Source of the DNA: Bacteroidota bacterium
GTDB lineage: Bacteria > Bacteroidota > Bacteroidia > Bacteroidales > ML635J-15
Length of the DNA stretch: 64,000 bases
Direction of reading: 5' to 3'
NCBI GenBank assembly: GCA_029558535.1
Contig: JAKQEK010000014.1
Coordinates: forward strand, 1 to 64,000
Positions 1 to 64,000 of this stretch are shown here, piece after piece. A program made the position numbers and the translations under genes. The notes beneath the pieces were generated by a model. It was not told where the DNA came from. It saw only the letters and a program-made list of their open reading frames with translations, and did no database searches. The first letter of the stretch is position 1. The number at the start of each line of letters is the position of its first letter.

Positions 1-972
1 TATTCCATATTGGTCAGCAATACTGTAAGCATGCCAACCAAAATAGTATGTATTTGAAGAACCCGGAGTAAAATCAACACTTACAGATTGATAAGTCGTA
101 TAGGTAAAAGAAGGATTATCAAAAAGCTCAATAGCCATTCCTGCTGAGCTTTGACTTGTTCCATAATGAAGTTCAAGCTTTTCAATTCCAGAACTACTGT
201 TTGCCCTATATTTAAATTCAATCCTATAGGACACACCACCGGTTAAACTGAACCCTGGTGAAAAAGCCCAGTCATTTAGAGCAACTGAACCATCCCAACT
301 AATATACATACAATTAGGCGATGAACCCGGATATGTTGTTGATGTCATCCAATCATCACTAGGTGCACTATTATCTTCAATTATCCAACAGTTTGGCAAT
401 GACGGAGTAGAAACAGCATCAAAGTTCTCTGACCATGGTAAAGAAGTTATTGGTGCACATGCACATGAAGTAGTAATAAATGCATAGGTCCCAGTATTTG
501 TTCCTAAACTTGCGTTAGCTGTAACTACGGTACAATTCCCAGATATACTTTCGCCATTAGTAATGCCATTTAAAACAATCGAAAATTCAATACTTTTCTT
601 AACTTGTGCCGGTGCACTAAAAGAAATCTGAGTTGCTGTAACAGTAGCACCAGAAATTGCAATCCCTTTAAATGTACCACCAGTAAATGTACTCGCATCT
701 GTTCCTGATGGAAATGTTATTGTTACACTATGCCCAATATTGATTTGATAATCAGCAGAGTTGCCTACCGTTTGAGTAAAAGTATACGTGGAAATAGTAC
801 AACCTGTATTATTCGAAAGAGTTAATGACATAGAACCAAATGTTGAATTTGCGCCATAAGAACCTAAGCCAAAAAATATAAGAAAAAGAATAAAACTCAC
901 AAATAATATGTATTTAATATTATTCAAACTCTCTATAAAAAAGACTAATCTATTTCTTATAATACTTCTCAT
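1..972 (-). CDS. Secreted protein with choice-of-anchor J-like domain, truncated by window edge
   Basis: The frame is open from an ATG at 972 down to base 1, so 324 codons are visible and the C-terminus is missing. The start overlaps the end of the upstream gene by 23 bases. An N-terminal hydrophobic stretch (about residues 22-40, rich in F, L and I) follows a short basic segment, which reads as a signal anchor or signal peptide. Residues about 45-150 are Ser/Thr-rich beta-strand-like sequence. From about residue 170 the protein has the LPWSENFD start and the CW, DW and YRIEFKYRA features of the MAM-like or choice-of-anchor J domains seen in Bacteroidota type IX secreted proteins; the cargo protein at 38907-41738 carries a similar LPYTNAFD segment. 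A sorting domain would be expected beyond the window edge, but that is inference. Confidence 0.75.
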   Translation of the reverse strand, partial: MRSIIRNRLVFFIESLNNIKYILFVSFILFLIFFGLGSYGANSTFGSMSLTLSNNTGCTISTYTFTQTVGNSADYQINIGHSVTITFPSGTDASTFTGGTFKGIAISGATVTATQISFSAPAQVKKSIEFSIVLNGITNGESISGNCTVVTANASLGTNTGTYAFITTSCACAPITSLPWSENFDAVSTPSLPNCWIIEDNSAPSDDWMTSTTYPGSSPNCMYISWDGSVALNDWAFSPGFSLTGGVSYRIEFKYRANSSSGIEKLELHYGTSQSSAGMAIELFDNPSFTYTTYQSVSVDFTPGSSNTYYFGWHAYSIADQYGI

Positions 973-1489
973 AAAACTCATCTTTTTCTTTTTCGTGCTG
1001 CATCTTCGATTCTTCCTTTTCGCTTGCAGGTATAGGTCCATAAGGATGACCTGCCATCCACATAGAGAACCTTTTTTCATAAACTCTTTCTTGTTCCGCA
1101 TTACCATCCTTTATATAGACAGGAGCAGGATGATAACAACTCATGTCATAATCTTGGAAATCCTGAAAGACCGGAGGAATATCCAATACTTCATTAAACT
1201 CAGGATACTCTGCATACCAGTCAGTAACTGATTTGTTAAATAAAGCAATGTCAATGTCCTTATTCCCAGTATATGTAAAAGAAGGAAAAGAATAATTTTC
1301 TCTAAAATAAACAATCAAATCTCTCTTCCATACTTTATTGTCATAAATATTATTCCCAGTCGAAACATATTTCACCAAAATTCCTAATTCTTCAGCCTTT
1401 TGCACTGAATATTGATCATTCTGAGCAAATGATGTATGAATCATGGCAAAGAAAAATATATATAATAAAAAAACAAATGTATATTTCAT
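950..1489 (-). CDS. Hypothetical secreted protein, 179 aa
   Basis: I do not recognise a family. The N-terminus is a clear signal peptide (hydrophobic residues 4-20, ending SFAQ), so the product is probably exported. The mature part is acidic and aromatic-rich (many Y, D and P), with a charged Glu/Lys C-terminal tail that may form a helix. A -7 promoter box (TATCTTTG on the minus strand) lies at 1523-1530, 34 bases upstream of the ATG. The gene overlaps the start of the next minus-strand gene by 23 bases, so the two are probably cotranscribed and may act together at the cell surface. Confidence 0.7.
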   Translation of the reverse strand: MKYTFVFLLYIFFFAMIHTSFAQNDQYSVQKAEELGILVKYVSTGNNIYDNKVWKRDLIVYFRENYSFPSFTYTGNKDIDIALFNKSVTDWYAEYPEFNEVLDIPPVFQDFQDYDMSCYHPAPVYIKDGNAEQERVYEKRFSMWMAGHPYGPIPASEKEESKMQHEKEKDEFYEKYYKK

Positions 1490-1522
1490 AAAATTACATT
1501 TCTAATTCTGTATGTATTATTA

Positions 1523-1530
1523 CAAAGATA
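1523..1530 (-). promoter_or_regulatory. Bacteroidota -7 box for the 179-aa gene
   Basis: The minus strand reads TATCTTTG, an exact match to the TAnnTTTG consensus of the Bacteroidota primary sigma factor. It lies 34 bases upstream of the ATG at 1489. No clear -33 TTTG was found. Confidence 0.5.
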
Positions 1531-1823
1531 TACATATATTTTATAGAAGTCAATTATATTTATCAAATTTATACAACACATATTGTTTATAAACAGCTCT
1601 GTTTTATATATTTAGCACATATTTTTATATTTTCATTTTTACTTTTAGTATTTAATGACTATGTGGTTATTGTTTCACTGTTTATAATTATTCAAGTTTT
1701 TTTATATTACTGTCAATAACTCTTCTCAAATAATGAATTAAAATATCTCACTACTAATAATCATTTGTTGAAAACTGTCAGGTAAACTATTGAAATTTAA
1801 TCAATCTCTAATCATATTTTTTG

Positions 1824-1831
1824 TACATTTG
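1824..1831 (+). promoter_or_regulatory. -7 box upstream of phoH; decides the start
   Basis: TACATTTG matches TAnnTTTG exactly and lies 21 bases upstream of the ATG at 1853. It sits inside the longer frame that could begin at a TTG at 1790, so that longer start is unlikely. Confidence 0.55.
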
Positions 1832-1852
1832 CTATTTAAAAATAGATATCAA

Positions 1853-3217
1853 ATGGCAAAAGACAAGAAAGTAAAAACAACAAAACCGGAGCAAACCAAA
1901 TCGAAGATATTTATACTTGATACTAACGTGTTATTGCATGATTTTAAATGTATTTTTAAATTTGAGGAAAATGATGTAGTTCTCCCGATTGTTGTCCTCG
2001 AAGAGCTTGACAAATTTAAAAAAGGTAATGATCTGATAAATTTCCACGCGAGAGAATTTACCAGAACAATTGACAGTTTGTCAGGAGATGATTATTTTAA
2101 AGAAGGAGTAAGCCTTGGCGAAGGACTGGGCAGATTATTTATAGAAACCGGTAAGCCTTTTTCGGAAGAATTACAAAATAATTTTCCGGAGCATCGTCCC
2201 GACCACATGATTTTAGCAATAGCTGAATATTACAATAATAATCATTCAGACAGACAAATAATACTTGTAACAAAAGATATTAATTTACGGGTAAAAGCAA
2301 AAGCATTAGGAATAAATGCAGAAGACTACAAACATGACCATGTAGAACATCTCGAAAGACTAAACAGAGAAGTTATAACCGTTGAAAGCCTTGGTAAAGC
2401 AACTATAAACAGTCTTTACGAAAAAACCGAAGGTATACCTCTTGAAGATTTGGAGCTTGAAACCACACCTCATTCAAATCAATATTTTATATTAAAAAAC
2501 GGTTCCTCAAGTGCATTGGCTCATTATAATCCGAATTCAAAGAATGTCGAAAGAGTTTTAAAAACTACTGTTTATGGTATAGAACCGCGAAATGCTGAGC
2601 AAGCATTTGCAATAGACGCTCTTCTGAGACCGGAAGTAATGCTGGTTTCATTAACCGGTAAAGCCGGCACCGGAAAGACTTTGTTAGCTCTCGCAGCAGC
2701 ATTACATCAGAAAAAAGATTTCCATCAAATTTTTCTGGCTCGTCCTATTGTATCACTTTCAAATAAGGAAATGGGTTATTTGCCTGGTGATGCAAAAGAA
2801 AAGGTTACCCCATACATGCAACCGCTGTTTGACAATTTATCTGTAATAAAGCATCAGTTTAAACCCCAAAGCCCAGATTTTAATAAAATAGATGAAATGC
2901 TTCAAAGCGAAAAACTTCTGATTGAGCCTTTAGCATATATCCGTGGCAGAAGTCTTTCAAAAGTATTCTTTATAATTGACGAAGCTCAAAATCTTACACC
3001 TCACGAGATAAAGACTATTATAACAAGAGCCGGCGAAGGAACAAAACTGGTATTTACCGGTGATATCGAGCAAATTGATTCCCCTTATCTTGATGCAAGA
3101 TCTAACGGATTATCTTATTTGACTACGAAAATGAAAGGGCAGGATATTTTTGCTCACGTTAATCTTGTTAAAGGAGAAAGAAGTTTTCTGGCAGAACTGG
3201 CAAGTAACTTACTGTAA
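1853..3217 (+). CDS. phoH: PIN-PhoH family protein (predicted RNase/ATP-dependent RNA helicase)
   Basis: This is a two-domain cytoplasmic protein. The N-terminal PIN nuclease domain (about residues 15-165) shows FILDTNVLLHD, the VVLEELDKFK strand-helix, and the later acidic positions in PDHMILA and LVTKDINLRVKA. The C-terminal PhoH ATPase (about 220-450) has a Walker A GKAGTGKT and a Walker B FFIIDEAQN, followed by FTGDIEQID. The same order occurs in actinobacterial PhoH2 and Bacillus YlaK; PhoH2 has reported RNA helicase and RNase activity. The length (454 residues from the ATG at 1853) fits this family. The ATG at 1853 is preferred over the TTG at 1790 because of the promoter box between them. 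The glycosyltransferase starts 14 bases after the stop, so the two may share a transcript. Confidence 0.9.
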   Translation: MAKDKKVKTTKPEQTKSKIFILDTNVLLHDFKCIFKFEENDVVLPIVVLEELDKFKKGNDLINFHAREFTRTIDSLSGDDYFKEGVSLGEGLGRLFIETGKPFSEELQNNFPEHRPDHMILAIAEYYNNNHSDRQIILVTKDINLRVKAKALGINAEDYKHDHVEHLERLNREVITVESLGKATINSLYEKTEGIPLEDLELETTPHSNQYFILKNGSSSALAHYNPNSKNVERVLKTTVYGIEPRNAEQAFAIDALLRPEVMLVSLTGKAGTGKTLLALAAALHQKKDFHQIFLARPIVSLSNKEMGYLPGDAKEKVTPYMQPLFDNLSVIKHQFKPQSPDFNKIDEMLQSEKLLIEPLAYIRGRSLSKVFFIIDEAQNLTPHEIKTIITRAGEGTKLVFTGDIEQIDSPYLDARSNGLSYLTTKMKGQDIFAHVNLVKGERSFLAELASNLL

Positions 3218-3231
3218 GATATCTGAAATTG

Positions 3232-4257
3232 ATGAAAAAAGTTGCAGTTGTAATATTAAACTGGAATGGAAAAAATTTTCTGGAGAAATTTTTACAAAAT
3301 CTTATTAATAATACAAGCAACGATTTAGCTGAAATATGCATCATTGATAACTATTCAACAGACGGATCCGTTTCATATTTAAAAAAAGATTTTCCGAAAA
3401 TCCCACTTGTAGAATTAGATAAAAATTATGGCTTTGCAGGAGGTTATAACCGGGGATTAAAAGAAATTGAGTCTGAATATTTTTTGCTGCTTAATTCAGA
3501 TATTGAAGTTCCTCAGGATTGGTTAATGCCATTGCTGAATTTAATGGAGAATGACTCTTCGATAGGCGTTTGCGGACCTAAATTATTGAATTACAATGAC
3601 AAAAATTGTTTTGAATATGCCGGTGCTTCAGGCGGTTACATAGACAAATATGCCTATCCGTTTTGCAGAGGCAGAATTTTCGAGCATTGTGAAACTGATA
3701 CCGGACAGTATAATGACATTGCTGACTGTTTCTGGATAAGTGGAGCTGCATTTATGATTAAATCCGAGCTGTTTTTTAAAGCCGGTGGTTTTGATGACAA
3801 GTTCTTTGCTCATCAGGAAGAAATAGATTTGTGCTGGAGAATACAGAATTTAGGCTACCGAGTGGTTATTCAACCCGAAAGTACTGTTTATCACATTGGA
3901 GGTGGTACTTTGCCAAAATCAAATCCTTTTAAGACATTTTTGAACTTTAGGAATAATCTTTTCCTAATTGAAAAGAATATACCTAGATATAAAAGAAATA
4001 AAGTAAAATTTGTCAGATTATTTACCGATCAGATTGCTTTGTACAGAATGATTTTTCAAGGTAATTTTGCTGAAGCATTTGCAATAATAAAAGCATATTT
4101 TCATTTTTGGTATTATTCAAAACAAATGAGTAAGCAACGCAAAATTATTAAGCCAAAGTCTGTAAAATACCTCAAGGGATATTATAATCATAGCATAGTA
4201 AAAGATTTTTTTCTGATGAAGAAAAAGAAATTCAGCGACCTGAATTTTGATCAATAA
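3232..4257 (+). CDS. Glycosyltransferase family 2 (WbbL/rhamnosyltransferase-like)
   Basis: The protein transfers a sugar from a nucleotide donor, probably to a cell-envelope glycan; the exact substrate cannot be read. The GT-A fold begins at residue 5 with VVILNWNGKNFLEKFL, followed by IIDNYSTDGS, then LLNSDIEV, which carries the metal-binding acidic motif. WISGAAFMIKSELF and the GFDDKFFAHQEEIDLCWR block complete the catalytic domain. The C-terminal 90 residues are basic and aromatic, which fits peripheral membrane contact. The frame can also open at a TTG three bases upstream (3229), but the ATG at 3232 is preferred. The last 26 bases overlap the end of the convergent Nudix gene. Confidence 0.88.
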   Translation: MKKVAVVILNWNGKNFLEKFLQNLINNTSNDLAEICIIDNYSTDGSVSYLKKDFPKIPLVELDKNYGFAGGYNRGLKEIESEYFLLLNSDIEVPQDWLMPLLNLMENDSSIGVCGPKLLNYNDKNCFEYAGASGGYIDKYAYPFCRGRIFEHCETDTGQYNDIADCFWISGAAFMIKSELFFKAGGFDDKFFAHQEEIDLCWRIQNLGYRVVIQPESTVYHIGGGTLPKSNPFKTFLNFRNNLFLIEKNIPRYKRNKVKFVRLFTDQIALYRMIFQGNFAEAFAIIKAYFHFWYYSKQMSKQRKIIKPKSVKYLKGYYNHSIVKDFFLMKKKKFSDLNFDQ

Positions 4258-4879
4258 GAGCTTGAAATTCTGACAAAACCATTGCAGTTGCACCCCAAAC
4301 AATTTTATTATTAAGCATATAACAAGGAGCATTTATTTCCATTTCTCTGACAGTTATCTTTTTGGATGTTTCAGAATTTAATAGTTCGAACAAATCAGCT
4401 ATAAAAATATTTTTTACTTCCTCTGGACACATTTTAAATTTGGGTACAAAATCAATTGAACAAATAACAGGAGTTACCGAATAGCCACTAATTGGAATTT
4501 GTACCGGAGTTAAACTGCCGATATAATTACTTCTATCTATTTTAACGCCTATTTCTTCTTCTGCCTCCCTTATTGCTGTTTCAATAATATCTGCATCGGT
4601 TTTTTCCTTTTTGCCCCCCGGAAAAGCTATTTGTCCAGAATGAGGACCAGCATCAGGCATACGTTCAATTAAAACAGTCTTGTGAATTCCTTGTTGTTCA
4701 AAAATCAAAATTAAAACCGCTGCTTCATTTAAAACTACTTCATAATTAAAATACTCCGGTTGATTTTTCGGGAACTCGGGAATCATTCTTTTTTGAGCTT
4801 CAACACCGGGTAAAGGTTTTTGAAGAGCAGACTCTAAGAATCCCTCAATTGAAATTATATTAAAACCTAAAGACACCAA
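4232..4879 (-). CDS. Nudix hydrolase, CoA pyrophosphatase type
   Basis: The protein likely hydrolyses CoA or a related nucleotide diphosphate such as acyl-CoA or FAD. A Nudix box runs from about residue 88 to 112 (FPGGKKEKTD then REAEEEIGV); the Asp where general Nudix boxes have Glu is usual in CoA-type members. The downstream LTPVQIPISGYSVTPVI segment matches the second conserved motif of the UPF0035/NudL group. The length (215 residues) is normal. No ATG exists in the N-terminal extension: the frame begins with TTG at 4879 and GTG at 4876, and an in-frame stop lies upstream. The first Met (residue 32) would cut into the family's conserved N-terminus, so a non-ATG start is likely. Confidence 0.85.
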   Translation of the reverse strand: MVSLGFNIISIEGFLESALQKPLPGVEAQKRMIPEFPKNQPEYFNYEVVLNEAAVLILIFEQQGIHKTVLIERMPDAGPHSGQIAFPGGKKEKTDADIIETAIREAEEEIGVKIDRSNYIGSLTPVQIPISGYSVTPVICSIDFVPKFKMCPEEVKNIFIADLFELLNSETSKKITVREMEINAPCYMLNNKIVWGATAMVLSEFQALIDQNSGR

Positions 4880-4954
4880 ACTATATATTTAAATATTTTA
4901 CAACAAAATTAAGTAAAGTTTATAGAAAGTCATTCATTGTAAGAAATTTTATTT

Positions 4955-4987
4955 GATACTTACAAAAACAATAAGTGTCTTTTTTTT
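4955..4987 (+). terminator. Terminator-like hairpin between divergent genes
   Basis: The arms gatactta and taagtgtc pair at 7 of 8 positions and are followed by a run of eight T, which is the form of a plus-strand intrinsic terminator. It lies between divergent genes, where no terminator is needed for the flanking coding transcripts, and ends just before a -7 box. It may insulate the downstream gene or be chance in T-rich DNA. Confidence 0.35.
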
Positions 4988-4989
4988 AT

Positions 4990-4997
4990 TATTTTTG
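4990..4997 (+). promoter_or_regulatory. -7 box for the 831-aa secreted protein
   Basis: TATTTTTG matches TAnnTTTG, 29 bases upstream of the ATG at 5027. Confidence 0.45.
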
Positions 4998-5026
4998 CTT
5001 TAAGACTAACTGTAAATTTAGTAATC

Positions 5027-7522
5027 ATGAAAAATCAAGGAGCTCTTATTTTTGTAATTTGTTGTCTAACAGTATTATCAAATACAGCTTTTTGCCAATG
5101 CGACTGTTATGGGGAATGGGAATATGTTCCAAATAGTGGAACGATGTTTACTAATGTATTTGAAAACGACTTCGAATATGAATATATGGAAAAACTGACA
5201 ATCAATGAAAATTTGCCAAATATACTAATTGAAAAAGATGTCATATATTGTGATTATTATGTTGTAGGAGAATACAATAGTGAAACAGGATGGGAAATGT
5301 CAAGAACTCCCAAATATGAAGATGGATTTATGTTTCTTGATGGGAACAACAACAGAATTGCTCCTTCTTCTGGGTACAACTGTTTTAAAAGAATTGGTAG
5401 TGTTCAACTTTATCCCAATAATTACAAAAATATATACAAATCGCTTGATGTACTAGGCAGACTAAAAGAAGACACGAGATTTATTTCAAATTGTGATGAA
5501 TATACCACTCCTAACGTGCTTAGTTATTTTAACTGCTGCACAGGAGACTATATAATTATAGATAATTATGGCAATGGTAGTGGAGAAATAAAATATTTCA
5601 AATATGTAAAAAAAGGTGAACAGGTTAAGAGTTCTTACGCAATTAAAGCAGGTTCCAATCCGAAAGAGATTAAAACAGATGGTAAATCAACCACAGAAAT
5701 TAATGCTCAGCTTTATGAATTTATTGATGGGGTTGAAAGCTCCGGCAAACCGGTTTCGGGGAAAGTTCTAAATTTTCAAATACTTGACCAGTATGGCAAA
5801 ACTCCGGGGAGCTTATCTGCTTCAACTGCTATTACCGATGAAAATGGAATTGCAAAAGTTATTTATAAATCCCCTGATGCGGCTAGAATAGAAGATTCGC
5901 TACATTTAATTAACACAGCTACAATTAAAGTCAGTCAAAATGATTTTAACATAGAAGATATTGTTTACATTAATTTTGTTTCGGATCGGGCCAAAGTGTT
6001 TGTTGAGCCTTCTAACGGTTTGATTTCAAGTTATGGCATTGTACCTCCCGATAAAAGATATCCCGCAAAAATCAGAGTGTATTTTGAAAATGAAAATCTC
6101 GAACCCAAAACAAATGCAGAAGTTTATGCTGAAATAAAAGGAGAAAAAACTGTTGGTAAATTAAGGGCAAAAAACGGAACAGAATCTAACAAGCTAACTC
6201 TTAGTACTGACAATTCAGGTTTCGTTGAGTTTTACTATTTCTATTCATTAAATGAAGTTTCTGATAATCATATTATTGAGGAGATTGAGATTAAAACGAC
6301 AGATATGGTAAAACCCGTAACAGCGAAAATTTCGATTGGATTAAATCTGGTAATAGAAAAACTCGAAAATAAATATGAGGGAAAAGGAGTAATAAATGCA
6401 GGTGAACAGATTCCGATTATGATAAAAATAAAAGATATTTGGAATCCCGACGCAGATCTGAGCGAAATTATAAATTACTGGGGAATTGGAGGAGATCATG
6501 GTAATGACAAGCTTTACTTATATCTGGAAATTAAAAATAATTCATACATACCTGAATATTTAATGGATTATTTAAGAGAAAGCCGTTTTCCGGAAAAGCC
6601 TTTTAAAGACAAGGTTGAAGTAAGAAGTTTCAAAGATAAGAAAGAGTATAATATTCTATGGATATCCGAATCATCTTTAAACAAATACGGCTATCCAGTT
6701 GTAACACCATCTGCAACAGGCAATCACTATTATGAAGCTGAAATAAAGCTTACAGATCAAAATGGGCAAGAAATACTCAATACAAAGAATTCTTTAAAGA
6801 AGTCTTATTTTAATCTTACAACCGGACTAGCAGCCGATGCAATTTATATTTATTTTATTCAAAATCCTTTAAAACCACAGACACGGGAAGCAGAGGTTTT
6901 TGCATATGCTCTAAACTTAATGGGTATGGGTACATTAATTTCTGTTGTTGACGCAATGGATGCAATAAACAAAGGAGATACAGATGCCCTGTATAATACA
7001 ATTTTTTCAGAAATAAAGTCATACTTTTTTGATTTAGCGAAAGATAAATCTCCCGATTTTAAAATAACTATGGATGCTTATTCCAGAATTTGCATTGCTG
7101 AAAATATTGTTGAAGAAATGAAAAGGTATGTAAAAGACATAGACAAGGATTATGATAAACTATTGAGCAGACTAGTCACAAGTTTTGATGGAAAAACCGA
7201 ACAATTAATAATATTAAAAGGTAACGGAAATCAAAAACTCAGTATATTAGATAATACGGATAAAGGAGAAGAAGGCGTTAACCTTTTTAAAGGGAAAATT
7301 AATATTAAAATAGACGGCGTTGATGACAAAACAAAAGAAAATGTATCTAAAATAATCAAGCCAAAAGATAAGTTTATTGAAGTGCCTGCTTATGAGAACA
7401 AACTCTATTACGATAATGAAAAAAGGATTAGTTCTTTAAAAAGTGGAAACCATTCATTCTATATTATTCCTACCGGTATGGAATACCAAATTGAAAATAC
7501 TGATCAACAAAATGTATATTAA
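5027..7522 (+). CDS. Large secreted protein with Ig-like (Big_1-like) domains, function unknown
   Basis: A signal peptide covers residues 1-24 (hydrophobic core, ending TAFCQ) and is followed by a Cys-containing mature N-terminus (CDCYGEW). Residues about 210-320 resemble bacterial Ig-like invasin repeats: GKPVSGKVLNFQ, then STAITDENGIAKVIY, which is the typical D-x-x-G-x-A pattern. A second similar unit runs about 335-445 (NSGFVEFYYFY). The C-terminal half has no domain I recognise; it contains a hydrophobic helix around residue 620-650. No type IX sorting domain is visible at the C-terminus, so the protein may stay periplasmic or be a surface protein exported another way. It stands alone, with its own promoter box, convergent to gatD. 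Confidence 0.75.
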   Translation: MKNQGALIFVICCLTVLSNTAFCQCDCYGEWEYVPNSGTMFTNVFENDFEYEYMEKLTINENLPNILIEKDVIYCDYYVVGEYNSETGWEMSRTPKYEDGFMFLDGNNNRIAPSSGYNCFKRIGSVQLYPNNYKNIYKSLDVLGRLKEDTRFISNCDEYTTPNVLSYFNCCTGDYIIIDNYGNGSGEIKYFKYVKKGEQVKSSYAIKAGSNPKEIKTDGKSTTEINAQLYEFIDGVESSGKPVSGKVLNFQILDQYGKTPGSLSASTAITDENGIAKVIYKSPDAARIEDSLHLINTATIKVSQNDFNIEDIVYINFVSDRAKVFVEPSNGLISSYGIVPPDKRYPAKIRVYFENENLEPKTNAEVYAEIKGEKTVGKLRAKNGTESNKLTLSTDNSGFVEFYYFYSLNEVSDNHIIEEIEIKTTDMVKPVTAKISIGLNLVIEKLENKYEGKGVINAGEQIPIMIKIKDIWNPDADLSEIINYWGIGGDHGNDKLYLYLEIKNNSYIPEYLMDYLRESRFPEKPFKDKVEVRSFKDKKEYNILWISESSLNKYGYPVVTPSATGNHYYEAEIKLTDQNGQEILNTKNSLKKSYFNLTTGLAADAIYIYFIQNPLKPQTREAEVFAYALNLMGMGTLISVVDAMDAINKGDTDALYNTIFSEIKSYFFDLAKDKSPDFKITMDAYSRICIAENIVEEMKRYVKDIDKDYDKLLSRLVTSFDGKTEQLIILKGNGNQKLSILDNTDKGEEGVNLFKGKINIKIDGVDDKTKENVSKIIKPKDKFIEVPAYENKLYYDNEKRISSLKSGNHSFYIIPTGMEYQIENTDQQNVY

Positions 7523-7599
7523 ATTATTGTTTTTAAAATTAGACACTCAGAATAAAAGCAAACTAAATGAATCCATGACTCACTAGTTTAAACGATAGT

Positions 7600-8988
7600 T
7601 TATTTTCTCACCTTTCTTATAAAATCTTCTACTTCGGGTACTCCACCCTGATACACCAGATAACCATTATATGGTTCACGTTCTGTAATTTCATCATTTA
7701 TCGGCGTAAGCATAAGCTTCTTGACTTCTTCCGGATCATCCGTTTGTCCTAATGCCCAACTTAATTTTATATATCCTACTTCGGGTAACATATTACCGGC
7801 AGGAATAATGCCCATCGCCATCATATCACGACCTGTATCATATACGTACATTTGCACATATCCCCAAATCGTTTGCAGTGTCATATACATATGAACTCCC
7901 GCAGCATGTGCACGTCTTATAGCCGGATAAATTTCCTTGTTAACGTGACCTAATCCTGTTCCGACAATAATAATTCCCTTGTATCCTGCATCTACTATAG
8001 CATCAATTACGTCCGGCTTCATTCCTGTATAATAATATACCATCGTAACTTTGTCGCTGAAATATGGTTTAATAATTACATTTCTGTCGTTACGCCGCTT
8101 ATTGTAATCTTTCTTTATTGGAGTTACCCCTTTTGTTGTAACCATTGCTACAGGGGTGTCGCCAATTGTTCTGAAGGTAGAACGATATGATGAGTGCATT
8201 TTTCTTACTCTTGTTCCTTTGTGTAACAAACCATACTCATCAGAAGTAGGCCCAAACATACAAACCAGCACTTCGGCAATATCAGAAGTCCCAGCAGTTT
8301 TCATTGCATGCTGCAGGTTTAATGCTGCATCGGAGCTTGGGCGATCTGACGAACGCTGTGAACCCACAAGTACAACAGGTACAGGTAAGTTTTGACACAT
8401 AAATGTCAACACTGCTCCCGTGTGATGAAGGGTATCTGTGCCATGACCAATAACGATACCATCAATTCCATTTTCAATTTCTCTGCCTATCGCTTTTGCC
8501 AGTTCAATATATTGCTGTGGACCCATGTTCTCACTAAAAACAGCAAAAATCTTTTCAGTATCAAGATTACAGATATCTGCAAGCTCGGGCACTGCCCCGT
8601 ACAATTCACCGGGTGAAAAAGCAGGAATTACTGCACCTGTTCTGTAATCAAGTCTTGATGCAATTGTTCCACCCGTTCCAAATAGTTTAACATGAGGCAA
8701 TCCTTCGGTATATGGAAACTGCTTTTCGGGAATTGCATAATTGGCTTTTTTATAGCCAACTTCTTTCATGTCAATAATTGTATTTATATCTATTCCGATA
8801 TTATAACCGGTAATAACCTTCATCACAATATGCTCATCATCATCATTAGAAGACCTCGGCAAAATTGTACCTTTAAATTCGCCCCTGGTTGTATTCATTT
8901 CTGCCTGTCCCCAAACACGAACATTAAATTTTTTCAACACGTCAAGAGAACGTCCTTTATACCCCTGAAAAAAATCTGTATTCTCCAT
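7600..8988 (-). CDS. gatD: Archaeal-type Glu-tRNA(Gln) amidotransferase subunit D (asparaginase-like)
   Basis: GatD releases ammonia from Asn or Gln and feeds it to GatE, which converts Glu-tRNA(Gln) to Gln-tRNA(Gln). The N-terminal 95 residues form the beta-barrel domain that separates GatD from plain asparaginases. The asparaginase fold then shows GTGGTIAS at 104-111 (the second Thr is the expected nucleophile), a later GHGTDTL (Thr-Asp pair), GSQRSSDRPSSDAA, and GTRVRKMHSSYR carrying the family Lys. The length (462) matches archaeal GatD (about 435-450), whereas type I/II asparaginases have about 330. The ATG lies 17 bases downstream of the gatE stop, so the two form an operon gatE-gatD. 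The alternative of a simple asparaginase is unlikely given the N-terminal domain and the adjacent GatE. Base composition resembles the neighbours. Confidence 0.93.
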   Translation of the reverse strand: MENTDFFQGYKGRSLDVLKKFNVRVWGQAEMNTTRGEFKGTILPRSSNDDDEHIVMKVITGYNIGIDINTIIDMKEVGYKKANYAIPEKQFPYTEGLPHVKLFGTGGTIASRLDYRTGAVIPAFSPGELYGAVPELADICNLDTEKIFAVFSENMGPQQYIELAKAIGREIENGIDGIVIGHGTDTLHHTGAVLTFMCQNLPVPVVLVGSQRSSDRPSSDAALNLQHAMKTAGTSDIAEVLVCMFGPTSDEYGLLHKGTRVRKMHSSYRSTFRTIGDTPVAMVTTKGVTPIKKDYNKRRNDRNVIIKPYFSDKVTMVYYYTGMKPDVIDAIVDAGYKGIIIVGTGLGHVNKEIYPAIRRAHAAGVHMYMTLQTIWGYVQMYVYDTGRDMMAMGIIPAGNMLPEVGYIKLSWALGQTDDPEEVKKLMLTPINDEITEREPYNGYLVYQGGVPEVEDFIRKVRK

Positions 8989-9005
8989 TATAAAATATAT
9001 TTCAA

Positions 9006-10982
9006 TTATTTAATACTATTTTCAACCAATGATTTCAATTCTGACAAATTAATATTACCTATTGCCAATGGTCTGATCTTGCCCATAACCCAATCTGTTT
9101 TGTTTTTTGGAGTATTAACTCTTGCTTCTTTATCAAATTCAGAACTTAAAACTTTTATCTTCGAAATCAAATCTTCCTTACTATACTTTTTAAAGTTTAT
9201 TGTTTTAAGAACAGATTCAAAATCTTTTTCAGGATATTGATATACTTCAGGTAACATCATTTCACCCAAAGGACTTTGGAAGTTATTTTTCAAGCAGAAT
9301 TGAATCATTTCTACAATCCTGGCATATGTAAAACCTTTTGCTTGATTGTAATGTCCTTCAACAAATTTCAGATTATGTCCGAACAATACTCCCGCCTTTT
9401 TTGGATCTGCACCGGACTCTATTGCTTGTTTGATATATGGAAATAAATTCTTACTTAGCAAATAATGATAAGTGTCTTCCGGAATTCCCCAAGCTATAAA
9501 TTGTGCAAGTCTATCCGAAATGTCATCCGGTATATTTTTACCTAAATTATCAATATGCTCTTTTGTCAATGGAATAGGCATTGAGTCGGTATCAGGATAC
9601 ATTCTGTCAGCACCCGGAAGTACACGTTCAAAAATAGTTGTGCCGTTTTCGAATGATTTTCTGGTTTCATTCGGAACACATTGAAAAGCCATTTTACATC
9701 TCTCTTCAATAGTTTCAAGAGCGCAGGCAATGTCAGCTTCAGGTCCCCAGAAAACTATAATTGCATCTTTTTCGTCATTAAAAGACAAATGCTTTTTAAT
9801 AACGCTGTAATCTGCTTCGGTCAATACCTGCTCTTTCATTTCCGAATGAATCATATTTGGTTTTTCGATACAGGCAATAACCTTAAGTCTGTCTGAAATT
9901 TCTTGAGCAAACATTATATCAGGCTGGTTAAACCAAGATAATATTCCTTTAAAATCTTTAAGATTTACCGCGAGAATTTTATATCCGTTATCTTTTGCAT
10001 ATTTAATGGCCGGATAATTATTAGTAAATTCATTTAAATCCAAATAAGCATACTCAATTTTCCATGCATCAATATCCTTAACCCTATTTAATAGTTCGTC
10101 TTTCATTCTAAGCAAAGACCACTGTCTGTAACACTCATTATGAGTCAGTTCAGGAATCCAGTTAGTATGAGCAACACCTTTTATCTCAACTCTTGTTCCA
10201 CCTTTACAACTAACATTTACATCCTCACGCCCTGCTCCCATTCCTGTTCTAACTTTTCCTGTAGAACGATTCAAAAAGCGTATATAATCGCAGGCTTCTT
10301 TAACCTCATCGGGGTTAACCATATCGGGATAAGTAACGGTTTCAATTAATGGCATACCAAGACGATCAGTTTTATAAATCCTTCGGTGACCGATATCACT
10401 AATTTCGCGGCACGAGTCCTCTTCGATACTTAATTGTATTAGTCTGACAACTTTATTTTTAAGTTGGATTTCTCCCTCCACACCAAGAATTGCAGTACGT
10501 TGAAAACCGGTTGGGATACTTCCGTCAAGATATTGTTTTCTTGTTATATGAACTTCTCCAACAACATTAAATTTACTTAAAATCGTAATTTCAAGTGCGA
10601 TATCCAATGCTTCTCTGTTTATTAAAAAAGGAGGAGTATCATCAACCTCATAAGTACAGGCATTTTCGTTATTTATACGATATACGATTTCCTTTTTTGT
10701 TTTAAACTCCATTAGTGCAGTACCATCATACTCGCCCAATTCACTCAAAGTCGGACGCATGTGTCTAATAACTTCTGCATCATATTCGTCATCTCCATGA
10801 AAAATTCCGGCAGGACAATGACAAAATAGTTTTTTCTTTGTTAATAATTGCTGGTGCACTTCTAGTCCCGACATAAACCCGATACGATTGTAATCGTCCT
10901 GTGTAGCTTCTTTCCGCGGTACATACCCAATCTTCTTCATTGTTGCAAGATAGTTGCTGTAAGGATCAAACTGATTTTTCAT
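9006..10982 (-). CDS. gatE: Archaeal-type Glu-tRNA(Gln) amidotransferase subunit E
   Basis: GatE binds and phosphorylates Glu-tRNA(Gln) and amidates it with ammonia from GatD. The cradle domain begins at about residue 34 with GLEVHQQLLTKKKLFCHCP, containing the Cys pair of the metal site, then TYEVDDTPPFLIN and the GatB/E core with SIEEDSCREI and DRLGMPLIE. An inserted AspRS-like GAD domain (about 310-440), the feature that distinguishes GatE from GatB, ends in FERVLPGADRMYPDTDS. The C-terminal helical and YqeY-like tail ends WVMGKIRPLAIGN. At 658 residues it is slightly longer than archaeal GatE (about 620-635) and far longer than GatB (about 480). A -7 box lies 32 bases upstream of the ATG. 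GatDE is described as specific to archaea, so its presence beside Bacteroidota genes suggests old transfer. Confidence 0.93.
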   Translation of the reverse strand: MKNQFDPYSNYLATMKKIGYVPRKEATQDDYNRIGFMSGLEVHQQLLTKKKLFCHCPAGIFHGDDEYDAEVIRHMRPTLSELGEYDGTALMEFKTKKEIVYRINNENACTYEVDDTPPFLINREALDIALEITILSKFNVVGEVHITRKQYLDGSIPTGFQRTAILGVEGEIQLKNKVVRLIQLSIEEDSCREISDIGHRRIYKTDRLGMPLIETVTYPDMVNPDEVKEACDYIRFLNRSTGKVRTGMGAGREDVNVSCKGGTRVEIKGVAHTNWIPELTHNECYRQWSLLRMKDELLNRVKDIDAWKIEYAYLDLNEFTNNYPAIKYAKDNGYKILAVNLKDFKGILSWFNQPDIMFAQEISDRLKVIACIEKPNMIHSEMKEQVLTEADYSVIKKHLSFNDEKDAIIVFWGPEADIACALETIEERCKMAFQCVPNETRKSFENGTTIFERVLPGADRMYPDTDSMPIPLTKEHIDNLGKNIPDDISDRLAQFIAWGIPEDTYHYLLSKNLFPYIKQAIESGADPKKAGVLFGHNLKFVEGHYNQAKGFTYARIVEMIQFCLKNNFQSPLGEMMLPEVYQYPEKDFESVLKTINFKKYSKEDLISKIKVLSSEFDKEARVNTPKNKTDWVMGKIRPLAIGNINLSELKSLVENSIK

Positions 10983-11013
10983 TATTTAGAAAAGTTTTAA
11001 AAATTAAAAGTCC

Positions 11014-11021
11014 CAAATTTA
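11014..11021 (-). promoter_or_regulatory. -7 box for gatE-gatD
   Basis: The minus strand reads TAAATTTG, matching TAnnTTTG, 32 bases upstream of the gatE ATG. It indicates that the transferred-looking pair is expressed from a host-type promoter. Confidence 0.5.
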
Positions 11022-11236
11022 TATTTTGTTTAGGATAAAAACAAAATATATTTTTCAACCGTCAAATTATAATACAATTTGAAATAGACAATATATATAC
11101 TCATATCTTAAAGTTGTTAAATTCTTCAATTGATTGAAGATTTTAATATCTTTTCCGTTTTATTGCTGGACTTTACAACCCCGTTTACAGATTTCAAATC
11201 AGCCAAATGGCATATTTAGGACTCAATACTCAAAAC

Positions 11237-11362
11237 CTACTCAACTTCGTGTTTTGAATAATTATATCCGGCTTTTTCGTATCTGATAAGCATAAGTTGA
11301 AGTCGTTTTTTAAAATCTGCATACGAAGTATCTCGATTGATCCCGACTTGTCCCTTCGAATT
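11237..11362 (-). pseudogene. Possible 3' remnant of a coding region
   Basis: Between a TAA at 11363-11365 and a TAG at 11237-11239 the minus strand is open for about 42 codons. It reads plausibly as a charged helical protein tail (for example YADFKKRLQLML and ending SKHEVE). There is no ATG, GTG or TTG start near its beginning. It may be the end of a decayed gene, or chance. Confidence 0.25.
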
Positions 11363-11507
11363 TTAGCACAGCCTTAAGTGCTTGAATATCTGCAATATAC
11401 AAATTAAAACATGTGTTTTTGTCACACTAAGGCAGTTCTTGAAAAATATTTCAAGTAAATAATAGCTGGTCAACAGCTAACAAAATTCGCTTCATTTATT
11501 TATATCA

Positions 11508-11533
11508 AACTTTTTTTCTTAACAAAAAAAGTT
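11508..11533. repeat. Perfect poly-T/poly-A hairpin
   Basis: The arms AACTTTTTTT and AAAAAAAGTT are perfect over 10 bases around a 6-base loop (cttaac). It is not next to a gene end, so it is more likely part of a repeat element than a terminator. Confidence 0.5.
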
Positions 11534-11871
11534 ACAAAAAAGTCAAGGCAAACCGATGCTGCCCAACGCACCTCGAGACGAAACAAAAGAATTGTAAGTC
11601 GACCTTGACCTAAAACAAATGCCATTCCCCTTTGGCCAGTACTCAAATATTTGTTTTAGAGAACGACACCGATTGTAAATTTGTAAAAGTCTAATCTTCG
11701 CATTTATATTGCTCGATTATACTTAACAAATTTATCATCGGCACTTTACATGTCGGCTCGACACAATTCTAATTGTTTCGCTCTCACCGCTTGAGCTGCC
11801 CGCCGTTTTGCCCGGCCATCCCGCGGAGCATTGAATACTGTTTTGTCGCTTTACAATTCTGATTAAAAAAA

Positions 11872-11935
11872 CGCACTAATTGGGACAAGTCTGGAGCGAC
11901 CTTAATTTGTCGCACTAATCCGGACAAGTCAGGAG
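11872..11935. repeat. Direct repeat pair, 25 bases, 22/25 identical
   Basis: Units at 11872-11896 and 11911-11935 share cgcactaat, then ggacaagtc, then ggag, with three differences. The two starts are 39 bases apart. The core gggacaagtc also occurs inverted at 11345-11354, about 530 bases to the left, as might be seen at the two ends of a decayed element. Confidence 0.6.
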
Positions 11936-12052
11936 AAATAAAAAGATTTGACTCTTTAACTTCGATAAACGGTTTTTTCCTTTAACAAAACTGTTTTATA
12001 ATATGTAAATAGATATTTGAAATTTACTTTCTTATAGATATCTTTGTTACAC

Positions 12053-12060
12053 TAAATTTG
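12053..12060 (+). promoter_or_regulatory. -7 box for the serA-like gene
   Basis: TAAATTTG matches TAnnTTTG, 20 bases upstream of the ATG at 12081. Confidence 0.5.
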
Positions 12061-12080
12061 TAAACTTAAATCATTTAGAT

Positions 12081-13001
12081 ATGAAAAAAATATTAATTGC
12101 AACAGAGAAACCTTTCGCTAAAGAAGCAGTAGAAAACATTGAAAACATAGGTAAAAATGCCGGTTACGAAGTAATTAAACTTGAGAAATACACTACAAAA
12201 GAACAACTACTCGAAGCAGTTGCCAGTGTAGATGCAATGATTATCAGAAGTGACATTGCCGATAAAGATGTTCTAACAGCAGCAAAAAACCTAAAGATTG
12301 TTGTAAGAGCAGGTGCAGGTTTTGACAATATTGATTTAGCAGCAGCAACAGAGAATAATATTGTTGCTATGAATACTCCCGGACAAAATTCGAACGCTGT
12401 AGCAGAATTGGCTTTTGCTATGATGCTTTATTCTGCAAGAGGTGGTTTCGATGGAAAAACAGGGACTGAATTAAGAGACAAAACTCTTGGAATTCATGCT
12501 TACGGTAATGTCGGAAAATATGTTGCTCAAATTGCCAAAGGATTTGGAATGAAACTCTATGCTTTCGATCCTTTTATTAAAGACAGCGACATCGAAGCAG
12601 ACGGAATTATTCCTGTTCATTCTGTAGAAGATCTTTACAGAAATTGCCAGTATGTTTCATTGCATATTCCCGCAAACGATAAAACTAAAAAGTCAATAAA
12701 TAAAAATCTGATGGGATTAATGCCAAAAAATGCTGTTCTTGTTAATACCGCCAGAAAAGAAGTTATTGACGAAGATGGTTTAATTGCAATAATGTGTGAG
12801 AGACCTGATTTTAAATACTTATCTGATATAGCTCCGGAATGTGCTCATATCTTCGAAGAGAAATTCCCTAACAGATATGTCTTTACTCCTAAAAAAATGG
12901 GAGCTCAGACCGAAGAAGCAAACATAAACGCAGGTATAGCTGCTGTAAATCAAATTATTGCTTTCTTTGAAAAAGGAGATGTGAAATTTAAAGTAAATTA
13001 A
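12081..13001 (+). CDS. serA: D-3-phosphoglycerate dehydrogenase-like 2-hydroxyacid dehydrogenase
   Basis: The family oxidises a 2-hydroxyacid, here probably 3-phosphoglycerate in serine synthesis, with NAD. The substrate domain (1-100 and 275-306) contains IIRSD and VRAGAGFDNID; the Rossmann part shows AYGNVGKYVA and NTARKEVIDEDGL, keeping the catalytic Arg. The usual TPH motif with the general-acid His reads TPKKMGAQT, with Lys at residue 271, and the first Gly of the dinucleotide GxGxxG is Ala. At 306 residues it lacks ACT domains. My recollection is that a short SerA of this kind is widespread in Bacteroidota, so the substitutions may be a lineage feature rather than decay. No serC is adjacent. 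It has its own promoter and terminator. Confidence 0.8.
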   Translation: MKKILIATEKPFAKEAVENIENIGKNAGYEVIKLEKYTTKEQLLEAVASVDAMIIRSDIADKDVLTAAKNLKIVVRAGAGFDNIDLAAATENNIVAMNTPGQNSNAVAELAFAMMLYSARGGFDGKTGTELRDKTLGIHAYGNVGKYVAQIAKGFGMKLYAFDPFIKDSDIEADGIIPVHSVEDLYRNCQYVSLHIPANDKTKKSINKNLMGLMPKNAVLVNTARKEVIDEDGLIAIMCERPDFKYLSDIAPECAHIFEEKFPNRYVFTPKKMGAQTEEANINAGIAAVNQIIAFFEKGDVKFKVN

Positions 13002-13023
13002 ATCTCAAATAACAAAATACAAA

Positions 13024-13058
13024 AAAAAAAGCTGTTTCTTATTGAGGCAGCTTTTTTT
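13024..13058 (+). terminator. Intrinsic terminator of serA-like gene
   Basis: Arms aaaaaaagctg and cagcttttttt pair perfectly over 11 bases around a 13-base loop, 23 bases after the stop codon, ending in a T-run. Confidence 0.8.
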
Positions 13059-13209
13059 AACGGCTGCAGCTTGGCACAGTAGCGGGTTTTAAACTACAAA
13101 TGTTTCAAACCGCTGACAAAGTTATAAAAAACTACGGTCAGTGAGCATGTCGAACTGATGTTTTTGCTACTTTTTCAGCCCGCCATTGAGCAAAGCCTTG
13201 CTGTTAGCG
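13058..13209. repeat. Palindromic boundary element A (about 152 bp)
   Basis: It begins TAACGG and ends CTTGCTGTTAGCG, the same ends as element B (14802-14885). The sequence ccgctgacaaag (about 13110) and the right end form imperfect inverted partners, and gcggg near the left pairs with cccgc near the right. A REP-like stretch, ggtcagtgagcatgtcgaac, lies inside at 13136-13155. It follows the 3' end of the minus-strand AlbA_2 gene. The form recalls an integron attC site, but the GTTRRRY core is not matched. Confidence 0.45.
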
Positions 13210-13295
13210 TTTCGTTGTTTTCATTTGGATACCCGCCATATTTAAGTATAAGATTCATTCTTTTCAATAAAATTCAATGGTGCAAATGATTCAAT

Positions 13296-13335
13296 ATTGG
13301 TGCAATTATGATGCAATTGGTGCTATTATGATGCA
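13296..13335. repeat. 20-bp tandem repeat at the 3' end of the AlbA_2 gene
   Basis: Two adjacent 20-base units (attggtgcaattatgatgca and a copy with one change) lie just beyond the stop codon at 13338. A weaker half-copy precedes them at 13276-13285. Confidence 0.7.
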
Positions 13336-13337
13336 AT

Positions 13338-14654
13338 TTAAAGTTTATAAAATGAACCCGCTCCTTTTGTTTCGGAAGATTTGAAAATATCTTTTTCAAC
13401 CAACTCTTTTAAATCTCTTGTTGCAGTCATTCTTGCAACTTCAACCAATTCTTGATATTCCTTATTTGTTATTTTCCCTTTTTCTTTAACGAATAAAACG
13501 GCTTTAATTTGACGCTCATTCAGTCCTAATCTTGAGAGATTATCTGAAGTGTATTTATCTTTGTGTAAAGTTACAGAAATTCCTCCAAATTCAGTTGCAA
13601 ATGTAGGTTCAGGCAAATTAGCTTTCAGACATTCATTAATGATGTTTATAGTGCCTTTCCCCCATGCTTCAATTAGTCCTCCCTTAAAAAATACGGAGGC
13701 AATAAGCGGATTGTAGGGTCTTGAAGAATGACGTTTTTTTAAACTCTCAACTGTATAACCATAGGGGAGTTTGCCCTCATTCCAAATGATAATTTTATCG
13801 TTATATACGCTAATCTGTATCGGAGCTCCGGTATATTCTCTGTGAACAATAGCGTTAATAATTGCTTCTCGAACCGCTCTATATGGGTATTCCCAGTTTT
13901 CGATGCGATGCAAACCTTCATATGAAACAGGGGAAATTAAAAATTTCCTATCTAAAACTTCAAGCGTTTTGTCTGCAAGCTCAAAAATGTTAGATTCAAT
14001 AACTTCCTGAAAAAGAAGGTCATCGTCAGTTTTGCCAAAACGTCCAATTTTTACGTATGCATTTATGAAAAAACGACAAGGGTTTTTCCCAAAAAGCAAG
14101 ATTCCTGAACGTTTCATTTTATTGTTTTCAAGAAGCAGAAGATTTTCAAAAATATTTTCTATGTCATTTTCTTCTTCAATAAATGGGAGTCTTTTACTTC
14201 GAACAGCTGCTTTTTTAAAAACTTCAATTGCCTTTTTGTCAATGTCTTCAAAATTTGCTCGAGATTCAATTACATCGTCCCATGTTTTTCCTGATTTTTT
14301 TAGTAAAAACTCATTAAGAGCTTTCCCTTTAAGCTCTTGTTTTGTGCTTCCGCTCCTATAAAAATACTTTCCTTGAAACGAAACAGCTACATCATATGGA
14401 TTTACTTCAATTTCAATATAATATTTTCCAGACTTTTCATGAAGATTAATGTCACAAATTATTCCTAAATGATTTTGAATTTTGTTCGGGATTTCTTCTA
14501 ACAGTTTTTCATATTTTTGAACACCAACCACCTCTCCTTGATCATTTTTCCCAATAAAAAGCTTTCCTCCTTGTGCATTTGCAAAGCCACATATCCATTT
14601 AAGATACTCGTCTTTCCAGATTTCTTTCCACTCAATATTTTGCTGTTCGTTCAT
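13338..14654 (-). CDS. AlbA_2/Schlafen-type ATP-binding transcriptional regulator
   Basis: The N-terminal AlbA_2 domain (about 1-115) shows IEWKE then WICGFANAQGGKLFIG, the putative DNA- or RNA-binding fold of this family. A central GHKL-like ATPase segment (about 240-370) has YPYRAVREAIINAIVHREY, IIWNEGKLP and GGLIEAWGKGT. The C-terminal 60 residues look like a winged helix (MTATRDLKELVEK). Length 438 is usual for these RecG-related regulator-like proteins, which are common in accessory regions and often phage- or defence-linked; the true target is unknown. The gene stands alone between palindromic elements A and B, with a tandem repeat at its 3' end, which suggests that it moved as a unit. 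Confidence 0.8.
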   Translation of the reverse strand: MNEQQNIEWKEIWKDEYLKWICGFANAQGGKLFIGKNDQGEVVGVQKYEKLLEEIPNKIQNHLGIICDINLHEKSGKYYIEIEVNPYDVAVSFQGKYFYRSGSTKQELKGKALNEFLLKKSGKTWDDVIESRANFEDIDKKAIEVFKKAAVRSKRLPFIEEENDIENIFENLLLLENNKMKRSGILLFGKNPCRFFINAYVKIGRFGKTDDDLLFQEVIESNIFELADKTLEVLDRKFLISPVSYEGLHRIENWEYPYRAVREAIINAIVHREYTGAPIQISVYNDKIIIWNEGKLPYGYTVESLKKRHSSRPYNPLIASVFFKGGLIEAWGKGTINIINECLKANLPEPTFATEFGGISVTLHKDKYTSDNLSRLGLNERQIKAVLFVKEKGKITNKEYQELVEVARMTATRDLKELVEKDIFKSSETKGAGSFYKL

Positions 14655-14801
14655 TTTTTAATTGTATAACCGTACCATTTGGATTTTTCTTCAAAGTTAT
14701 AAAATATTTATAAATCATCAAAAGGCGATTTTATGTTTTGTAAACTTCCCCGCTATCGCTTTTTGCACTCAATTTATTTTAGGACGGGTCACGGGACTTT
14801 G

Positions 14802-14885
14802 TAACGGAGGCAAGTAGGCTATCGTAGCCCTGCCTTTTACTCCGAGTGGGGATAGCAGGGCTATGGAGCTTACTTGCTGTTACCG
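14802..14885. repeat. Palindromic boundary element B (84 bp), overlaps the fic stop codon
   Basis: Outer arms gtaac/gttac and gcaagta/tacttgc and an inner perfect 9-base stem (tagccctgc at 14825-14833, gcagggcta at 14855-14863) form one long imperfect hairpin. Its ends match those of element A. The fic stop codon TAA (14880-14882) is supplied by the element, so the last Arg-Arg of Fic is encoded at its edge. It is GC-richer than the surroundings. Confidence 0.65.
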
Positions 14886-15992
14886 CCTGGCATTTTTTAG
14901 TTCGTAATTTGTGCTTCTTCCACCGCTTGCTTCTTTTTGTAAAATATCCTTCTTCATTAAATCTTGAATATCTCGAAGAGCAGTATCCTGTGAGCACTTG
15001 TTGATTTTCGCCCATTTCGATGTCGTTAACTTTCCATCAAATCCACCAAGTAGTCTGTTTATTATTTTTTGCTGTCTATCATTGAGAATTGTGGTAGAAT
15101 GGTTTTTCCAAAATTCTGCTTTGTGAAGTATTTTAGATAAAATTTCTTCGGTGGAGTCAATAGCATTTATTAAACATTGCAAAAACCACAAAATCCATTC
15201 TGAAATGTCTGAATTTCCTTTTTGTGTTTTTTCAAGTTTTTCATAATAATGTTTCCTTTCAACTCTAATTTGTGCAGACATACTGTAGAATCGCCTGACA
15301 CTTTTGTCAGAACGTGCTAATATCATATCTGTAATTGCTCTTGTAATCCTTCCGTTTCCGTCGTCGAATGGGTGAATTGTCACAAACCACAAATGAGCAA
15401 TAGCTGCCTTAAGAACTAAATCTATTTCATGCTCGTTTTCAAACCAGTCCAAGAATCTGTTCATTTCTGGCTCTATCCTGTCTGAGCTTGGAGCCTGATA
15501 GTGAACTTTTTCTTTTCCCATAGGTCCTGACACAACTTGCATAGGTCCAGTCGAATCTTTTCTCCAGTCGGCAAGTGTGATTTTATATAGATTGCTCCAT
15601 CCTGAAGGGAACAGTGCTGCATGCCAACCAAATAATCTGTCTTTACTCAAAGGTGCGTCATATCTTTGAGTAGCATCAAGCATCATTTCAACTATCCCGT
15701 CAATATGACGTTCCGATTCCACTGCTCCTGCGATGTCAATTCCTAACCGACGAGCAATTGAAGAACGCACTTGTTCAATATCTAAAAATTCACCTTCAAT
15801 TTCTGATGATTTAATAACATCTAAAGTAAGGGTGTTTAATACCGCTTCATTTTGTAAATCGAAACCAAGCGATTCCATTTTCCCCAATAGTCTTCCTTGT
15901 AGATTTCTAACTTCACCAAGTTTTATCATCACTTTTTTATTGTCCCAAGTGAAGTCAGTCCAGTTTTCTTTCTCGTGTATATAAATTTTCAT
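14880..15992 (-). CDS. Fic family protein with DUF4172 N-terminus
   Basis: Fic proteins transfer AMP or another nucleotide moiety to Ser, Thr or Tyr of target proteins. The N-terminal DUF4172-like part (1-90) holds the inhibitory helix motif SSEIEG, matching (S/T)xxxE(G/N), so activity is probably self-inhibited. The core motif HPFDDGNGRITR lies at about residues 207-218, with the catalytic His and the phosphate-binding loop intact. The C-terminal 60 residues resemble a winged helix (TALRDIQDLMKK), suggesting DNA binding or autoregulation. The ATG at 15992 is preferred over 16013 because a -7 box covers 16011-16018. Length is 370 from this start. The gene lies between element B and a repeat-rich promoter region; it is accessory in character. 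Confidence 0.88.
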   Translation of the reverse strand: MKIYIHEKENWTDFTWDNKKVMIKLGEVRNLQGRLLGKMESLGFDLQNEAVLNTLTLDVIKSSEIEGEFLDIEQVRSSIARRLGIDIAGAVESERHIDGIVEMMLDATQRYDAPLSKDRLFGWHAALFPSGWSNLYKITLADWRKDSTGPMQVVSGPMGKEKVHYQAPSSDRIEPEMNRFLDWFENEHEIDLVLKAAIAHLWFVTIHPFDDGNGRITRAITDMILARSDKSVRRFYSMSAQIRVERKHYYEKLEKTQKGNSDISEWILWFLQCLINAIDSTEEILSKILHKAEFWKNHSTTILNDRQQKIINRLLGGFDGKLTTSKWAKINKCSQDTALRDIQDLMKKDILQKEASGGRSTNYELKNARR

Positions 15993-16087
15993 TCTCCGCA
16001 AATTATGCGACAAATATACTACTTATTCTCCGCAAAAGAAATTTTCTACGCAAATATTGCATAGATTACGAGAGTTAATCTCCGCAC
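15991..16087. repeat. Three copies of TCTCCGCA around the fic promoter
   Basis: Copies of attctccgcaaa at 15991-16002 and 16025-16036, and a related aatctccgcac at about 16077-16087. The first two, 34 bases apart, bracket the -7 box. This spacing suits an operator for autoregulation, perhaps by the C-terminal winged helix of Fic. Confidence 0.5.
16011..16018 (-). promoter_or_regulatory. -7 box for fic; decides the start
   Basis: The minus strand reads TATATTTG, matching TAnnTTTG, 19 bases upstream of the ATG at 15992. It overlaps the longer possible start at 16013, which is therefore unlikely. Confidence 0.55.
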
Positions 16088-16103
16088 TATCGTTTTTTTG
16101 CTT

Positions 16104-16144
16104 GGCGGTAACTCGTTTATAAAAACGTTTTTCCCGTTTTTATA
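16104..16144. repeat. GGCGGTAAC copy and 10-bp hairpin upstream of fic
   Basis: GGCGGTAAC at 16104-16112 is an inverted copy of GTTACCGCC in element B (14879-14887), so matching 9-mers (12 of 14 over a longer stretch) flank the fic gene in inverted orientation. Right beside it, tataaaaacg (16118-16127) and cgttttta (ending at 16144) form a perfect 10-base hairpin with a 7-base loop. The rest of 16019-16311 is AT-rich with nothing else evident. Confidence 0.5.
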
Positions 16145-16311
16145 CAACCAAAATAGCTGTTTATATACGATTCCCCCTCTTTATTTTTTATTTCAAATAT
16201 ACAATTCTTTTGAAATCATTCAAAATTATGACATTTTTTAACTCTCGTTTGTAAGAATAGCAAAATGTATTAAAGGAAGTGCCAGCAGTATTGTTTTTGA
16301 ATTAGTTCGAA

Positions 16312-17634
16312 TTAAAACAACCAGTTCATGCCAATATAAACGCCCATTTTGCCATCGTCTTTTTTAACGGGAAAACCTATATCGGCTGCAATTACAAAAT
16401 TCTGGTTCATTGCCAGATGCAAACCGCAACCATAGGTCAAATGCGGAACTTCTTTGTCCGAGGCAAAAAATAAACTCTGATCTATGTCGTCCGGAATACC
16501 GGTTTTGTCAATATCAAACTTCTGAATTACCATTCCGGCATCTAAAAACGGATTTAATGCTGCATACCAGTTTTGTTTTAAGAACATAAATCTTGCAAAC
16601 TTATATCTGAATTCGAAATTACCGAAAACCATCCCCTTTCCTACCGTACGATTTCTAACCATTCCTCTCACAGACTTGCTGCCACCCAAACCATCAACAG
16701 TAGAAGAAGGCATATAGGAATATATCATATAAGGCATTAAATAAAAAGGCACATCGCCATAAACAACCCCCTGATAACCAAGGCGATACGCAAACGACAA
16801 ATCTTCAGGTACTAAAGTAAAATATTGTCTGTGAGTTAAAGCAAGTTTTCCAAATGTATAATTCTTATTGTAACTATTAAACAATACAATTTCTGACCAC
16901 ACTCCTTTCATTGGACAAGGTTCGTTATCACGCGTGTCATAAACCAAACCAACTTTTAAACTACTATGTTGTCCTCCTGTAGCTTCTTCAGGCTCGATTA
17001 TGCCCCACTCAACATAGTTATCAAACAGACTGTTTACTGTAGGCAACATATCTGCAGAATCCTTTCCTTCGTTTAGTTTAGCTATTGGCACAGGACCAAT
17101 TTCAATATCCAAGTAATTAGCTCCCAAAACCCAGTTTAAGTTATTAAGACCTGTCGAACCTTGAAAATCTAATTTAAATCTCCAAATATTTCTCATATGT
17201 TTATAATACATACGAGTTTTATAATCTACAGACGTAACATCCTTATAATTAGCATTATATACTGCATCATAACCGTTAAAACCAAAAAAGTCCAAAGCCT
17301 GGTCGGGCAAATATGAAAAATCCGCAGTTAATCTTATCCCCGGTATCAGAAATTCCGAATCATAAAACAAACGATATATCCCCGATCCTTTTGTGTATCG
17401 GCTTACTTCGGCATAAATAGAATGCCTGTATTTTGGAAATGACGAACCATCACCGTAATTGTAAACATTTGTCAATATCCCGTACTGAAAACCAAGATCC
17501 GAATTAAAAGATACTACCGGTAAAAAACCGAAATTCCAACCTGTTTTTATTTTTTCCGGTTTAGAAACGTCATCCTGAGCTGTAACACTTGCTAGAAATA
17601 CCAATCCTGACAAAATTAAATACAACCTCTTCAT
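16312..17634 (-). CDS. Omp85/BamA-like outer membrane beta-barrel protein
   Basis: A signal peptide covers residues 1-19 (ending SVTAQ). The rest alternates aromatic and polar residues in beta-strand fashion, and the block DGLGGSKSVRGMVRNRTVG matches the conserved RG motif of the surface antigen/Omp85 barrel. No POTRA repeats fit the short N-terminal part, so it is a barrel-only member of 440 residues, unlike BamA (about 800). Such proteins are frequent in Bacteroidota and their cargo is unknown. The C-terminus ends WLF, a typical barrel end with an aromatic last residue. A -7 box lies at 17665-17672. It is divergent from the propeller-barrel gene. Confidence 0.78.
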   Translation of the reverse strand: MKRLYLILSGLVFLASVTAQDDVSKPEKIKTGWNFGFLPVVSFNSDLGFQYGILTNVYNYGDGSSFPKYRHSIYAEVSRYTKGSGIYRLFYDSEFLIPGIRLTADFSYLPDQALDFFGFNGYDAVYNANYKDVTSVDYKTRMYYKHMRNIWRFKLDFQGSTGLNNLNWVLGANYLDIEIGPVPIAKLNEGKDSADMLPTVNSLFDNYVEWGIIEPEEATGGQHSSLKVGLVYDTRDNEPCPMKGVWSEIVLFNSYNKNYTFGKLALTHRQYFTLVPEDLSFAYRLGYQGVVYGDVPFYLMPYMIYSYMPSSTVDGLGGSKSVRGMVRNRTVGKGMVFGNFEFRYKFARFMFLKQNWYAALNPFLDAGMVIQKFDIDKTGIPDDIDQSLFFASDKEVPHLTYGCGLHLAMNQNFVIAADIGFPVKKDDGKMGVYIGMNWLF

Positions 17635-17664
17635 AATGTATAATTTTTAATAATAATTTAGTGA

Positions 17665-17672
17665 CAAAGATA
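17665..17672 (-). promoter_or_regulatory. -7 box for the Omp85-like gene
   Basis: The minus strand reads TATCTTTG, 31 bases upstream of the ATG at 17634. Confidence 0.45.
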
Positions 17673-17741
17673 GAAAAAGAGCTTAAATCTTAAGATTATA
17701 ATCATAAATATTGAATAATTTCGTAATTTGCAGCCATAATT

Positions 17742-20700
17742 ATGATTGAAACTTTGAAAGCTAAAATAAAAATAGCCCTTACTATTTTATTGATGTTAAT
17801 CAATTTCAGTATTACTGCACAATTTTATAATGGTCACCAGATGGATTTTGGCAAAAATCGTGTCCAATTCGATGACTTTGAGTGGTTTTATTTTCGCTTT
17901 CAAAGATTTGATGTTTATTTTTATGCAGGAAGCCGAGACATTGCATTAACAACTGCTACCATAGCAAATAATAACCTTTCGGAGACAGAAAATTTCTTTG
18001 AGCACCAACTTAAACAAAGAATAGTTTTTGTGGTGTATCAAAATTTATCCGACTTCAGGCAAAGCAATATCGGACTCAACACAGGTGAAGATCAGTACAA
18101 TATTGGAGGTGTAACAAAAGTCATAGATAATATTGCATTTCTTTTCGTAGAAGGAGACCTTAATAGCTACCAACAGCAAGTTAAATCGGCTATAGCAAAT
18201 GTTTTTCTTAATGAAATGTTGTATGGTTCTGAATTATCAACAAAAGTTGCAAATAGCACTTTGATTAATATGCCTAGTTGGTATATTGACGGTTTATTAA
18301 AATTTGTATCAGAAGAATGGAACTCTGAATCTGAAAATCTTACTCGTAATGCTCTTAATGCCGATAAATTTGATAATTTTAACCAACTGACAGGTGAAGA
18401 TGCCGAAATTGTGGGACATGCAATCTGGAATTATATAGCAAAATCATATGGAAAACAAGTTATCCCAAATATAGTTTATTTAACCCGCGTAACTAAAAAC
18501 CCCGAAAGTGGATTTTTATATGTTTTAGGGATATCCATGGCTATGTTGCAACAAAACATGACCGATTTTTACAAAGCACAATATGAAACTTTTGCTATTA
18601 CAACAGACGAACCTAGTGGCGTTAGTACATTAAGAAAAAGTAAAAAAGAAACAAAATATTATCAGGTTCAATACAACAGCAATGCTGACAAAATTGCCTG
18701 GACAGAAAATATATTTGGAAAATATAGAGTTAAAGTAAAAGATATCCAAACAGGTAAAACTAGTGTCATTTACAAAAGAGAACATAAACTTGAACAAATT
18801 ACTGATTATTCATATCCTGTTCTAAAATGGCATCAAAGCGGAATTTTGCTTGGATTTATGATTGAAAAAAAGGGTGAAATATACTATATCACATATAATT
18901 TTGAAACGAAAGAATATAAAGAAATTGAATTAACTGCTCTTGAAAAAGTAAATTCATTTGACTATTCACATGACGGAATGAACCTTGTTATTGCAGGTTT
19001 TAACAATGGGCAATCGGATATTTTTATTTTTAATATCCTTGCCAACACTCTTGTTAACATTACTCAGGATAATGCTGACGATTACACTCCTACTTACGTA
19101 AATAAGTCTCAGCAGATAATATTTTCCTCAAAAAGAAAAGAAAGTGTTTTAGGCGACAAAAGAAACAATATTGTTGAAATTCAGGAACTAAATGACGTAT
19201 TTATTTATGATATTAATACAAAAAAGATTGAACAGATAACAAATACGGAAGATATTCATGAAGAATTTCCTGATTATAAAAACAAGACATATACATATAT
19301 TTCGGACGAAAATGGAATAAAAAATCTTTATTCTGCTCAAATAGATTCGGCAATAAGTTTTATTGACACAACTACACATTACAGGTTTTTTCAAAACAAG
19401 CAACAATTAACTAATTATAGAAATAACATTTTAGAATACGGTACAGATAAGTTTTCTAATGCAAATACAATGTTGTATTATTCCGATTCTAAGTACAAAA
19501 TATATTTTAACGATGATTTACCGACAAAGGTAAATAGTTCGGAGAAAACTACATATCGCAAGAATTTAGAAAAAGAAAACCTTAGAAAAAAAGAAATAGA
19601 AAAGAAACACAACAAATTGATTGCAACTGATACTCTGGATATTATCCCGATTGAGCCGTCAAAACATATAATAAATATTAACAACTACAATTTTGAGCCT
19701 GAATTGATAAAAACAGCGACTGCCGATAAAATCGAATTTGATGAAAAAGGAAATGCAAAAGAGCCGCGGATGGGTAAATATCAAACCACCTTTTATACAA
19801 ATTATGTTGTAAGTCAGATTGATTTTGGATTTTTAAGCAATTCATATCAAGCTTTTACAGGTTCGGCGTTTTATTTTAATCCGGGATTTAACATGATTCT
19901 AAAAGTCGGGACTCAGGATTTGTTCGAAGATTACAGAATTACAGCCGGCTTTAGGTTTTCAGGAAACTTTGATAGTAATGAGTATCTGTTAAGCTTTGAA
20001 AATTTAAAAAATCGATGGAACAAACAAGTTATTCTACACCGTCAGGTAATTAACAACTATATAAATGGGTTTTACATCAAAACTTTCACACACGAAGGTT
20101 TTTACAAAATGCGTTATCCGTTTTCACAGGTTGGTGCTTTTCAGATAACGGCAAATCTCAGACAAAACATGAATTCGTTCTTATCTGTTGATTATCAAAG
20201 CCTAATAGCAGACAATATTTATGATTATTGGGGAGGACTTAAAGCCGAGTATATTTTTGATAACACGAAACAAATTTGCACAAATATTCTTTCTGGAGCC
20301 AGATTTAAAGTTTTTGGAGAGTTTTACAAAAGAATTGACAAGAAAAATACCGATTTATTTGTTACCGGAGCCGACTTCAGATATTATCAACCTATTCACC
20401 GTAATTTTATTTTTGCTGCTCGTTTTGCTACCAGTGCTTCCTTTGGTTCGGCAAAGTTAATTTATTATCTTGGCGGTATGGATAATTGGATTAACCTTTC
20501 TTCTAAAGTTGAAACATTTAATTACGACATACGCATTGATCCTGAAATAAATTATGTTTATCAGGCTGTAGCTACAAATCTTAGAGGGTTTTCTCAAAAC
20601 ATTCGTAATGGGACTAATTTTGCCGTAGTAAATGCAGAATTAAGATTCCCTATAATTTCGTATTTTTATAAAAGACCAATAAATAATGAGTTTTTACACA

Positions 20701-20972
20701 GTTTCCAGGTAATAGCATTCTTTGATATTGGCAGTGCCTGGAGTGGTCTAAATCCATTTGAAGGTAATAATGCTTACGAAAATGATTACTATGACAATTA
20801 TCCTGTAACAGTAATAATTCACAACGATAATTTCCCAATCGTTTCAGGATATGGTTTTGGATTAAGAAGCAGAATTTTTGGCTATTTTGTTAGGGCAGAC
20901 TGGGCTTGGGGAATTGACAACAACTATATTCAACCAAGTATGTTCTACATATCACTAAGTACTGATTTTTAA
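17742..20972 (+). CDS. Envelope protein: peptidase-like N-terminus, PD40/TolB-like propeller, C-terminal beta-barrel
   Basis: A signal peptide covers about residues 1-27 (ending ITAQ). Residues 30-290 resemble the gluzincin-like fold of Bacteroidota proteins, with PSWYIDGLLKF and a helix where HExxH would lie, but no HExxH is visible, so catalysis is doubtful. Residues about 300-560 have PD40/TolB-like propeller blades (ADKIAWTEN, SHDGMNLVIAGF, TPTYVNKSQQIIFSS). A charged linker near 630-660 (NLRKKEIEKKHNK) precedes the last 360 residues, which alternate as outer-membrane beta-strands (FRFSGNF, FRYYQPI, GYGFGLRSR) and end in an aromatic residue. The role is unknown; a surface-anchored propeller is an inference. 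It heads a tight four-gene cluster, with TauE/SafE starting 3 bases after its stop. Confidence 0.7.
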   Translation: MIETLKAKIKIALTILLMLINFSITAQFYNGHQMDFGKNRVQFDDFEWFYFRFQRFDVYFYAGSRDIALTTATIANNNLSETENFFEHQLKQRIVFVVYQNLSDFRQSNIGLNTGEDQYNIGGVTKVIDNIAFLFVEGDLNSYQQQVKSAIANVFLNEMLYGSELSTKVANSTLINMPSWYIDGLLKFVSEEWNSESENLTRNALNADKFDNFNQLTGEDAEIVGHAIWNYIAKSYGKQVIPNIVYLTRVTKNPESGFLYVLGISMAMLQQNMTDFYKAQYETFAITTDEPSGVSTLRKSKKETKYYQVQYNSNADKIAWTENIFGKYRVKVKDIQTGKTSVIYKREHKLEQITDYSYPVLKWHQSGILLGFMIEKKGEIYYITYNFETKEYKEIELTALEKVNSFDYSHDGMNLVIAGFNNGQSDIFIFNILANTLVNITQDNADDYTPTYVNKSQQIIFSSKRKESVLGDKRNNIVEIQELNDVFIYDINTKKIEQITNTEDIHEEFPDYKNKTYTYISDENGIKNLYSAQIDSAISFIDTTTHYRFFQNKQQLTNYRNNILEYGTDKFSNANTMLYYSDSKYKIYFNDDLPTKVNSSEKTTYRKNLEKENLRKKEIEKKHNKLIATDTLDIIPIEPSKHIININNYNFEPELIKTATADKIEFDEKGNAKEPRMGKYQTTFYTNYVVSQIDFGFLSNSYQAFTGSAFYFNPGFNMILKVGTQDLFEDYRITAGFRFSGNFDSNEYLLSFENLKNRWNKQVILHRQVINNYINGFYIKTFTHEGFYKMRYPFSQVGAFQITANLRQNMNSFLSVDYQSLIADNIYDYWGGLKAEYIFDNTKQICTNILSGARFKVFGEFYKRIDKKNTDLFVTGADFRYYQPIHRNFIFAARFATSASFGSAKLIYYLGGMDNWINLSSKVETFNYDIRIDPEINYVYQAVATNLRGFSQNIRNGTNFAVVNAELRFPIISYFYKRPINNEFLHSFQVIAFFDIGSAWSGLNPFEGNNAYENDYYDNYPVTVIIHNDNFPIVSGYGFGLRSRIFGYFVRADWAWGIDNNYIQPSMFYISLSTDF

Positions 20973-20975
20973 TAA

Positions 20976-21344
20976 ATGAAAATGAACGAAGTAATAATAT
21001 TAGTATTAATTGGACTTCTAACCGGAGTTATGAGTGGATTATTTGGAATTGGCGGAGGAATTATAGTAATTCCTGCACTTGTTCTGGTTTTTGGCATGAC
21101 ACAGCATCAGGCTCAGGGAACGAGTACCGCTTTTATGCTTTTACCTGTAGGATTATTGGCATTTTTGAATTATTACAAAGCCGGGCATATAAATATAAAA
21201 TATGCAGCTATAATTGCAGTAGCATTTTTTGTTGGAGCTTTTTTCGGATCAAAACTGGCAATAAACATTTCGGAAGTAAATCTTAAGAGGATATTTGCGA
21301 TAGTAATGATTTTAGTAAGTGTTAAGTTATTTTTTAGCAAATGA
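20976..21344 (+). CDS. Half-size TauE/SafE (DUF81) membrane protein
   Basis: The family exports sulfite, sulfoacetate or other anions. The N-terminal repeat motif GVMSGLFGIGGGIIVIPAL is intact, followed by HQAQGTSTAFMLLPVG and two more hydrophobic segments, giving about four membrane helices. Normal TauE/SafE proteins have two such halves (about 250 residues); this one has 122, so it is a single-repeat protein that probably dimerises. It starts 3 bases after the upstream gene and overlaps the next gene by 4 bases, so translation is coupled. Substrate is unknown. Confidence 0.82.
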   Translation: MKMNEVIILVLIGLLTGVMSGLFGIGGGIIVIPALVLVFGMTQHQAQGTSTAFMLLPVGLLAFLNYYKAGHINIKYAAIIAVAFFVGAFFGSKLAINISEVNLKRIFAIVMILVSVKLFFSK

Positions 21345-22516
21345 AAAATATTATAGAAGAAATTAAAGCCCTAAGCAAAGAATTACATTCTGACATTATT
21401 CAGATTCGCAGGTATTTGCATAAAAATCCTGAAATATCTTTCAGCGAATTCAATACGGCATTATATCTAAAGAATTTATTAATTAATAATGGTATAGAAA
21501 CAGATGATAGTTTTGGCAAAAATGCAGTTATTGGGATAATTCATGGTGGTTTACCCGGTGACACTATTGGACTTCGTGCAGATATTGATGCTTTACCAAT
21601 AATCGAAAAAACGAATCTAGAGTTTTCATCAGTGAATAAGGGTGTAATGCATGCCTGTGGGCATGATGCTCATGCCGCTTCTCTTATTGGTACTGCATTA
21701 ATTCTAAACAAGCTTAAAGATAAAGTCAAAGGAAAAATAATACTTATATTTCAACCGGCTGAAGAAAAAATTCCGGGAGGAGCAAAACTGCTTGTTGAAC
21801 AAGGGTTATTAAAAAAGTATAATATTAAACGAATCATTGGCCAGCACGTTCTACCAGAAATGAAAACAGGGCATTTCTGCTTTGGTGATGGTTTTGTAAT
21901 GGCTGCTACAGACGAATTATATATAAAGTTTAATGGAGTTGGAGGACATGCGGCTGTCCCACAAAAAAGAAGTGATACAGTGATGGCTTTAGTCGAGTTT
22001 ATTCATGAAGCCAAAGAATTACAAAAAAAACTTATCTCAGATATGCCGTTTATTATTGCATTCGGCAAAATTGTTGCTGACGGAGTTCTTAATGTTATTC
22101 CTTCTCAATCATCTGCTGACGGAACAATGCGTACTTTTGACGAAAATCTTAGAATTGAGATTAAAAAACAATTGGAAATAATAGCTGCAAAATCTGCTGC
22201 CAGTTATAAATGCACATTCGACCTTGAAATACGTCACGGATATCCAAGTGTTTATAACGACCCGAGTTTAACAAAACAAGTAATAGAAGCTGCCACGAAG
22301 TATTTATCCGAAAAAAATATCGAAAAAATGGAAGTCAGAATGACTGCCGAAGACTTTGCATATTATGGAAAAGAAATCCCTGCAGTTTTTTACAGAATGG
22401 GAATTTCGGGTAATGACAAAGGTAATATTGGCCTTCACAACGATCAATTTGATATTGACGAAGATGCATTCTTGTATTCGATTGGTTTAATGGCTTTTAT
22501 TGCTTTAAGTATTTAA
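21341..22516 (+). CDS. M20 family amidohydrolase (N-acyl amino acid/peptide amidohydrolase)
   Basis: A cytoplasmic metal-dependent hydrolase of the AbgB/hippuricase type that removes acyl groups from amino acids. The catalytic domain has GLRADIDALPI, then HACGHDAH with metal-binding Cys/His, and QPAEEKIPGGAKLL with the Glu pair. The dimerisation domain (about 185-295) begins near GVGGHAAVPQKRSD. C-terminal MTAEDFAYY and GLHNDQFDIDE complete the site. The length (391) is normal. It overlaps the TauE/SafE gene by 4 bases and the methylase follows within 5 bases, so all are one operon. Confidence 0.9.
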   Translation: MKNIIEEIKALSKELHSDIIQIRRYLHKNPEISFSEFNTALYLKNLLINNGIETDDSFGKNAVIGIIHGGLPGDTIGLRADIDALPIIEKTNLEFSSVNKGVMHACGHDAHAASLIGTALILNKLKDKVKGKIILIFQPAEEKIPGGAKLLVEQGLLKKYNIKRIIGQHVLPEMKTGHFCFGDGFVMAATDELYIKFNGVGGHAAVPQKRSDTVMALVEFIHEAKELQKKLISDMPFIIAFGKIVADGVLNVIPSQSSADGTMRTFDENLRIEIKKQLEIIAAKSAASYKCTFDLEIRHGYPSVYNDPSLTKQVIEAATKYLSEKNIEKMEVRMTAEDFAYYGKEIPAVFYRMGISGNDKGNIGLHNDQFDIDEDAFLYSIGLMAFIALSI

Positions 22517-22520
22517 CAGT

Positions 22521-23066
22521 ATGAGAAAATTGCCTATAAGCGAGATTGGAAGATTAAGTCCCGAAGAATACAAACAAATTTCAAAACTTGATTTAATAGT
22601 TGTTCTTGACAATATACGCTCACATCATAATACCGGAGCTATCTTCAGAACCTGTGATGCATTTGGCTGCCAAGCTGTTTTTCTTTGCGGAATAACAGGA
22701 ACGCCTCCCCACCGCGATATTCATAAAACTGCTTTAGGAGCCACCGAAACTGTTGATTGGGAATATTACGAATCGGCTATTGATGTTGCAAAAACTCTTA
22801 AATCAGAAGGGTATATTATCATTGTTCTTGAAATTGCAGAAGGAAGCATAAATATCAGTGACTTCACCCCTTCCCCAACCCAACGATATGCACTTTTCCT
22901 TGGTAATGAAGTTAATGGCGTACAACAGGAAATCCTTGATATTTGTGATTATTGTATTGAAATTCCTCAATACGGCACAAAACACTCCTTAAACGTCTCC
23001 GTAAGTGGAGGAATTGCTATATGGGAAATTTGTAAAAAGATAAGATTGCAACAGAAAAGCCTTTAG
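22521..23066 (+). CDS. SpoU/TrmH family RNA 2'-O-methyltransferase
   Basis: It transfers a methyl group from S-adenosylmethionine to a ribose 2'-OH of tRNA or rRNA. Motif 1 DNIRSHHNTGAIFRTCDAFG, motif 2 ALFLGNEVNGVQQ and motif 3 IPQYGTKHSLNVSVSGGIA are all present, which forms the deep trefoil knot of SPOUT enzymes. At 181 residues there is only the catalytic domain, with no L30e-like substrate domain, so it resembles short TrmH or TrmL-like proteins; the target nucleotide cannot be read. Its end overlaps the end of the convergent gene by 4 bases. Confidence 0.88.
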   Translation: MRKLPISEIGRLSPEEYKQISKLDLIVVLDNIRSHHNTGAIFRTCDAFGCQAVFLCGITGTPPHRDIHKTALGATETVDWEYYESAIDVAKTLKSEGYIIIVLEIAEGSINISDFTPSPTQRYALFLGNEVNGVQQEILDICDYCIEIPQYGTKHSLNVSVSGGIAIWEICKKIRLQQKSL

Positions 23067-23836
23067 AAAACTTTGAATGCTGTCCAGGTTCTTACCTCTT
23101 TGTCATACAAAAACACCCTGTCATTTGCAAATGCAAATTTAAACATATATGAAACAATTGCAGTCTTAGGTAAAGTGGTACTTCCCGCGAACTGTCCTTT
23201 GCTGTCAAAATAATCCAATTGGTATTTATCCACATTCAACAATACAAATTCAAAGCCTTTTTTACCCGTGTAAGCTACTGTAGTTGTGTTATAAGGATCC
23301 AAATTATCTGACCTTAATTGTAGTTTAATTTTTTTTACTTTTCCAGGATTTTTATAATTATAAACGTCAATACATAAATCTTTTTCGTTTAAGAAAATCA
23401 CACTTTTCTTTTTCGTATAATATGTCCCACAAACGTTAGCATCAGGCTGTTTCATTCCACTACAAATAGTTTTAACTTCATGAAAATTAAATTTTTCGTT
23501 AAAAATTATTGAAGCCCAACCATTGTTATCATATCCATTCACCTCAATATTTTTTGTTGTAGGGTTGTACCACATCCCTCTACAATCAATATTAATTTCT
23601 TCAGAATAGACAGATTTTCCTTTTTCGTCAAAAGCTTCAAGAGGGAAACTTGCATTTCCGGCAATTACCGTAAAATACAATTGCTTTTCCGGATGCCAAA
23701 CTACAGCTGATGCATTTGTACCACTGGAAGAAACAAATTTGTATGAAATATCTTTAGTTGCTTTACTCAATGGTTGTGACAGCAATATCGCTGAAGTCAT
23801 AACTAATAAACTACATACTAATGCAAACTTTTTCAT
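23063..23836 (-). CDS. Hypothetical secreted protein, 257 aa
   Basis: I do not recognise a family. A signal peptide covers residues 1-20 (ending LLSQ). The mature part is rich in short beta-strand-like repeats (YFTVIAGNASFPLEAFDEKGK, FVLLNVDKYQLDYFDSKGQF) that look like propeller blades, perhaps six or seven. Its own -7 box lies at 23888-23895. No sorting domain is present, so it is probably periplasmic. Confidence 0.68.
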   Translation of the reverse strand: MKKFALVCSLLVMTSAILLSQPLSKATKDISYKFVSSSGTNASAVVWHPEKQLYFTVIAGNASFPLEAFDEKGKSVYSEEINIDCRGMWYNPTTKNIEVNGYDNNGWASIIFNEKFNFHEVKTICSGMKQPDANVCGTYYTKKKSVIFLNEKDLCIDVYNYKNPGKVKKIKLQLRSDNLDPYNTTTVAYTGKKGFEFVLLNVDKYQLDYFDSKGQFAGSTTLPKTAIVSYMFKFAFANDRVFLYDKEVRTWTAFKVF

Positions 23837-23887
23837 TTTAATAATTTTAGGTTAATAAATCATTTTTTAAGTTAATCGGAATTGAAG

Positions 23888-23895
23888 CAAAAATA
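23888..23895 (-). promoter_or_regulatory. -7 box for the 257-aa gene
   Basis: The minus strand reads TATTTTTG, 52 bases upstream of the ATG at 23836. Confidence 0.4.
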
Positions 23896-23929
23896 TAAAA
23901 AATGTTTCAAATAGGAAATATTAATAAAA

Positions 23930-23957
23930 AAATAAACCGCATAAAAACGGTTTATTT
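23930..23957 (-). terminator. Hairpin terminator after the C69 peptidase gene
   Basis: Arms aaataaaccg and cggtttattt pair perfectly over 10 bases with an 8-base loop, 23 bases after the stop at 23980. Confidence 0.65.
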
Positions 23958-23979
23958 CAAAATCTAAATGAATAATATT

Positions 23980-25671
23980 TTAGTGCCCCGGACCGATTAA
24001 TTTAAGTTTATCGCCTGTTTCTGCAGCAATTCTTCTATACCATTCTTCTTTCAAAGGAGGCTGACTAACAGATGGTGCGTGATATATATATCCGGCGGGG
24101 ACTTCCACATCGGTTTTAACATTTCCATCCATGTATTTAGTGAACAAGTGAGCATAAAGCTCTGTCCAGGTTTTATGTGTTTTGTTAGCTGCGTAATCCG
24201 AGTAATTATTTAATTCTACAATCACTTTTTCGGGAGAAGTCTTAGCCATTTCAGCGAATTTTGAATCATTAGTTTTTATTCCTTCAACAAACTCATTATG
24301 CAAATTTGATTGAACTTGAGCAATTTCAGGATACATATCGCAATATCTTGTATAGGCATAATTTGAAACCATATTAAAAATCCAAAAAGCCGATTCCATT
24401 GTAAATTTCATCATAGAACCGTTTCCTTGACGATACGGATAAGGGATTTTTGTTATTGAAGCATACATCGGGACATAAACTGTAAAGTGAGCATCATCAA
24501 CAGAAAACCAATTAATAGCACCTAATACATCGGGTAACCAACTACGAAGTTGAGCAACAAAAGAAAAGCCGGTTTGTTGAGTGCCCGTAGCTCTTTCGTG
24601 TATATAGTTTTGTCCATCAACTGACCATGTCATCGGTCTCCAACGATAAGGATTTCCATAAGGACCTGCTCCCAAGTCTTTACTCATATCCAATTCTGTT
24701 CCTTCGAGATGGTCTCCCATAAATTTAAAAATATCTGCCTGAGAAATTTTTCTGTCAGGTTTAATCCACAATGGCATTCTGTTAGTAGCATATCCCCATT
24801 GACCATGCTCTACATTTCCTTTTGCATATTCCCAATATTTATCCATTCCTCCAGCAACAGCATTAAAAAATGCCCAAACACGTATTTCGCAAAAACGAGC
24901 TGCACCAAAGTCAACCGGAGCGTATGTATCAGAAAAGCTAAACTGCTCATCTTTTCCGTCAAAATATTTCATTTCTCTTGCAAAACTGATAACATCTTTT
25001 GAATTATATACAGTTTGATTTAGATTATTCCAGTCATTTTTCTTTTGATAATCAAAAGTAGTTATCCTTGCTTGATTGGCATGAGCACAAATATATCCGT
25101 CAGGAATCAGCAAAGCTACCCAAACAGCACCTTTACGTCCAGGTCCTTTACCAATAATTTCAAATATCCAGGCTTCGTTCTTATCACAAACCGAAAATGA
25201 TTCACCCGAACTACAATAACCATATTGTTCAATTAAATCTGTCATCACCATAATCGCTTCACGTGCAGTCCTGGATCTTTGCAAAGCTATATAAATCAAA
25301 CTGCCATAATCCATAATTCCTGTTAGCGTTGTATCAAACAACTCAGGTCTGCCACCATACGTAGTCTCTCCTATGGCTACCTGAAATTCATTTACATTAC
25401 CAACAACATTATAAGTGCGTTCAGCCTGTGGAATTTCGCCTAAAAACTTTCCTGTGTCCCATTCATAGACTTTCAACATGGTACCTTTTGGATAAGTTTT
25501 AGCCGGAAAGTGATATAACTCACCATACAATACATGACTGTCTGCTGCATAACTAATTAATACAGAACCATCAACTGAGGCCGATTTTGTAACAATAAAA
25601 TTAGTACAAGCAAAAATACCGGTTTGAATAAATAAGCTACCGATAATTATCATTCCAATTAATCTCTTCAT
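23980..25671 (-). CDS. C69 family dipeptidase (PepD-like), exported
   Basis: It is an N-terminal nucleophile peptidase that cleaves dipeptides. The leader (residues 1-21) is a signal peptide-like hydrophobic stretch that ends directly before Cys22 in CTNFIV, the catalytic Cys that becomes the new N-terminus. Other family features are DGSVLISYAADSH, GMKWVALLIPD-like GAVWVALLIPDGYICAHANQ, and WRPMTWSVDGQNYIHERATG. The length (563) matches Bacteroidota C69 proteins. The location suggests periplasmic peptide use. A -7 box (25695-25702) precedes it and a clear terminator follows. Confidence 0.9.
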   Translation of the reverse strand: MKRLIGMIIIGSLFIQTGIFACTNFIVTKSASVDGSVLISYAADSHVLYGELYHFPAKTYPKGTMLKVYEWDTGKFLGEIPQAERTYNVVGNVNEFQVAIGETTYGGRPELFDTTLTGIMDYGSLIYIALQRSRTAREAIMVMTDLIEQYGYCSSGESFSVCDKNEAWIFEIIGKGPGRKGAVWVALLIPDGYICAHANQARITTFDYQKKNDWNNLNQTVYNSKDVISFAREMKYFDGKDEQFSFSDTYAPVDFGAARFCEIRVWAFFNAVAGGMDKYWEYAKGNVEHGQWGYATNRMPLWIKPDRKISQADIFKFMGDHLEGTELDMSKDLGAGPYGNPYRWRPMTWSVDGQNYIHERATGTQQTGFSFVAQLRSWLPDVLGAINWFSVDDAHFTVYVPMYASITKIPYPYRQGNGSMMKFTMESAFWIFNMVSNYAYTRYCDMYPEIAQVQSNLHNEFVEGIKTNDSKFAEMAKTSPEKVIVELNNYSDYAANKTHKTWTELYAHLFTKYMDGNVKTDVEVPAGYIYHAPSVSQPPLKEEWYRRIAAETGDKLKLIGPGH

Positions 25672-25694
25672 TTTTATTAATTTAAAGTTTTTTA

Positions 25695-25702
25695 CAAAAA
25701 TA
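25695..25702 (-). promoter_or_regulatory. -7 box for the C69 peptidase gene
   Basis: The minus strand reads TATTTTTG, 24 bases upstream of the ATG. Confidence 0.45.
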
Positions 25703-25795
25703 ATTTTTTATGTCGTAATTCAAAACACTTTAAAACTTATTAGACAAAATTATTAGAATAATTAAAAAAAATATATCCATTTAAAATATACTGTT

Positions 25796-25803
25796 TACAT
25801 TTG
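25796..25803 (+). promoter_or_regulatory. -7 box for lgt; decides the start
   Basis: TACATTTG matches TAnnTTTG and overlaps a possible TTG start at 25801, so the ATG 19 bases downstream at 25822 is the likely start. Confidence 0.6.
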
Positions 25804-25821
25804 TCAAAAATTAAGCCGTTT

Positions 25822-26661
25822 ATGATAAATGCAATTACTTGGGATGTTGGCCCTAATTTAATAGAAATAGGAAGTTTTCCGATTAAAGCTTACAGTGTAT
25901 TTTTTGCTTTGGGTTTTATTATCAGCTATTTTATTGTAAAGAAAATTTATAAAAATGAGGGTATTCCTATAAGCGAACTAGATTCTTTAACTGTTTGGGT
26001 GGTTTTAGGCGGACTAATCGGTGCCAGGTTAGGTCACTGTATTTTTTATGATTGGGCATACTATTCTCAAAACTTATTGGAAATCATTCTACCTTTCAGC
26101 TTTTCTCCCGAGTTTCATTTTACTGGATTTATGGGATTAGCCAGCCATGGAGGAGCCATAGGAATTATTATTGCTATGTTGATTTTTAAAAGAAAATCTA
26201 CCAAAAAGAGTTTCTTCTGGCTAATTGACAGAGTTGCTATTCCAACTGGCTTTGCTGGTGCTTTGATAAGATTAGGCAATTTAATGAATTCAGAAATATA
26301 CGGGCATCAAACCGATTTACCATGGGGATTTATTTTTGTAAGAAACGGCGACACAGTTCCGTCTCACCCAACTCAAATATACGAAGCACTATTTTATATC
26401 GTAACTTCTATTGTTTTGCTTCGACTTTATAAAGTTCAGCGTTTTCGTGAAGCTAAAGGTTTTCTGCTCGGAGTATTTTTTATAATGGTGTTTACATCAA
26501 GATTTTTCATAGAATTTATAAAAGAAAATCAGGTTGCTTTTGAAGAGTCTTTGTCAATAAATATGGGACAGATTTTAAGTATTCCGGTAGTATTAACCGG
26601 AGTATTTTTAGTAATATGGTCATTAAGAAAAAACAAATTGGCAAATGACAATATTCAATAA
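25822..26661 (+). CDS. lgt: Prolipoprotein diacylglyceryl transferase
   Basis: Lgt moves a diacylglyceryl group from phosphatidylglycerol to the lipobox Cys of prolipoproteins in the inner membrane. The sequence has about seven membrane segments. Conserved blocks are GLIGARLGHCIFYDW, GLASHGGAIG, and the signature RLGNLMNSEIYGHQTDLPWG, followed by SHPTQIYEAL. The length (279 from this start) is normal. The ATG at 25822 begins MINAITWDVGP; a longer TTG start is excluded by the promoter box. It stands alone in the plus direction. Confidence 0.95.
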   Translation: MINAITWDVGPNLIEIGSFPIKAYSVFFALGFIISYFIVKKIYKNEGIPISELDSLTVWVVLGGLIGARLGHCIFYDWAYYSQNLLEIILPFSFSPEFHFTGFMGLASHGGAIGIIIAMLIFKRKSTKKSFFWLIDRVAIPTGFAGALIRLGNLMNSEIYGHQTDLPWGFIFVRNGDTVPSHPTQIYEALFYIVTSIVLLRLYKVQRFREAKGFLLGVFFIMVFTSRFFIEFIKENQVAFEESLSINMGQILSIPVVLTGVFLVIWSLRKNKLANDNIQ

Positions 26662-26814
26662 ACAATTAACAATAGAACAATAAGTTAAACAACAAAAAAT
26701 GATAGTGAATAATTAAATAATAATAAAAAAGCAGAGTGTTAAAGCAAATTTTAAGATTACCTTAACCTTAGCCTTAGCCATTAAATAACAATAATCAAAT
26801 AAACAAACTTTAAT

Positions 26815-27024
26815 ATGAGTGAAGAAGCAAATAATACTTATAAGAAATACAAGAAAATCTCGAATATCTCTTTAGCGGTTTGTGTTATAATCGTTGTATC
26901 AGGTTTAATTTTAAGATACTTTGGTTATCATCATGCACAAGCAGTAATGCTTACCGGAGCTATCTTAGGCACTATTGTAATGTTAATAACCAATTTTTTA
27001 ATTGACAGGAAACTGAAAAAGTAA
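26815..27024 (+). CDS. Small two-helix membrane protein, 69 aa
   Basis: The sequence has a charged N-terminus (about 17 residues), then two hydrophobic segments (about 18-35 and 42-61) separated by YFGYHHAQ, and a basic C-terminus. I recognise no family. It starts 153 bases after lgt and ends at a bidirectional terminator. Short CTTARC repeats lie just upstream (about 26759-26780). It is probably a real small gene because the hydropathy is regular and a terminator follows directly. Confidence 0.6.
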   Translation: MSEEANNTYKKYKKISNISLAVCVIIVVSGLILRYFGYHHAQAVMLTGAILGTIVMLITNFLIDRKLKK

Positions 27025-27028
27025 AAAT

Positions 27029-27056
27029 TAAGGCCTCATAAAATAATGAAGCCTTA
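27029..27056. terminator. Bidirectional terminator between convergent genes
   Basis: taaggcctca and tgaagcctta pair with one mismatch around an 8-base loop, with A/T runs on both sides. It serves the 69-aa gene on the plus strand and rubrerythrin on the minus strand. Confidence 0.65.
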
Positions 27057-27078
27057 GTTTACAATTATGTATAACTAA

Positions 27079-27654
27079 TTAATAGTTATTAGCGTGAATT
27101 TCAAAATACGCCATTGGATGCTTACATGCCGGACAGTTTTTTAAAGCTTTTTTGCCTTTATGTACATATCCGCATTTGCGACACATCCACTCAACCTCAG
27201 TTTCTCTTTCAAATACTTTATCGTTTTTAAGATTCTCTAAAAGTTTCAGATAACGTTTTTCGTGTTCGGCTTCAACTTTTGCAATCATTTTAAAAGATAC
27301 AGCAATATCTTTAAAGCCCTCTTCTTCTGCAACTTTAGCAAATTCGGGATAATCAACTGCCCACTCTTCATGTTCTCCCTCTGCAGCAGCTTTTAAGTTT
27401 TCAACTGTGGTTAATTCCTTGCCTGCAGGATACATAGCTGTGATTTCCAAAGGCTCTCCACTTTCCATATACCTGAAAAACATTTTCGCATGCTGTAACT
27501 CCTGCTCTGCTGTTTCAAGAAATATACCTGCAATTTGCTCATAACCTTCCTTTTTAGCAATTTTAGCAAACATTGTATAACGCGAACGGGCTTGCGATTC
27601 TCCTGCAAAGGATTTCAATAAATTCTTTTCTGTTTTTGTTCCTACTACACTCAT
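27079..27654 (-). CDS. rbr: Rubrerythrin
   Basis: It reduces hydrogen peroxide in anaerobes with electrons from rubredoxin or an NAD(P)H reductase. The ferritin-like diiron domain (1-145) has two Glu/His sets: FAGESQARSRY and ETAEQELQHAKMF, then AAAEGEHEEW and VEAEHEKRY. The C-terminal rubredoxin-like domain (about 155-185) carries CRKCG and CPACKHP, which bind one iron. The length (191) is standard. It lies in a redox cluster with ferritin, a flavin-binding protein and two Rrf2 regulators. The start follows the PNPOx gene by 32 bases, so the two are probably cotranscribed. Confidence 0.95.
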   Translation of the reverse strand: MSVVGTKTEKNLLKSFAGESQARSRYTMFAKIAKKEGYEQIAGIFLETAEQELQHAKMFFRYMESGEPLEITAMYPAGKELTTVENLKAAAEGEHEEWAVDYPEFAKVAEEEGFKDIAVSFKMIAKVEAEHEKRYLKLLENLKNDKVFERETEVEWMCRKCGYVHKGKKALKNCPACKHPMAYFEIHANNY

Positions 27655-27686
27655 AATTTTAGTTTTATAGTTTAAAATAATATCAA

Positions 27687-28148
27687 TTAATATCCACGTT
27701 TATATGCTGTCAATTCATTAGGTTTAAGATAAAATACACTGACATTTTGAAGTGCCGGTTTCGAATAAGTAAAATTATCTCTACCTGAATAATTTTTCAT
27801 AATAATATTTAGAATTCTGACTTTTTCTTCAATTTCGTCAACAAAAACAACCGATCCACTGGCAACGACAGATTTGTACTTCATAGAATAAGAACAAGCT
27901 ACATTTTCATGAACTATGTTTAGTGCTTCATCGGTATAAAAAGAAATACATACATCAGGATTTTCTTTCAGAGCATTAAATTTTTTACCTTCGGGTGCTC
28001 CATGAAGATAAATAATTCCATCATCATACCCAAAATTCATAGGAACACAATAAGGTTTATTTTCACTAATCATTGCCAATGAACATACCTTAGCATTTGT
28101 TATAATTTTTTCAATCTCCTGTAAATCTGTTATCAAAAATTTTTTCAT
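27687..28148 (-). CDS. Pyridoxamine 5'-phosphate oxidase-like flavin-binding protein
   Basis: The split-barrel FMN-binding fold is seen in AMISENKPYCVPMNFGYDDGIIYLHGAPEGKKFNAL, followed by SVVASGSVVFVDEIEEKVRIL, as in NimA-like and related oxidoreductases. At 153 residues it is a typical member; the substrate is not deducible. A weak -7 box (TATCTTTA, minus strand) lies about 20 bases upstream. It is directly upstream of rubrerythrin on the same strand, so a role in oxygen or peroxide stress is likely. Confidence 0.82.
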   Translation of the reverse strand: MKKFLITDLQEIEKIITNAKVCSLAMISENKPYCVPMNFGYDDGIIYLHGAPEGKKFNALKENPDVCISFYTDEALNIVHENVACSYSMKYKSVVASGSVVFVDEIEEKVRILNIIMKNYSGRDNFTYSKPALQNVSVFYLKPNELTAYKRGY

Positions 28149-28186
28149 CTATTTAAAATATTGTTTTAAAGATAAACATTTCTTAC

Positions 28187-28194
28187 TAATTTTG
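28187..28194 (+). promoter_or_regulatory. -7 box for ferritin gene
   Basis: TAATTTTG matches TAnnTTTG, 45 bases upstream of the ATG at 28240. Confidence 0.45.
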
Positions 28195-28239
28195 GTTATG
28201 TAAATATAAATTTTTATTAATAACTTAAAAAATACAACT

Positions 28240-28725
28240 ATGTTAAAACCAAAAGTTGAAAAAATTCTGAACGAACAAATTGAAAAGGAAGGATTTTCAT
28301 CTGTTTTATATCTTTCAATGGCAAGCTGGGCTGAAAGTAAAGGAATGCCCGGAGTAGCGCAATGGCTATATGCTCAGGCAGAGGAAGAAAAAATGCATAT
28401 GCTTAAGTTCATTGATTATATTAATGAACGCGGAGGCAGAGCAATCATTCCCGGATTTGAAAAACCACAATCAGAATGGAAAGATCTAAATGTTTTATTC
28501 GACGAAGTGCTTGAACATGAAAGATATATAAGTGACAGTATCAACAAAATTCTAGAAACTTCAATTAAAGAAAGTGATTTTGCTACCCAGAATTGGATAC
28601 AGTGGTTTGTTGCCGAACAAGTAGAAGAAGAAAGTTCTGCTCAGGCAGTTATTGACAAATTGAATCTTGTCGGTAAAAACAATTTATATGTATTCGATAG
28701 AGACATTATGTCTTTACGTTCATAA
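28240..28725 (+). CDS. ftnA: Ferritin (non-heme, bacterial)
   Basis: It stores iron and limits Fenton chemistry by oxidising Fe(II) in a 24-subunit shell. The four-helix bundle shows the ferroxidase residues in LNEQIEKEGFSSVLYLSMASWAES (Glu/Tyr), QAEEEKMHMLKFIDY (Glu-Glu-x-x-His) and LEHERYISDSI, and WFVAEQVEEESS in the fourth helix. Length 161 is usual for Bacteroidota ferritins. An intrinsic terminator follows. It is divergent from the rubrerythrin operon. Confidence 0.94.
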   Translation: MLKPKVEKILNEQIEKEGFSSVLYLSMASWAESKGMPGVAQWLYAQAEEEKMHMLKFIDYINERGGRAIIPGFEKPQSEWKDLNVLFDEVLEHERYISDSINKILETSIKESDFATQNWIQWFVAEQVEEESSAQAVIDKLNLVGKNNLYVFDRDIMSLRS

Positions 28726-28732
28726 TTATATT

Positions 28733-28772
28733 AAAAAGAGCGGTTTAAACAACAATTTAAGCTGCTCTTTTT
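28733..28772 (+). terminator. Intrinsic terminator after ferritin
   Basis: Arms aaaaagagcggtttaaa and tttaagctgctcttttt pair with one mismatch around a 6-base loop, and end in a T-run. Confidence 0.8.
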
Positions 28773-28911
28773 AGTATTTTGTTGTTAAATAATTTTTTAT
28801 ATTTTTACTTTTCTTTTTAGAAGAAACGTGCTGATTGTTTAAAAAGGTTATACATTATAATCAATAGACAGTAAAATAAAAATTTATTTAACAATTATTA
28901 AACGGTAGATA

Positions 28912-29358
28912 ATGACAAAGATTTTAGCAATTTCAGAAGCAAATGTTATTTCATTTCATGCTATGGCATTAATAGCAATTTCAGAGATATCAATAAACAC
29001 ACATGATATAGCTGAAATATCGGGAGCTTCGAAACATCATGCGGCAAAGGTATTACAAAGACTGGTAAAAAAAGGTTTATTAGGATCAACTCGTGGACCA
29101 AGCGGAGGATTTTACTTAAAGAAACATGCAGAAGATATTTTTTTGATTGAAATTCTTGAAGCACTCGAAGGAGAAGTTACTGTTAATGACTGTCCTATTG
29201 ATAATGCTATATGTCCTTTTGGTTCTTGTTTAATGGGTGGAATATGTACTGAAGTTGGAAATAAATTGATGGATTATCTTCGTTCACATACACTATACGA
29301 CATGATAAAGAATGTCAATGAAACTAAGGATGTGCTAAAAACGATAAAGAATTTATGA
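28912..29358 (+). CDS. Rrf2 family regulator with Cys cluster (probable Fe-S sensor)
   Basis: The N-terminal winged helix (1-70) has SGASKHHAAKVLQRLVKKGLL and the wing TRGPSGGFYLKK, typical of Rrf2. The effector segment DCPIDNAICPFGSC and LMGGIC contains four Cys with spacings 7, 5 and 6, suited to binding an Fe-S cluster as in IscR, NsrR and RsrR. It may sense oxygen, NO or iron status. It overlaps the next gene, a second Rrf2 protein, by 4 bases, so they are cotranscribed. The neighbours (ferritin, rubrerythrin, fused oxidoreductase) are plausible targets by context only. Confidence 0.88.
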   Translation: MTKILAISEANVISFHAMALIAISEISINTHDIAEISGASKHHAAKVLQRLVKKGLLGSTRGPSGGFYLKKHAEDIFLIEILEALEGEVTVNDCPIDNAICPFGSCLMGGICTEVGNKLMDYLRSHTLYDMIKNVNETKDVLKTIKNL

Positions 29359-29783
29359 GAATAATAGGATTAAGCGATGCAAATATATTAGGGATACACA
29401 GTATGGCATTAATTGCTGCTTCAGGAGAATGTGGTATTAGTGTACATAGTATTGCCGAAATAACAAAATGTTCGCAACATCACCTAACAAAAGTTGTAGA
29501 TACCCTATCTAAGTCCGGTCTGATTTATGCAACAAGAGGACCTTCAGGTGGTTTCCACTTAGGCAGATCGGCTGATGAAATAAGCTTACTAGAAATATAT
29601 GAAGCTATAAGTGGAGAAATTGATCAAAATGACCTATGTCTAAGCCATAGTAATAGTAAAATACAACTTGATTTTTTTAAAAATGTATGTAATGAATTAT
29701 CTGAAGAATTCCTTAAGTATCTAAAATTAACCAAACTTTCAGATATTCAGACTAAAGCAGAAAAAATACTAAACAAAAAGTAA
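29355..29783 (+). CDS. Rrf2 family regulator, Cys-poor paralogue
   Basis: This is a clear tandem duplicate of the preceding gene: the winged helix has KCSQHHLTKVVDTLSKSGLI and TRGPSGGFHLGRS. The effector segment keeps only DLCLSHS and one Cys further on (NVC), so a four-Cys cluster cannot form. It may bind another ligand, or pair with the Cys-rich Rrf2 to make a heterodimer; this is inference. It is translationally coupled (4-base overlap) and convergent with the large oxidoreductase, whose stop lies 10 bases away. Confidence 0.87.
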   Translation: MRIIGLSDANILGIHSMALIAASGECGISVHSIAEITKCSQHHLTKVVDTLSKSGLIYATRGPSGGFHLGRSADEISLLEIYEAISGEIDQNDLCLSHSNSKIQLDFFKNVCNELSEEFLKYLKLTKLSDIQTKAEKILNKK

Positions 29784-29792
29784 ACTTGTCAA

Positions 29793-32700
29793 CTATTTAA
29801 ATGCAGCTTCATATAATCCCGGACCATTTAAAGCAAGGTCTTTAAAATATTCAGGAGTTGGTTTTCCCAATAATTTATCAACGTACATTTTAGCAAGATA
29901 TTGACTCAACATAAATCCATGTCCACGCAATCCAACTAATAATCCATTTTCAGGATCAACAATATATCGAGGTTCAACATAGTATCCCGACCAAACAGCC
30001 TGAAAACCAACAGAAGATAAACGTGGAATCCAATCAACAAATATTTCGGATACTATCTCTAAAAACTCTTTACTGTTAATTCTTAAATCCTTATCTGTTT
30101 CCTGTGGATCTATAGCCGGAGACGCACAACCAATCACCTGGCCTGTATCGGCAAGTTGCTGTCCGTAAACAGCGGAAAATCCCTTATATTTACGTCTATC
30201 AATCAACATATCCAGAGTATCGCCATTTTTTCCTAAAAAAGGCAATCTTCTTGTTATGAAAGCCTGGTGTTTGACAGGGTATAATCCTATTTCCAAACCT
30301 AATTTTGCAGCAAATTTACCAGATTCAGATCCAAGTGCATTTACAAAATGTTCCGTTTCATATTCGACGTATTCTCCTGTGTGAATTTTAACCAAAGCAA
30401 CAACGTTTTTTCCTTCTTTAAACAAATCCACCAATTCACAATCTTCCAATACAGTACCTCCATTGTTTAAGCCTATCTGTCTTAACAAATCCAAAGTTCT
30501 TCCCGGAGTTGCCTGCCAACAGTCGTGAGTAACCAATGCTGCCAAATATGTATTCAAATCAGAATTAAAATACGGAGAAATCTCTTTTCTAAAATCCATT
30601 TTTTCTACCATATAAGCATCTGACCATGCTCTTGAAGCATCCAATGCTTTATAAGTAGCATCATCATGTGCAAAACTTACATATCTGATAGGTTTGAAAT
30701 CAATATTCGAAATCTTTTGTAACTCAATAAATATTTCTCTATTTCTCATTGCAATTTCAGCAAGTGCCGGCAACGAAAATGCAGGTCTGCCACCGGCAAT
30801 GTTTCTCCACGATCCGCCACGTTCTCTGTTTATTAGAACAGGTTTCAATCCTGCTTCAGATAAATATCTAAACAGTGAAGTCCCTGCCATTCCACCTCCG
30901 GCAACAAGAGATTGTACTTTTATCCTTTTGTTAGGCACATTATTAAGATTAGTAAATATCTTTTCTTTATCACCTGATAATAAATGACCCATTGTAACCT
31001 GATTGGATAAAGGAGCACGTGGAGTTGCCTCTCCGACAATTTCTATCCCATAAGGAGCAATAGTTTGTTTTAGTCTTTTAATACAACGTTTACCCCTGCA
31101 AGCACCCATTCCTAATCTGGTAATATGCTTTATTTCGTCAACTGAGATAAACTTTCTGTCACCAATAGCGGTTAATACTTCTTCAAGTTTAACATCTTCG
31201 CAATGACAAATATATGATTCAGTTTTTCTTTCACCTGTTGAGCTTTCTATTTTGAGCTCTTCGGGATAATCTTCTTTAATAATAAAACCTCTCACAGATG
31301 ACAATTTATCATCATGTAAATCAAATGATTTTACTCTGGCAATATTAGTTCTATTAGGCTTTTTAAGTATTTTTTCAACCATTCCCTCGCCTATTTTCTT
31401 ACCGAAATTATCCACCAGATAGACCTCTTTTCCTTCCTCGACTTCATATTCAACAGGTAAAAACAACCAATCCTTTTTCTCGTTAAATCCAAAAATTGCT
31501 AATCCTGGACACTGATAAACACATTCCATACAGCCAATACATTTATTAAAATCTATATGCGGAACAGTGCTGGTCGAAGTTTTCGTTATTGCACCATGAG
31601 GACATGCAAATTCGCATGGGTTACATGCAAATCCATAAATACAGTCTATTAAAACATAAGGTTTGGCCCCGGCTCTCTCTCTACTCGGCTTAAACGCTTC
31701 GTCAATTACTTTAATCGGATGTTGCTGCGAATCAATATATTCTTTAGAAACACTCAAATAATCATCATAATTATATTTCAACCCCATATCAGCAATTACC
31801 TCGAAAGCTGCTTGTTTTCCCCTTAAAACTGCACTGGTCCCCTCACCGATTCTCAATGAATCACCGACTGCATGAACTCTTCTTCCGAAAAGCAGTGCAC
31901 CTTTTGTCAATAATTCATTATCAGAAACCAAACCTGTACAAATATTTATTGCATCTATTCCTGTAATTGTCATTTCGGTACCGGCAATTGGTTTAAAATT
32001 CTGACACTTTGCAACAACAGCCCCCACAACACCTGTATAATCATCATTCGGTATAGCTTCCAGCAATATATATCCGGTCATTACCGGGATTCCAAGTCGT
32101 CTTACACGGTTAGCCTGCACAGGAAACCCTCCTTCATGTGGCATTGCTTCAATTATCGCTTTTACTTTAGCTCCTGCTTGCATCAACTGATATGATGTCA
32201 GATATCCAATATTACCGGCTCCTACAGTTAAAATATTTTTACCAAGTAAAGTAAACTCATTATTCATCATTTTCTGAACAACAGCAGCAGTATAAACACC
32301 GGGGACATCATCATTTTTAAATCCGGGCATAAATGGAATTGCACCCGTAGCAACAATTAAATGCTCAGCTTGAATATAAAATACTTCGTCTGTTTTAATA
32401 TTTTTTATCGCCAATTTCTTAGTTTCCAGAATATCCCAAACCACACAATCCAATAGAATACCATTTCTATCCTCTCCTGCAAGAGTTTGTGCTATTTCGA
32501 AACCACGCATTCCTCCAAACTTTTTTTCTTTTTCAAAAAAGAAGAACTGATGAGTTTGCATTAAAAATTGTCCACCTATTTTATCATTGTTATCAATTAC
32601 AATATTGGAAACATTATGCAAATTAAGGATTTCTCTTGCAGCTAATCCCGCAGGACCTGCACCAATTATCGCAACGTCAGTTTTGTAAACTTTAATAGTT

Positions 32701-33023
32701 TCTTGCTTTTTGTCTGAGTTTAATTCAGGTATAAAATCTTTTGGAATTTCTGCTACTTCCTTCACATTATCAACCTTTGTAATACAGATTCGAGCAATTT
32801 TTCCATCAACCAACATTTCGCAGGCACCACATTTACCAATTCCACATTCTAAAGTTCTGTTACGATTATCCAACGAATGACTGTGTACCGGATATCCTGC
32901 CTGATGTAAGGCAGCAGCAATTGTAAAACCCTTATTTCCAATAACTTCTACTCCGTTATATATAAACCTAACCTCCTCAGTTTGAGGAATATTTAGAATC
33001 GGATGTTTGCTAATTTTTTGCAT
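29793..33023 (-). CDS. Fused multi-domain amino acid dehydrogenase (HcnA/HcnB/HcnC-like)
   Basis: A single 1076-residue protein with redox modules in the order: 2Fe-2S plug (about 15-95; ECGIGKCGACEML and a further Cys in ARIC), FAD/NAD oxidoreductase (about 115-450; VAIIGAGPAGLAA), two 4Fe-4S clusters (about 465-520; CNPCEFACP and CIGCMECVYQCPG), BFD-like 2Fe-2S (about 610-660; CHCEDV and CRGKRC), and a DAO-type flavoprotein (about 705-1076; LVAGGGMAGTSLFRYL). These parts are separate subunits in hydrogen cyanide synthase, opine oxidase and D-proline dehydrogenase types. The likely activity is oxidation of an amino acid, imino acid or opine-like substrate, but it cannot be named. AGGAG lies just before the ATG, unusual among genes here. 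It is convergent to the Rrf2 pair. Confidence 0.85.
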   Translation of the reverse strand: MQKISKHPILNIPQTEEVRFIYNGVEVIGNKGFTIAAALHQAGYPVHSHSLDNRNRTLECGIGKCGACEMLVDGKIARICITKVDNVKEVAEIPKDFIPELNSDKKQETIKVYKTDVAIIGAGPAGLAAREILNLHNVSNIVIDNNDKIGGQFLMQTHQFFFFEKEKKFGGMRGFEIAQTLAGEDRNGILLDCVVWDILETKKLAIKNIKTDEVFYIQAEHLIVATGAIPFMPGFKNDDVPGVYTAAVVQKMMNNEFTLLGKNILTVGAGNIGYLTSYQLMQAGAKVKAIIEAMPHEGGFPVQANRVRRLGIPVMTGYILLEAIPNDDYTGVVGAVVAKCQNFKPIAGTEMTITGIDAINICTGLVSDNELLTKGALLFGRRVHAVGDSLRIGEGTSAVLRGKQAAFEVIADMGLKYNYDDYLSVSKEYIDSQQHPIKVIDEAFKPSRERAGAKPYVLIDCIYGFACNPCEFACPHGAITKTSTSTVPHIDFNKCIGCMECVYQCPGLAIFGFNEKKDWLFLPVEYEVEEGKEVYLVDNFGKKIGEGMVEKILKKPNRTNIARVKSFDLHDDKLSSVRGFIIKEDYPEELKIESSTGERKTESYICHCEDVKLEEVLTAIGDRKFISVDEIKHITRLGMGACRGKRCIKRLKQTIAPYGIEIVGEATPRAPLSNQVTMGHLLSGDKEKIFTNLNNVPNKRIKVQSLVAGGGMAGTSLFRYLSEAGLKPVLINRERGGSWRNIAGGRPAFSLPALAEIAMRNREIFIELQKISNIDFKPIRYVSFAHDDATYKALDASRAWSDAYMVEKMDFRKEISPYFNSDLNTYLAALVTHDCWQATPGRTLDLLRQIGLNNGGTVLEDCELVDLFKEGKNVVALVKIHTGEYVEYETEHFVNALGSESGKFAAKLGLEIGLYPVKHQAFITRRLPFLGKNGDTLDMLIDRRKYKGFSAVYGQQLADTGQVIGCASPAIDPQETDKDLRINSKEFLEIVSEIFVDWIPRLSSVGFQAVWSGYYVEPRYIVDPENGLLVGLRGHGFMLSQYLAKMYVDKLLGKPTPEYFKDLALNGPGLYEAAFK

Positions 33024-33112
33024 AAAACTCCTGTTTACAACATTAAATTTAAAAGTTTAAAATTGCAAACATCTTAAGAACTAATAAATGAGATTTATCA
33101 GACTTTTTTATG

Positions 33113-33373
33113 CTATTTATATACTTTTACAGAATGGAAAAATTTCTCTAATTGGTCTTTCCGTGTTTTATCAAGATTAAACCACCTGACTCCTTGAATT
33201 GCACCCTCAAGCGCAAATAAAACACTCTTACTTAAATTCTTATTATTAGCAAGTAATATCAAAAAAGTATCTTCGGCTCCTATTTGACACAATTTTTCAA
33301 ATGAATCAACACCTATTTCTTCCAATAATACTTCTATTACTTTACCAACGTTGTGTACCCCCGGAATTGACAT
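33113..33373 (-). CDS. TfoX C-terminal domain protein
   Basis: The 86-residue product consists of the helix-hairpin domain found at the C-terminus of TfoX/Sxy (MSIPGVHNVG, EVLLEEIGVDSFEKLCQIGA, LLFALEGAIQGVRWFNL-type pattern). TfoX activates competence genes in Gammaproteobacteria; a lone C-terminal domain in Bacteroidota has no established role. The frame extends 18 residues upstream, but a -7 box at 33407-33414 lies in that extension, so the ATG at 33373 is chosen. Confidence 0.78.
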   Translation of the reverse strand: MSIPGVHNVGKVIEVLLEEIGVDSFEKLCQIGAEDTFLILLANNKNLSKSVLFALEGAIQGVRWFNLDKTRKDQLEKFFHSVKVYK

Positions 33374-33406
33374 AAAAAAATATTTAAATACTATAATTTC
33401 TCTTTG

Positions 33407-33414
33407 CAAAGATA
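33407..33414 (-). promoter_or_regulatory. -7 box for TfoX-like gene; decides the start
   Basis: The minus strand reads TATCTTTG, 34 bases upstream of the ATG at 33373, inside the longer frame. Confidence 0.5.
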
Positions 33415-33522
33415 CAAAAAAAAACATTGATTGTCAAATAATATTTACATAAATATATATTATTTATATAAATACACTTATTTTATTTACATAACTCTTT
33501 ATACAAGTATTTTACCAATATT

Positions 33523-34002
33523 CTATAATTTTGATAAATGCCAGGCAAAAATGTAATTTTTTAGCTCTTGTACCCTATGTTGTGGAGATAATTTTCCATT
33601 TTTAACAGAGACAGTTGTGCCCAATCCTAATAAAAAATTTATTATTCCCTCGTTATAGAAAAGTGCCTTTTCATTTGGGTCAGAAAACCCGGGGTTCAAC
33701 CACTGTACATATAAATCATAACCTTTTTTATGAAAATATTCAAAATTCGACTTAACATCTTTATGATACAAAAATGAACTTATAACTATTTGCGGGTCAT
33801 TATCGGGGAGGATGTATTCTAAGCTTGTCTTTCGTTCTAAAGCAGATTCATTAATTAAAAATACTGGGATTTTAACTCCATTAATTTCAAGTTTTCTAAG
33901 ATTTTTACCTGTGTGTACTTTTCTATCGAATAATGTACTCCATGTTGTTGATTTTCCAGAGCCCTGATTACCGATAACTCCAATAAGCAGTTTTGTATTC
34001 AT
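33523..34002 (-). CDS. Small P-loop NTPase, function unknown
   Basis: The start GVIGNQGSGKSTTWSTLF has a Walker A motif (GNQGSGKST). The rest of the 159 residues has no Walker B, NKxD or helicase motif I can name, and looks like a small kinase- or GTPase-like fold with QIVISSFLYHKD and WLNPGFSDPN. The longer frame opens nine residues upstream; the ATG at 34002 fits the motif position better. It lies next to the 196-bp inverted-repeat element. Confidence 0.6.
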   Translation of the reverse strand: MNTKLLIGVIGNQGSGKSTTWSTLFDRKVHTGKNLRKLEINGVKIPVFLINESALERKTSLEYILPDNDPQIVISSFLYHKDVKSNFEYFHKKGYDLYVQWLNPGFSDPNEKALFYNEGIINFLLGLGTTVSVKNGKLSPQHRVQELKNYIFAWHLSKL

Positions 34003-34059
34003 GGTTTTGAATTTTCTATAAAAATACAAAAAAATCTAACTAATTACTAGAATTCAAAT

Positions 34060-34255
34060 AATATTTGTAATTATTTAGGTGGAATCTAATATTCGCTTTT
34101 GTCATAGTATTTGTATCTACCTGCTATCCTAATTTGACAAATACATATGCTAAAAGCTATTGTTCCGGCTTGTGAACCCCGACTTAAAAGTCGGGGTTAC
34201 TGATATGATTCCTACGGGCTCAGAATTTTAAACCACCTAAATAATTACTAATATT
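34060..34255. repeat. 196-bp inverted-repeat element (MITE-like)
   Basis: Terminal inverted repeats at 34060-34082 and 34233-34255 match at 22 of 23 bases (gtaattatttaggtgg is the shared core). Inside are two further hairpins: gtatttg/caaatac (34107-34144) and a perfect 11-base palindrome aaccccgactt/aagtcggggtt (34175-34198). There is no open frame of note. No target-site duplication was found. It could be a MITE, a REP-type element, or a structured RNA. Confidence 0.65.
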
Positions 34256-34277
34256 TTTATAATTACAGAGTCGCAAA

Positions 34278-35837
34278 TTATTGACTTAAACTAACTTCAT
34301 CACCAGTTCCAATGTCTTTCCATTCGAAAATATCAAATTTTGATTTTGGTCTATATTTGTCAAGCCAAATAAAATCTTTCAATAATGTTTTTTCATATTT
34401 AATCTGTTCGATAGGAATTGTTTCACCGTCAGGTTTTTCGTAAAACCAGATGTTTTCAATTTTGTCATCTTTAAACAGAATAGTCATATTAGAACTAACA
34501 ACCTTATTCATGGCAACAATTTCATCAGTATCTTCATCAACAATAAAATACACAGTCTGGCAATCATTAAACAAATCAATTTTATTTATCTTTTTCTCTT
34601 TCATATACCCTACAATATTTCTACCTTTCATTTGATTAAAATGAAGCGAATCATATCTTTCTATAGAAAAAGCGTTTCCCGTCAAATAAAATCTTTCAGG
34701 ATTTTTATTTACAAAATGTACTTCAATATGATCCGCCGTAATCTGATTTTTTTCGGACCAAACCACAGGATTAAAAAACATATGAGCAATAGAATCTTTC
34801 GAATAAAAAACCAGCGAATCACATCTAGCCTGAAGATCTGATTTATAAACCTGTACTTTATAAAAAGCCCGAATTAATTTATAATCGGAGGTATCAACAG
34901 AAATATATACAGTATCAGAATGCATAAAAACACTATCACCGTCTGTCACATAGATAACAAAAGTACTATCTGTAAGCATTGCATTACGTGGATTTTCGAA
35001 ATAGTACCCATAATTACCATAAGCATTCAAATTTTCAACTGTATCTATAACCGACACATTTTTAAAAGCTTCACCATATCTAATTTTGCGGTCATAATAA
35101 AGGCTGTCTCCCATTAAATAATTTGATCCTGACCTTAACCAGGCATTTTCAGAAAACGCAGCTTCGTCAGTTCGAGTGTTATAATTTCCATTTTCACAGT
35201 AAATATAATTTGAATCCGAGATAATTTGAGTAGGACCATAAAAATATGAAATAGCCGATTCGGTATTGTATCGCAGTGTATCCGAGAAAATATCGTACTG
35301 TGGATTACGCAGGACAACAGTATCTACAGCATAATAATCCTTAAGTTTTGTATAATAGTAGCCCCTCCTACTTGTTAATCTGTTATCGCCGTCATAAATT
35401 TTCCCTCCCTCAAAATAATAAGCCATATCTAAATTTCTGTCATAATCTAAAGAATCTGTTATCAAAAAAGATTTATTATGCTTTAATACAACAGAATCTC
35501 TCATTTTGGCTATCTTGCTATTGCCATCATATTCTAGGTATTTTCCTACCAATAAAATGGTATCTCCCTGTTTAATTCTTACATTATTATAGGCTTGAAT
35601 GGTATTAGAATTATCAAAAAACCAGGCTGAATCACAAAACATATAAGCATCTTCATGTCGAAATACCACATCACCAAGTAATCTCTTGGCTTTGACTCCC
35701 GTAGATTCATCATATTCAAGGCTATTTGCATGAAGTATTTCTACCTTCTTAGTTTGCACATCCTGTGCCGAAGCAATTGCTCCTGAAATAAGCAATATAA
35801 AATTAATTACAAATATTTTTATTGAAACAAATTTCAT
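34278..35837 (-). CDS. OstA-like LPS transport protein (LptA/LptD N-terminal type)
   Basis: The family carries lipopolysaccharide across the periplasm on a beta-jellyroll bridge. A signal peptide covers residues 1-24 (ending IASAQ). The following repeats (HANSLEYDESTGVKAKRLLGDV, CDSAWFFDNSNTIQAYNNV, ADSLDYD-type units) are the stacked OstA strands found in Bacteroidota OstA-like proteins. At 519 residues there is no LptD barrel, so it is a soluble bridge. The ATG overlaps the stop region of moxR by one base, so they are one operon. A perfect hairpin in the 196-bp element lies downstream. Confidence 0.8.
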   Translation of the reverse strand: MKFVSIKIFVINFILLISGAIASAQDVQTKKVEILHANSLEYDESTGVKAKRLLGDVVFRHEDAYMFCDSAWFFDNSNTIQAYNNVRIKQGDTILLVGKYLEYDGNSKIAKMRDSVVLKHNKSFLITDSLDYDRNLDMAYYFEGGKIYDGDNRLTSRRGYYYTKLKDYYAVDTVVLRNPQYDIFSDTLRYNTESAISYFYGPTQIISDSNYIYCENGNYNTRTDEAAFSENAWLRSGSNYLMGDSLYYDRKIRYGEAFKNVSVIDTVENLNAYGNYGYYFENPRNAMLTDSTFVIYVTDGDSVFMHSDTVYISVDTSDYKLIRAFYKVQVYKSDLQARCDSLVFYSKDSIAHMFFNPVVWSEKNQITADHIEVHFVNKNPERFYLTGNAFSIERYDSLHFNQMKGRNIVGYMKEKKINKIDLFNDCQTVYFIVDEDTDEIVAMNKVVSSNMTILFKDDKIENIWFYEKPDGETIPIEQIKYEKTLLKDFIWLDKYRPKSKFDIFEWKDIGTGDEVSLSQ

Positions 35838-36814
35838 TAAGACTTTAATAATTCGTCGATGATATTATCCAAACTTATGCCATCCGCTTCGGCTTTGTAA
35901 TTTTTTATTAAACGATGTCTTAAAATTATTTTTGCAACTGCTTTAACATCTTCTATGTCAGGTGAATACTTTCCACTTAAAATAGAATGTGTTTTTGCTC
36001 CAATAACAAGGTATTGTGAAGCACGCGGGCCAGCCCCCCAATGTAGATATTTCTTTGTTATCTCGGGAGCAAATTCTGAACCCGCTCTGGTTTTGTTAAC
36101 TAATTTTACAGCATATTCCAAGACGTTATCATTAATTGGAACTTTTCTGATTAATCCTTGAAAAAACACTATCTCCTCAGCAGATAAAACCTGCTTAAGA
36201 TCAAATTCCTTGTCAATTGTAGTGTTTTTAACTACAGTCAGCTCATCTTTGTAACTTGGGTAATCAACAATGATATTAAACATAAATCTGTCCAGTTGTG
36301 CTTCAGGCAATGGATATGTTCCTTCCTGTTCGATTGGATTCTGAGTTGCCATAACAAAAAACGGCTCATCAAGCTTATATTCTATTCCTGCTGCGGTTAC
36401 TGACCTTTCCTGCATTGCTTCAAGCAAAGCTGCTTGAGTTTTAGGTGGTGTTCTGTTTATTTCGTCGGCAAGAATAAAATTAGCGAAAATCGGACCTTTT
36501 ACAAACTTAAATTGCCTGTCTTCGGCAAGAATTTCTGTACCAATAATATCAGATGGCATAAGATCAGGAGTAAATTGTATTCTTTTATTCTTTAATCCTA
36601 GGACTTCTGCTATTGTAGTAACTAATAAAGTTTTAGCTAATCCGGGCACGCCTATTAATAAACAATGACCTCTACTAAATATTGAAATAACAACTTCCTT
36701 AACAACCTGATCCTGACCGTAAATCTTTTTATTGATTTCACTTACCAAATCCGAATATTTGCTACGTAATGCATCTATTGCCTCTACATTATCTTTATAC
36801 TTTACCATTTCCAT
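35837..36814 (-). CDS. moxR: MoxR-family AAA+ ATPase
   Basis: MoxR ATPases act as chaperones for metal-enzyme or envelope complexes. The Walker A region is GVPGLAKTLL, then IQFTPDLMPSDIIGTE, Walker B ILADEINRTPPKTQAALLEAMQE, and the sensor MATQNPIEQEGTYPLPEAQLDRFMF. The C-terminal lid domain has PDIEDVKAVAKIILRHR. The length is standard. Usually a DUF58 and BatA-E genes follow moxR; here the OstA-like gene follows, and batD/batE lie about 8 kb away on the other strand. A -7 box lies at 36841-36848. Confidence 0.93.
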   Translation of the reverse strand: MEMVKYKDNVEAIDALRSKYSDLVSEINKKIYGQDQVVKEVVISIFSRGHCLLIGVPGLAKTLLVTTIAEVLGLKNKRIQFTPDLMPSDIIGTEILAEDRQFKFVKGPIFANFILADEINRTPPKTQAALLEAMQERSVTAAGIEYKLDEPFFVMATQNPIEQEGTYPLPEAQLDRFMFNIIVDYPSYKDELTVVKNTTIDKEFDLKQVLSAEEIVFFQGLIRKVPINDNVLEYAVKLVNKTRAGSEFAPEITKKYLHWGAGPRASQYLVIGAKTHSILSGKYSPDIEDVKAVAKIILRHRLIKNYKAEADGISLDNIIDELLKS

Positions 36815-36840
36815 CTTTTATTATTCATTTTTTCAACGAA

Positions 36841-36848
36841 CAAAGTTA
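36841..36848 (-). promoter_or_regulatory. -7 box for moxR
   Basis: The minus strand reads TAACTTTG, matching TAnnTTTG, 27 bases upstream of the ATG at 36814. Confidence 0.45.
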
Positions 36849-36970
36849 ATTATTATTGTAACATCAGAAAGAATACAAATTATAATTTATCATAAGCGCA
36901 ATTTTAAAACAAATCTGCTTATTCGTATAATATTTTGAAACGACAAAAGTATAAACACATAAAAATATTG

Positions 36971-36978
36971 TATTTTTG
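36971..36978 (+). promoter_or_regulatory. -7 box for DUF4293 gene; decides the start
   Basis: TATTTTTG matches TAnnTTTG, 14 bases upstream of the ATG at 36992 and inside a longer frame. Confidence 0.5.
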
Positions 36979-36991
36979 CCAAAAAAATAAT

Positions 36992-37456
36992 ATGATACAA
37001 AGAATTCAGAGTTTATACTTACTTCTAAGTCTGATTTGTACCGGACTATTTTACTTTTTTCCTTTTGGAGACATAATTACTACCGAAGATTCGATAATTC
37101 CTTTAATTGTGACAGGTGTAAGATATACAAAAAATGGAGACACTGTTTTTTATTCTCTTTTACCAATGTTAATAATGATTAGTTTGATTAATTTGATTAG
37201 TCTTACTAGTATTTTTCTTTATAAGAGACGTATGCTTCAAATTAGGTTAAACATATTTAATATAATAACTCAACTAGGAAGCATTGGTATGATATTTTAT
37301 TATCTTTCGAATGCTGCTAAACAAATTGGAGTGGATTATTCGACAAAAATTCTGATAATACTACCTTTAGTTTCAGCCATATTTACATTTTTAGCTGTAA
37401 GAGCTATTGCAAAAGATGAAGCCTTGGTCAGGTCAATCAGTCGCCTCAGGAAGTAA
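36992..37456 (+). CDS. DUF4293 family membrane protein
   Basis: The start MIQRIQSLYLLLSLICTGLFYFFPF and four hydrophobic segments (about 8-27, 53-75, 86-105, 112-133) fit the DUF4293 family, which is restricted to Bacteroidota and has no known role. The C-terminus is basic. The longer frame from 36935 is excluded by the promoter box. The end overlaps the convergent rmuC end by 24 bases. Confidence 0.78.
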   Translation: MIQRIQSLYLLLSLICTGLFYFFPFGDIITTEDSIIPLIVTGVRYTKNGDTVFYSLLPMLIMISLINLISLTSIFLYKRRMLQIRLNIFNIITQLGSIGMIFYYLSNAAKQIGVDYSTKILIILPLVSAIFTFLAVRAIAKDEALVRSISRLRK

Positions 37457-38794
37457 ATTGTCTTCATCAGCATCGCTTTCGATAAGTATTTCTTTTGAAA
37501 GAGCTTTAGTGGTTTTAGCACCCAGTCTTTTCAAATCTTCGGTTTGTTTGACAAGATTACCTGCCCCTGTTGATAATTTTGACATTGCCGATTCGTATTC
37601 CTTTCCTGCTTTGTCAATTGCAATACCAATTCTATTCATATCATCTACAAATCCGACAAATTTTTCATAAAGCTTACCTCCTCTTTCAGCAATTAACAAA
37701 GCATTTTGAGTCTGTCTGGTTTGTTTCCAAATAGCATTTACTGTCATTAATGTGGCAATTAAGGTCGAAGGACTTACAATAACTATCCGCTTATCCCATG
37801 CTTCGTTAAAAATACTGTTATCATTTGATACTGCAACTGCAAGAGAAGCTTCGACCGGAATAAACATCAACAAATATTCGGGTGTTGTAAGTCCTAAATT
37901 AGCAACATAATCCTTTCCTGCCAGTTCTTTAATATGATTTCTGACAGACTGTATATGTTCCTTAATAAATAATTCCCTATCATCTTCATTGTCTGCACTT
38001 ACATATTTTTCGTAAGCAACCAAAGATACTTTTGCATCAATTATGATATGTTTTTCTTCAGGTAAATATATAACTGCATCAGGTCTTAATCTACGTCCAT
38101 CTTCAATTGTAAATGAATCCTGTGTTTTGTATTGTGCTCCTTTTTCCAATCCGGATGATTCCAATATCTTTTCTAAAATCATTTCCCCCCATCTTCCCTG
38201 TTTTTGCACATCTCCTTTTAATGCTTTTGTCAAATTTGTTGCATCTTCACGCAATTGGAGATTCATTTCCTGAATATGCTTTAATTCTACTCCCAATTCG
38301 GACCTTTCTTTTAGCCCTTTTTCATAAGTTTGCTTTATGGTTTCCTTAAACTCTTTTATGTTTTGATTAAAAGGATTAAGTATTGCATCTAACTGGTTTT
38401 TATTTAAGTCCGAAAATGCTTTTGATTTTTCTTCCAAGACTTTATTTGCAAGATTTTCAAACTGAAGCATAAGTTTTTTCTGCATATCTTCAATTTCCAA
38501 TTTTTGAGTATCAAGTTTTTCTTTTAAGTTGATAAGATTAGTTTCTGCAACATTTAAAGATGAAAGTAACTCCTTATTTTCAGAAGCCAAATTTTGGTTT
38601 TGTTCTTTGTTAGATTCTATCTGGCCTTCTAAATATTTCTTTTCTGTTTCATATAATAAAACACTTTTTTCAAGGTCAGACAATTTACTATCTATTTCAT
38701 TAAAATCAGATTTGTTACTATTTTTCAATTTAAATATCAACCATGAAATAACAAACCCCAGAATACAACCAATAATAAGAAAAACGATTTCCAT
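37433..38794 (-). CDS. rmuC: DNA recombination protein RmuC
   Basis: RmuC limits recombination at inverted repeats. An N-terminal membrane segment (about 1-22, ending WLIFKLKN) precedes a long coiled coil (about 30-185), then the RmuC nuclease-like domain with KGDVQKQGRWGEMILEKILES, RPDAVIYLPEEKHIIIDAKVSL and TPEYLLMFIPVEA. Length 453 is typical. It lies convergent with the DUF4293 gene. Confidence 0.92.
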   Translation of the reverse strand: MEIVFLIIGCILGFVISWLIFKLKNSNKSDFNEIDSKLSDLEKSVLLYETEKKYLEGQIESNKEQNQNLASENKELLSSLNVAETNLINLKEKLDTQKLEIEDMQKKLMLQFENLANKVLEEKSKAFSDLNKNQLDAILNPFNQNIKEFKETIKQTYEKGLKERSELGVELKHIQEMNLQLREDATNLTKALKGDVQKQGRWGEMILEKILESSGLEKGAQYKTQDSFTIEDGRRLRPDAVIYLPEEKHIIIDAKVSLVAYEKYVSADNEDDRELFIKEHIQSVRNHIKELAGKDYVANLGLTTPEYLLMFIPVEASLAVAVSNDNSIFNEAWDKRIVIVSPSTLIATLMTVNAIWKQTRQTQNALLIAERGGKLYEKFVGFVDDMNRIGIAIDKAGKEYESAMSKLSTGAGNLVKQTEDLKRLGAKTTKALSKEILIESDADEDNLLPEATD

Positions 38795-38862
38795 AATTTC
38801 AATTATTTAAGAATGTAAATTTATAAGAAAAAGACTTAAAAAAAAATTGTCACACATATAAA

Positions 38863-38889
38863 AAAAAGAGGCCACAAGGACCTCTCTTT
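38863..38889 (-). terminator. Hairpin terminator after the T9SS cargo gene
   Basis: aaaaagaggcc and ggacctctcttt form a hairpin with a 4-base loop, one bulge and one mismatch, 18 bases after the stop at 38907. Confidence 0.55.
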
Positions 38890-38906
38890 AAAATCTATAA
38901 AACTAA

Positions 38907-41738
38907 TTATTGAATAATTAATTTGTGTGTTGAAACTTTTCCATTACTTTCAACTTTAACAATGTAAAGTCCTGCAGATTGTGAAAATTTCACTTCCTGG
39001 TTTGCATTTACATTGAATGATTCAACTATTCTACCAGCAATATCAACAACAGAAACAATTGAATTTTCTGTTACATTTATATTAACAAAGCCATTAGATG
39101 GGTTTGGATAAATAGAAATCACATTTGAATTAGCAATTTCAGCTGAAGTTGCAATCTCTAATGCAAAATCATTAACAAGCCACTGAGCACCATCAGTACC
39201 AACATAATTGAATGCAAACCAAACTGAAGATTCACCTGCATAAGCTGACACATTTACAATAGCAAGATATTCTGTCCAACTCTCGAACACACCAGGTACC
39301 GTTTCATCCCAAATTGTAGTCCAATTAGTACCATCAGAAGAAGCTTTAAACAACATATCATAATTATCTTCGGGATCAACTGACCAATAATAACTTCCTG
39401 ACCAGTTGAACTTTGCAACAATATTATCAGTTGAAAATGCACTTAAGTCAAATACAGGAGATACAAGCCATTCGTTCTGAGCAAGTACAGCAGCATCATA
39501 CTCACATGAATATGCATCAACGCCATTATGTTCCCATGTTTCATTTGGATTTGTCTGAGCAATAAGCCAGCAAGGATCTGCAACATCGAAAGCATTTGTA
39601 TAAGGTAAGGAAGAAATTGCCGGACCGCAATCGAATAAAGTAGTAAATGTAACAGGACCAGCCCAACCGCTAGTTTCTGCACCACAAATTGCCTGAACAT
39701 ATACTTCATATTCTGTATCTGCATCGAGTTCTGTTAAAACAGCATTAGTTACATCAGCAGCAACCTGATCACCTTCTGTAGCAGGGTCAAAACCGGTAGG
39801 ACCATAAACAACAGTCCATTCTGTTCCTGCGCCATTTTCAGTCCAAGAAACAGTTGCTCCATGTATTCCTATTTCACTAATAATGATGTTAGAAGGATCA
39901 TTACATGCATCAGGGTCAAGCATAGTTGTAAATGACCATGTTACATCATAAGCAAGATCATCAACCCCGTCAGATATTGAGCCTGTTGGAATTAAAACGG
40001 TGTAGACAGTATTAAAATCTAAATCGTCATGTGCTAAAGTTAAAACTGCATCTTCAATAGTTACAACAACATTGCCTGGATCCGGGGTAATGGATATCCC
40101 TGAAAAATCAACTTCTGTTATATTAACATCAAAAGTAGCAGAAACTACTGCATCAACTGCAACATTATTTGCATTATTTAGCGGGCTTAATGTAATAGCA
40201 TGAGGACCAAGAACCGGAATAGCTTGAGCAAGAAATACTTTGTAAATCATATTTGGATCTTGCTGAACATTTACCAATAGAAAAGCTGCTCCATCTTCTT
40301 CGTAGGATGCTAAACCTCCTGAACCACTTCCAACACCTGCATCAAATTCAGGAAAAGCAGAAACGTCAATAATTCTTCCTGTAGCTGTACCATTAAGTGC
40401 ATATTCTGTCAATTGAGTAACATCAGAATCACCAGTTCCTTCAAATACCCAAATTGTTGGATTTAATGGGTCACTCCAATTATCATAAGCTGCACCATAA
40501 ATACTTGGAGAAGCAAAATTATTGCCTGTTGCTGTTCCTGCAACTGTAAATTCTGTTAAATTAGTATCCCAGTTATTTGCCCAAAATGTTTCATCGTCAT
40601 CATCATAAGCAATTGCACGTACTGCAACAGGTGCAGCTATTGTTGATATTAGTGTCTCATTAGCCAAATCCATTTGAAATAAACTTGTTGAAGCATTTGA
40701 ACCATAAAAATATTGACCATCATAAGCCATATCTCTTATTGCAGTAGCTCCGGCAACAGTAAAAGTTTCAATATAAAGACCATTCATATCATACCTATCA
40801 AAGTTACCGCTTCCCCAATAAGAAGTGTAAATATTTATACCATCAGTTTCAACTCCCGGACAACCGGCTGCATTAGCTGGGAAATATGAAATAACAGATC
40901 CAAAAGAAATTGGAGCAACTTCACAATCTTGAACGATTTCATTATTATCAGTATTAAGATCACCGGTAATTGTAACTGTAGCGGTAATAACATAATTTCC
41001 ATCTTCAGGTGACCATAAATCATCCATAATGTATGTTTCGTTGGCGAATGAAACAAAACCAGCGCCTGTAACAGCTAATGTAGAACTATATACATCTGTA
41101 GTCCCGTCATTTATAACTACTGAAATTGAAAAATCATCAGCAGTAGTTGAACCTAAATTTTCCACAACAACTGCAGGGTAAAAAGTTTCTGCAGAAAATA
41201 AATGAGATGGACTAACAGATATAACTGATAAATCAACAGCCAATGCTTCTGTCAATGTAAGTGTTCCTGTTGCTGTGTGTGGATCTGACCCATATCCGTC
41301 ACCAACGATAAGCCATACAATATCCAAATTACCAGTAAATCCTGGATCAACAGTAACATTTACAACGAAAGATGCATTAGCAGATAAGTCTCCCCATTGT
41401 GAACCTCCACCAAGGTCACCCCAAGAGGTAACAACTCCGTTACCGGTTTCTTCATTCCATGCAAGGGCAAAGTCAGCAGACATATTAACAGTTACTCCCT
41501 CTGGGAAATCCAATGAAATACCATCGGTATATTCAGTATCCGGTGAATTGTGAATATAATTAAAATTAAGATCAAAAGTTGCTCCGGCTACATAAGAAGC
41601 ATTTTGACAAGTAATAACACTATTCATAGTCTTAGTACCTTTCAGTGTTTTCACTTCTGCCTTCTCAACAGAATTTTGTGCAAAAACTCCGCAGATTACA
41701 AAAACCATCAGCGCAGTTAGTAATAAAGTTTTTTTCAT
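38907..41738 (-). CDS. T9SS cargo protein: SbsA-like Ig, fibronectin III, choice-of-anchor J, sorting domain
   Basis: A signal peptide covers residues 1-20 (ending VFAQ). After a CARDB-like segment (about 165-275) and a propeller-like segment with repeated Trp/Asp (about 280-500), there is an SbsA Ig-like domain (about 510-605; LSPLNNANNVAVDAVVSATF), a fibronectin III domain (about 610-700; ATVSWTENGAGTEWTVVY), a MAM-like domain (about 705-865; SLPYTNAFD to VNDFALE) and a type A T9SS sorting domain (from about 875; ISIYPNPSNGFVNI, ending THKLIIQ). The sorting domain directs outer-membrane translocation and anchoring by attachment to A-LPS. It is a surface protein of unknown binding target. 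A -7 box is at 41776-41783. Confidence 0.9.
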   Translation of the reverse strand: MKKTLLLTALMVFVICGVFAQNSVEKAEVKTLKGTKTMNSVITCQNASYVAGATFDLNFNYIHNSPDTEYTDGISLDFPEGVTVNMSADFALAWNEETGNGVVTSWGDLGGGSQWGDLSANASFVVNVTVDPGFTGNLDIVWLIVGDGYGSDPHTATGTLTLTEALAVDLSVISVSPSHLFSAETFYPAVVVENLGSTTADDFSISVVINDGTTDVYSSTLAVTGAGFVSFANETYIMDDLWSPEDGNYVITATVTITGDLNTDNNEIVQDCEVAPISFGSVISYFPANAAGCPGVETDGINIYTSYWGSGNFDRYDMNGLYIETFTVAGATAIRDMAYDGQYFYGSNASTSLFQMDLANETLISTIAAPVAVRAIAYDDDDETFWANNWDTNLTEFTVAGTATGNNFASPSIYGAAYDNWSDPLNPTIWVFEGTGDSDVTQLTEYALNGTATGRIIDVSAFPEFDAGVGSGSGGLASYEEDGAAFLLVNVQQDPNMIYKVFLAQAIPVLGPHAITLSPLNNANNVAVDAVVSATFDVNITEVDFSGISITPDPGNVVVTIEDAVLTLAHDDLDFNTVYTVLIPTGSISDGVDDLAYDVTWSFTTMLDPDACNDPSNIIISEIGIHGATVSWTENGAGTEWTVVYGPTGFDPATEGDQVAADVTNAVLTELDADTEYEVYVQAICGAETSGWAGPVTFTTLFDCGPAISSLPYTNAFDVADPCWLIAQTNPNETWEHNGVDAYSCEYDAAVLAQNEWLVSPVFDLSAFSTDNIVAKFNWSGSYYWSVDPEDNYDMLFKASSDGTNWTTIWDETVPGVFESWTEYLAIVNVSAYAGESSVWFAFNYVGTDGAQWLVNDFALEIATSAEIANSNVISIYPNPSNGFVNINVTENSIVSVVDIAGRIVESFNVNANQEVKFSQSAGLYIVKVESNGKVSTHKLIIQ

Positions 41739-41775
41739 AATTAATATAATTTAAGTTAAACAAAATATTTTATGA

Positions 41776-41783
41776 CAAAAGTA
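41776..41783 (-). promoter_or_regulatory. -7 box for the T9SS cargo gene
   Basis: The minus strand reads TACTTTTG, 38 bases upstream of the ATG at 41738. Confidence 0.45.
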
Positions 41784-41847
41784 CTCTTTTTTTATATCAA
41801 AATATTGTATTGTTAATAAAATTCCCCAACTAAAGTCAACGTGAATT

Positions 41848-44637
41848 TTATATTTTTAAGTTTTTAATAATAAATATGAGAAATATTAATAAAACAATAT
41901 ATATACATAATATAACAGAATTGTACACAAAGCTTACTAATTCAACATTTCCAAACTTTCCATAAGATTTAAAGAAACAACGATTTAAACCTTCGGTGCC
42001 GGGAAATGAATATACAGATTTAAAATTTCTTAAAATTTTATCATTTAAAATAATAAAAGGAGGACTATTTGGGTTGTTAATAACCTTATTTACTGCCTCA
42101 TTAGAATATTTCAATTTCAATAAATTTAATTCAGATTTTGTATTAATAACTGAGTCTTCGAATAGTAAATATTTATTCTTCTGATTATTATAAAAGTTCT
42201 TTTGCACGTTTAAATCTAATTTAGCATTCTCAATAGAACCAACAAATCCAACATTATTTATTTCGCTAATAACAATTCTCTCTGCTCTTTCTTTGTCTGT
42301 TTTTCCAATTTCTTCAAGTTGAGGAATAAAGTAATCAAGATAATAAACCGAATTATTTACAAATTGCCTATACTTATAAATATCTTTATAATAAGGATTA
42401 TTACAATAAAAATCAGTAATTACAGCTTCTGATGCCCAACGCATTGGAATAATATCTGCAATTAATGGAACTCTGCCTTTATCGTTTATTATTTTATTAA
42501 AATCTCCAAAATTTATCATAGCCCCTGAAAATATCAGTTGGGGAATCATAATAAGAGGTATGGCCAAATATACTGTGCTTATTTGTCTGCAGAAGCCTGA
42601 AATCAATAAACTTACCATACTACCCCAACAAATCAAAAGAAAACTTATGAAAAATAATGTCAAAAAATGAAAACTGTTTTCAATTATTAAGACTGATGGT
42701 AATACTAGCAACAAAGCTTGTATGAGAGATAATATAATGTATTTAAAAACTATTGATAATAAATAACTATGCGATTTATCTATTATTCTATTTTCATGCT
42801 GATTGAAATGTCTAAGAAATATAAACTCATGTCCGGAATTAACTAAACCTGTAAAAATCGCTGTTGTTAATATAACCAATATCCACACAGGGACATTTGG
42901 ATTATAGTAATAAATATAATCTTCAGTATTTGAATATTTAAGCAAGGTCGAAAACAAAACTCCCGACAAAAGAGGTATTAACAAAAGCAAAACTAGTCTT
43001 GATTTTTGCTTGATTTCAACGCTTATACTAAATTCCAAATGATTAATAAATGAGAGCCAATTATTTTGTCTTACACGCTTAACAAAATTTATCTTCTCAT
43101 CTTTTTTATTAAATTGGTTTGCATTTACAAAACGTTGATAATATTCTGATGCTGAAAATTTCCTTTTTCGAGTTGCACTTCCATTTTCATCAAATTGCTT
43201 CTCTTCAATCATTTTTAGCAATACGCCAGGATTAAACCGCGTTTCTATTAAACTGTTTTTATCAACTTTTCCTAATATCTCTCTAAAATACTCAACTGAT
43301 TTTGCCGGAGAGCCGTAATAAATCGGATATCCTCCATCATCAATAATCAGTATTTTATCAAACATCATAAATATGTCGAAATCAGGTTGATGAACAGATG
43401 CAACGATAATTTTATTTTGATTAGCTATGGAACGCAAAAGACTCACAATTTTGAATGTATCTTCTGACGACAACCCACTGGTAGGTTCGTCTAGAACAAG
43501 CACCTCTGGTTGGTTCAACAATTCCATAGCAATTCCCAATCTTTTCTGTTGTCCTCCCGACAATTGGTATGAACTTCTATCAGCTTTACAAACAATCTTG
43601 TTACTCTCTTCGAGCAATCCTGTTTCAGAAAAAACTTCATTTATCTTTATTTTTGAACTTTCACTCGACATCTGCAAAAAATTGCATCTATGTTGCAGGT
43701 GTTCCTCAACAGTATAAAAAGGAATGAAATTATCATGTTGAGGTAAGTATGATTTAATTAATATATCTTTCCCCGATAATATTCCTGTAAAGTAGACTTC
43801 TCCACTTGCTTTATTTTCCAAGCCGGATATACTTCTAAGAAAGCTAGTTTTTCCACTCCCGCTTTTGCCTATGACAGCAATCAGTTCACCACTGCAAAAA
43901 TCCAGAGAGGTTTTATGCAGAATTATTCTTTTATTCTTTTTAAGCTCAATGTCTCGAATATTCAGATAAAACTTCTTTTCTGTTTCGTTTATCGGGCCTT
44001 TGGATAATGACTTTAAGTCCGGATAAAATAATTTTTTAATATCATTATATACTAAAACAGAATCTTTCAAAAAGTACTTTACTTGCCCCTCAATGATTTT
44101 TTTATCATTTAATTTCAATTTGACTGATAATGATTTGATAAAAATTACCTCAAAATCTGTTAAAAAAATTTCAGCAATATTGACATTGTCAACAAAAACA
44201 CTTGTATATTCTGTTTTATTGTCAGAAAAAATAAATCTTTTTAATTCATAATAGAAATCATCAGAAAACCCGAAAATATTGGCAATGAGGGAAGAAAACT
44301 CTTCTGAAAGTTGACCGCAACCTGTTTCTTTAATTAAAATAATTAAAAAATAAACTACTATCAGACGTTCAGAAATTGAAATATTAAGTTTAATTTCTTC
44401 ACAAATCCTGATAAGTTTTACTGAGTTTAATGAGATTCTTTTTTGAGATGATTCTGAACTATATTCTTTTAAATAATTCTTATATATTTCTGTATAATCT
44501 GATATATACTTATCCTCAATTTCTGAATTTAAAAAACTTTTAAAGACTGCCACAAATTTATTAATGCTCTCTTTTGCTTGTCTGTTGGCAGCCAAAGCAA
44601 ACAATTTGGCAATGGAATTCAGAGTTAAAATATTCAT
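41848..44637 (-). CDS. ABCG-like ABC transporter (ATPase plus ABC-2 permease) with extra N-terminal helical domain
   Basis: Residues about 1-135 are an all-helical part that resembles a TerB-like domain, and 140-225 may be a small beta domain of FHA-like type. The ATPase (about 230-460) has Walker A GKSGSGKTS, signature LSGGQQKRLG and Walker B EVLVLDEPTSG, then a His switch ASVHQPDFDIF. The C-terminal ABC-2 permease (about 530-929) has six or seven membrane helices and a large loop of about 180 residues (about 730-910) before the last helix, with many Lys/Asn. The ATPase-then-permease order matches eukaryotic ABCG half transporters. The substrate is unknown. The mapping of the N-terminal domains is an inference from sequence character. 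Confidence 0.8.
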   Translation of the reverse strand: MNILTLNSIAKLFALAANRQAKESINKFVAVFKSFLNSEIEDKYISDYTEIYKNYLKEYSSESSQKRISLNSVKLIRICEEIKLNISISERLIVVYFLIILIKETGCGQLSEEFSSLIANIFGFSDDFYYELKRFIFSDNKTEYTSVFVDNVNIAEIFLTDFEVIFIKSLSVKLKLNDKKIIEGQVKYFLKDSVLVYNDIKKLFYPDLKSLSKGPINETEKKFYLNIRDIELKKNKRIILHKTSLDFCSGELIAVIGKSGSGKTSFLRSISGLENKASGEVYFTGILSGKDILIKSYLPQHDNFIPFYTVEEHLQHRCNFLQMSSESSKIKINEVFSETGLLEESNKIVCKADRSSYQLSGGQQKRLGIAMELLNQPEVLVLDEPTSGLSSEDTFKIVSLLRSIANQNKIIVASVHQPDFDIFMMFDKILIIDDGGYPIYYGSPAKSVEYFREILGKVDKNSLIETRFNPGVLLKMIEEKQFDENGSATRKRKFSASEYYQRFVNANQFNKKDEKINFVKRVRQNNWLSFINHLEFSISVEIKQKSRLVLLLLIPLLSGVLFSTLLKYSNTEDYIYYYNPNVPVWILVILTTAIFTGLVNSGHEFIFLRHFNQHENRIIDKSHSYLLSIVFKYIILSLIQALLLVLPSVLIIENSFHFLTLFFISFLLICWGSMVSLLISGFCRQISTVYLAIPLIMIPQLIFSGAMINFGDFNKIINDKGRVPLIADIIPMRWASEAVITDFYCNNPYYKDIYKYRQFVNNSVYYLDYFIPQLEEIGKTDKERAERIVISEINNVGFVGSIENAKLDLNVQKNFYNNQKNKYLLFEDSVINTKSELNLLKLKYSNEAVNKVINNPNSPPFIILNDKILRNFKSVYSFPGTEGLNRCFFKSYGKFGNVELVSFVYNSVILCIYIVLLIFLIFIIKNLKI

Positions 44638-44794
44638 ATTATGAATTCAATGACTTTCTGCTAAATTAGAAAATATTTTATAAATTTTTAACTTTTTTTT
44701 AAGAGTCGAGAAAAACATCTTAAAATAACTTACGTTAAAAGGCAGTAAAACAAATTTGCTACTATGAAAAGTTGTAAATATTGGGTATTTTTTA

Positions 44795-44802
44795 TAAATT
44801 TG
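44795..44802 (+). promoter_or_regulatory. -7 box for batD; decides the start
   Basis: TAAATTTG matches TAnnTTTG and lies 21 bases upstream of the ATG at 44823. Confidence 0.5.
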
Positions 44803-44822
44803 TAAGCTGAAAATTGAAAGAT

Positions 44823-46673
44823 ATGAAGAGCATATTACTAGTTTTCCTTATTGGGTTTATAAGTATATGGGGATTTTCTCAGGAGCTTAGTTTTACTGCA
44901 AATGGACCTGCTAAAGTGGGGCTAAATCAGAGTTTTCAAGTAAGTTATATGGTTAATGCAAAAGGCAGCAACCTCACGCTGGGTGATTATTCAGATTTCA
45001 AATTTGTGAATGGGCCATCAACCTCAACTAGCTCAAACACTCAGATCATTAACGGACAAGTATCAACAAGCGTTTCATATAGCTATACTTACGTATTTCA
45101 GCCTCAAAATACAGGGAAATTCACTATTGGTGGTGCTACTATAACAGTAAACGGAAAGCAATACACATCAAATTCTGTAACTATTGAGGTTCAAAAAGAT
45201 CCTGTACAAACTCAAAATAATAGACGAAATAATACTTACGACCCATTTGCTGATTTTTACAATCAAACTCAACCTCAAGTAAATAATACTCCAAAAGAAA
45301 TTACAAACGAAGATTTATTTGTACGAGTTGTTACTGATAAAACCAATCTTTATAAGGGGGAGCCTATTAACGCTGCAATCAAAATATACACTAAAGTAGA
45401 TTTGTCAGGTGTAAACGAAATAAAATTTCCCTCTTTTGATGCATTTTATGCCGAAGAATTAGAATCCGCAACAAGACTGAATTTCACAAGAGAAACCTAT
45501 AACGGACAAACTTACAATGTAGCTCTGATTAGAAGATACATATTATACCCCAGATATTCCGGCAATGTTACAATCGAATCTTGTGAAGTAGATTGTCAGG
45601 TCAGACAAGCCGTTTCGGGTGGAAATAATTTTTGGGCACAATTTTACGGCTATTACGAAACGGTACAGCGAAAAATTAAATCTCCCGAAGTTAACATCAG
45701 TGTTAAAAATCTACCCCCCGCATCAGATGATTTTAGCGGTGCAATAGGGACGTTTAATATTAAAATGACACAATCTGCAGATACGGTAAATATAAATGAT
45801 GCAGTTACATTCAAACTAGTTCTCAACGGAACCGGAAACTTCAATATGATTGAGATCCCCGATATTGTTTGGCCAAAGGAATTCGAAGTTTACGAGCCTG
45901 TGTCGTCTGATAATACAAACGTATCTACTGCAGGAGTCAGTGGCACCAAATCATGGGAATTTACTGTAATTCCAAGATATCCCGGAATATTTAAACTCGG
46001 CAAAATAAATTTTCAGTATTTTGATTCTTCTACAAAACAATACAAAACAATTAGTACCAACGATATTACACTTGCAGTAAGAAAAGATAAAAACGATACA
46101 AAATTCGGAGATACAGATTATGTTTATTCGCAAAAAAGCATTGAATATATTGGCGATGAAGATATAAGATTCATTAAAAATAACGATCTTAATCTTACAA
46201 AAAATTACACTCCAATTATTACTGATAGTTTCTTTAGCTTTTATTTCATCTTACCATTAACAGTTTTTATTCTGCTGGTAATCTTTTTAAGAAAGAAAAT
46301 AAAAGAAAATGCAGACATTGCCATGATGAAAGTAAAACATGCCGGCAAAGTGTCAAGAAAAAGACTAAAAAGAGCAAAGAAATTCATGGTTCAAAATAAT
46401 AAAACTGAATTTTATAAAGAAATTATCTCAGCTTTGTGGGGTTATGCAGGCGATAGACTTGGTATTGCAGTGGCAGATTTAACAAAAGACAAAGTATTAA
46501 ATGTTATGGAGGCTATAAAAACTGATCCCACACTTGCTACTAAATTAGTCGAAATAATTGACAAATGCGAATATGCTCACTTTGCTCCTAATTCTAAAGA
46601 AACAGAATTATCATATGTATATAAGGAAGCTGCTGATATTATAGAAGAACTTGAACAAAAATTAAAAGTATAA
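44823..46673 (+). CDS. batD: BatD-like protein (Bacteroidota aerotolerance operon)
   Basis: A signal peptide covers residues 1-19 (ending GFSQ). The periplasmic part has the BatD Ig-like repeats (FTANGPAKVGLNQSFQVSYMV, TGKFTIGGATITVNGK, PRYSGNVTIES and GIFKLGKINFQYFD), then a single membrane helix (about 470-490, FFSFYFILPLTVFILLVIF) and a basic cytoplasmic tail with helices. The family is implicated in oxygen tolerance and envelope assembly. The frame can also open at a TTG three codons upstream. It precedes batE by 32 bases. BatA, BatB and BatC are not in the window. Confidence 0.9.
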   Translation: MKSILLVFLIGFISIWGFSQELSFTANGPAKVGLNQSFQVSYMVNAKGSNLTLGDYSDFKFVNGPSTSTSSNTQIINGQVSTSVSYSYTYVFQPQNTGKFTIGGATITVNGKQYTSNSVTIEVQKDPVQTQNNRRNNTYDPFADFYNQTQPQVNNTPKEITNEDLFVRVVTDKTNLYKGEPINAAIKIYTKVDLSGVNEIKFPSFDAFYAEELESATRLNFTRETYNGQTYNVALIRRYILYPRYSGNVTIESCEVDCQVRQAVSGGNNFWAQFYGYYETVQRKIKSPEVNISVKNLPPASDDFSGAIGTFNIKMTQSADTVNINDAVTFKLVLNGTGNFNMIEIPDIVWPKEFEVYEPVSSDNTNVSTAGVSGTKSWEFTVIPRYPGIFKLGKINFQYFDSSTKQYKTISTNDITLAVRKDKNDTKFGDTDYVYSQKSIEYIGDEDIRFIKNNDLNLTKNYTPIITDSFFSFYFILPLTVFILLVIFLRKKIKENADIAMMKVKHAGKVSRKRLKRAKKFMVQNNKTEFYKEIISALWGYAGDRLGIAVADLTKDKVLNVMEAIKTDPTLATKLVEIIDKCEYAHFAPNSKETELSYVYKEAADIIEELEQKLKV

Positions 46674-46705
46674 AAATTAAAAAAAAATTATCAAAGTCAA
46701 AACAT

Positions 46706-47458
46706 ATGAAGAACATTACAATCACATTACTACTACTGATTATCGTACTTAATATTTTTGCAAATGATATTAAAACTGAGTCCGATTCTGCTCTTAATTA
46801 TTATCTTAATTCAGATTTCGAAAAAGCATTAGCAATATATGAAGATATAAATAGTAAAGGTTATTGTTCTGCTGACTTGTTTTTTAATATGGGAAATTGT
46901 TATTACAATTTGGGTGATCTGGCAAATGCTATATATTTTTATGAAAAAGCAATTGTTTTAAACCCATCTGACGAAGATATACTTCATAATTTACAAATAG
47001 CAAATTCTAAAATTAAAAACAAGACAGATATTGTTCCTGAAGTGTTTTATTTGCGTTGGTATAAAAGCATTGTTTCTTTATTTAGTACTGATAAATGGGC
47101 AATCTTAAGTATTATATTTTTCATTCTTTGCTTGGGAACAATTTCATTGTATCTGTTTTCAAAAAGAATTATTCTGCGGAAAACCGGATTTTATTCAGCA
47201 ATTTTATTGTTCATTTTATCAATTTTTAGTCTTATTTTTTCTATAGGTCAAGCAAAGTTGATTACTAATAACAATTTCGCAATTATTTTTGAAACAAGTC
47301 TTGTCAAATCAGGGCCTTCGGATGAGAGTACAAATCTTTTTGAAGTTAATGAAGGACTAAAAGTTGAGATTACAGATTCGCTGAACTCTTGGTATAACGT
47401 AAAACTTGCAGATGGCAAACAAGGTTGGATAATTGCCGAAAATGTTAAAAAAATATAG
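46706..47458 (+). CDS. batE: BatE-like protein: TPR, two membrane helices, SH3
   Basis: A short signal peptide is followed by TPR repeats (about 25-105; FEKALAIYEDIN, FNMGNCYYNLGDLANAIYFYEKAI), then two membrane helices (about 130-150 and 160-180), and a C-terminal bacterial SH3 domain (about 190-250; SGPSDESTNLFEVNEGLKVEI). This is the layout of BatE. It follows batD with 32 bases between, so one operon. The lipoprotein and DUF456 genes lie downstream after a 117-base gap. Confidence 0.86.
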   Translation: MKNITITLLLLIIVLNIFANDIKTESDSALNYYLNSDFEKALAIYEDINSKGYCSADLFFNMGNCYYNLGDLANAIYFYEKAIVLNPSDEDILHNLQIANSKIKNKTDIVPEVFYLRWYKSIVSLFSTDKWAILSIIFFILCLGTISLYLFSKRIILRKTGFYSAILLFILSIFSLIFSIGQAKLITNNNFAIIFETSLVKSGPSDESTNLFEVNEGLKVEITDSLNSWYNVKLADGKQGWIIAENVKKI

Positions 47459-47575
47459 GTTTCTAAATTAAGCATAAAAATTGCTACTCAACCAAAAATA
47501 CGAAAATGTCAGCAATGATATCTATCTCATATTAAATTTTGGAATATCTTTGCTTTACAATTAAAATGAAAAAAG

Positions 47576-47995
47576 ATGAAAATAATTCTGCTAGCTGTTA
47601 TATCTGTTCTTATTTTGCAATCATGCAGTTTATTGTATTACAATCCCTGCAAAAGTTATATTAGTGACGATATTACTTTCAGGGCATATTCCGAAGCTAG
47701 CAGTACAAATGAGCAATTTGCCGAAGAAAAAGCACTACTTATTGCAAAGACTGATATAGCCGAAAACGTTGATAATTATATTGTAAGTAAATATGGTCAT
47801 CAAACATTTTTACATGATCCGGAATACGAAAATAAAATTTCAATAGTCCGAAAAACAGTTCTTAATAACATTAACATCGTCTGTTCTAAAACTATTGTCA
47901 AAAAAGGAATGTATAAGTCATATATTGCAATAGAAATATCGAAGGAAGACATTGACAAAGAAGTAACCCGTAAGCTAAAAGAACAAACTGACTGA
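47576..47995 (+). CDS. Small lipoprotein, 139 aa
   Basis: A lipobox LQSC ends the signal sequence at Cys17, so it is probably a lipoprotein modified by Lgt. The mature part is helical and charged (FAEEKALLIAKTDIAENVDNY), reminiscent of LPP20-type lipoproteins that contain a repeated alanine/aspartate helix; a firm family call is not possible. It ends one base before the DUF456 start. Confidence 0.65.
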   Translation: MKIILLAVISVLILQSCSLLYYNPCKSYISDDITFRAYSEASSTNEQFAEEKALLIAKTDIAENVDNYIVSKYGHQTFLHDPEYENKISIVRKTVLNNINIVCSKTIVKKGMYKSYIAIEISKEDIDKEVTRKLKEQTD

Positions 47996-47996
47996 T

Positions 47997-48512
47997 ATGG
48001 ATATTGCATTGCTAATAATAGGACTTATTTTTATTATTGCCGGACTTATAGGTTGTATATTACCTGTAATACCTGGTCCTCCCCTGAGTTACATTGGACT
48101 TTTATTGTTACATTTTACCAGCAAAGCAGACATTACAACCTTCACTCTAATATTAACTGCAGTTTTAGCCATTGTAGCGACTATTCTTGACTATATTGTG
48201 CCTGTTTGGGGTACTAAAAAAGCAGGTGGTTCAAAATGGGGAACTCGTGGAAGCGGAATTGGACTTATATTCGGGCTATTCTTTTCACCTATAGGTATTT
48301 TTGTCGGACCTTTTCTGGGTGCTTTGGCCGGCGAATTGCTATTTCATTATTACCATAAAAAAGACCCTACTGATAATGCGAAATTCGAAAAATCTCTAAA
48401 AGCAGCTTTTGGTTCATTTCTAGGATTAATGTTTGGAGTTGTGCTAAAAATTATAATATCCTGCTTTATTGCTTTTCTGTTTGTTAAGGAAGCTATAATC
48501 GGTTTTTTCTAA
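47997..48512 (+). CDS. DUF456 family membrane protein
   Basis: The family signature GCILPVIPGPPLSYIGLLLLHF is present, with further helices including GTKKAGGSKWGTRGSGIGLIFGLFFSPIGIFVGPFLGA-type blocks and a C-terminal helix. It has about five membrane helices. DUF456 proteins have no known role. It starts one base after the lipoprotein stop and ends next to the stop of the convergent rsmD. Confidence 0.83.
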   Translation: MDIALLIIGLIFIIAGLIGCILPVIPGPPLSYIGLLLLHFTSKADITTFTLILTAVLAIVATILDYIVPVWGTKKAGGSKWGTRGSGIGLIFGLFFSPIGIFVGPFLGALAGELLFHYYHKKDPTDNAKFEKSLKAAFGSFLGLMFGVVLKIIISCFIAFLFVKEAIIGFF

Positions 48513-49052
48513 TCAATCTTCTGTTTCAAAAAAGCTAAAATGCACAGATCCATATTTTTTAGTCATACTAAAATATGGAAAATTTGAAAAGTCATTTTTC
48601 TCGGAATGCTCAATAACAAGCAAAGAAGCATTAGACAAAATCTTGTTTTTAAATACAGAATGGTATATTTCTTCAATGTTTAACAAATCATAAGGTGGGT
48701 CTGCAAAAATAATATCAAATTTTTTGTTACAAGAATTGAGATATCTGAATGCATCCGATTTTACTACAACTGCGTTATTGTGATCCAAGTTTTCTAATTG
48801 TTTTTCAATAAATTTTGCATGATTAAAATTGCTTTCAACCGCAATAAGCGACTTTACTCCTCTACTGACAAATTCGTATGATATACTTCCTGTACCGCTA
48901 AACAGATCAAGCACGTCAATATTTTCAAAATTATACAAATTGTTAAGGATATTGAACAAAGCCTCTTTAGCAAAATCTGTCGTTGGTCTGGCTTTAAAAT
49001 TTGAAGGAGGATTAAACAACTTTCCTCTATACTTACCGCCTATAATCCGCAT
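48513..49052 (-). CDS. rsmD: 16S rRNA (guanine(966)-N(2))-methyltransferase
   Basis: RsmD methylates G966 of 16S rRNA. The N-terminus MRIIGGKYRGKLFNPP and RPTTDFAKEALFNIL are family-specific. The SAM site is DLFSGTGSISYEFVSRG and the catalytic FADPPYDL follows. Length 179 is standard. It starts immediately after the DUF3822 gene, as often in Bacteroidota. Confidence 0.94.
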   Translation of the reverse strand: MRIIGGKYRGKLFNPPSNFKARPTTDFAKEALFNILNNLYNFENIDVLDLFSGTGSISYEFVSRGVKSLIAVESNFNHAKFIEKQLENLDHNNAVVVKSDAFRYLNSCNKKFDIIFADPPYDLLNIEEIYHSVFKNKILSNASLLVIEHSEKNDFSNFPYFSMTKKYGSVHFSFFETED

Positions 49053-49053
49053 A

Positions 49054-49920
49054 TTAGAAATTTAAAAAATTATAAAAATAATGCGGAGCTATCTCTTGAA
49101 AACGATAGAAATAGTTATAATCGGTGTTTTGTGATTCAAAATATACCTGTGAAACAAATTTCTTCAAATTAATAATCGCAGAGTTATCAGAATCAATAAA
49201 ACCTGATAATACTAGTTCAGTTTCTGATTGTGATAATTTCAATTTGTCAAAAACATTTATTAAAAAATATAAAATATCATTACTTGTAGTGTAGCTAAAA
49301 ACATTAAATAACTTAATACCTGCTTTATTTAACACCAACAATTCGAAGTAATCATCAAAAACCTGAACAAAAATTTTTGCATTAGTTTGATTTTCATCAA
49401 GAATATTTTGAGTAAAATGTGATTCAATAAACGTGTGTGACGATGGATACAGTTTACAATCCGGGAACAATGCTTTTATTTTATCATTTAAGCTCCTATT
49501 TATCGGAAAAACGACATAGTTTTCTGATTTTTCCAAATGTGAATAAAGCACCTCACAAGATTCATCAGGTTCAAAATTAAGTTCCCAAATATTATTTTCT
49601 GAACCCGGACTGAACAACACATCAGGCACTATTGTCTGACGTGAATCAGAAATAACTACTAAAATTGAATTAAAAACCTTTCCCAAAAGATTTTCCTTTT
49701 TCAAATATTTCTCAGTTTCATCAAGAATTTTACGTTTATTTTGAAATTTATAAGAGTGAAGGGCAATAAATTTATTTTCTTCAACAAGTTTCAGAGAAAA
49801 AGAAAGTCCATTTTGCGTTAACAAAATGGACAAATTTAATTTTGAACTATCGTAATTGTTTGAATCGAAATCTTTTATACTAACATTTTTCATGAGAATA
49901 TTATTCCCAATTACCGGCAT
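49054..49920 (-). CDS. DUF3822 family protein
   Basis: The sequence has the actin-like or pilM-like strand pattern of DUF3822, LSILLTQNGLSFSLKL and ALHSYKF, found only in Bacteroidota next to rsmD. It is soluble and lacks a clear catalytic motif. The start may be at Met10 (49893), which would avoid a 20-base overlap with the upstream gene. Function unknown. Confidence 0.82.
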   Translation of the reverse strand: MPVIGNNILMKNVSIKDFDSNNYDSSKLNLSILLTQNGLSFSLKLVEENKFIALHSYKFQNKRKILDETEKYLKKENLLGKVFNSILVVISDSRQTIVPDVLFSPGSENNIWELNFEPDESCEVLYSHLEKSENYVVFPINRSLNDKIKALFPDCKLYPSSHTFIESHFTQNILDENQTNAKIFVQVFDDYFELLVLNKAGIKLFNVFSYTTSNDILYFLINVFDKLKLSQSETELVLSGFIDSDNSAIINLKKFVSQVYFESQNTDYNYFYRFQEIAPHYFYNFLNF

Positions 49921-50518
49921 TGTTATTTGCCTCTGTTAGACTACCTACTTTTAAGCAGGTATCCTTTTTACTTGCATTATAATTTATAATATATTGTCTT
50001 TCTAAACCATCAAGAATATCAAAATTCAAAGCATAACATTGAAATACTTTTACTGAAACTCCTGATCCGGTCATTACCGAATTAGTATCCATTATAAACT
50101 CACATTTTGTTCCAGTAGGTACATACCTTAAATCTTCAATTGGATATTTAATATGTTTGAATAATGAATCAATAATAGGAATATAAAATGTATCTCTGGA
50201 AATAATTCCCAGCTTCAAAGCTTCTTTTTCTGTCAATGAATCCGGAACAAAGCCAATAGCTCTTACAACTCTAATATCTTCTGTTTTAATAAACTGAATT
50301 AAAGTATCAAATGATGGAGTATAGAATCCGGTTATTTCTTTATATGTAACCTGAGCAGTTCTAATATCTTTCAACTTTTCAATTGTCTGATTAAATCGCT
50401 TAACTCTCTCATGTTCAAATTTTATAGGTTTATTAATCCCATAAACAATATAGTAAGCCAAGATAATGACAACCGCTAACAATACTACTTTAATAATAAT
50501 CCCAACTGTTTTATTCAT
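49901..50518 (-). CDS. Hypothetical single-helix protein upstream of DUF3822
   Basis: A membrane helix (about 6-28, IIIKVVLLAVVIILAYYIVY) is followed by a coiled helix and a soluble domain of about 175 residues with no family I can name (TQAVTYKEITGFYTPSFDTL-like). The longer frame begins 16 residues upstream, but a -7 box at 50544-50551 lies in it, so the ATG at 50518 is chosen. Together with DUF3822 and rsmD it forms a probable operon. Confidence 0.68.
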   Translation of the reverse strand: MNKTVGIIIKVVLLAVVIILAYYIVYGINKPIKFEHERVKRFNQTIEKLKDIRTAQVTYKEITGFYTPSFDTLIQFIKTEDIRVVRAIGFVPDSLTEKEALKLGIISRDTFYIPIIDSLFKHIKYPIEDLRYVPTGTKCEFIMDTNSVMTGSGVSVKVFQCYALNFDILDGLERQYIINYNASKKDTCLKVGSLTEANNNAGNWE

Positions 50519-50543
50519 TATTAGAAATTTTAATTTTACTTTG

Positions 50544-50551
50544 CAAAAATA
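50544..50551 (-). promoter_or_regulatory. -7 box for the operon to rsmD; decides the start
   Basis: The minus strand reads TATTTTTG, 26 bases upstream of the ATG at 50518, inside the longer frame. Confidence 0.5.
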
Positions 50552-50599
50552 AATTATTTTTTTCAAAAATAAGACAATTTTAATCTTAAAAAAAATTAA

Positions 50600-52030
50600 A
50601 TGTCTGAAAAGTTTTTCAACAATCAGTTAATCAATAAAATCGGATATATTCCAACAGATGGACAAACGATAGCTACAGATAATTTATTACAATTTCTATT
50701 TGACAAGGAAAAATTTTGTGTATTTCTTTTAAAAGGATATGCAGGAACAGGAAAGACAACGCTTATATCAGCTTTGATAAGAACTCTTTCTGATATAAAA
50801 ATAAATACTATCTTACTTGCTCCTACCGGGCGTGCTGCTAAAGTTTTATCTAATTATTCAGGCAAAAAAGCATATACTATACACAAATGTATTTATCGAA
50901 AAGAATCAACAAAAGCAACAGATTCGGATTTCTCGATAAATTACAACAAGAATAAAGATACTGTTTTTATAGTTGACGAGGCTTCGATGATTGGAAATAT
51001 AGATACAGGTAACAGTATTTTTGGAAGCGGACGTTTATTGGATGATTTATTATCATTTGTTTTTAATGACAATAACTGTCGTTTAATTTTAGTAGGCGAC
51101 ACTGCTCAGTTGCCACCGATCGGCACAAATCAAAGTCCGGCGATGGATATTAAATACCTTGAAGGAGCAGGGATGAAAGTTTACACATCTGAACTTTCAG
51201 AAGTAGTAAGACAAACAGCAGAATCAGGAATTCTTATTAATGCTACTCGAGTAAGAGAAAATCTTTCATCCGAAAATTTTAATTTTCCTAAATTCAGTCT
51301 TAAAGGATTTTCAGATATTGTTAAAATTTCAGGAGCAGATATCCTCGACGAACTCGACAATTGTTACTCTAAATATGGCAGCCACGAGGCAAAAGTAATT
51401 TGTCGCAGCAATAAAAATGCAAATAAATACAATATGGGAATTCGCAATCGTATTCTTTGGAAAGAAGAAGAAATTACGAATGGTGATTTGCTGATGATTG
51501 TAAAAAATAATTATAATTGGTTGCCCGAGAATTCTGAAATTGACTTTATTGCTAACGGCGACATTATAGAAGTTGTACGAGTTGGCAAAAAGTATGAATT
51601 ATTTGATCATCGCTATGTTGATTTAACAATTAGATTTATTGATTTCCCAGAGCTAGAGATAGATGTCAAAGCTATTTTGGATACCTTAAGCAGCGATTTA
51701 CCTGCAATGGATGCAGAGTATCACAAAATACTTTACAATCTACTTCAAATTGATTATGCAGATATTACTGACAGTAAAAAACGCCACGAAGCTATTTTAG
51801 CCGATCCATATTTTAATGCTTTGCAAATAAAATTTGCCTATGCCCTTACATGCCACAAATCGCAAGGTGGACAATGGGCGGCAGTTTTTGTTGACCATGG
51901 CTGGCTAAACAAAGACGAAATGTCCGAACAAAACAAATACGAATTCCTGCGATGGCTCTACACCGCCATTACCCGCGCTACCGAAAAACTGTATTTGGTA
52001 AATTTTGACAAAGAGTTTTTGGAAGATTAG
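50600..52030 (+). CDS. RecD-like superfamily 1 helicase
   Basis: Motif I is LKGYAGTGKTTLISALI, motif Ia LLAPTGRAAKVLS, motif II FIVDEASMIGN, motif III LILVGDTAQLPPIG, and the C-terminal motifs LTCHKSQGGQWAAV and LYTAITRATEKLYLVNF are intact. It is the single-chain, about 476-residue RecD-like form common in Bacteroidota and probably acts in DNA end or recombination processing. There is no RecB or RecC neighbour. It is divergent from the rsmD operon, sharing a short intergenic region. Confidence 0.9.
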   Translation: MSEKFFNNQLINKIGYIPTDGQTIATDNLLQFLFDKEKFCVFLLKGYAGTGKTTLISALIRTLSDIKINTILLAPTGRAAKVLSNYSGKKAYTIHKCIYRKESTKATDSDFSINYNKNKDTVFIVDEASMIGNIDTGNSIFGSGRLLDDLLSFVFNDNNCRLILVGDTAQLPPIGTNQSPAMDIKYLEGAGMKVYTSELSEVVRQTAESGILINATRVRENLSSENFNFPKFSLKGFSDIVKISGADILDELDNCYSKYGSHEAKVICRSNKNANKYNMGIRNRILWKEEEITNGDLLMIVKNNYNWLPENSEIDFIANGDIIEVVRVGKKYELFDHRYVDLTIRFIDFPELEIDVKAILDTLSSDLPAMDAEYHKILYNLLQIDYADITDSKKRHEAILADPYFNALQIKFAYALTCHKSQGGQWAAVFVDHGWLNKDEMSEQNKYEFLRWLYTAITRATEKLYLVNFDKEFLED

Positions 52031-52120
52031 TACACTAATATACTCTGTACGTACCGAACATAAGAATTTATTTTACGTACAGATTTTGTGAATGAGAAAA
52101 ATTATGGTGTAAAAATCTTG

Positions 52121-52907
52121 TCAAAATATCAAATTGAATCCCTTTTTTGAATTTTGAAACTTTTCAATTTCATTTTTGAAGAATTTTATTTGTTGTGAGC
52201 TGGTGAAATCTCTGAATATTTTCAAATCCTCATTTTCCTCTGTCTTATTTAGAGCATCAATATATTCAAGTCTGTCTTCGGTAAAAATCTTTACAAAAGG
52301 TTGATTAAAATACATTAAAATGTAATTCATAATTAGTCGAGATAGCCGTCCGTTTCCATCGGCAAAAGGGTGTATATTGACAAGATTGTAATGAGCATCT
52401 GATGCCAGATTTAATACATCATCATCATCTAAATTTTGCCCAAGTTTTGTGTTGATATTAGAAATAAATTCGACAACTAAGTCCGGCACTTTCTTATAAT
52501 CTAGGAAAATATTTTTTATCAACATAAACCTGCGCTAAACGAAAATCTCCTTTAGATGTATCAAAATTCCCAGCTACGGAACTAGCCAAAGCACCGGTAT
52601 TTTTCATCAAAATAGATTGTGTCTCCTTTATCATCTCAACAGATAGTTTAGTTTTTAATGCAGCTTTATCCTTTAAAAACATAAAAGCATTATAATGATC
52701 TTTTACCATCAAATGGTCTGATAGTGGTTTTCCTTTTGCGGTAATATCTTTATCCAATAAAATTCTTGTGTCTGTCTCAGATAAAGAACAGCCTTCTATT
52801 TTTACAGAGTGATATATAATGAAAAAAATAGAAAACTTTTCGTAATCTATGACTTGATCCAAATTTAGATTAAAATATTCCCCTCTATATTTTTGAATCT
52901 CGTTCAT
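52121..52907 (-). pseudogene. Fic family gene split by a frameshift in an A6 run
   Basis: Two overlapping minus-strand frames form one Fic protein. The first (52494-52907) holds the N-terminal part with the inhibitory motif SVKIEG and ends FRLAQVYVDKKYFPRL; the second (52121-52525) carries NIFLDYKKVP and the catalytic HPFADGNGRLSR. The switch lies at a run of six A (about 52511-52517). Deleting one A would give a continuous protein of about 261 residues. It may be a sequencing error, phase-variable slippage or real decay. Upstream on the same strand is the LplA-like gene. No promoter box is clear. Confidence 0.75.
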
Positions 52908-52944
52908 TACTCTTACCAGTCTATTTTTAGATTATCTTTCGCAT

Positions 52945-53532
52945 TTATTCAATATCTCTCTTCAATTTTTCGACATCAATTGTATATCCTTGCTCGTTTA
53001 AAGATGTAATAAACTCCTCGTGTTTTCGATTTTTGCGATATTCTGGTTCGGTTTTAGGATGCTTAAGAAATTGAGCAATATAATTTGGATTTTCGGCGAG
53101 ATTTACCACTGCATGAAAAAACAAAAAATCTTTTCCCTTATACATTGATGAACCCACAATTTTTCTTCCATTTAAAACTATATCGGATATTCCCTGAATG
53201 CTAAGACCTTCGACATTTTGTTTTTGCAGAGCTATTATGATTTTCATATTGCAATCATGAAAAAAAGATTTGATAGCAGTTAAATCATGCTCACGAGATA
53301 TCATCGATACTATTACAGTTTTTGGGGTTAGAACTACCGAATGTCCTCCACTAGGTCGCTGCATGATGATTGCATTTTCTTGCTTTGCATTTTCAATTTC
53401 AACAGCATCGTCAATACTATCGCGTTGACCAAGGATAATATAGGTTTTGTCCGGCTTCCAAACCAATATTTCTTGTCCTTGTCCGTCAAATAAACTATTG
53501 TCGGGAAGATTGTATGATTGTAAAATATTCAT
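52945..53532 (-). CDS. Lipoate-protein ligase A-like / LplA family protein
   Basis: The biotin/lipoate ligase fold shows GQRDSIDDAVEIENA, MQRPSGGHSVVLTPKTVIVS (usually RRPSGGGAV) and SDIVLNGRKIVGSSMYKGK, which is the lipoate-adenylate region with the key Lys. At 195 residues it lacks the C-terminal accessory domain of E. coli LplA. It may scavenge lipoate or transfer octanoyl groups. A link to the nearby 2-oxoacid dehydrogenase operon, whose E2 needs lipoate, is plausible. Confidence 0.8.
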   Translation of the reverse strand: MNILQSYNLPDNSLFDGQGQEILVWKPDKTYIILGQRDSIDDAVEIENAKQENAIIMQRPSGGHSVVLTPKTVIVSMISREHDLTAIKSFFHDCNMKIIIALQKQNVEGLSIQGISDIVLNGRKIVGSSMYKGKDFLFFHAVVNLAENPNYIAQFLKHPKTEPEYRKNRKHEEFITSLNEQGYTIDVEKLKRDIE

Positions 53533-53768
53533 ATTGTAAAACTAGTTTTTTTTTGCAAAATATTCCAACAAAACACACAGAAAATTGGTGAATTGATAAT
53601 CTGTAATATTTGTAGTCAGTTTACAAAAACTGATTACTTATAACAAAAAACAGATTAAAGATTTTCACTAAATTCTTGGATTTTGATTTACAATAAACGA
53701 AATAAAATTAGACGATTTTCTTTCATAAAATTAAATAATATTCGCTAAATTGCCTAAAAAAAAAAGCT

Positions 53769-54482
53769 ATGTTACTAAAAATTTTAAGTCTATTGTTTTT
53801 TGCATTGATGATATATGTAAACTATCTTGCAAATGCTTTACCAATTAACGGATTATCAACCGGTGCAGTATCAAATGCCTACCCTAACCTATTCGCGCCT
53901 GCCGGATTAACTTTCTCAATTTGGGGTATTATCTATTTATTATTGGCAATTGTCAGTATAATGTTTTTCTTTGATTCCAATAAGGAGATTTTACAAAAAG
54001 TTTCATCGTTTTTTATTATCAGCTCAGCATTAAACAGTTTGTGGATTTTTGCATGGCATTACCAAAAGTTCGGTTTATCTGTTGTAATAATGTTGCTATT
54101 GCTAGCTTATTTGATTATTATTAATCATAAGCTAAGCAGTTCCCCGAATAGTATTTTCAAGGCTGCATTTGGAATTTACCTGGGCTGGATTTGCATTGCC
54201 ACAATTGCCAATGTAACTGTATGGCTTGTTAGTTTAAATTGGTCAGGTTTTGGCATTTCGCAAGAGCTTTGGACAAGCATTTTAATAGCAATTGGACTTG
54301 GAATAACAATCGCCGCTGTAATTAAATTCAATAATCCATTTTTAGCAGCTTCTGTAATTTGGGCTTTTATTGGGATTGCAATAAAACAGCACGGGAATTC
54401 AAATCTTGTATTTATTGCAGCAATTGTTGGGGTTGTTGTGATTTTGATTACGGTGGCTTCGAGACAATTTTATCAGCCTTAA
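53769..54482 (+). CDS. TspO/MBR-like tryptophan-rich membrane protein
   Basis: Seven or so hydrophobic segments with Trp-rich loops (FSIWGIIYLLLAIVS, NSLWIFAWHYQKFG, YLGWICIATIANVTVWL) match the extended TspO-type family of Bacteroidota and plants. Ligand unknown; TspO proteins bind porphyrins and related compounds. The stop codon lies within the first of two 46-base hairpin repeats (54461-54583). Confidence 0.72.
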   Translation: MLLKILSLLFFALMIYVNYLANALPINGLSTGAVSNAYPNLFAPAGLTFSIWGIIYLLLAIVSIMFFFDSNKEILQKVSSFFIISSALNSLWIFAWHYQKFGLSVVIMLLLLAYLIIINHKLSSSPNSIFKAAFGIYLGWICIATIANVTVWLVSLNWSGFGISQELWTSILIAIGLGITIAAVIKFNNPFLAASVIWAFIGIAIKQHGNSNLVFIAAIVGVVVILITVASRQFYQP

Positions 54483-54660
54483 TAGCTGATAAAATCCCTC
54501 AGCCACCTTACCATAGTGACATAATAATAATTACAGCGAGATAATTTTATCAGCCTTAATAGCTGAAAAAATCCCTCAGCCACAATAGAATACGAATGTA
54601 AGGGGACTGAGGGATTCGAGGCACGAGAATCGTCTCGAAGTCCCCGTAATATTCTATTTA
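54461..54660. repeat. Multi-hairpin palindromic array between convergent genes
   Basis: A 46-base unit at 54461-54506 recurs at 54538-54583 (44 of 46 identical); each carries the palindrome attttatcagc/gctgataaaat (the second copy has one mismatch). Further nested palindromes follow: aatccctcag/ctgagggatt (54570-54616), ggggact/agtcccc, aatagaata/tattctatt, and ttcgag/ctcgaa. cttcgagac at 54457-54465 is an inverted copy of gtctcgaag at 54632-54640. The array is REP/BIME-like and may also terminate transcription in both directions. The start of the E3 stop region overlaps its right end. Confidence 0.75.
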
Positions 54661-55946
54661 TGTATCGCTCCATCCACCGCTTCAAATCCTGCTTCCATAA
54701 AAATTTCAGATACTGTTGGGTGTGCGTGAATCGTTGAAGCAACATCATAAATTGTTGCTTCGAGATTCATATAAGCTGAAGCTTCGGCAATCATATCGGT
54801 TGCATTTTCGGCAATAATTTGAACTCCCATCACCTCACCAAATTTCTTTTCAGATAAAATTCGAACTTCGCCCTCTGTATCGCCGTTAATCATGGCTTTG
54901 CCATTTGCACTTAAAGGAAAGCTACTAACTTTGTAATCATATTTATTGACTATTAACTCCTGCTCGGTCATTCCTAATTGAGCAATTTCTGGACTGGCAT
55001 ATACATTTATCGGATATTTTTTTAAATCCATCACTGCATCCACTCCTTTAATAGAATTTACAACAAATAAGCCCTGAGCAGAGCCGGCATGTGCATAAGC
55101 TGATTTTCCGTTCACATCGCCAATTGCATAAATGCTTTTTACTGATGTTTGCAATTTTTCATTGGTTTCGATAAATCCATTTTCATCTAGTTCAATTTTA
55201 ATCTTTGACTCAGGAACAATAGCCTTGCGTAGGCGAGAATTCACTTTTACTGCATTTTCAAAAATTTGCGAGTCTTCTTTGATTATCTCAATTTTTTCCT
55301 TTTTAAGCTTTTTAATGATGTATTCGTTCAAATAATCATCAAGTTCGGGAACAATCTTTTGCTCTATTGTAAATATCTGGACCTTCGCTCCTGCCATGTT
55401 TGCCATTTGAGCCAATTCTATAGTAACAGGACCATGACCATAAAAGACAATTTTTTCAGGTAATTTTACTAAGGCATATAAATCTTTAATGCTTATTTCA
55501 TCGCCTGCACCTTGCTCAGGATATGATCCTGTTGCAATAATTATGTTTTCGGCGGTAATATTTCTGTTATCAACTGTAACCGAGTTCTCCGAAGTAATCA
55601 ATGCAGTTCCAACAATAGTTTCGACAGCATTTTTCTTTAGCAGAAACTCCACTCCTTTCGACAGCTTCACAGTAGTTCCAATTGCTTTTTTTACAGCATT
55701 TTGCCAGTTAAAGCTTAAGTCTTTTTTATCCACTCCATCAATCCCATAGCGTTTTAAATCACCGGCTTTCACAAACATTTTTGCACTTTCAATTAATGAT
55801 TTCGATGGAATACAACCCCAATTAAGGCACATACCGCCTACTTTGTCTTTTTCTACTATCAAAGTTTTTAAACCTAACTGACCGGCTCTGATTGCCGAAA
55901 CATATCCTGCCGGTCCTGCTCCTATTATTATTAAGTCGTAGTTCAT
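54654..55946 (-). CDS. lpdA: Dihydrolipoamide dehydrogenase (E3)
   Basis: E3 reoxidises dihydrolipoyl groups of E2 with FAD and NAD. The FAD site is IIGAGPAGYVSA, the redox-active disulfide is GGMCLNWGCIPSKS (Cys40, Cys45), and the C-terminal active site reads HAHPTVSEIFMEA. Its NAD domain GHGPVTIELAQMANMAG keeps the fold though the G-x-G-x-x-G is modified to GHGPV. At 430 residues it is slightly shorter than usual (about 460). It is the last gene of the operon, separated from E2 by 96 bases that contain a 9-base tandem repeat. Confidence 0.93.
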   Translation of the reverse strand: MNYDLIIIGAGPAGYVSAIRAGQLGLKTLIVEKDKVGGMCLNWGCIPSKSLIESAKMFVKAGDLKRYGIDGVDKKDLSFNWQNAVKKAIGTTVKLSKGVEFLLKKNAVETIVGTALITSENSVTVDNRNITAENIIIATGSYPEQGAGDEISIKDLYALVKLPEKIVFYGHGPVTIELAQMANMAGAKVQIFTIEQKIVPELDDYLNEYIIKKLKKEKIEIIKEDSQIFENAVKVNSRLRKAIVPESKIKIELDENGFIETNEKLQTSVKSIYAIGDVNGKSAYAHAGSAQGLFVVNSIKGVDAVMDLKKYPINVYASPEIAQLGMTEQELIVNKYDYKVSSFPLSANGKAMINGDTEGEVRILSEKKFGEVMGVQIIAENATDMIAEASAYMNLEATIYDVASTIHAHPTVSEIFMEAGFEAVDGAIHK

Positions 55947-55988
55947 AGTTTTTATTATTTATATATTCATCCAATCCATATTTATAAC

Positions 55989-56024
55989 TCTAGGCACTCT
56001 AGACGCTTTAGGCACTTTAGGCAC
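55989..56024. repeat. 9-base tandem repeat (4 units) between E2 and E3
   Basis: Four adjacent units (tctaggcac, tctagacgc, tttaggcac, tttaggcac) make 36 bases. No gene or hairpin explains it. Confidence 0.65.
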
Positions 56025-56042
56025 TTTATTAAGTCACACTAG

Positions 56043-57350
56043 TCACTCCATTACCATTGCAACGGGTTCTTCCAAATAATTCATTATCTCGTTTAAGAAT
56101 CTTGTTACTTCTCCGCCGTCAACTATTCTGTGATCAACTGAAAGAGACAGTGGCAAGGTATTTCCAACTACAATCTGTCCGTTTTTCACAATCGGGGATT
56201 CGAAAATACGACCTATTCCTAATATCCCTGCTTGAGGATAATTAATTACAGGCACTGCATATTTTCCACCAATCGAGCCAAAGCTTGTAATTGTGAAAGT
56301 TCCATCTTTCATATCCTCAAGTTTAATGCTTCTGGTACGTGCTTTTTCCGATATTTCTGCAATTTCAATCGCTAATTGCTTTATTGACTTTTTGTCAACA
56401 TCTTTAATTACAGGAACTAATAAACCATCTTCGGTATCCACTGCTATTCCAATATTGTAATATTTCTTATAAATAATATTTCCATTTTCCATATCCATCT
56501 CAGAATTCAGCAATTTATACTTTTTAAGTGCAAGTGCTGTTGCTTTAATGATAAATGGTAAATAGTTAAGTTTTACACCCTCAGATGCATATTTTTCTTT
56601 GAATTTTGTTCTAAGATGAATCAATTCGCTAACTTCAACATCGTCAAAAACAGTCATATGAGCAGCATTGTGCTTACTTTGAATCATATTTTTGGCAATA
56701 GTTTTACGAATCTGAGTCATTTTTTCGATTTCTATTAATTCCGACAAATCATTTTTCTTATCAGAAACGGTTTTTGGAGTGATATAAGACTGCTGTTGTT
56801 TAAATTTTATAATATCCTCTTTCATCACACGCCCACCGGGTCCTGTTCCTTGCACGTTATTTATATCTACGTCCATTTCCTTAGCCATAGCTCTTGCCAC
56901 CGGAGTTGCTAACGCTTTTTTATTAATGTGACTAATTGTAGTCGAAGTCACCTGTTCAGATTTAATAAAATCACCTTCGTTACTAGCAGGCATAAAAGCG
57001 TTATTTCCGGCAACTTCGAGGGTTCCAACAACACCGGCACCTTCTTCTTCTACTGCTTCCATCTGAGCTTGGGTTTCTTTTACCAATTCTTGTGCAGCCT
57101 CTCCGCTAATTCCTTCAATTTCAATTTCCACTAAAGCATTTCCAACATGAATAGTTTCGCCGACTTTACCAAAAGTTGCAGCAATTACACCATCACGAGG
57201 CGAAGGAATATCTGCCACTACCTTATCTGTTTCCATTTTAACTAATGAATCTCCTACCTTCACACTTTGTCCTTTTTTTACATACCATTCCAGTATAGTG
57301 CCTTCATCGAGACCTTCGCCAATATCCGGAAAATTAAAAATATATCTCAT
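56043..57350 (-). CDS. 2-oxoacid dehydrogenase acyltransferase (E2)
   Basis: E2 carries acyl groups on lipoyl-lysine and passes them to CoA. The single N-terminal lipoyl domain has METDKVVADI, with the lipoyl Lys at residue 43. An E3/E1-binding domain (about 148-184; ATPVARAMAKEMDV, GTGPGGRVMKEDI) precedes the catalytic domain with DHRIVDGGEV near the C-terminus. Length 435 is normal. It lies 13 bases after E1 beta in the same operon. Confidence 0.94.
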   Translation of the reverse strand: MRYIFNFPDIGEGLDEGTILEWYVKKGQSVKVGDSLVKMETDKVVADIPSPRDGVIAATFGKVGETIHVGNALVEIEIEGISGEAAQELVKETQAQMEAVEEEGAGVVGTLEVAGNNAFMPASNEGDFIKSEQVTSTTISHINKKALATPVARAMAKEMDVDINNVQGTGPGGRVMKEDIIKFKQQQSYITPKTVSDKKNDLSELIEIEKMTQIRKTIAKNMIQSKHNAAHMTVFDDVEVSELIHLRTKFKEKYASEGVKLNYLPFIIKATALALKKYKLLNSEMDMENGNIIYKKYYNIGIAVDTEDGLLVPVIKDVDKKSIKQLAIEIAEISEKARTRSIKLEDMKDGTFTITSFGSIGGKYAVPVINYPQAGILGIGRIFESPIVKNGQIVVGNTLPLSLSVDHRIVDGGEVTRFLNEIMNYLEEPVAMVME

Positions 57351-57363
57351 TGCTTTTGTATTT

Positions 57364-58344
57364 TTAGTATTTAACAGTTCTTAAAATCTCATAAAATATT
57401 TTTTCAGGACTAATCATAAAATGAGGTTCCCCTTTTGGCAAAGGTACAATCACATCAAAACCGGCAACACGTTTGGGTGGAGCTTCGAGATGTAAAAATG
57501 CCTCTTCCATTGCCAAAGCTGAAATCTCAGCTCCAACCCCAAAAGTTTTAATAGCTTCGTGTACAGTAATTATTCTGCCTGTTTTTTTAATTGATTGTGA
57601 AATTGTCTCTCTATCAATCGGATAGATTGTTCTTAAATCGATAATTTCTACTGAGATTCCTTCTTTTTTTGCCAAAACTGAAGCTTTTTGCACTTCACGA
57701 ATCATTGCCCCGTAAGCAACAACTGTCACATCAGTTCCTTCCTGAATTACTTTTGCTTTTCCGATTGGAATAGAGAATTTTTCGGTTTCAACCTCTTGTT
57801 TAATCGCACGATAAATCCGTTTTGGCTCCATAAACCAAATTGGGTCTTCAGATTCCAATGCTGCAATCATCAAGCCCTTTGCATCGTGTGGTGTTGATGG
57901 AATAACGACTTTTAACCCGGGAATATGTGCCCAAATTGCTTCTAAACTTTCGGAGTGATGTTCGAGAGCGTTTATTCCGCCACCGTAAGGCATTCTAATT
58001 ACCATTCCGCTGGTATATTTTCCGCGGCTACGATTTCGCATTCTCGAAACATGTGAAACAACCTGATTAAAAGCAGGATTTGCAAATCCTGAAAATTGCA
58101 TCTCAATTACGGGTTTTAATCCTGCCACAGCCATTCCAACAGCTGTTCCGACAATTCCTGATTCGGCAAGAGGTGAATCGAAAACTCTTTCGACACCATG
58201 TTTTTGCTGTAATCCTTCGGTTACTCTAAAAACACCTCCTTCTACACCAACATCTTCACCATAAACTATTATTCTGTCGTCTTCTGCTAGTTTTATATCT
58301 AACGCATCGTTAATTGCGTTTACCATATTCATTATTTTTTTCAT
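57364..58344 (-). CDS. 2-oxoacid dehydrogenase E1 component beta subunit
   Basis: The beta subunit pairs with E1 alpha to bind thiamine diphosphate and decarboxylate the 2-oxoacid. The sequence has YGEDVGVEGGVFRVTEGL, FDSPLAESGIVGTAVGMA, MQFSGFANPAFNQ, RMPYGGG and a C-terminal transketolase domain (VIDLRTIYPIDRETI). Length 326 is normal. It follows E1 alpha by 11 bases. Whether the substrate is pyruvate or branched-chain 2-oxoacids cannot be decided from this sequence alone. Confidence 0.94.
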   Translation of the reverse strand: MKKIMNMVNAINDALDIKLAEDDRIIVYGEDVGVEGGVFRVTEGLQQKHGVERVFDSPLAESGIVGTAVGMAVAGLKPVIEMQFSGFANPAFNQVVSHVSRMRNRSRGKYTSGMVIRMPYGGGINALEHHSESLEAIWAHIPGLKVVIPSTPHDAKGLMIAALESEDPIWFMEPKRIYRAIKQEVETEKFSIPIGKAKVIQEGTDVTVVAYGAMIREVQKASVLAKKEGISVEIIDLRTIYPIDRETISQSIKKTGRIITVHEAIKTFGVGAEISALAMEEAFLHLEAPPKRVAGFDVIVPLPKGEPHFMISPEKIFYEILRTVKY

Positions 58345-58355
58345 CGTATTATTTT

Positions 58356-59444
58356 TTAATTACGTACACTTCTCCATTGAAGGAATTTTTCATGTTCTAC
58401 CATTTGCTCTTTAAGATCGGTCGGCATGTCAGCATAAGTATATTTGAATACGTCTTCGAGATCTACCACACCGTAATTTTCGGCTTCGATAAATTGTCGA
58501 TCAATTTCTTTTTTAAACTCTTCAATTAGTTTTTCCTCTTCTTTATTATTGTATAGTTTTTTAGAAACTAAATAAGCTTTTAATCTTTTCAATGGGTCTT
58601 TTACGTCCCAGGCTTCTTCTTCTTCTTTTGACCTGTATTTTGTGGGATCATCTGAGGTTGTATGGGCTCCTTTTCGGTAAGTTACTGCTTCGATTAAAAC
58701 CGGCCCATTGCCTGCTTTGGCATGTTCAAATGATTCTTTTACAGCTTTATACATTGCGAAGAAATCGTTACCGTCAACCTGAATACCTTTAATGCCGTAC
58801 GCATAAGATTTAATTGCAATTCCATCAGAAGCCGTTTGCACTTTAAATGGAGTAGAAATTCCATACTGATTATTTTGCACAATAAAAACAACCGGAGCTT
58901 TCCAAACACCGGCAAAATTTATTGCTTCGTGAAAATCGCCTTCTGAAGTACCACCATCTCCAACAAAAGTAAACACTACCTGATCTTTTTTACGATATTT
59001 AATTTCATAACCAATCCCTGCAGCATGAACAAGTTGCGAAGCAATAGGCACAGAATAAGGAAGAAAATTTTCAGCATTTTTTAAATTAACCCCATCTTCG
59101 TATCCCATAAAATACAGAAAAATTTCTTTCAGGCTTGCTCCTTTTGCTATATAAGCTCCCATTTCACGAAACGCCGGCACTAACCAGTCTTGTTTACGCA
59201 TAATTTGAGCAACTGCTCCCGAAATAGCTTCCTGACCATAATTTGGTGGATAAGTATAAATTCGTCCCTGACGCTGATATGAAACAATCATTTGATCTGC
59301 AGTTCGAGCAAATAGCATATCCTTGTATGCTTTTAAAATGTCTTCATCTGACATTTCCGGCATATATGTTTTGTTAATAATTCTGCCATCATTATCCATT
59401 ATCTGAAACATTTTTTTATTTATCGGTTCGTATTCTTTAAACAT
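58356..59444 (-). CDS. 2-oxoacid dehydrogenase E1 component alpha subunit
   Basis: The ThDP motif is seen in FTFVGDGGTSEGDFHEAINFAGVWKAPVVFIVQNN (GDG to NN). Earlier AFREMGAYIAKG and the phosphorylation-loop region YRKGAHTTSDDPTKYR are typical of BCKDH/PDH-type E1 alpha. Length 362 is normal. It heads the operon, and a perfect 23-base palindrome lies 10 bases upstream of its ATG. The pathway is pyruvate or branched-chain 2-oxoacid oxidation; a lipoate ligase-like gene lies nearby. Confidence 0.94.
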   Translation of the reverse strand: MFKEYEPINKKMFQIMDNDGRIINKTYMPEMSDEDILKAYKDMLFARTADQMIVSYQRQGRIYTYPPNYGQEAISGAVAQIMRKQDWLVPAFREMGAYIAKGASLKEIFLYFMGYEDGVNLKNAENFLPYSVPIASQLVHAAGIGYEIKYRKKDQVVFTFVGDGGTSEGDFHEAINFAGVWKAPVVFIVQNNQYGISTPFKVQTASDGIAIKSYAYGIKGIQVDGNDFFAMYKAVKESFEHAKAGNGPVLIEAVTYRKGAHTTSDDPTKYRSKEEEEAWDVKDPLKRLKAYLVSKKLYNNKEEEKLIEEFKKEIDRQFIEAENYGVVDLEDVFKYTYADMPTDLKEQMVEHEKFLQWRSVRN

Positions 59445-59453
59445 AATTAAATA

Positions 59454-59476
59454 TTATTTAGATTATATCTAAATAA
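59454..59476. promoter_or_regulatory. Perfect palindrome upstream of the E1 alpha gene (candidate operator)
   Basis: Arms ttatttagat and atctaaataa pair perfectly around a 3-base centre, only 10 bases upstream of the operon's first ATG. The form fits a binding site for a dimeric regulator, or a 5' UTR hairpin. Confidence 0.55.
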
Positions 59477-59618
59477 CAAAAAGACTATAAAAATGTTTAA
59501 GGGTATTGAACAAAATAAAGAGAATTTCTGCCGGTTGCAGCCTTTACGCTAAAACGAGTCAACTAAAATCTGTATCTTATAAATTTTGATAAGTGGTTTT
59601 TGGAGAATTAAGTAGCTA

Positions 59619-59653
59619 AAAAAATGAGCAGATATCCTTTCTGCTCATTTTTT
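59619..59653 (-). terminator. Intrinsic terminator after the M56-TonB gene
   Basis: aaaaaatgagcag and ctgctcatttttt form a perfect 13-base stem around a 9-base loop, 11 bases after the stop at 59664. Confidence 0.8.
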
Positions 59654-59663
59654 CAAAAGTTTA

Positions 59664-60932
59664 CTATTTATCCCCAAGTTTAAACATGATAGGCATAACC
59701 ATTTTCACGTTTACTGCTTTTCCGTCCAATTTCCCGGGGCTCCAACTACCCATCGAAGAAATAACTCTTACAGCTTCAGCATCAAGAAATTCATTTACGC
59801 TCTGTACAACTTCGACATTTTCGACCTTTCCTGTTTTTGTAACTACAAAAGAGACAAAAACTTTTCCTTGAATACCGTTTTTCTTTGCTTGTTCAGGATA
59901 TTTTACTTCACTAATGATATACTTTGCTACATCATCAAATCCATTACCGTAAACAGGCATTTCATCAACTTCTTCATAAACTTCACCGAAAACAACAGCT
60001 TTCTTTATTGTATCTTCCTGAGAGATATTTGATCTATTACTGTTTTTAACAGGAAAATTCAGGTCACCTGTATCTTTACAGGAAAAAGCAAAAATAACTG
60101 CTGCAATAAGTGGCAGAACTAATAAATAAGCCAATCGCAAGTAGCGTGGCGAACGATTTTTTTTCATCATTTTCATACGTTTTAAAGTGAGAGATTCATT
60201 AAAGTTGTTGGCCAACCCAATTCTTTTACCAACAACATTTTCGAACAGGAGCATAAAATATCCTGCTGTGTCAAAGCCTTGCTCCATAACTTTTTCATCA
60301 GCCAGATATTCGTGGGTAGATTTTAAATTATTTTTAATCATCCAGAAAAACGGATTTATCCAAAATACTGAACAAATAATTTCAGAAATTATATTATCAA
60401 TGCTGTGATATTGCATTATATGAACTCTTTCATGTGATAAAATCTGTTCGAGTCCGTTTTTGTCTTCAAAATGACTTCGACTAAGAAAAATATACTTAAA
60501 AATCGAAAAAGGATTTATCTTCTCGTCACTTAAAACCAACACATTATTTCTATATCTCTCTTTAATTGAGCGTTTCGAAATCCTTATTACACTTACAATT
60601 GCCCAAATAATACGAAATACAAAAAATGCCGCGACTAAACTATAAAACATGTAACTATAATATTGCGTAATCGGGCTAGTTTGAACAACTTCGCCATTTG
60701 CTGTTATTACAATTTCATCCAAAACTATAGGCATCGTTTTAACTGACAGCACTTCGTTTACAGGAATTTTAATTAAAGGAAGTATTGGAGGTAAGATCAG
60801 CGACCACAACAAATATATTCTGTTTAAGCGAAAATAAGTTGTATTTTTTAGGAATATGAAATAGAACAGGTATAATATTCCCGAAGCTATTACCATTTGG
60901 ATAATATATACTATAAATTCGTTCATAAGCAT
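59664..60932 (-). CDS. BlaR1/MecR1-like M56 metallopeptidase with TonB C-terminal domain
   Basis: Three or four membrane helices (about 8-30, 40-58, 95-117, 268-286) surround the zinc motif HERVH at 167-171. The C-terminal part (about 325-420) is a TonB C-terminal domain (YPEQAKKNGIQGKVFVSFVVTK and AVRVISSMGSWSPGKLDGK-type). BlaR1 has a penicillin-binding sensor there; this protein instead carries TonB_C, as in many Bacteroidota. It probably senses an envelope signal and cleaves the BlaI repressor encoded four bases upstream. The target genes are unknown. Confidence 0.87.
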   Translation of the reverse strand: MLMNEFIVYIIQMVIASGILYLFYFIFLKNTTYFRLNRIYLLWSLILPPILPLIKIPVNEVLSVKTMPIVLDEIVITANGEVVQTSPITQYYSYMFYSLVAAFFVFRIIWAIVSVIRISKRSIKERYRNNVLVLSDEKINPFSIFKYIFLSRSHFEDKNGLEQILSHERVHIMQYHSIDNIISEIICSVFWINPFFWMIKNNLKSTHEYLADEKVMEQGFDTAGYFMLLFENVVGKRIGLANNFNESLTLKRMKMMKKNRSPRYLRLAYLLVLPLIAAVIFAFSCKDTGDLNFPVKNSNRSNISQEDTIKKAVVFGEVYEEVDEMPVYGNGFDDVAKYIISEVKYPEQAKKNGIQGKVFVSFVVTKTGKVENVEVVQSVNEFLDAEAVRVISSMGSWSPGKLDGKAVNVKMVMPIMFKLGDK

Positions 60933-60936
60933 AAAT

Positions 60937-61305
60937 TTATTTATTCTTAAGTTCTTTTTCTATCATTCGTTTCATTTCTTCTAATTCTTCTTTACTCAGT
61001 TTTTTATCACCAGCAAAGAAAGAAACAAGCTTTTTATATGAATTGTCAAAATAATCTGTTACAAGCTTTGACAAACTCCCCTCCTTATATTCTTCTTTTG
61101 AAATCAATGGAAAATACTCATGCGTTTTACCATATGCTTTATGTGAAACAAACGATTTGGTTTCCAATATTCTCACTATTGTAGAAACAGTATTGTATGC
61201 AGGTTTTGGTTCTGGCATCTCTGCAATAATATCATTTACAAATCCTTTTTCCAATTTCCATAATATTTGCATTATCTGTTCTTCTGCTTTTGTTAGTTCC
61301 TTCAT
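60937..61305 (-). CDS. BlaI/MecI/CopY family transcriptional repressor
   Basis: A 122-residue winged-helix repressor with LTKAEEQIMQILWKLEKGFVN, KPAYNTVSTIVRILETKSFVSH and a C-terminal dimerisation helix. It controls its own operon with the M56-TonB protein, and a -7 box with an adjacent dyad lies upstream. Family members are released by proteolysis by the M56 partner. Confidence 0.93.
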   Translation of the reverse strand: MKELTKAEEQIMQILWKLEKGFVNDIIAEMPEPKPAYNTVSTIVRILETKSFVSHKAYGKTHEYFPLISKEEYKEGSLSKLVTDYFDNSYKKLVSFFAGDKKLSKEELEEMKRMIEKELKNK

Positions 61306-61365
61306 GTTATTCTATCCTTAGTTATATTGTTATTTATTTATTTTAATTTTCTTAATCTATAATGC

Positions 61366-61392
61366 AAATATATAACTAATTATTTAGTTATG
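61366..61392 (-). promoter_or_regulatory. BlaI promoter and operator-like dyad
   Basis: The minus strand reads TATATTTG at 61366-61373 (-7 box). Directly upstream, ataactaa (61373-61380) and ttagttat (61385-61392) form a perfect 8-base dyad with a 4-base gap. This position suits repression by BlaI. Confidence 0.6.
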
Positions 61393-61563
61393 CAACTATT
61401 TTATTAGTTTATTTGTTAAAAAAATGTTAAAATATGCTGTACCAACGTATTAACATCTATTAAAATAGAGTAAATATTTGTAATGATATGCCCTTTACTT
61501 CGGGAAAATAACACTTTTATACCCTGACTTTACGACAGAAAATTCATAATTTTTGTAAAACAA

Positions 61564-61590
61564 AAAAGCAGCCTAAAAAAGACTGCTTTT
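61564..61590 (-). terminator. Hairpin terminator after the OmpA-family gene
   Basis: aaaagcag and ctgctttt form a perfect 8-base stem with an 11-base loop, 20 bases beyond the stop at 61610. Confidence 0.6.
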
Positions 61591-61609
61591 CAATATAGAA
61601 TATTAACTA

Positions 61610-63697
61610 CTAAAAATCTCCTGTATTTGAGTCTTTTATAATTGCGGAACCTTGCTGACCTTTTGGAACAACACCATCTTTAGTTACGCCGTCTTTAGTT
61701 TCTCCATCAGCTCCATAGTCAGTTGAAATAACGCTGAATTCTGTTCTACGGTTTAATTGATGAGCGTCTTCAATATTTTTTTTATTGGTTAATTTATTAA
61801 TATAAGGTTCTGTTAACACATCCCCCTCTTTAAAAGCAGGATATGAGGCTGCCAATTCTTTAGTGATTACTCTTGGTTCGGATTCCCCTAACCCTTTAGC
61901 TGTTAGTCTGTCCGGTTTAATTCCTTTTTCTATTAGATAATCAACACATGATTTTGCTCTTGCTAAAGATAACTCTTGATTATAATCATCATTTCCCCTA
62001 AAGTCGGTATGAGCTCTTAATTCAATTGTAATATTTGGGTTATCAGTAAGAGTTTTCACTAAACCATCAAGTGCCACGGTAGATTCTGGACGAAGAGTAG
62101 CTTTATCATAATCATACTCGATATTTGGTAATACGATAATTCTTGGGATTCTAGCAAGATTTATTACAACATTGATTACAGTATCATACTCAACATTAAA
62201 GGTTGTAAACTTAGCTGAATTTGAGAAATAATCTTTATTTACCATTGCTTTTACTTCGTAATTCTGATTAGGCTCGAGTTTATAAGTAAATGATCCGGTT
62301 GCTGATGAAACAAGCTCAGCAACGACTCCTGCATCGTTAACAAGTGTTATTTTTGCGTCTTTTATTAAAATAATTTTTTCAAGGTCTGTAGTATCTCTTA
62401 CTACACCATTTAGTGTCACAACCAATGGTGGTAAACTAAATGAATATAAATCGTCACTACCTTTACCGCCTTTTCTGTTAGATGAAAAATATCCCGTTTC
62501 TTCCTTGCCACTGAATATAATACCAAAATCATCAAAAGAAGAATTTATGGGATATCTTAAATTTTCAATAGCAGTAAACTTTCCTTTGTCATCTTTAACC
62601 GCTTTATAAATATCTAAACCACCCATACCTTGATGTCCATCTGAAGCAAAATATAAAGTTCCATCTTCTCTTACAGTAGGAAAGACTTCATCTCCCAAAG
62701 TATTAATAATAGGTCCTAAATTTATAGGTCTGCCAAATGAATAACCAGAACCACCTGTTCTTTCGGCAACATATAAATCCATACCACCATAGCCTTCAGG
62801 AGCTTCAGCTGAAAAATATAAGAATTTATCATCATTAGAAAGTGCCGGATAGCCTATTTCGTAATTTTCAAAACCCGGAATTGTTACAACTACAGCATCG
62901 CCCCATGCATTTCCTTTTTTTGCAGAATAAAATATTTTACAAGGTTCATCCACTTTTTTGCCAGCTTTACATCTTGTAAAAAACATATCTGTACCCTTTA
63001 ATGAAACAGTCGAAGCGCCTTCATCTTCCGCCGTATTTATACCACCAGCCAATGGTAGAGGTTCACTCCAAGATCCTTTTCTATCCTGAGTTACTTCAAA
63101 AATATCGGTAAATTTCTGACCAGATTTGTAATTATCCCTACTTCCCATCGATCCTTCACGTGAGGAAGTAAAGTAAATGCTTCTATAATCTTTAGAAGCC
63201 CATACCGGTGAAAAGTCTAACTGCATAGTATTAAACTTTGATACATTAATTACTTTATATCTTGTAGGACGGCTAATCCATTTTGGAACCACAGTACACG
63301 AAGCAAGACCTGAAGTAGCTCTGTGATCCTGCGGAGAAACTTGTAAATATTGCTTATAAATATCAATAGCATCTTCGTATCTGCCATTCATTCTTAAAGC
63401 ATCGGCATAAAACAATAAAACATCAGGTTTTATAACACCCTTTACATAATTTTGAACTGCTACACCAAAATACATTTCTGCTTTATCAAAATCTCCTAAA
63501 ATTTTGTAACAAAATCCTAACTTATAATTGACCTGAGCTTTTTCGGCCTGAGTTGTAATTCCAGATAAAGCCTTAAGATAATAATCTTTTGCGAGATCAT
63601 ATTGACCGGTGTTATAGTACTCATCTCCTTTTGATATCTGAGCTAACATCATTATCGGCATAAGAACCACTAATGACAAAAAGATAATCCGTTTCAT
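61610..63697 (-). CDS. PorE-like OmpA family protein: TPR, PD40 propeller, Cna-like, OmpA
   Basis: A signal peptide covers residues 1-19 (ending MMLAQ). TPR-like repeats (about 20-150; YNTGQYDLAKDYYLKAL, NGRYEDAIDIYKQYLQVSP), a PD40 propeller (about 165-410; SDDKFLYFSAEAPEGYGGMD and FASDGHQGMGGLDIY), a CarboxypepD_reg/Cna-like part (about 425-520), and an OmpA peptidoglycan-binding domain (about 535-665; EYDYDKATLRPES, LRAHTDFRGNDDYNQELSLARA) follow in order. This is the layout of PorE, which links the T9SS to peptidoglycan. A -7 box is at 63729-63736, and the upstream gene is a partial protein on the same strand. Confidence 0.87.
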   Translation of the reverse strand: MKRIIFLSLVVLMPIMMLAQISKGDEYYNTGQYDLAKDYYLKALSGITTQAEKAQVNYKLGFCYKILGDFDKAEMYFGVAVQNYVKGVIKPDVLLFYADALRMNGRYEDAIDIYKQYLQVSPQDHRATSGLASCTVVPKWISRPTRYKVINVSKFNTMQLDFSPVWASKDYRSIYFTSSREGSMGSRDNYKSGQKFTDIFEVTQDRKGSWSEPLPLAGGINTAEDEGASTVSLKGTDMFFTRCKAGKKVDEPCKIFYSAKKGNAWGDAVVVTIPGFENYEIGYPALSNDDKFLYFSAEAPEGYGGMDLYVAERTGGSGYSFGRPINLGPIINTLGDEVFPTVREDGTLYFASDGHQGMGGLDIYKAVKDDKGKFTAIENLRYPINSSFDDFGIIFSGKEETGYFSSNRKGGKGSDDLYSFSLPPLVVTLNGVVRDTTDLEKIILIKDAKITLVNDAGVVAELVSSATGSFTYKLEPNQNYEVKAMVNKDYFSNSAKFTTFNVEYDTVINVVINLARIPRIIVLPNIEYDYDKATLRPESTVALDGLVKTLTDNPNITIELRAHTDFRGNDDYNQELSLARAKSCVDYLIEKGIKPDRLTAKGLGESEPRVITKELAASYPAFKEGDVLTEPYINKLTNKKNIEDAHQLNRRTEFSVISTDYGADGETKDGVTKDGVVPKGQQGSAIIKDSNTGDF

Positions 63698-63728
63698 AAT
63701 ATTTAGTTTTTATGTTTTAAAACTGTGT

Positions 63729-63736
63729 CAAATATA
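63729..63736 (-). promoter_or_regulatory. -7 box for the OmpA-family gene
   Basis: The minus strand reads TATATTTG, 32 bases upstream of the ATG at 63697. Confidence 0.45.
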
Positions 63737-63748
63737 ATAACTTATTTT

Positions 63749-64000
63749 TTATTTATTAAAAAAAATATCACGCGAAAAATGTTTTGACTCTGTCAGTGTT
63801 TTAGTTTCGACAAAAGCCTTCTCAACATTACCCCCTTTAATTTTATAAAAAATAATATAATTATTTTCGGGTATAAGGTCAATTTCATAATAGCCATTTT
63901 CGTCAGATAACTGCGTATCCATCAAAACATATTCATCGTTCATTACTTGTATATCAACATTTGGCATAACTTCATTTGTTTTTTTGTCATAAATTGTCCC
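63749..64000 (-). CDS. CarboxypepD_reg-like protein, truncated by window edge
   Basis: The frame runs open to base 64000 and continues beyond the window, so the true N-terminus is missing. The visible 83 residues include GTIYDKKTNEVMPNVDIQV and DENGYYEIDLIP, a carboxypeptidase-regulatory-like (transthyretin-like) beta domain. It lies upstream of the PorE-like gene on the same strand and may belong to a protein of similar build. Confidence 0.65.
   Translation of the reverse strand, partial: GTIYDKKTNEVMPNVDIQVMNDEYVLMDTQLSDENGYYEIDLIPENNYIIFYKIKGGNVEKAFVETKTLTESKHFSRDIFFNK

Follow-up and report, generated by a model that had tools for sequence, protein, structure and literature searches.

An archaeal-type GatDE gene pair in Bacteroidota, in genomes that mostly also encode GlnRS, and its association with a D-loop form of tRNA-Gln

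The window, meaning the whole 64,000-nucleotide stretch that was analysed, carries two intact open reading frames on its reverse strand, gatE and then gatD, separated by 17 bases. The features of the locus are listed below.

7600..8988, reverse strand: gatD, GatD-type glutaminase subunit of 462 residues (open reading frame, Pfam, TIGR02153, alignment to 2d6f_A)
8200..8202, reverse strand: codon of GatD K263, equivalent to K254 (alignment; invariant rows)
8434..8439, reverse strand: codons of GatD T184 and D185, equivalent to T177 and D178 (alignment; invariant rows)
8665..8667, reverse strand: codon of GatD T108, equivalent to T101 of Methanothermobacter thermautotrophicus GatD (alignment; 11 of 11 rows invariant)
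9006..10982, reverse strand: gatE, GatE-type subunit of 658 residues (open reading frame, NCBIfam, nearest structures 2d6f and 1zq1, tree)
11014..11045, reverse strand: promoter-like TTTG-N20-TAAATTTG upstream of gatE (weak pattern match)

The first-pass annotation had described an intact, adjacent pair of archaeal type, and NCBIfam models, phylogeny and structural search all agree with that identity. GatD scores 493.5 bits against TIGR02153 (cut-off 324) and 490.6 against NF003217 (cut-off 310). GatE passes TIGR00134 (377.3 bits, cut-off 319.55) and, barely, NF003107 (458.6 bits, cut-off 456), while six GatB models, whose cut-offs are 315-680 bits, give scores of 49-122. Pfam returns GatD_N, Asparaginase and Asparaginase_C in GatD and GatB_N in GatE; the host GatE has no match to Pfam GAD or GatB_Yqey. 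The annotated N-terminal barrel and catalytic positions of GatD are borne out by the GatD_N match and by alignment to 2d6f_A, in which T101, T177, D178 and K254 correspond to host T108, T184, D185 and K263. These four residues, which we take to be catalytic, do not vary in any of the 11 bacterial GatD rows that were aligned.

Conservation within GatE is uneven. TIGR00134 aligns only to residues 30-496 (NF003107 covers 28-655), so the C-terminal tail is divergent; it is present and helical in the AlphaFold model. Across 13 aligned GatE proteins the tail is the least conserved region and the catalytic domain is highly conserved. Row L076 was excluded from the GatE alignment for a stop codon. A promoter box had also been proposed before gatE, with likely expression as its corollary. 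The site exists, but the window contains 17 matches to its pattern where chance would give 6.9, and the site is therefore weak support for expression.

The AlphaFold model of GatE (mean pLDDT 80.3, pTM 0.74) retrieves archaeal GatE first in Foldseek: 2d6f_D, 1zq1_C and 2d6f_C rank at the top (E 4.7e-36 to 1.2e-33, TM by target 0.71-0.75), and GatB chains rank behind them (E 5.1e-19 to 1.0e-11). The GatE chains of 2d6f and 1zq1 presumably contain the AspRS-like GAD insertion. From this match we infer that the host GatE keeps the insertion, no tool having returned GAD itself. The tree places bacterial GatE and three archaeal rows, one of them partial, apart from eight GatB rows of a single family, with 100% support and a long-branch warning; GatE thus does not fall inside bacterial GatB, a placement that the first-pass annotation had named as refuting its call. 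The window GatE belongs to a clade with the five other members of its family included in the tree (support 97). A plasmid search for more archaeal GatE returned one haloarchaeal piece. By models, tree and fold, gatE and gatD are a true GatDE pair and not GatB.

The host genome did not acquire the pair as an isolated event, for GatDE is widespread across the phylum. The gene gatE lies above cut-off in 21 of 61 genomes (the host and 60 relatives). Relatives are encoded at no fewer than 566 loci, of which 80, all bacterial, were kept in the alignment. At 70 of 81 loci gatD lies directly downstream of gatE on the same strand; among the other 11, seven break off no more than 1.5 kb from gatE and four have room without a gatD. 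When open reading frames of at least 100 residues are compared up to five places away from gatE, gatD is the only family shared by more than 19 of the 81 loci, and operon context therefore yields no functional deduction. Two reviews (PMC8007984, PMC9499178) state that GatDE occurs in archaea only, against which stands its frequency in parts of one bacterial phylum, with GlnRS alongside. One of them (PMC9499178) also quotes the proposal that GatDE was already present in LUCA, on which bacterial GatDE bears.

A full-length GlnRS (C423:3571-5148, 710.7 bits) is present in the same genome. Among GatE-bearing genomes, GlnRS exceeds its cut-off in 20 of 22 from the relatives set and 19 of 21 from the wider phylum. 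GatDE is therefore not a replacement for GlnRS, an option raised in the first pass and now ruled out. The genome search suggested there for glnS, gatCAB and GluRS recovered GlnRS and a single GluRS; GatA and GatB_Yqey were not found in the host genome, which is 88.45% complete. All 57 GluRS read (21 from genomes with GatE, 36 from genomes without) retain the discriminating arginine equivalent to Thermus thermophilus Arg358, an argument against mischarging of tRNA-Gln by GluRS. In Helicobacter pylori GluRS1 this arginine is described without such an effect (PMC3927822). Bacteria with both GatDE and GlnRS constitute a natural system in which two routes to Gln-tRNA may coexist.

A tRNA-Gln with C20, that is, C after G18-G19 in the D-loop, occurs in 22 of 22 genomes with GatE and in 6 of 34 without it, counting genomes with a tRNA-Gln read (none was read in 5 of 61: G008, G021, G041, G044 and G047). 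Three of the GatE-less genomes with C20, G036, G037 and G051, are 99-100% complete. The feature was defined after inspection of the sequences. The U20 form, type A, covers both Gln codons in the host. Within the window's family (f1) the C20 tRNA is a divergent second tRNA-Gln copy, type B, found in 13 of 13 genomes with GatE and in 2 of 18 without, two of these 18 having given no readable tRNA-Gln. In its T-stem, pairs 50-64 and 51-63 are both broken in 15 of the 18 type B genes read and in 10 of 11 model sequences, while its acceptor and anticodon stems maintain pairing through two-sided changes. All six UUG type B genes have G33, which is only suggestive of non-use in translation, and 14 of 18 have A37. 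Outside the family, the C20 tRNA-Gln of GatE-bearing genomes has an intact T-stem and resembles an ordinary decoding tRNA-Gln; a rule tying GatE to type B only was rejected on this ground.

Correlated evolution of GatE and C20 tRNA-Gln among the relatives is supported. A Pagel-type test on a species tree built from one gene, GluRS (43 genomes, near-copy clade collapsed), gives a likelihood ratio of 32.4, reached by 0 of 150 simulations under independence; simulations used one start per fit and the observed data three. Taken separately, the 18 genomes of the family give a chi-square p of 0.017 and the 25 genomes outside it one of 0.002. The fitted model allows no loss of C20 in the presence of GatE and no gain of GatE in the absence of C20. 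Because G001, G046 and G060 lack a usable GluRS row, tree tests cover 53 of the 56 tRNA-Gln genomes and 21 of the 22 with GatE. The stricter independent-pair test of Treekit finds four supported pairs, a number at which significance is unreachable, and none in the opposite direction. Across the wider phylum the link is weaker: C20 occurs in 20 of 21 genomes with GatE and 12 of 19 without (p 0.017, kinship ignored), and G354 has GatE without C20.

Comparison with characterised systems places the pair close to archaeal GatDE (2d6f, M. thermautotrophicus; 1zq1, Pyrococcus abyssi), with which it shares two subunits, GatD_N and asparaginase domains, the four catalytic residues and the GatE catalytic domain, and which is its best match by sequence and fold. 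It differs in its bacterial, GlnRS-bearing host, in the divergent GatE tail, in a GatD C-terminus about 17-18 residues longer than in the two archaeal chains, and in a tRNA-Gln whose 1-72 pair is U-A, against A-U in archaea. Bacterial GatCAB has the catalytic fold common to GatE and GatB, but GatB models fall far under cut-off, GatB and GatE are split with 100% support in the tree and the search for GatA in the host found none. Type I asparaginases share the asparaginase domains of GatD (TIGR00519, 370.2 bits), yet the protein scores higher with GatD models and has GatD_N, and its gene forms a pair with gatE.

The reading that best joins the directly established elements, namely the proteins with their conserved residues and fold, the GlnRS and the gatE-C20 association, is that GatDE amidates glutamate on the C20 subset of tRNA-Gln, beside GlnRS. 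We assign it a probability of about 0.48. The pair would be a genuine GatDE-type glutamyl-tRNA(Gln) amidotransferase, long kept by the lineage. GatD would free ammonia from an amide donor, and GatE would use ATP to activate the glutamate of mischarged Glu-tRNA(Gln) for conversion to glutamine. This chemistry is known for both GatDE subunits and is the same in GatCAB. The substrate would most likely be the subset with the G18-G19-C20 D-loop rather than all tRNA-Gln, so that C20 tRNA-Gln may be GatDE's private substrate. In the window's family this subset is type B, which mostly lacks the two T-stem pairs and probably escapes ordinary translation. GluRS or another enzyme would load glutamate onto the C20 tRNA-Gln, which GatDE would then amidate. 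Archaeal GatDE is described as using the D-loop together with base pair 1-72 to separate tRNA-Gln and tRNA-Glu (PMC9499178), and as using D-loop shape (PMC4810234). The link of GatE to one D-loop makes that recognition rule testable in bacteria. Several findings count against this reading: the arginine retained in all 57 GluRS, the C20 tRNA-Gln of genomes that lack GatE (three of them 99-100% complete), the GatE of G354 without C20, the resemblance of the C20 tRNA outside the family to an ordinary decoding tRNA-Gln, and the U-A pair at 1-72.

An extension confined to the window's family goes further and is, in our estimate, unlikely. Drawing on the broken T-stem, G33 and A37 of type B, it would make GatDE the dedicated partner of a duplicated tRNA-Gln outside normal decoding, producing Gln-tRNA from glutamate for a non-translation purpose. 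If this is true, a private amino-acid-on-tRNA pathway would run parallel to the standard one, with GlnRS and ordinary tRNA-Gln supplying the ribosome. Non-proteinogenic tRNA-Gly serves the cell wall in Staphylococcus; we know of no downstream enzyme for type B tRNA-Gln. According to PMC9976931, the Staphylococcus aureus tRNA-Gly is likewise a duplicate, and its changes too fall in T-stem pairs on which EF-Tu binding depends, 49-65 and 51-63 there and 50-64 and 51-63 in type B, which differs in its Gln anticodon. A broken-T-stem tRNA-Gln kept almost only with GatDE would indicate an undiscovered role of Gln-tRNA.

General repair is a rival reading. As a fidelity device alongside GlnRS, GatDE would correct the Glu-tRNA(Gln) that GluRS now and then produces, whichever tRNA-Gln is concerned, and C20 would merely be an old form that tends to disappear in the same lineages. 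Since GlnRS accompanies GatE in the 20 of 22 and 19 of 21 genomes given above, no new charging route is needed, and C20 survives without GatE in those 12 of 19 phylum-level genomes. The association among relatives is, however, strong and one-directional, and type B accompanies GatE in all 13 family genomes though type A serves both codons in the host; we consider repair improbable, but worth real weight. The association itself could reflect shared ancestry and a feature chosen post hoc, on a single-gene species tree and with a phylum-level replication that lacks tree correction. That no simulation reaches the observed ratio, and that each half of the relatives set is significant alone, leaves such an artefact with a small probability.

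A function away from tRNA, with another substrate amidated or with mainly asparaginase or glutaminase activity, is comparably improbable. The poorly conserved GatE tail, the lack of a GatB_Yqey match in the host genome search and the membership of GatD in the type I asparaginase family would suit it. Against it stand the highly conserved GatE catalytic domain, the persistence of gatE with gatD, the retained GatD_N, the tRNA-Gln association and a separate asparaginase-like match at C493, which scores 184.5 bits with the GatD model and has one stop in the matched stretch. Misbinning of an archaeal contig or gene pair might be suspected in an assembly of 513 contigs with 4.62% contamination, but it is refuted, to near certainty, by the clade that unites the window GatE with gatE of five same-family genomes and by closest named matches to a Bacteroidales bacterium.

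One of the tRNA searches gave 22 matches, of which four proved not to be tRNA-Gln and were left out. Among the matches listed, three tRNA-Gln-like hits of at least 57 bits stand outside the counts: G017:C32, G027:C314 and G028:C66 (type B with neighbour). The tRNA-Gln genes of the host lie outside the window, and C426 carries 16 tRNA genes.

GatDE is linked to a particular tRNA-Gln, one that carries a C directly 3' of G18-G19 in the D-loop (C20), and this link is the new part of the analysis. Since both window proteins exceed NCBIfam cut-offs, NCBI annotation is expected to name GatD and GatE, and their presence in databases is not new. Two reviews call GatDE archaeal only (PMC8007984, PMC9499178). 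In the open-access literature, no paper was found that joins GatDE with Bacteroidales or Bacteroidota, and two were found for Bacteroidetes (PMC8007984 and PMC4206432).

The window pair is confirmed as a bacterial GatDE. Open reading frames place both genes where the first-pass annotation had put them:

9006-10982, minus strand: gatE
7600-8988, minus strand: gatD, 17 bases from gatE

The archaeal-type identity proposed there also holds. Both proteins fall in GatDE equivalog families of NCBIfam, with GatE barely above the cut-off of NF003107 and well above that of TIGR00134. In a phmmer search of the PDB, archaeal GatE and GatD ranked top, with bacterial GatB and asparaginases much lower, and the predicted GatE structure (pLDDT 80.3) matched 2d6f and 1zq1 best. 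Pfam returned no GAD and no GatB_Yqey match on the window GatE; the tail is the least conserved region across 13 aligned GatE. The Thr, Thr-Asp and Lys positions reported as kept in GatD (T108, T184, D185 and K263) align to T101, T177, D178 and K254 of 2d6f_A, which we take to be catalytic residues, and are invariant in 11/11 bacterial GatD rows. A 182-aa ORF antisense over the gatE-gatD junction (8692-9240, plus strand) is probably spurious.

GatDE is widespread in parts of the phylum Bacteroidota. Among the host and 60 related genomes (the relatives set), gatE exceeds the cut-off in 21/61 and gatD in 22/61. One further gatE match, in G027, reaches 306.9 bits, below the cut-off, and is confined to the initial part of the model; counting this genome gives 22 gatE-bearing genomes. 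Genome G042 carries gatD without a gatE match (locus L436, contig C463), and a 379-aa ORF lies upstream in the usual place of gatE. In a phylum sample, 22 of 296 genomes have gatE above the cut-off, namely the host and 21 outside its class. A profile search of genome contigs matched at least 590 stretches, at least 566 of which encode a relative. Among the 80 matches kept, 79 are labelled as Bacteroidota or taxa within it and one as Aminicenantes (L050), whose GatE is placed among Bacteroidota GatE in the tree. Counting the window, 81 loci were compared, and in 70 of these gatD comes directly after gatE in the same orientation. In genome G057 the two are separated by a gene for an M28 peptidase that bears a Por secretion tail (L001:217-1443, minus strand). 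Another locus has a GatE match with an internal stop codon (L076:8001-9971), and a gatE with a frame break on a Natrinema thermotolerans plasmid (L127:3001-4900) is absent from the gene table shown.

No tRNA gene lies in the 64,000 nt of the window. Elsewhere in the host bin, the relevant genes are:

contig C207: four tRNA-Gln genes in two tandem pairs
contig C74, 9517-9750 (L204): tRNA-Gln(UUG) and tRNA-Glu with a gene-encoded CCA, both differing from the other host copies

The C74 genes are perhaps mobile or foreign. A 14-kb contig of the bin, C426, holds 16 tRNA matches in about 7 kb (3664-10827, L198) and looks like a phage, another mobile element or a foreign contig. The second gene of each C207 pair is divergent and defines type B. 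A covariance model built from 11 such genes found 19 in 15 of the 31 genomes of the host's family, at 79.7-97.4 bits; the next score, 79.3, belongs to an ordinary C20 tRNA-Gln from a different family, and score by itself therefore sets no clean border. Type B is present in 13/13 gatE-bearing genomes of the family and in only 2/18 without gatE (G004 and G010, 90% and 88% complete), two of these 18 (G008, G021) having no readable tRNA-Gln. G004 is a close sister of the gatE-bearing G015 in a GluRS tree with one faulty row (G007).

Eighteen of the 19 genes were read individually. Fifteen of them lack both T-stem pair 50-64 and pair 51-63; the alignment also contains 71 other tRNA-Gln rows, with the T-stem pairs intact in 69 and a single broken pair in each of two. 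Pairing in the acceptor and anticodon stems is maintained through two-sided changes. The six UUG genes have G33 instead of U33, and the twelve CUG genes keep U33.

C20 is common to type B and the tRNA-Gln of gatE-bearing genomes outside the family, where most others have U. Counted by program in the relatives set, leaving out 5/61 genomes with no readable tRNA-Gln, it occurs in 22/22 genomes with gatE versus 6/34 without (G004, G010, G036, G037, G042 and G051). On another GluRS tree (53 genomes), a dependent model outperformed an independent one (LR 33.1). With a near-copy clade collapsed (43 genomes), the LR was 32.4, reached by 0/150 simulations (largest 9.4), and it was 37.0 when G004, G010 and G042 were left out. 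The signal appears within the host's family alone (LR 12.1, p 0.017; 18 genomes) and outside it (LR 17.0, p 0.002; 25 genomes). An independent-pair test gave four supported pairs, too few for significance, with the tRNA trait never opposite in direction. At phylum level, 21 gatE-bearing genomes were set against 19 without gatE picked from the same families. C20 was found in 20/21 versus 12/19 (p 0.017 without tree correction; only a UUG tRNA-Gln was read in G240 and G169), and seems to be the wider state at this level. Because the feature was picked after inspecting the relatives, this set is only a partly independent check.

The first-pass annotation had suggested that GatDE might replace or back up GlnRS or GatCAB. 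Replacement is contradicted by a full-length GlnRS in the host (C423), beside which GatDE is kept. The host assembly, 5.8 Mb in 513 contigs with 88.45% completeness and 4.62% contamination, has one GluRS (C298), and at that completeness gave no GatA and no GatB_Yqey match. GlnRS exceeds the cut-off in 54/61 genomes of the relatives set, including 20/22 with gatE; the two exceptions (G027, G039) have completeness ratings of 87% and 88% and some 450 contigs each. It is present in 19/21 gatE-bearing genomes at phylum level. G311 has a short GlnRS match only, and its congener G115 has the gene. G347 (99% complete) lacks a GlnRS match above the cut-off and has GatA and GatDE, which could both serve tRNA-Gln there, GatA as part of GatCAB. 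GatA exceeds the cut-off in 16/21 phylum-level genomes with gatE and in 1/19 searched among the relatives (G043), host included. Retention of GlnRS in the host and most gatE-bearing genomes thus makes GatDE an addition rather than a substitute.

In 14/18 type B genes position 37 is A, a base that GluRS uses for identity in tRNA-Glu of E. coli; we take it as a lead only. The weak point of a GatDE route would be its first step, the loading of Glu onto the tRNA, given a GluRS with the Arg358 equivalent (kept in 57/57 genomes). Archaeal GatDE is described in two papers as telling tRNA-Gln apart by the D-loop and the 1-72 pair (PMC9499178, PMC4810234). The D-loop link seen in these bacteria fits this rule, although their pair 1-72 is U-A. 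The T-stem defect of type B resembles the means of EF-Tu avoidance that PMC9976931 reports for a non-proteinogenic tRNA-Gly of Staphylococcus aureus.

Phylogeny, proposed earlier as a check, does not place GatE inside GatB. A split with 100% support, under a long-branch warning, sets the eight GatB rows apart from the bacterial GatE and the three rows of archaeal GatE. Bacterial GatE form one group next to the archaeal group (99*), at support 91, too low for the program's star. The window GatE clusters with five other members of its family (97*), the remaining gatE-bearing members having been left out of the tree. Judged from these sequences, the tree speaks against recent import by the host genome; with archaeal GatE represented by three rows, of which one is partial, it does not separate old transfer from ancient presence. 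One GatE from outside the window's class (L148, contig C73 of G216) sits inside the Bacteroidales group, perhaps through transfer between classes.
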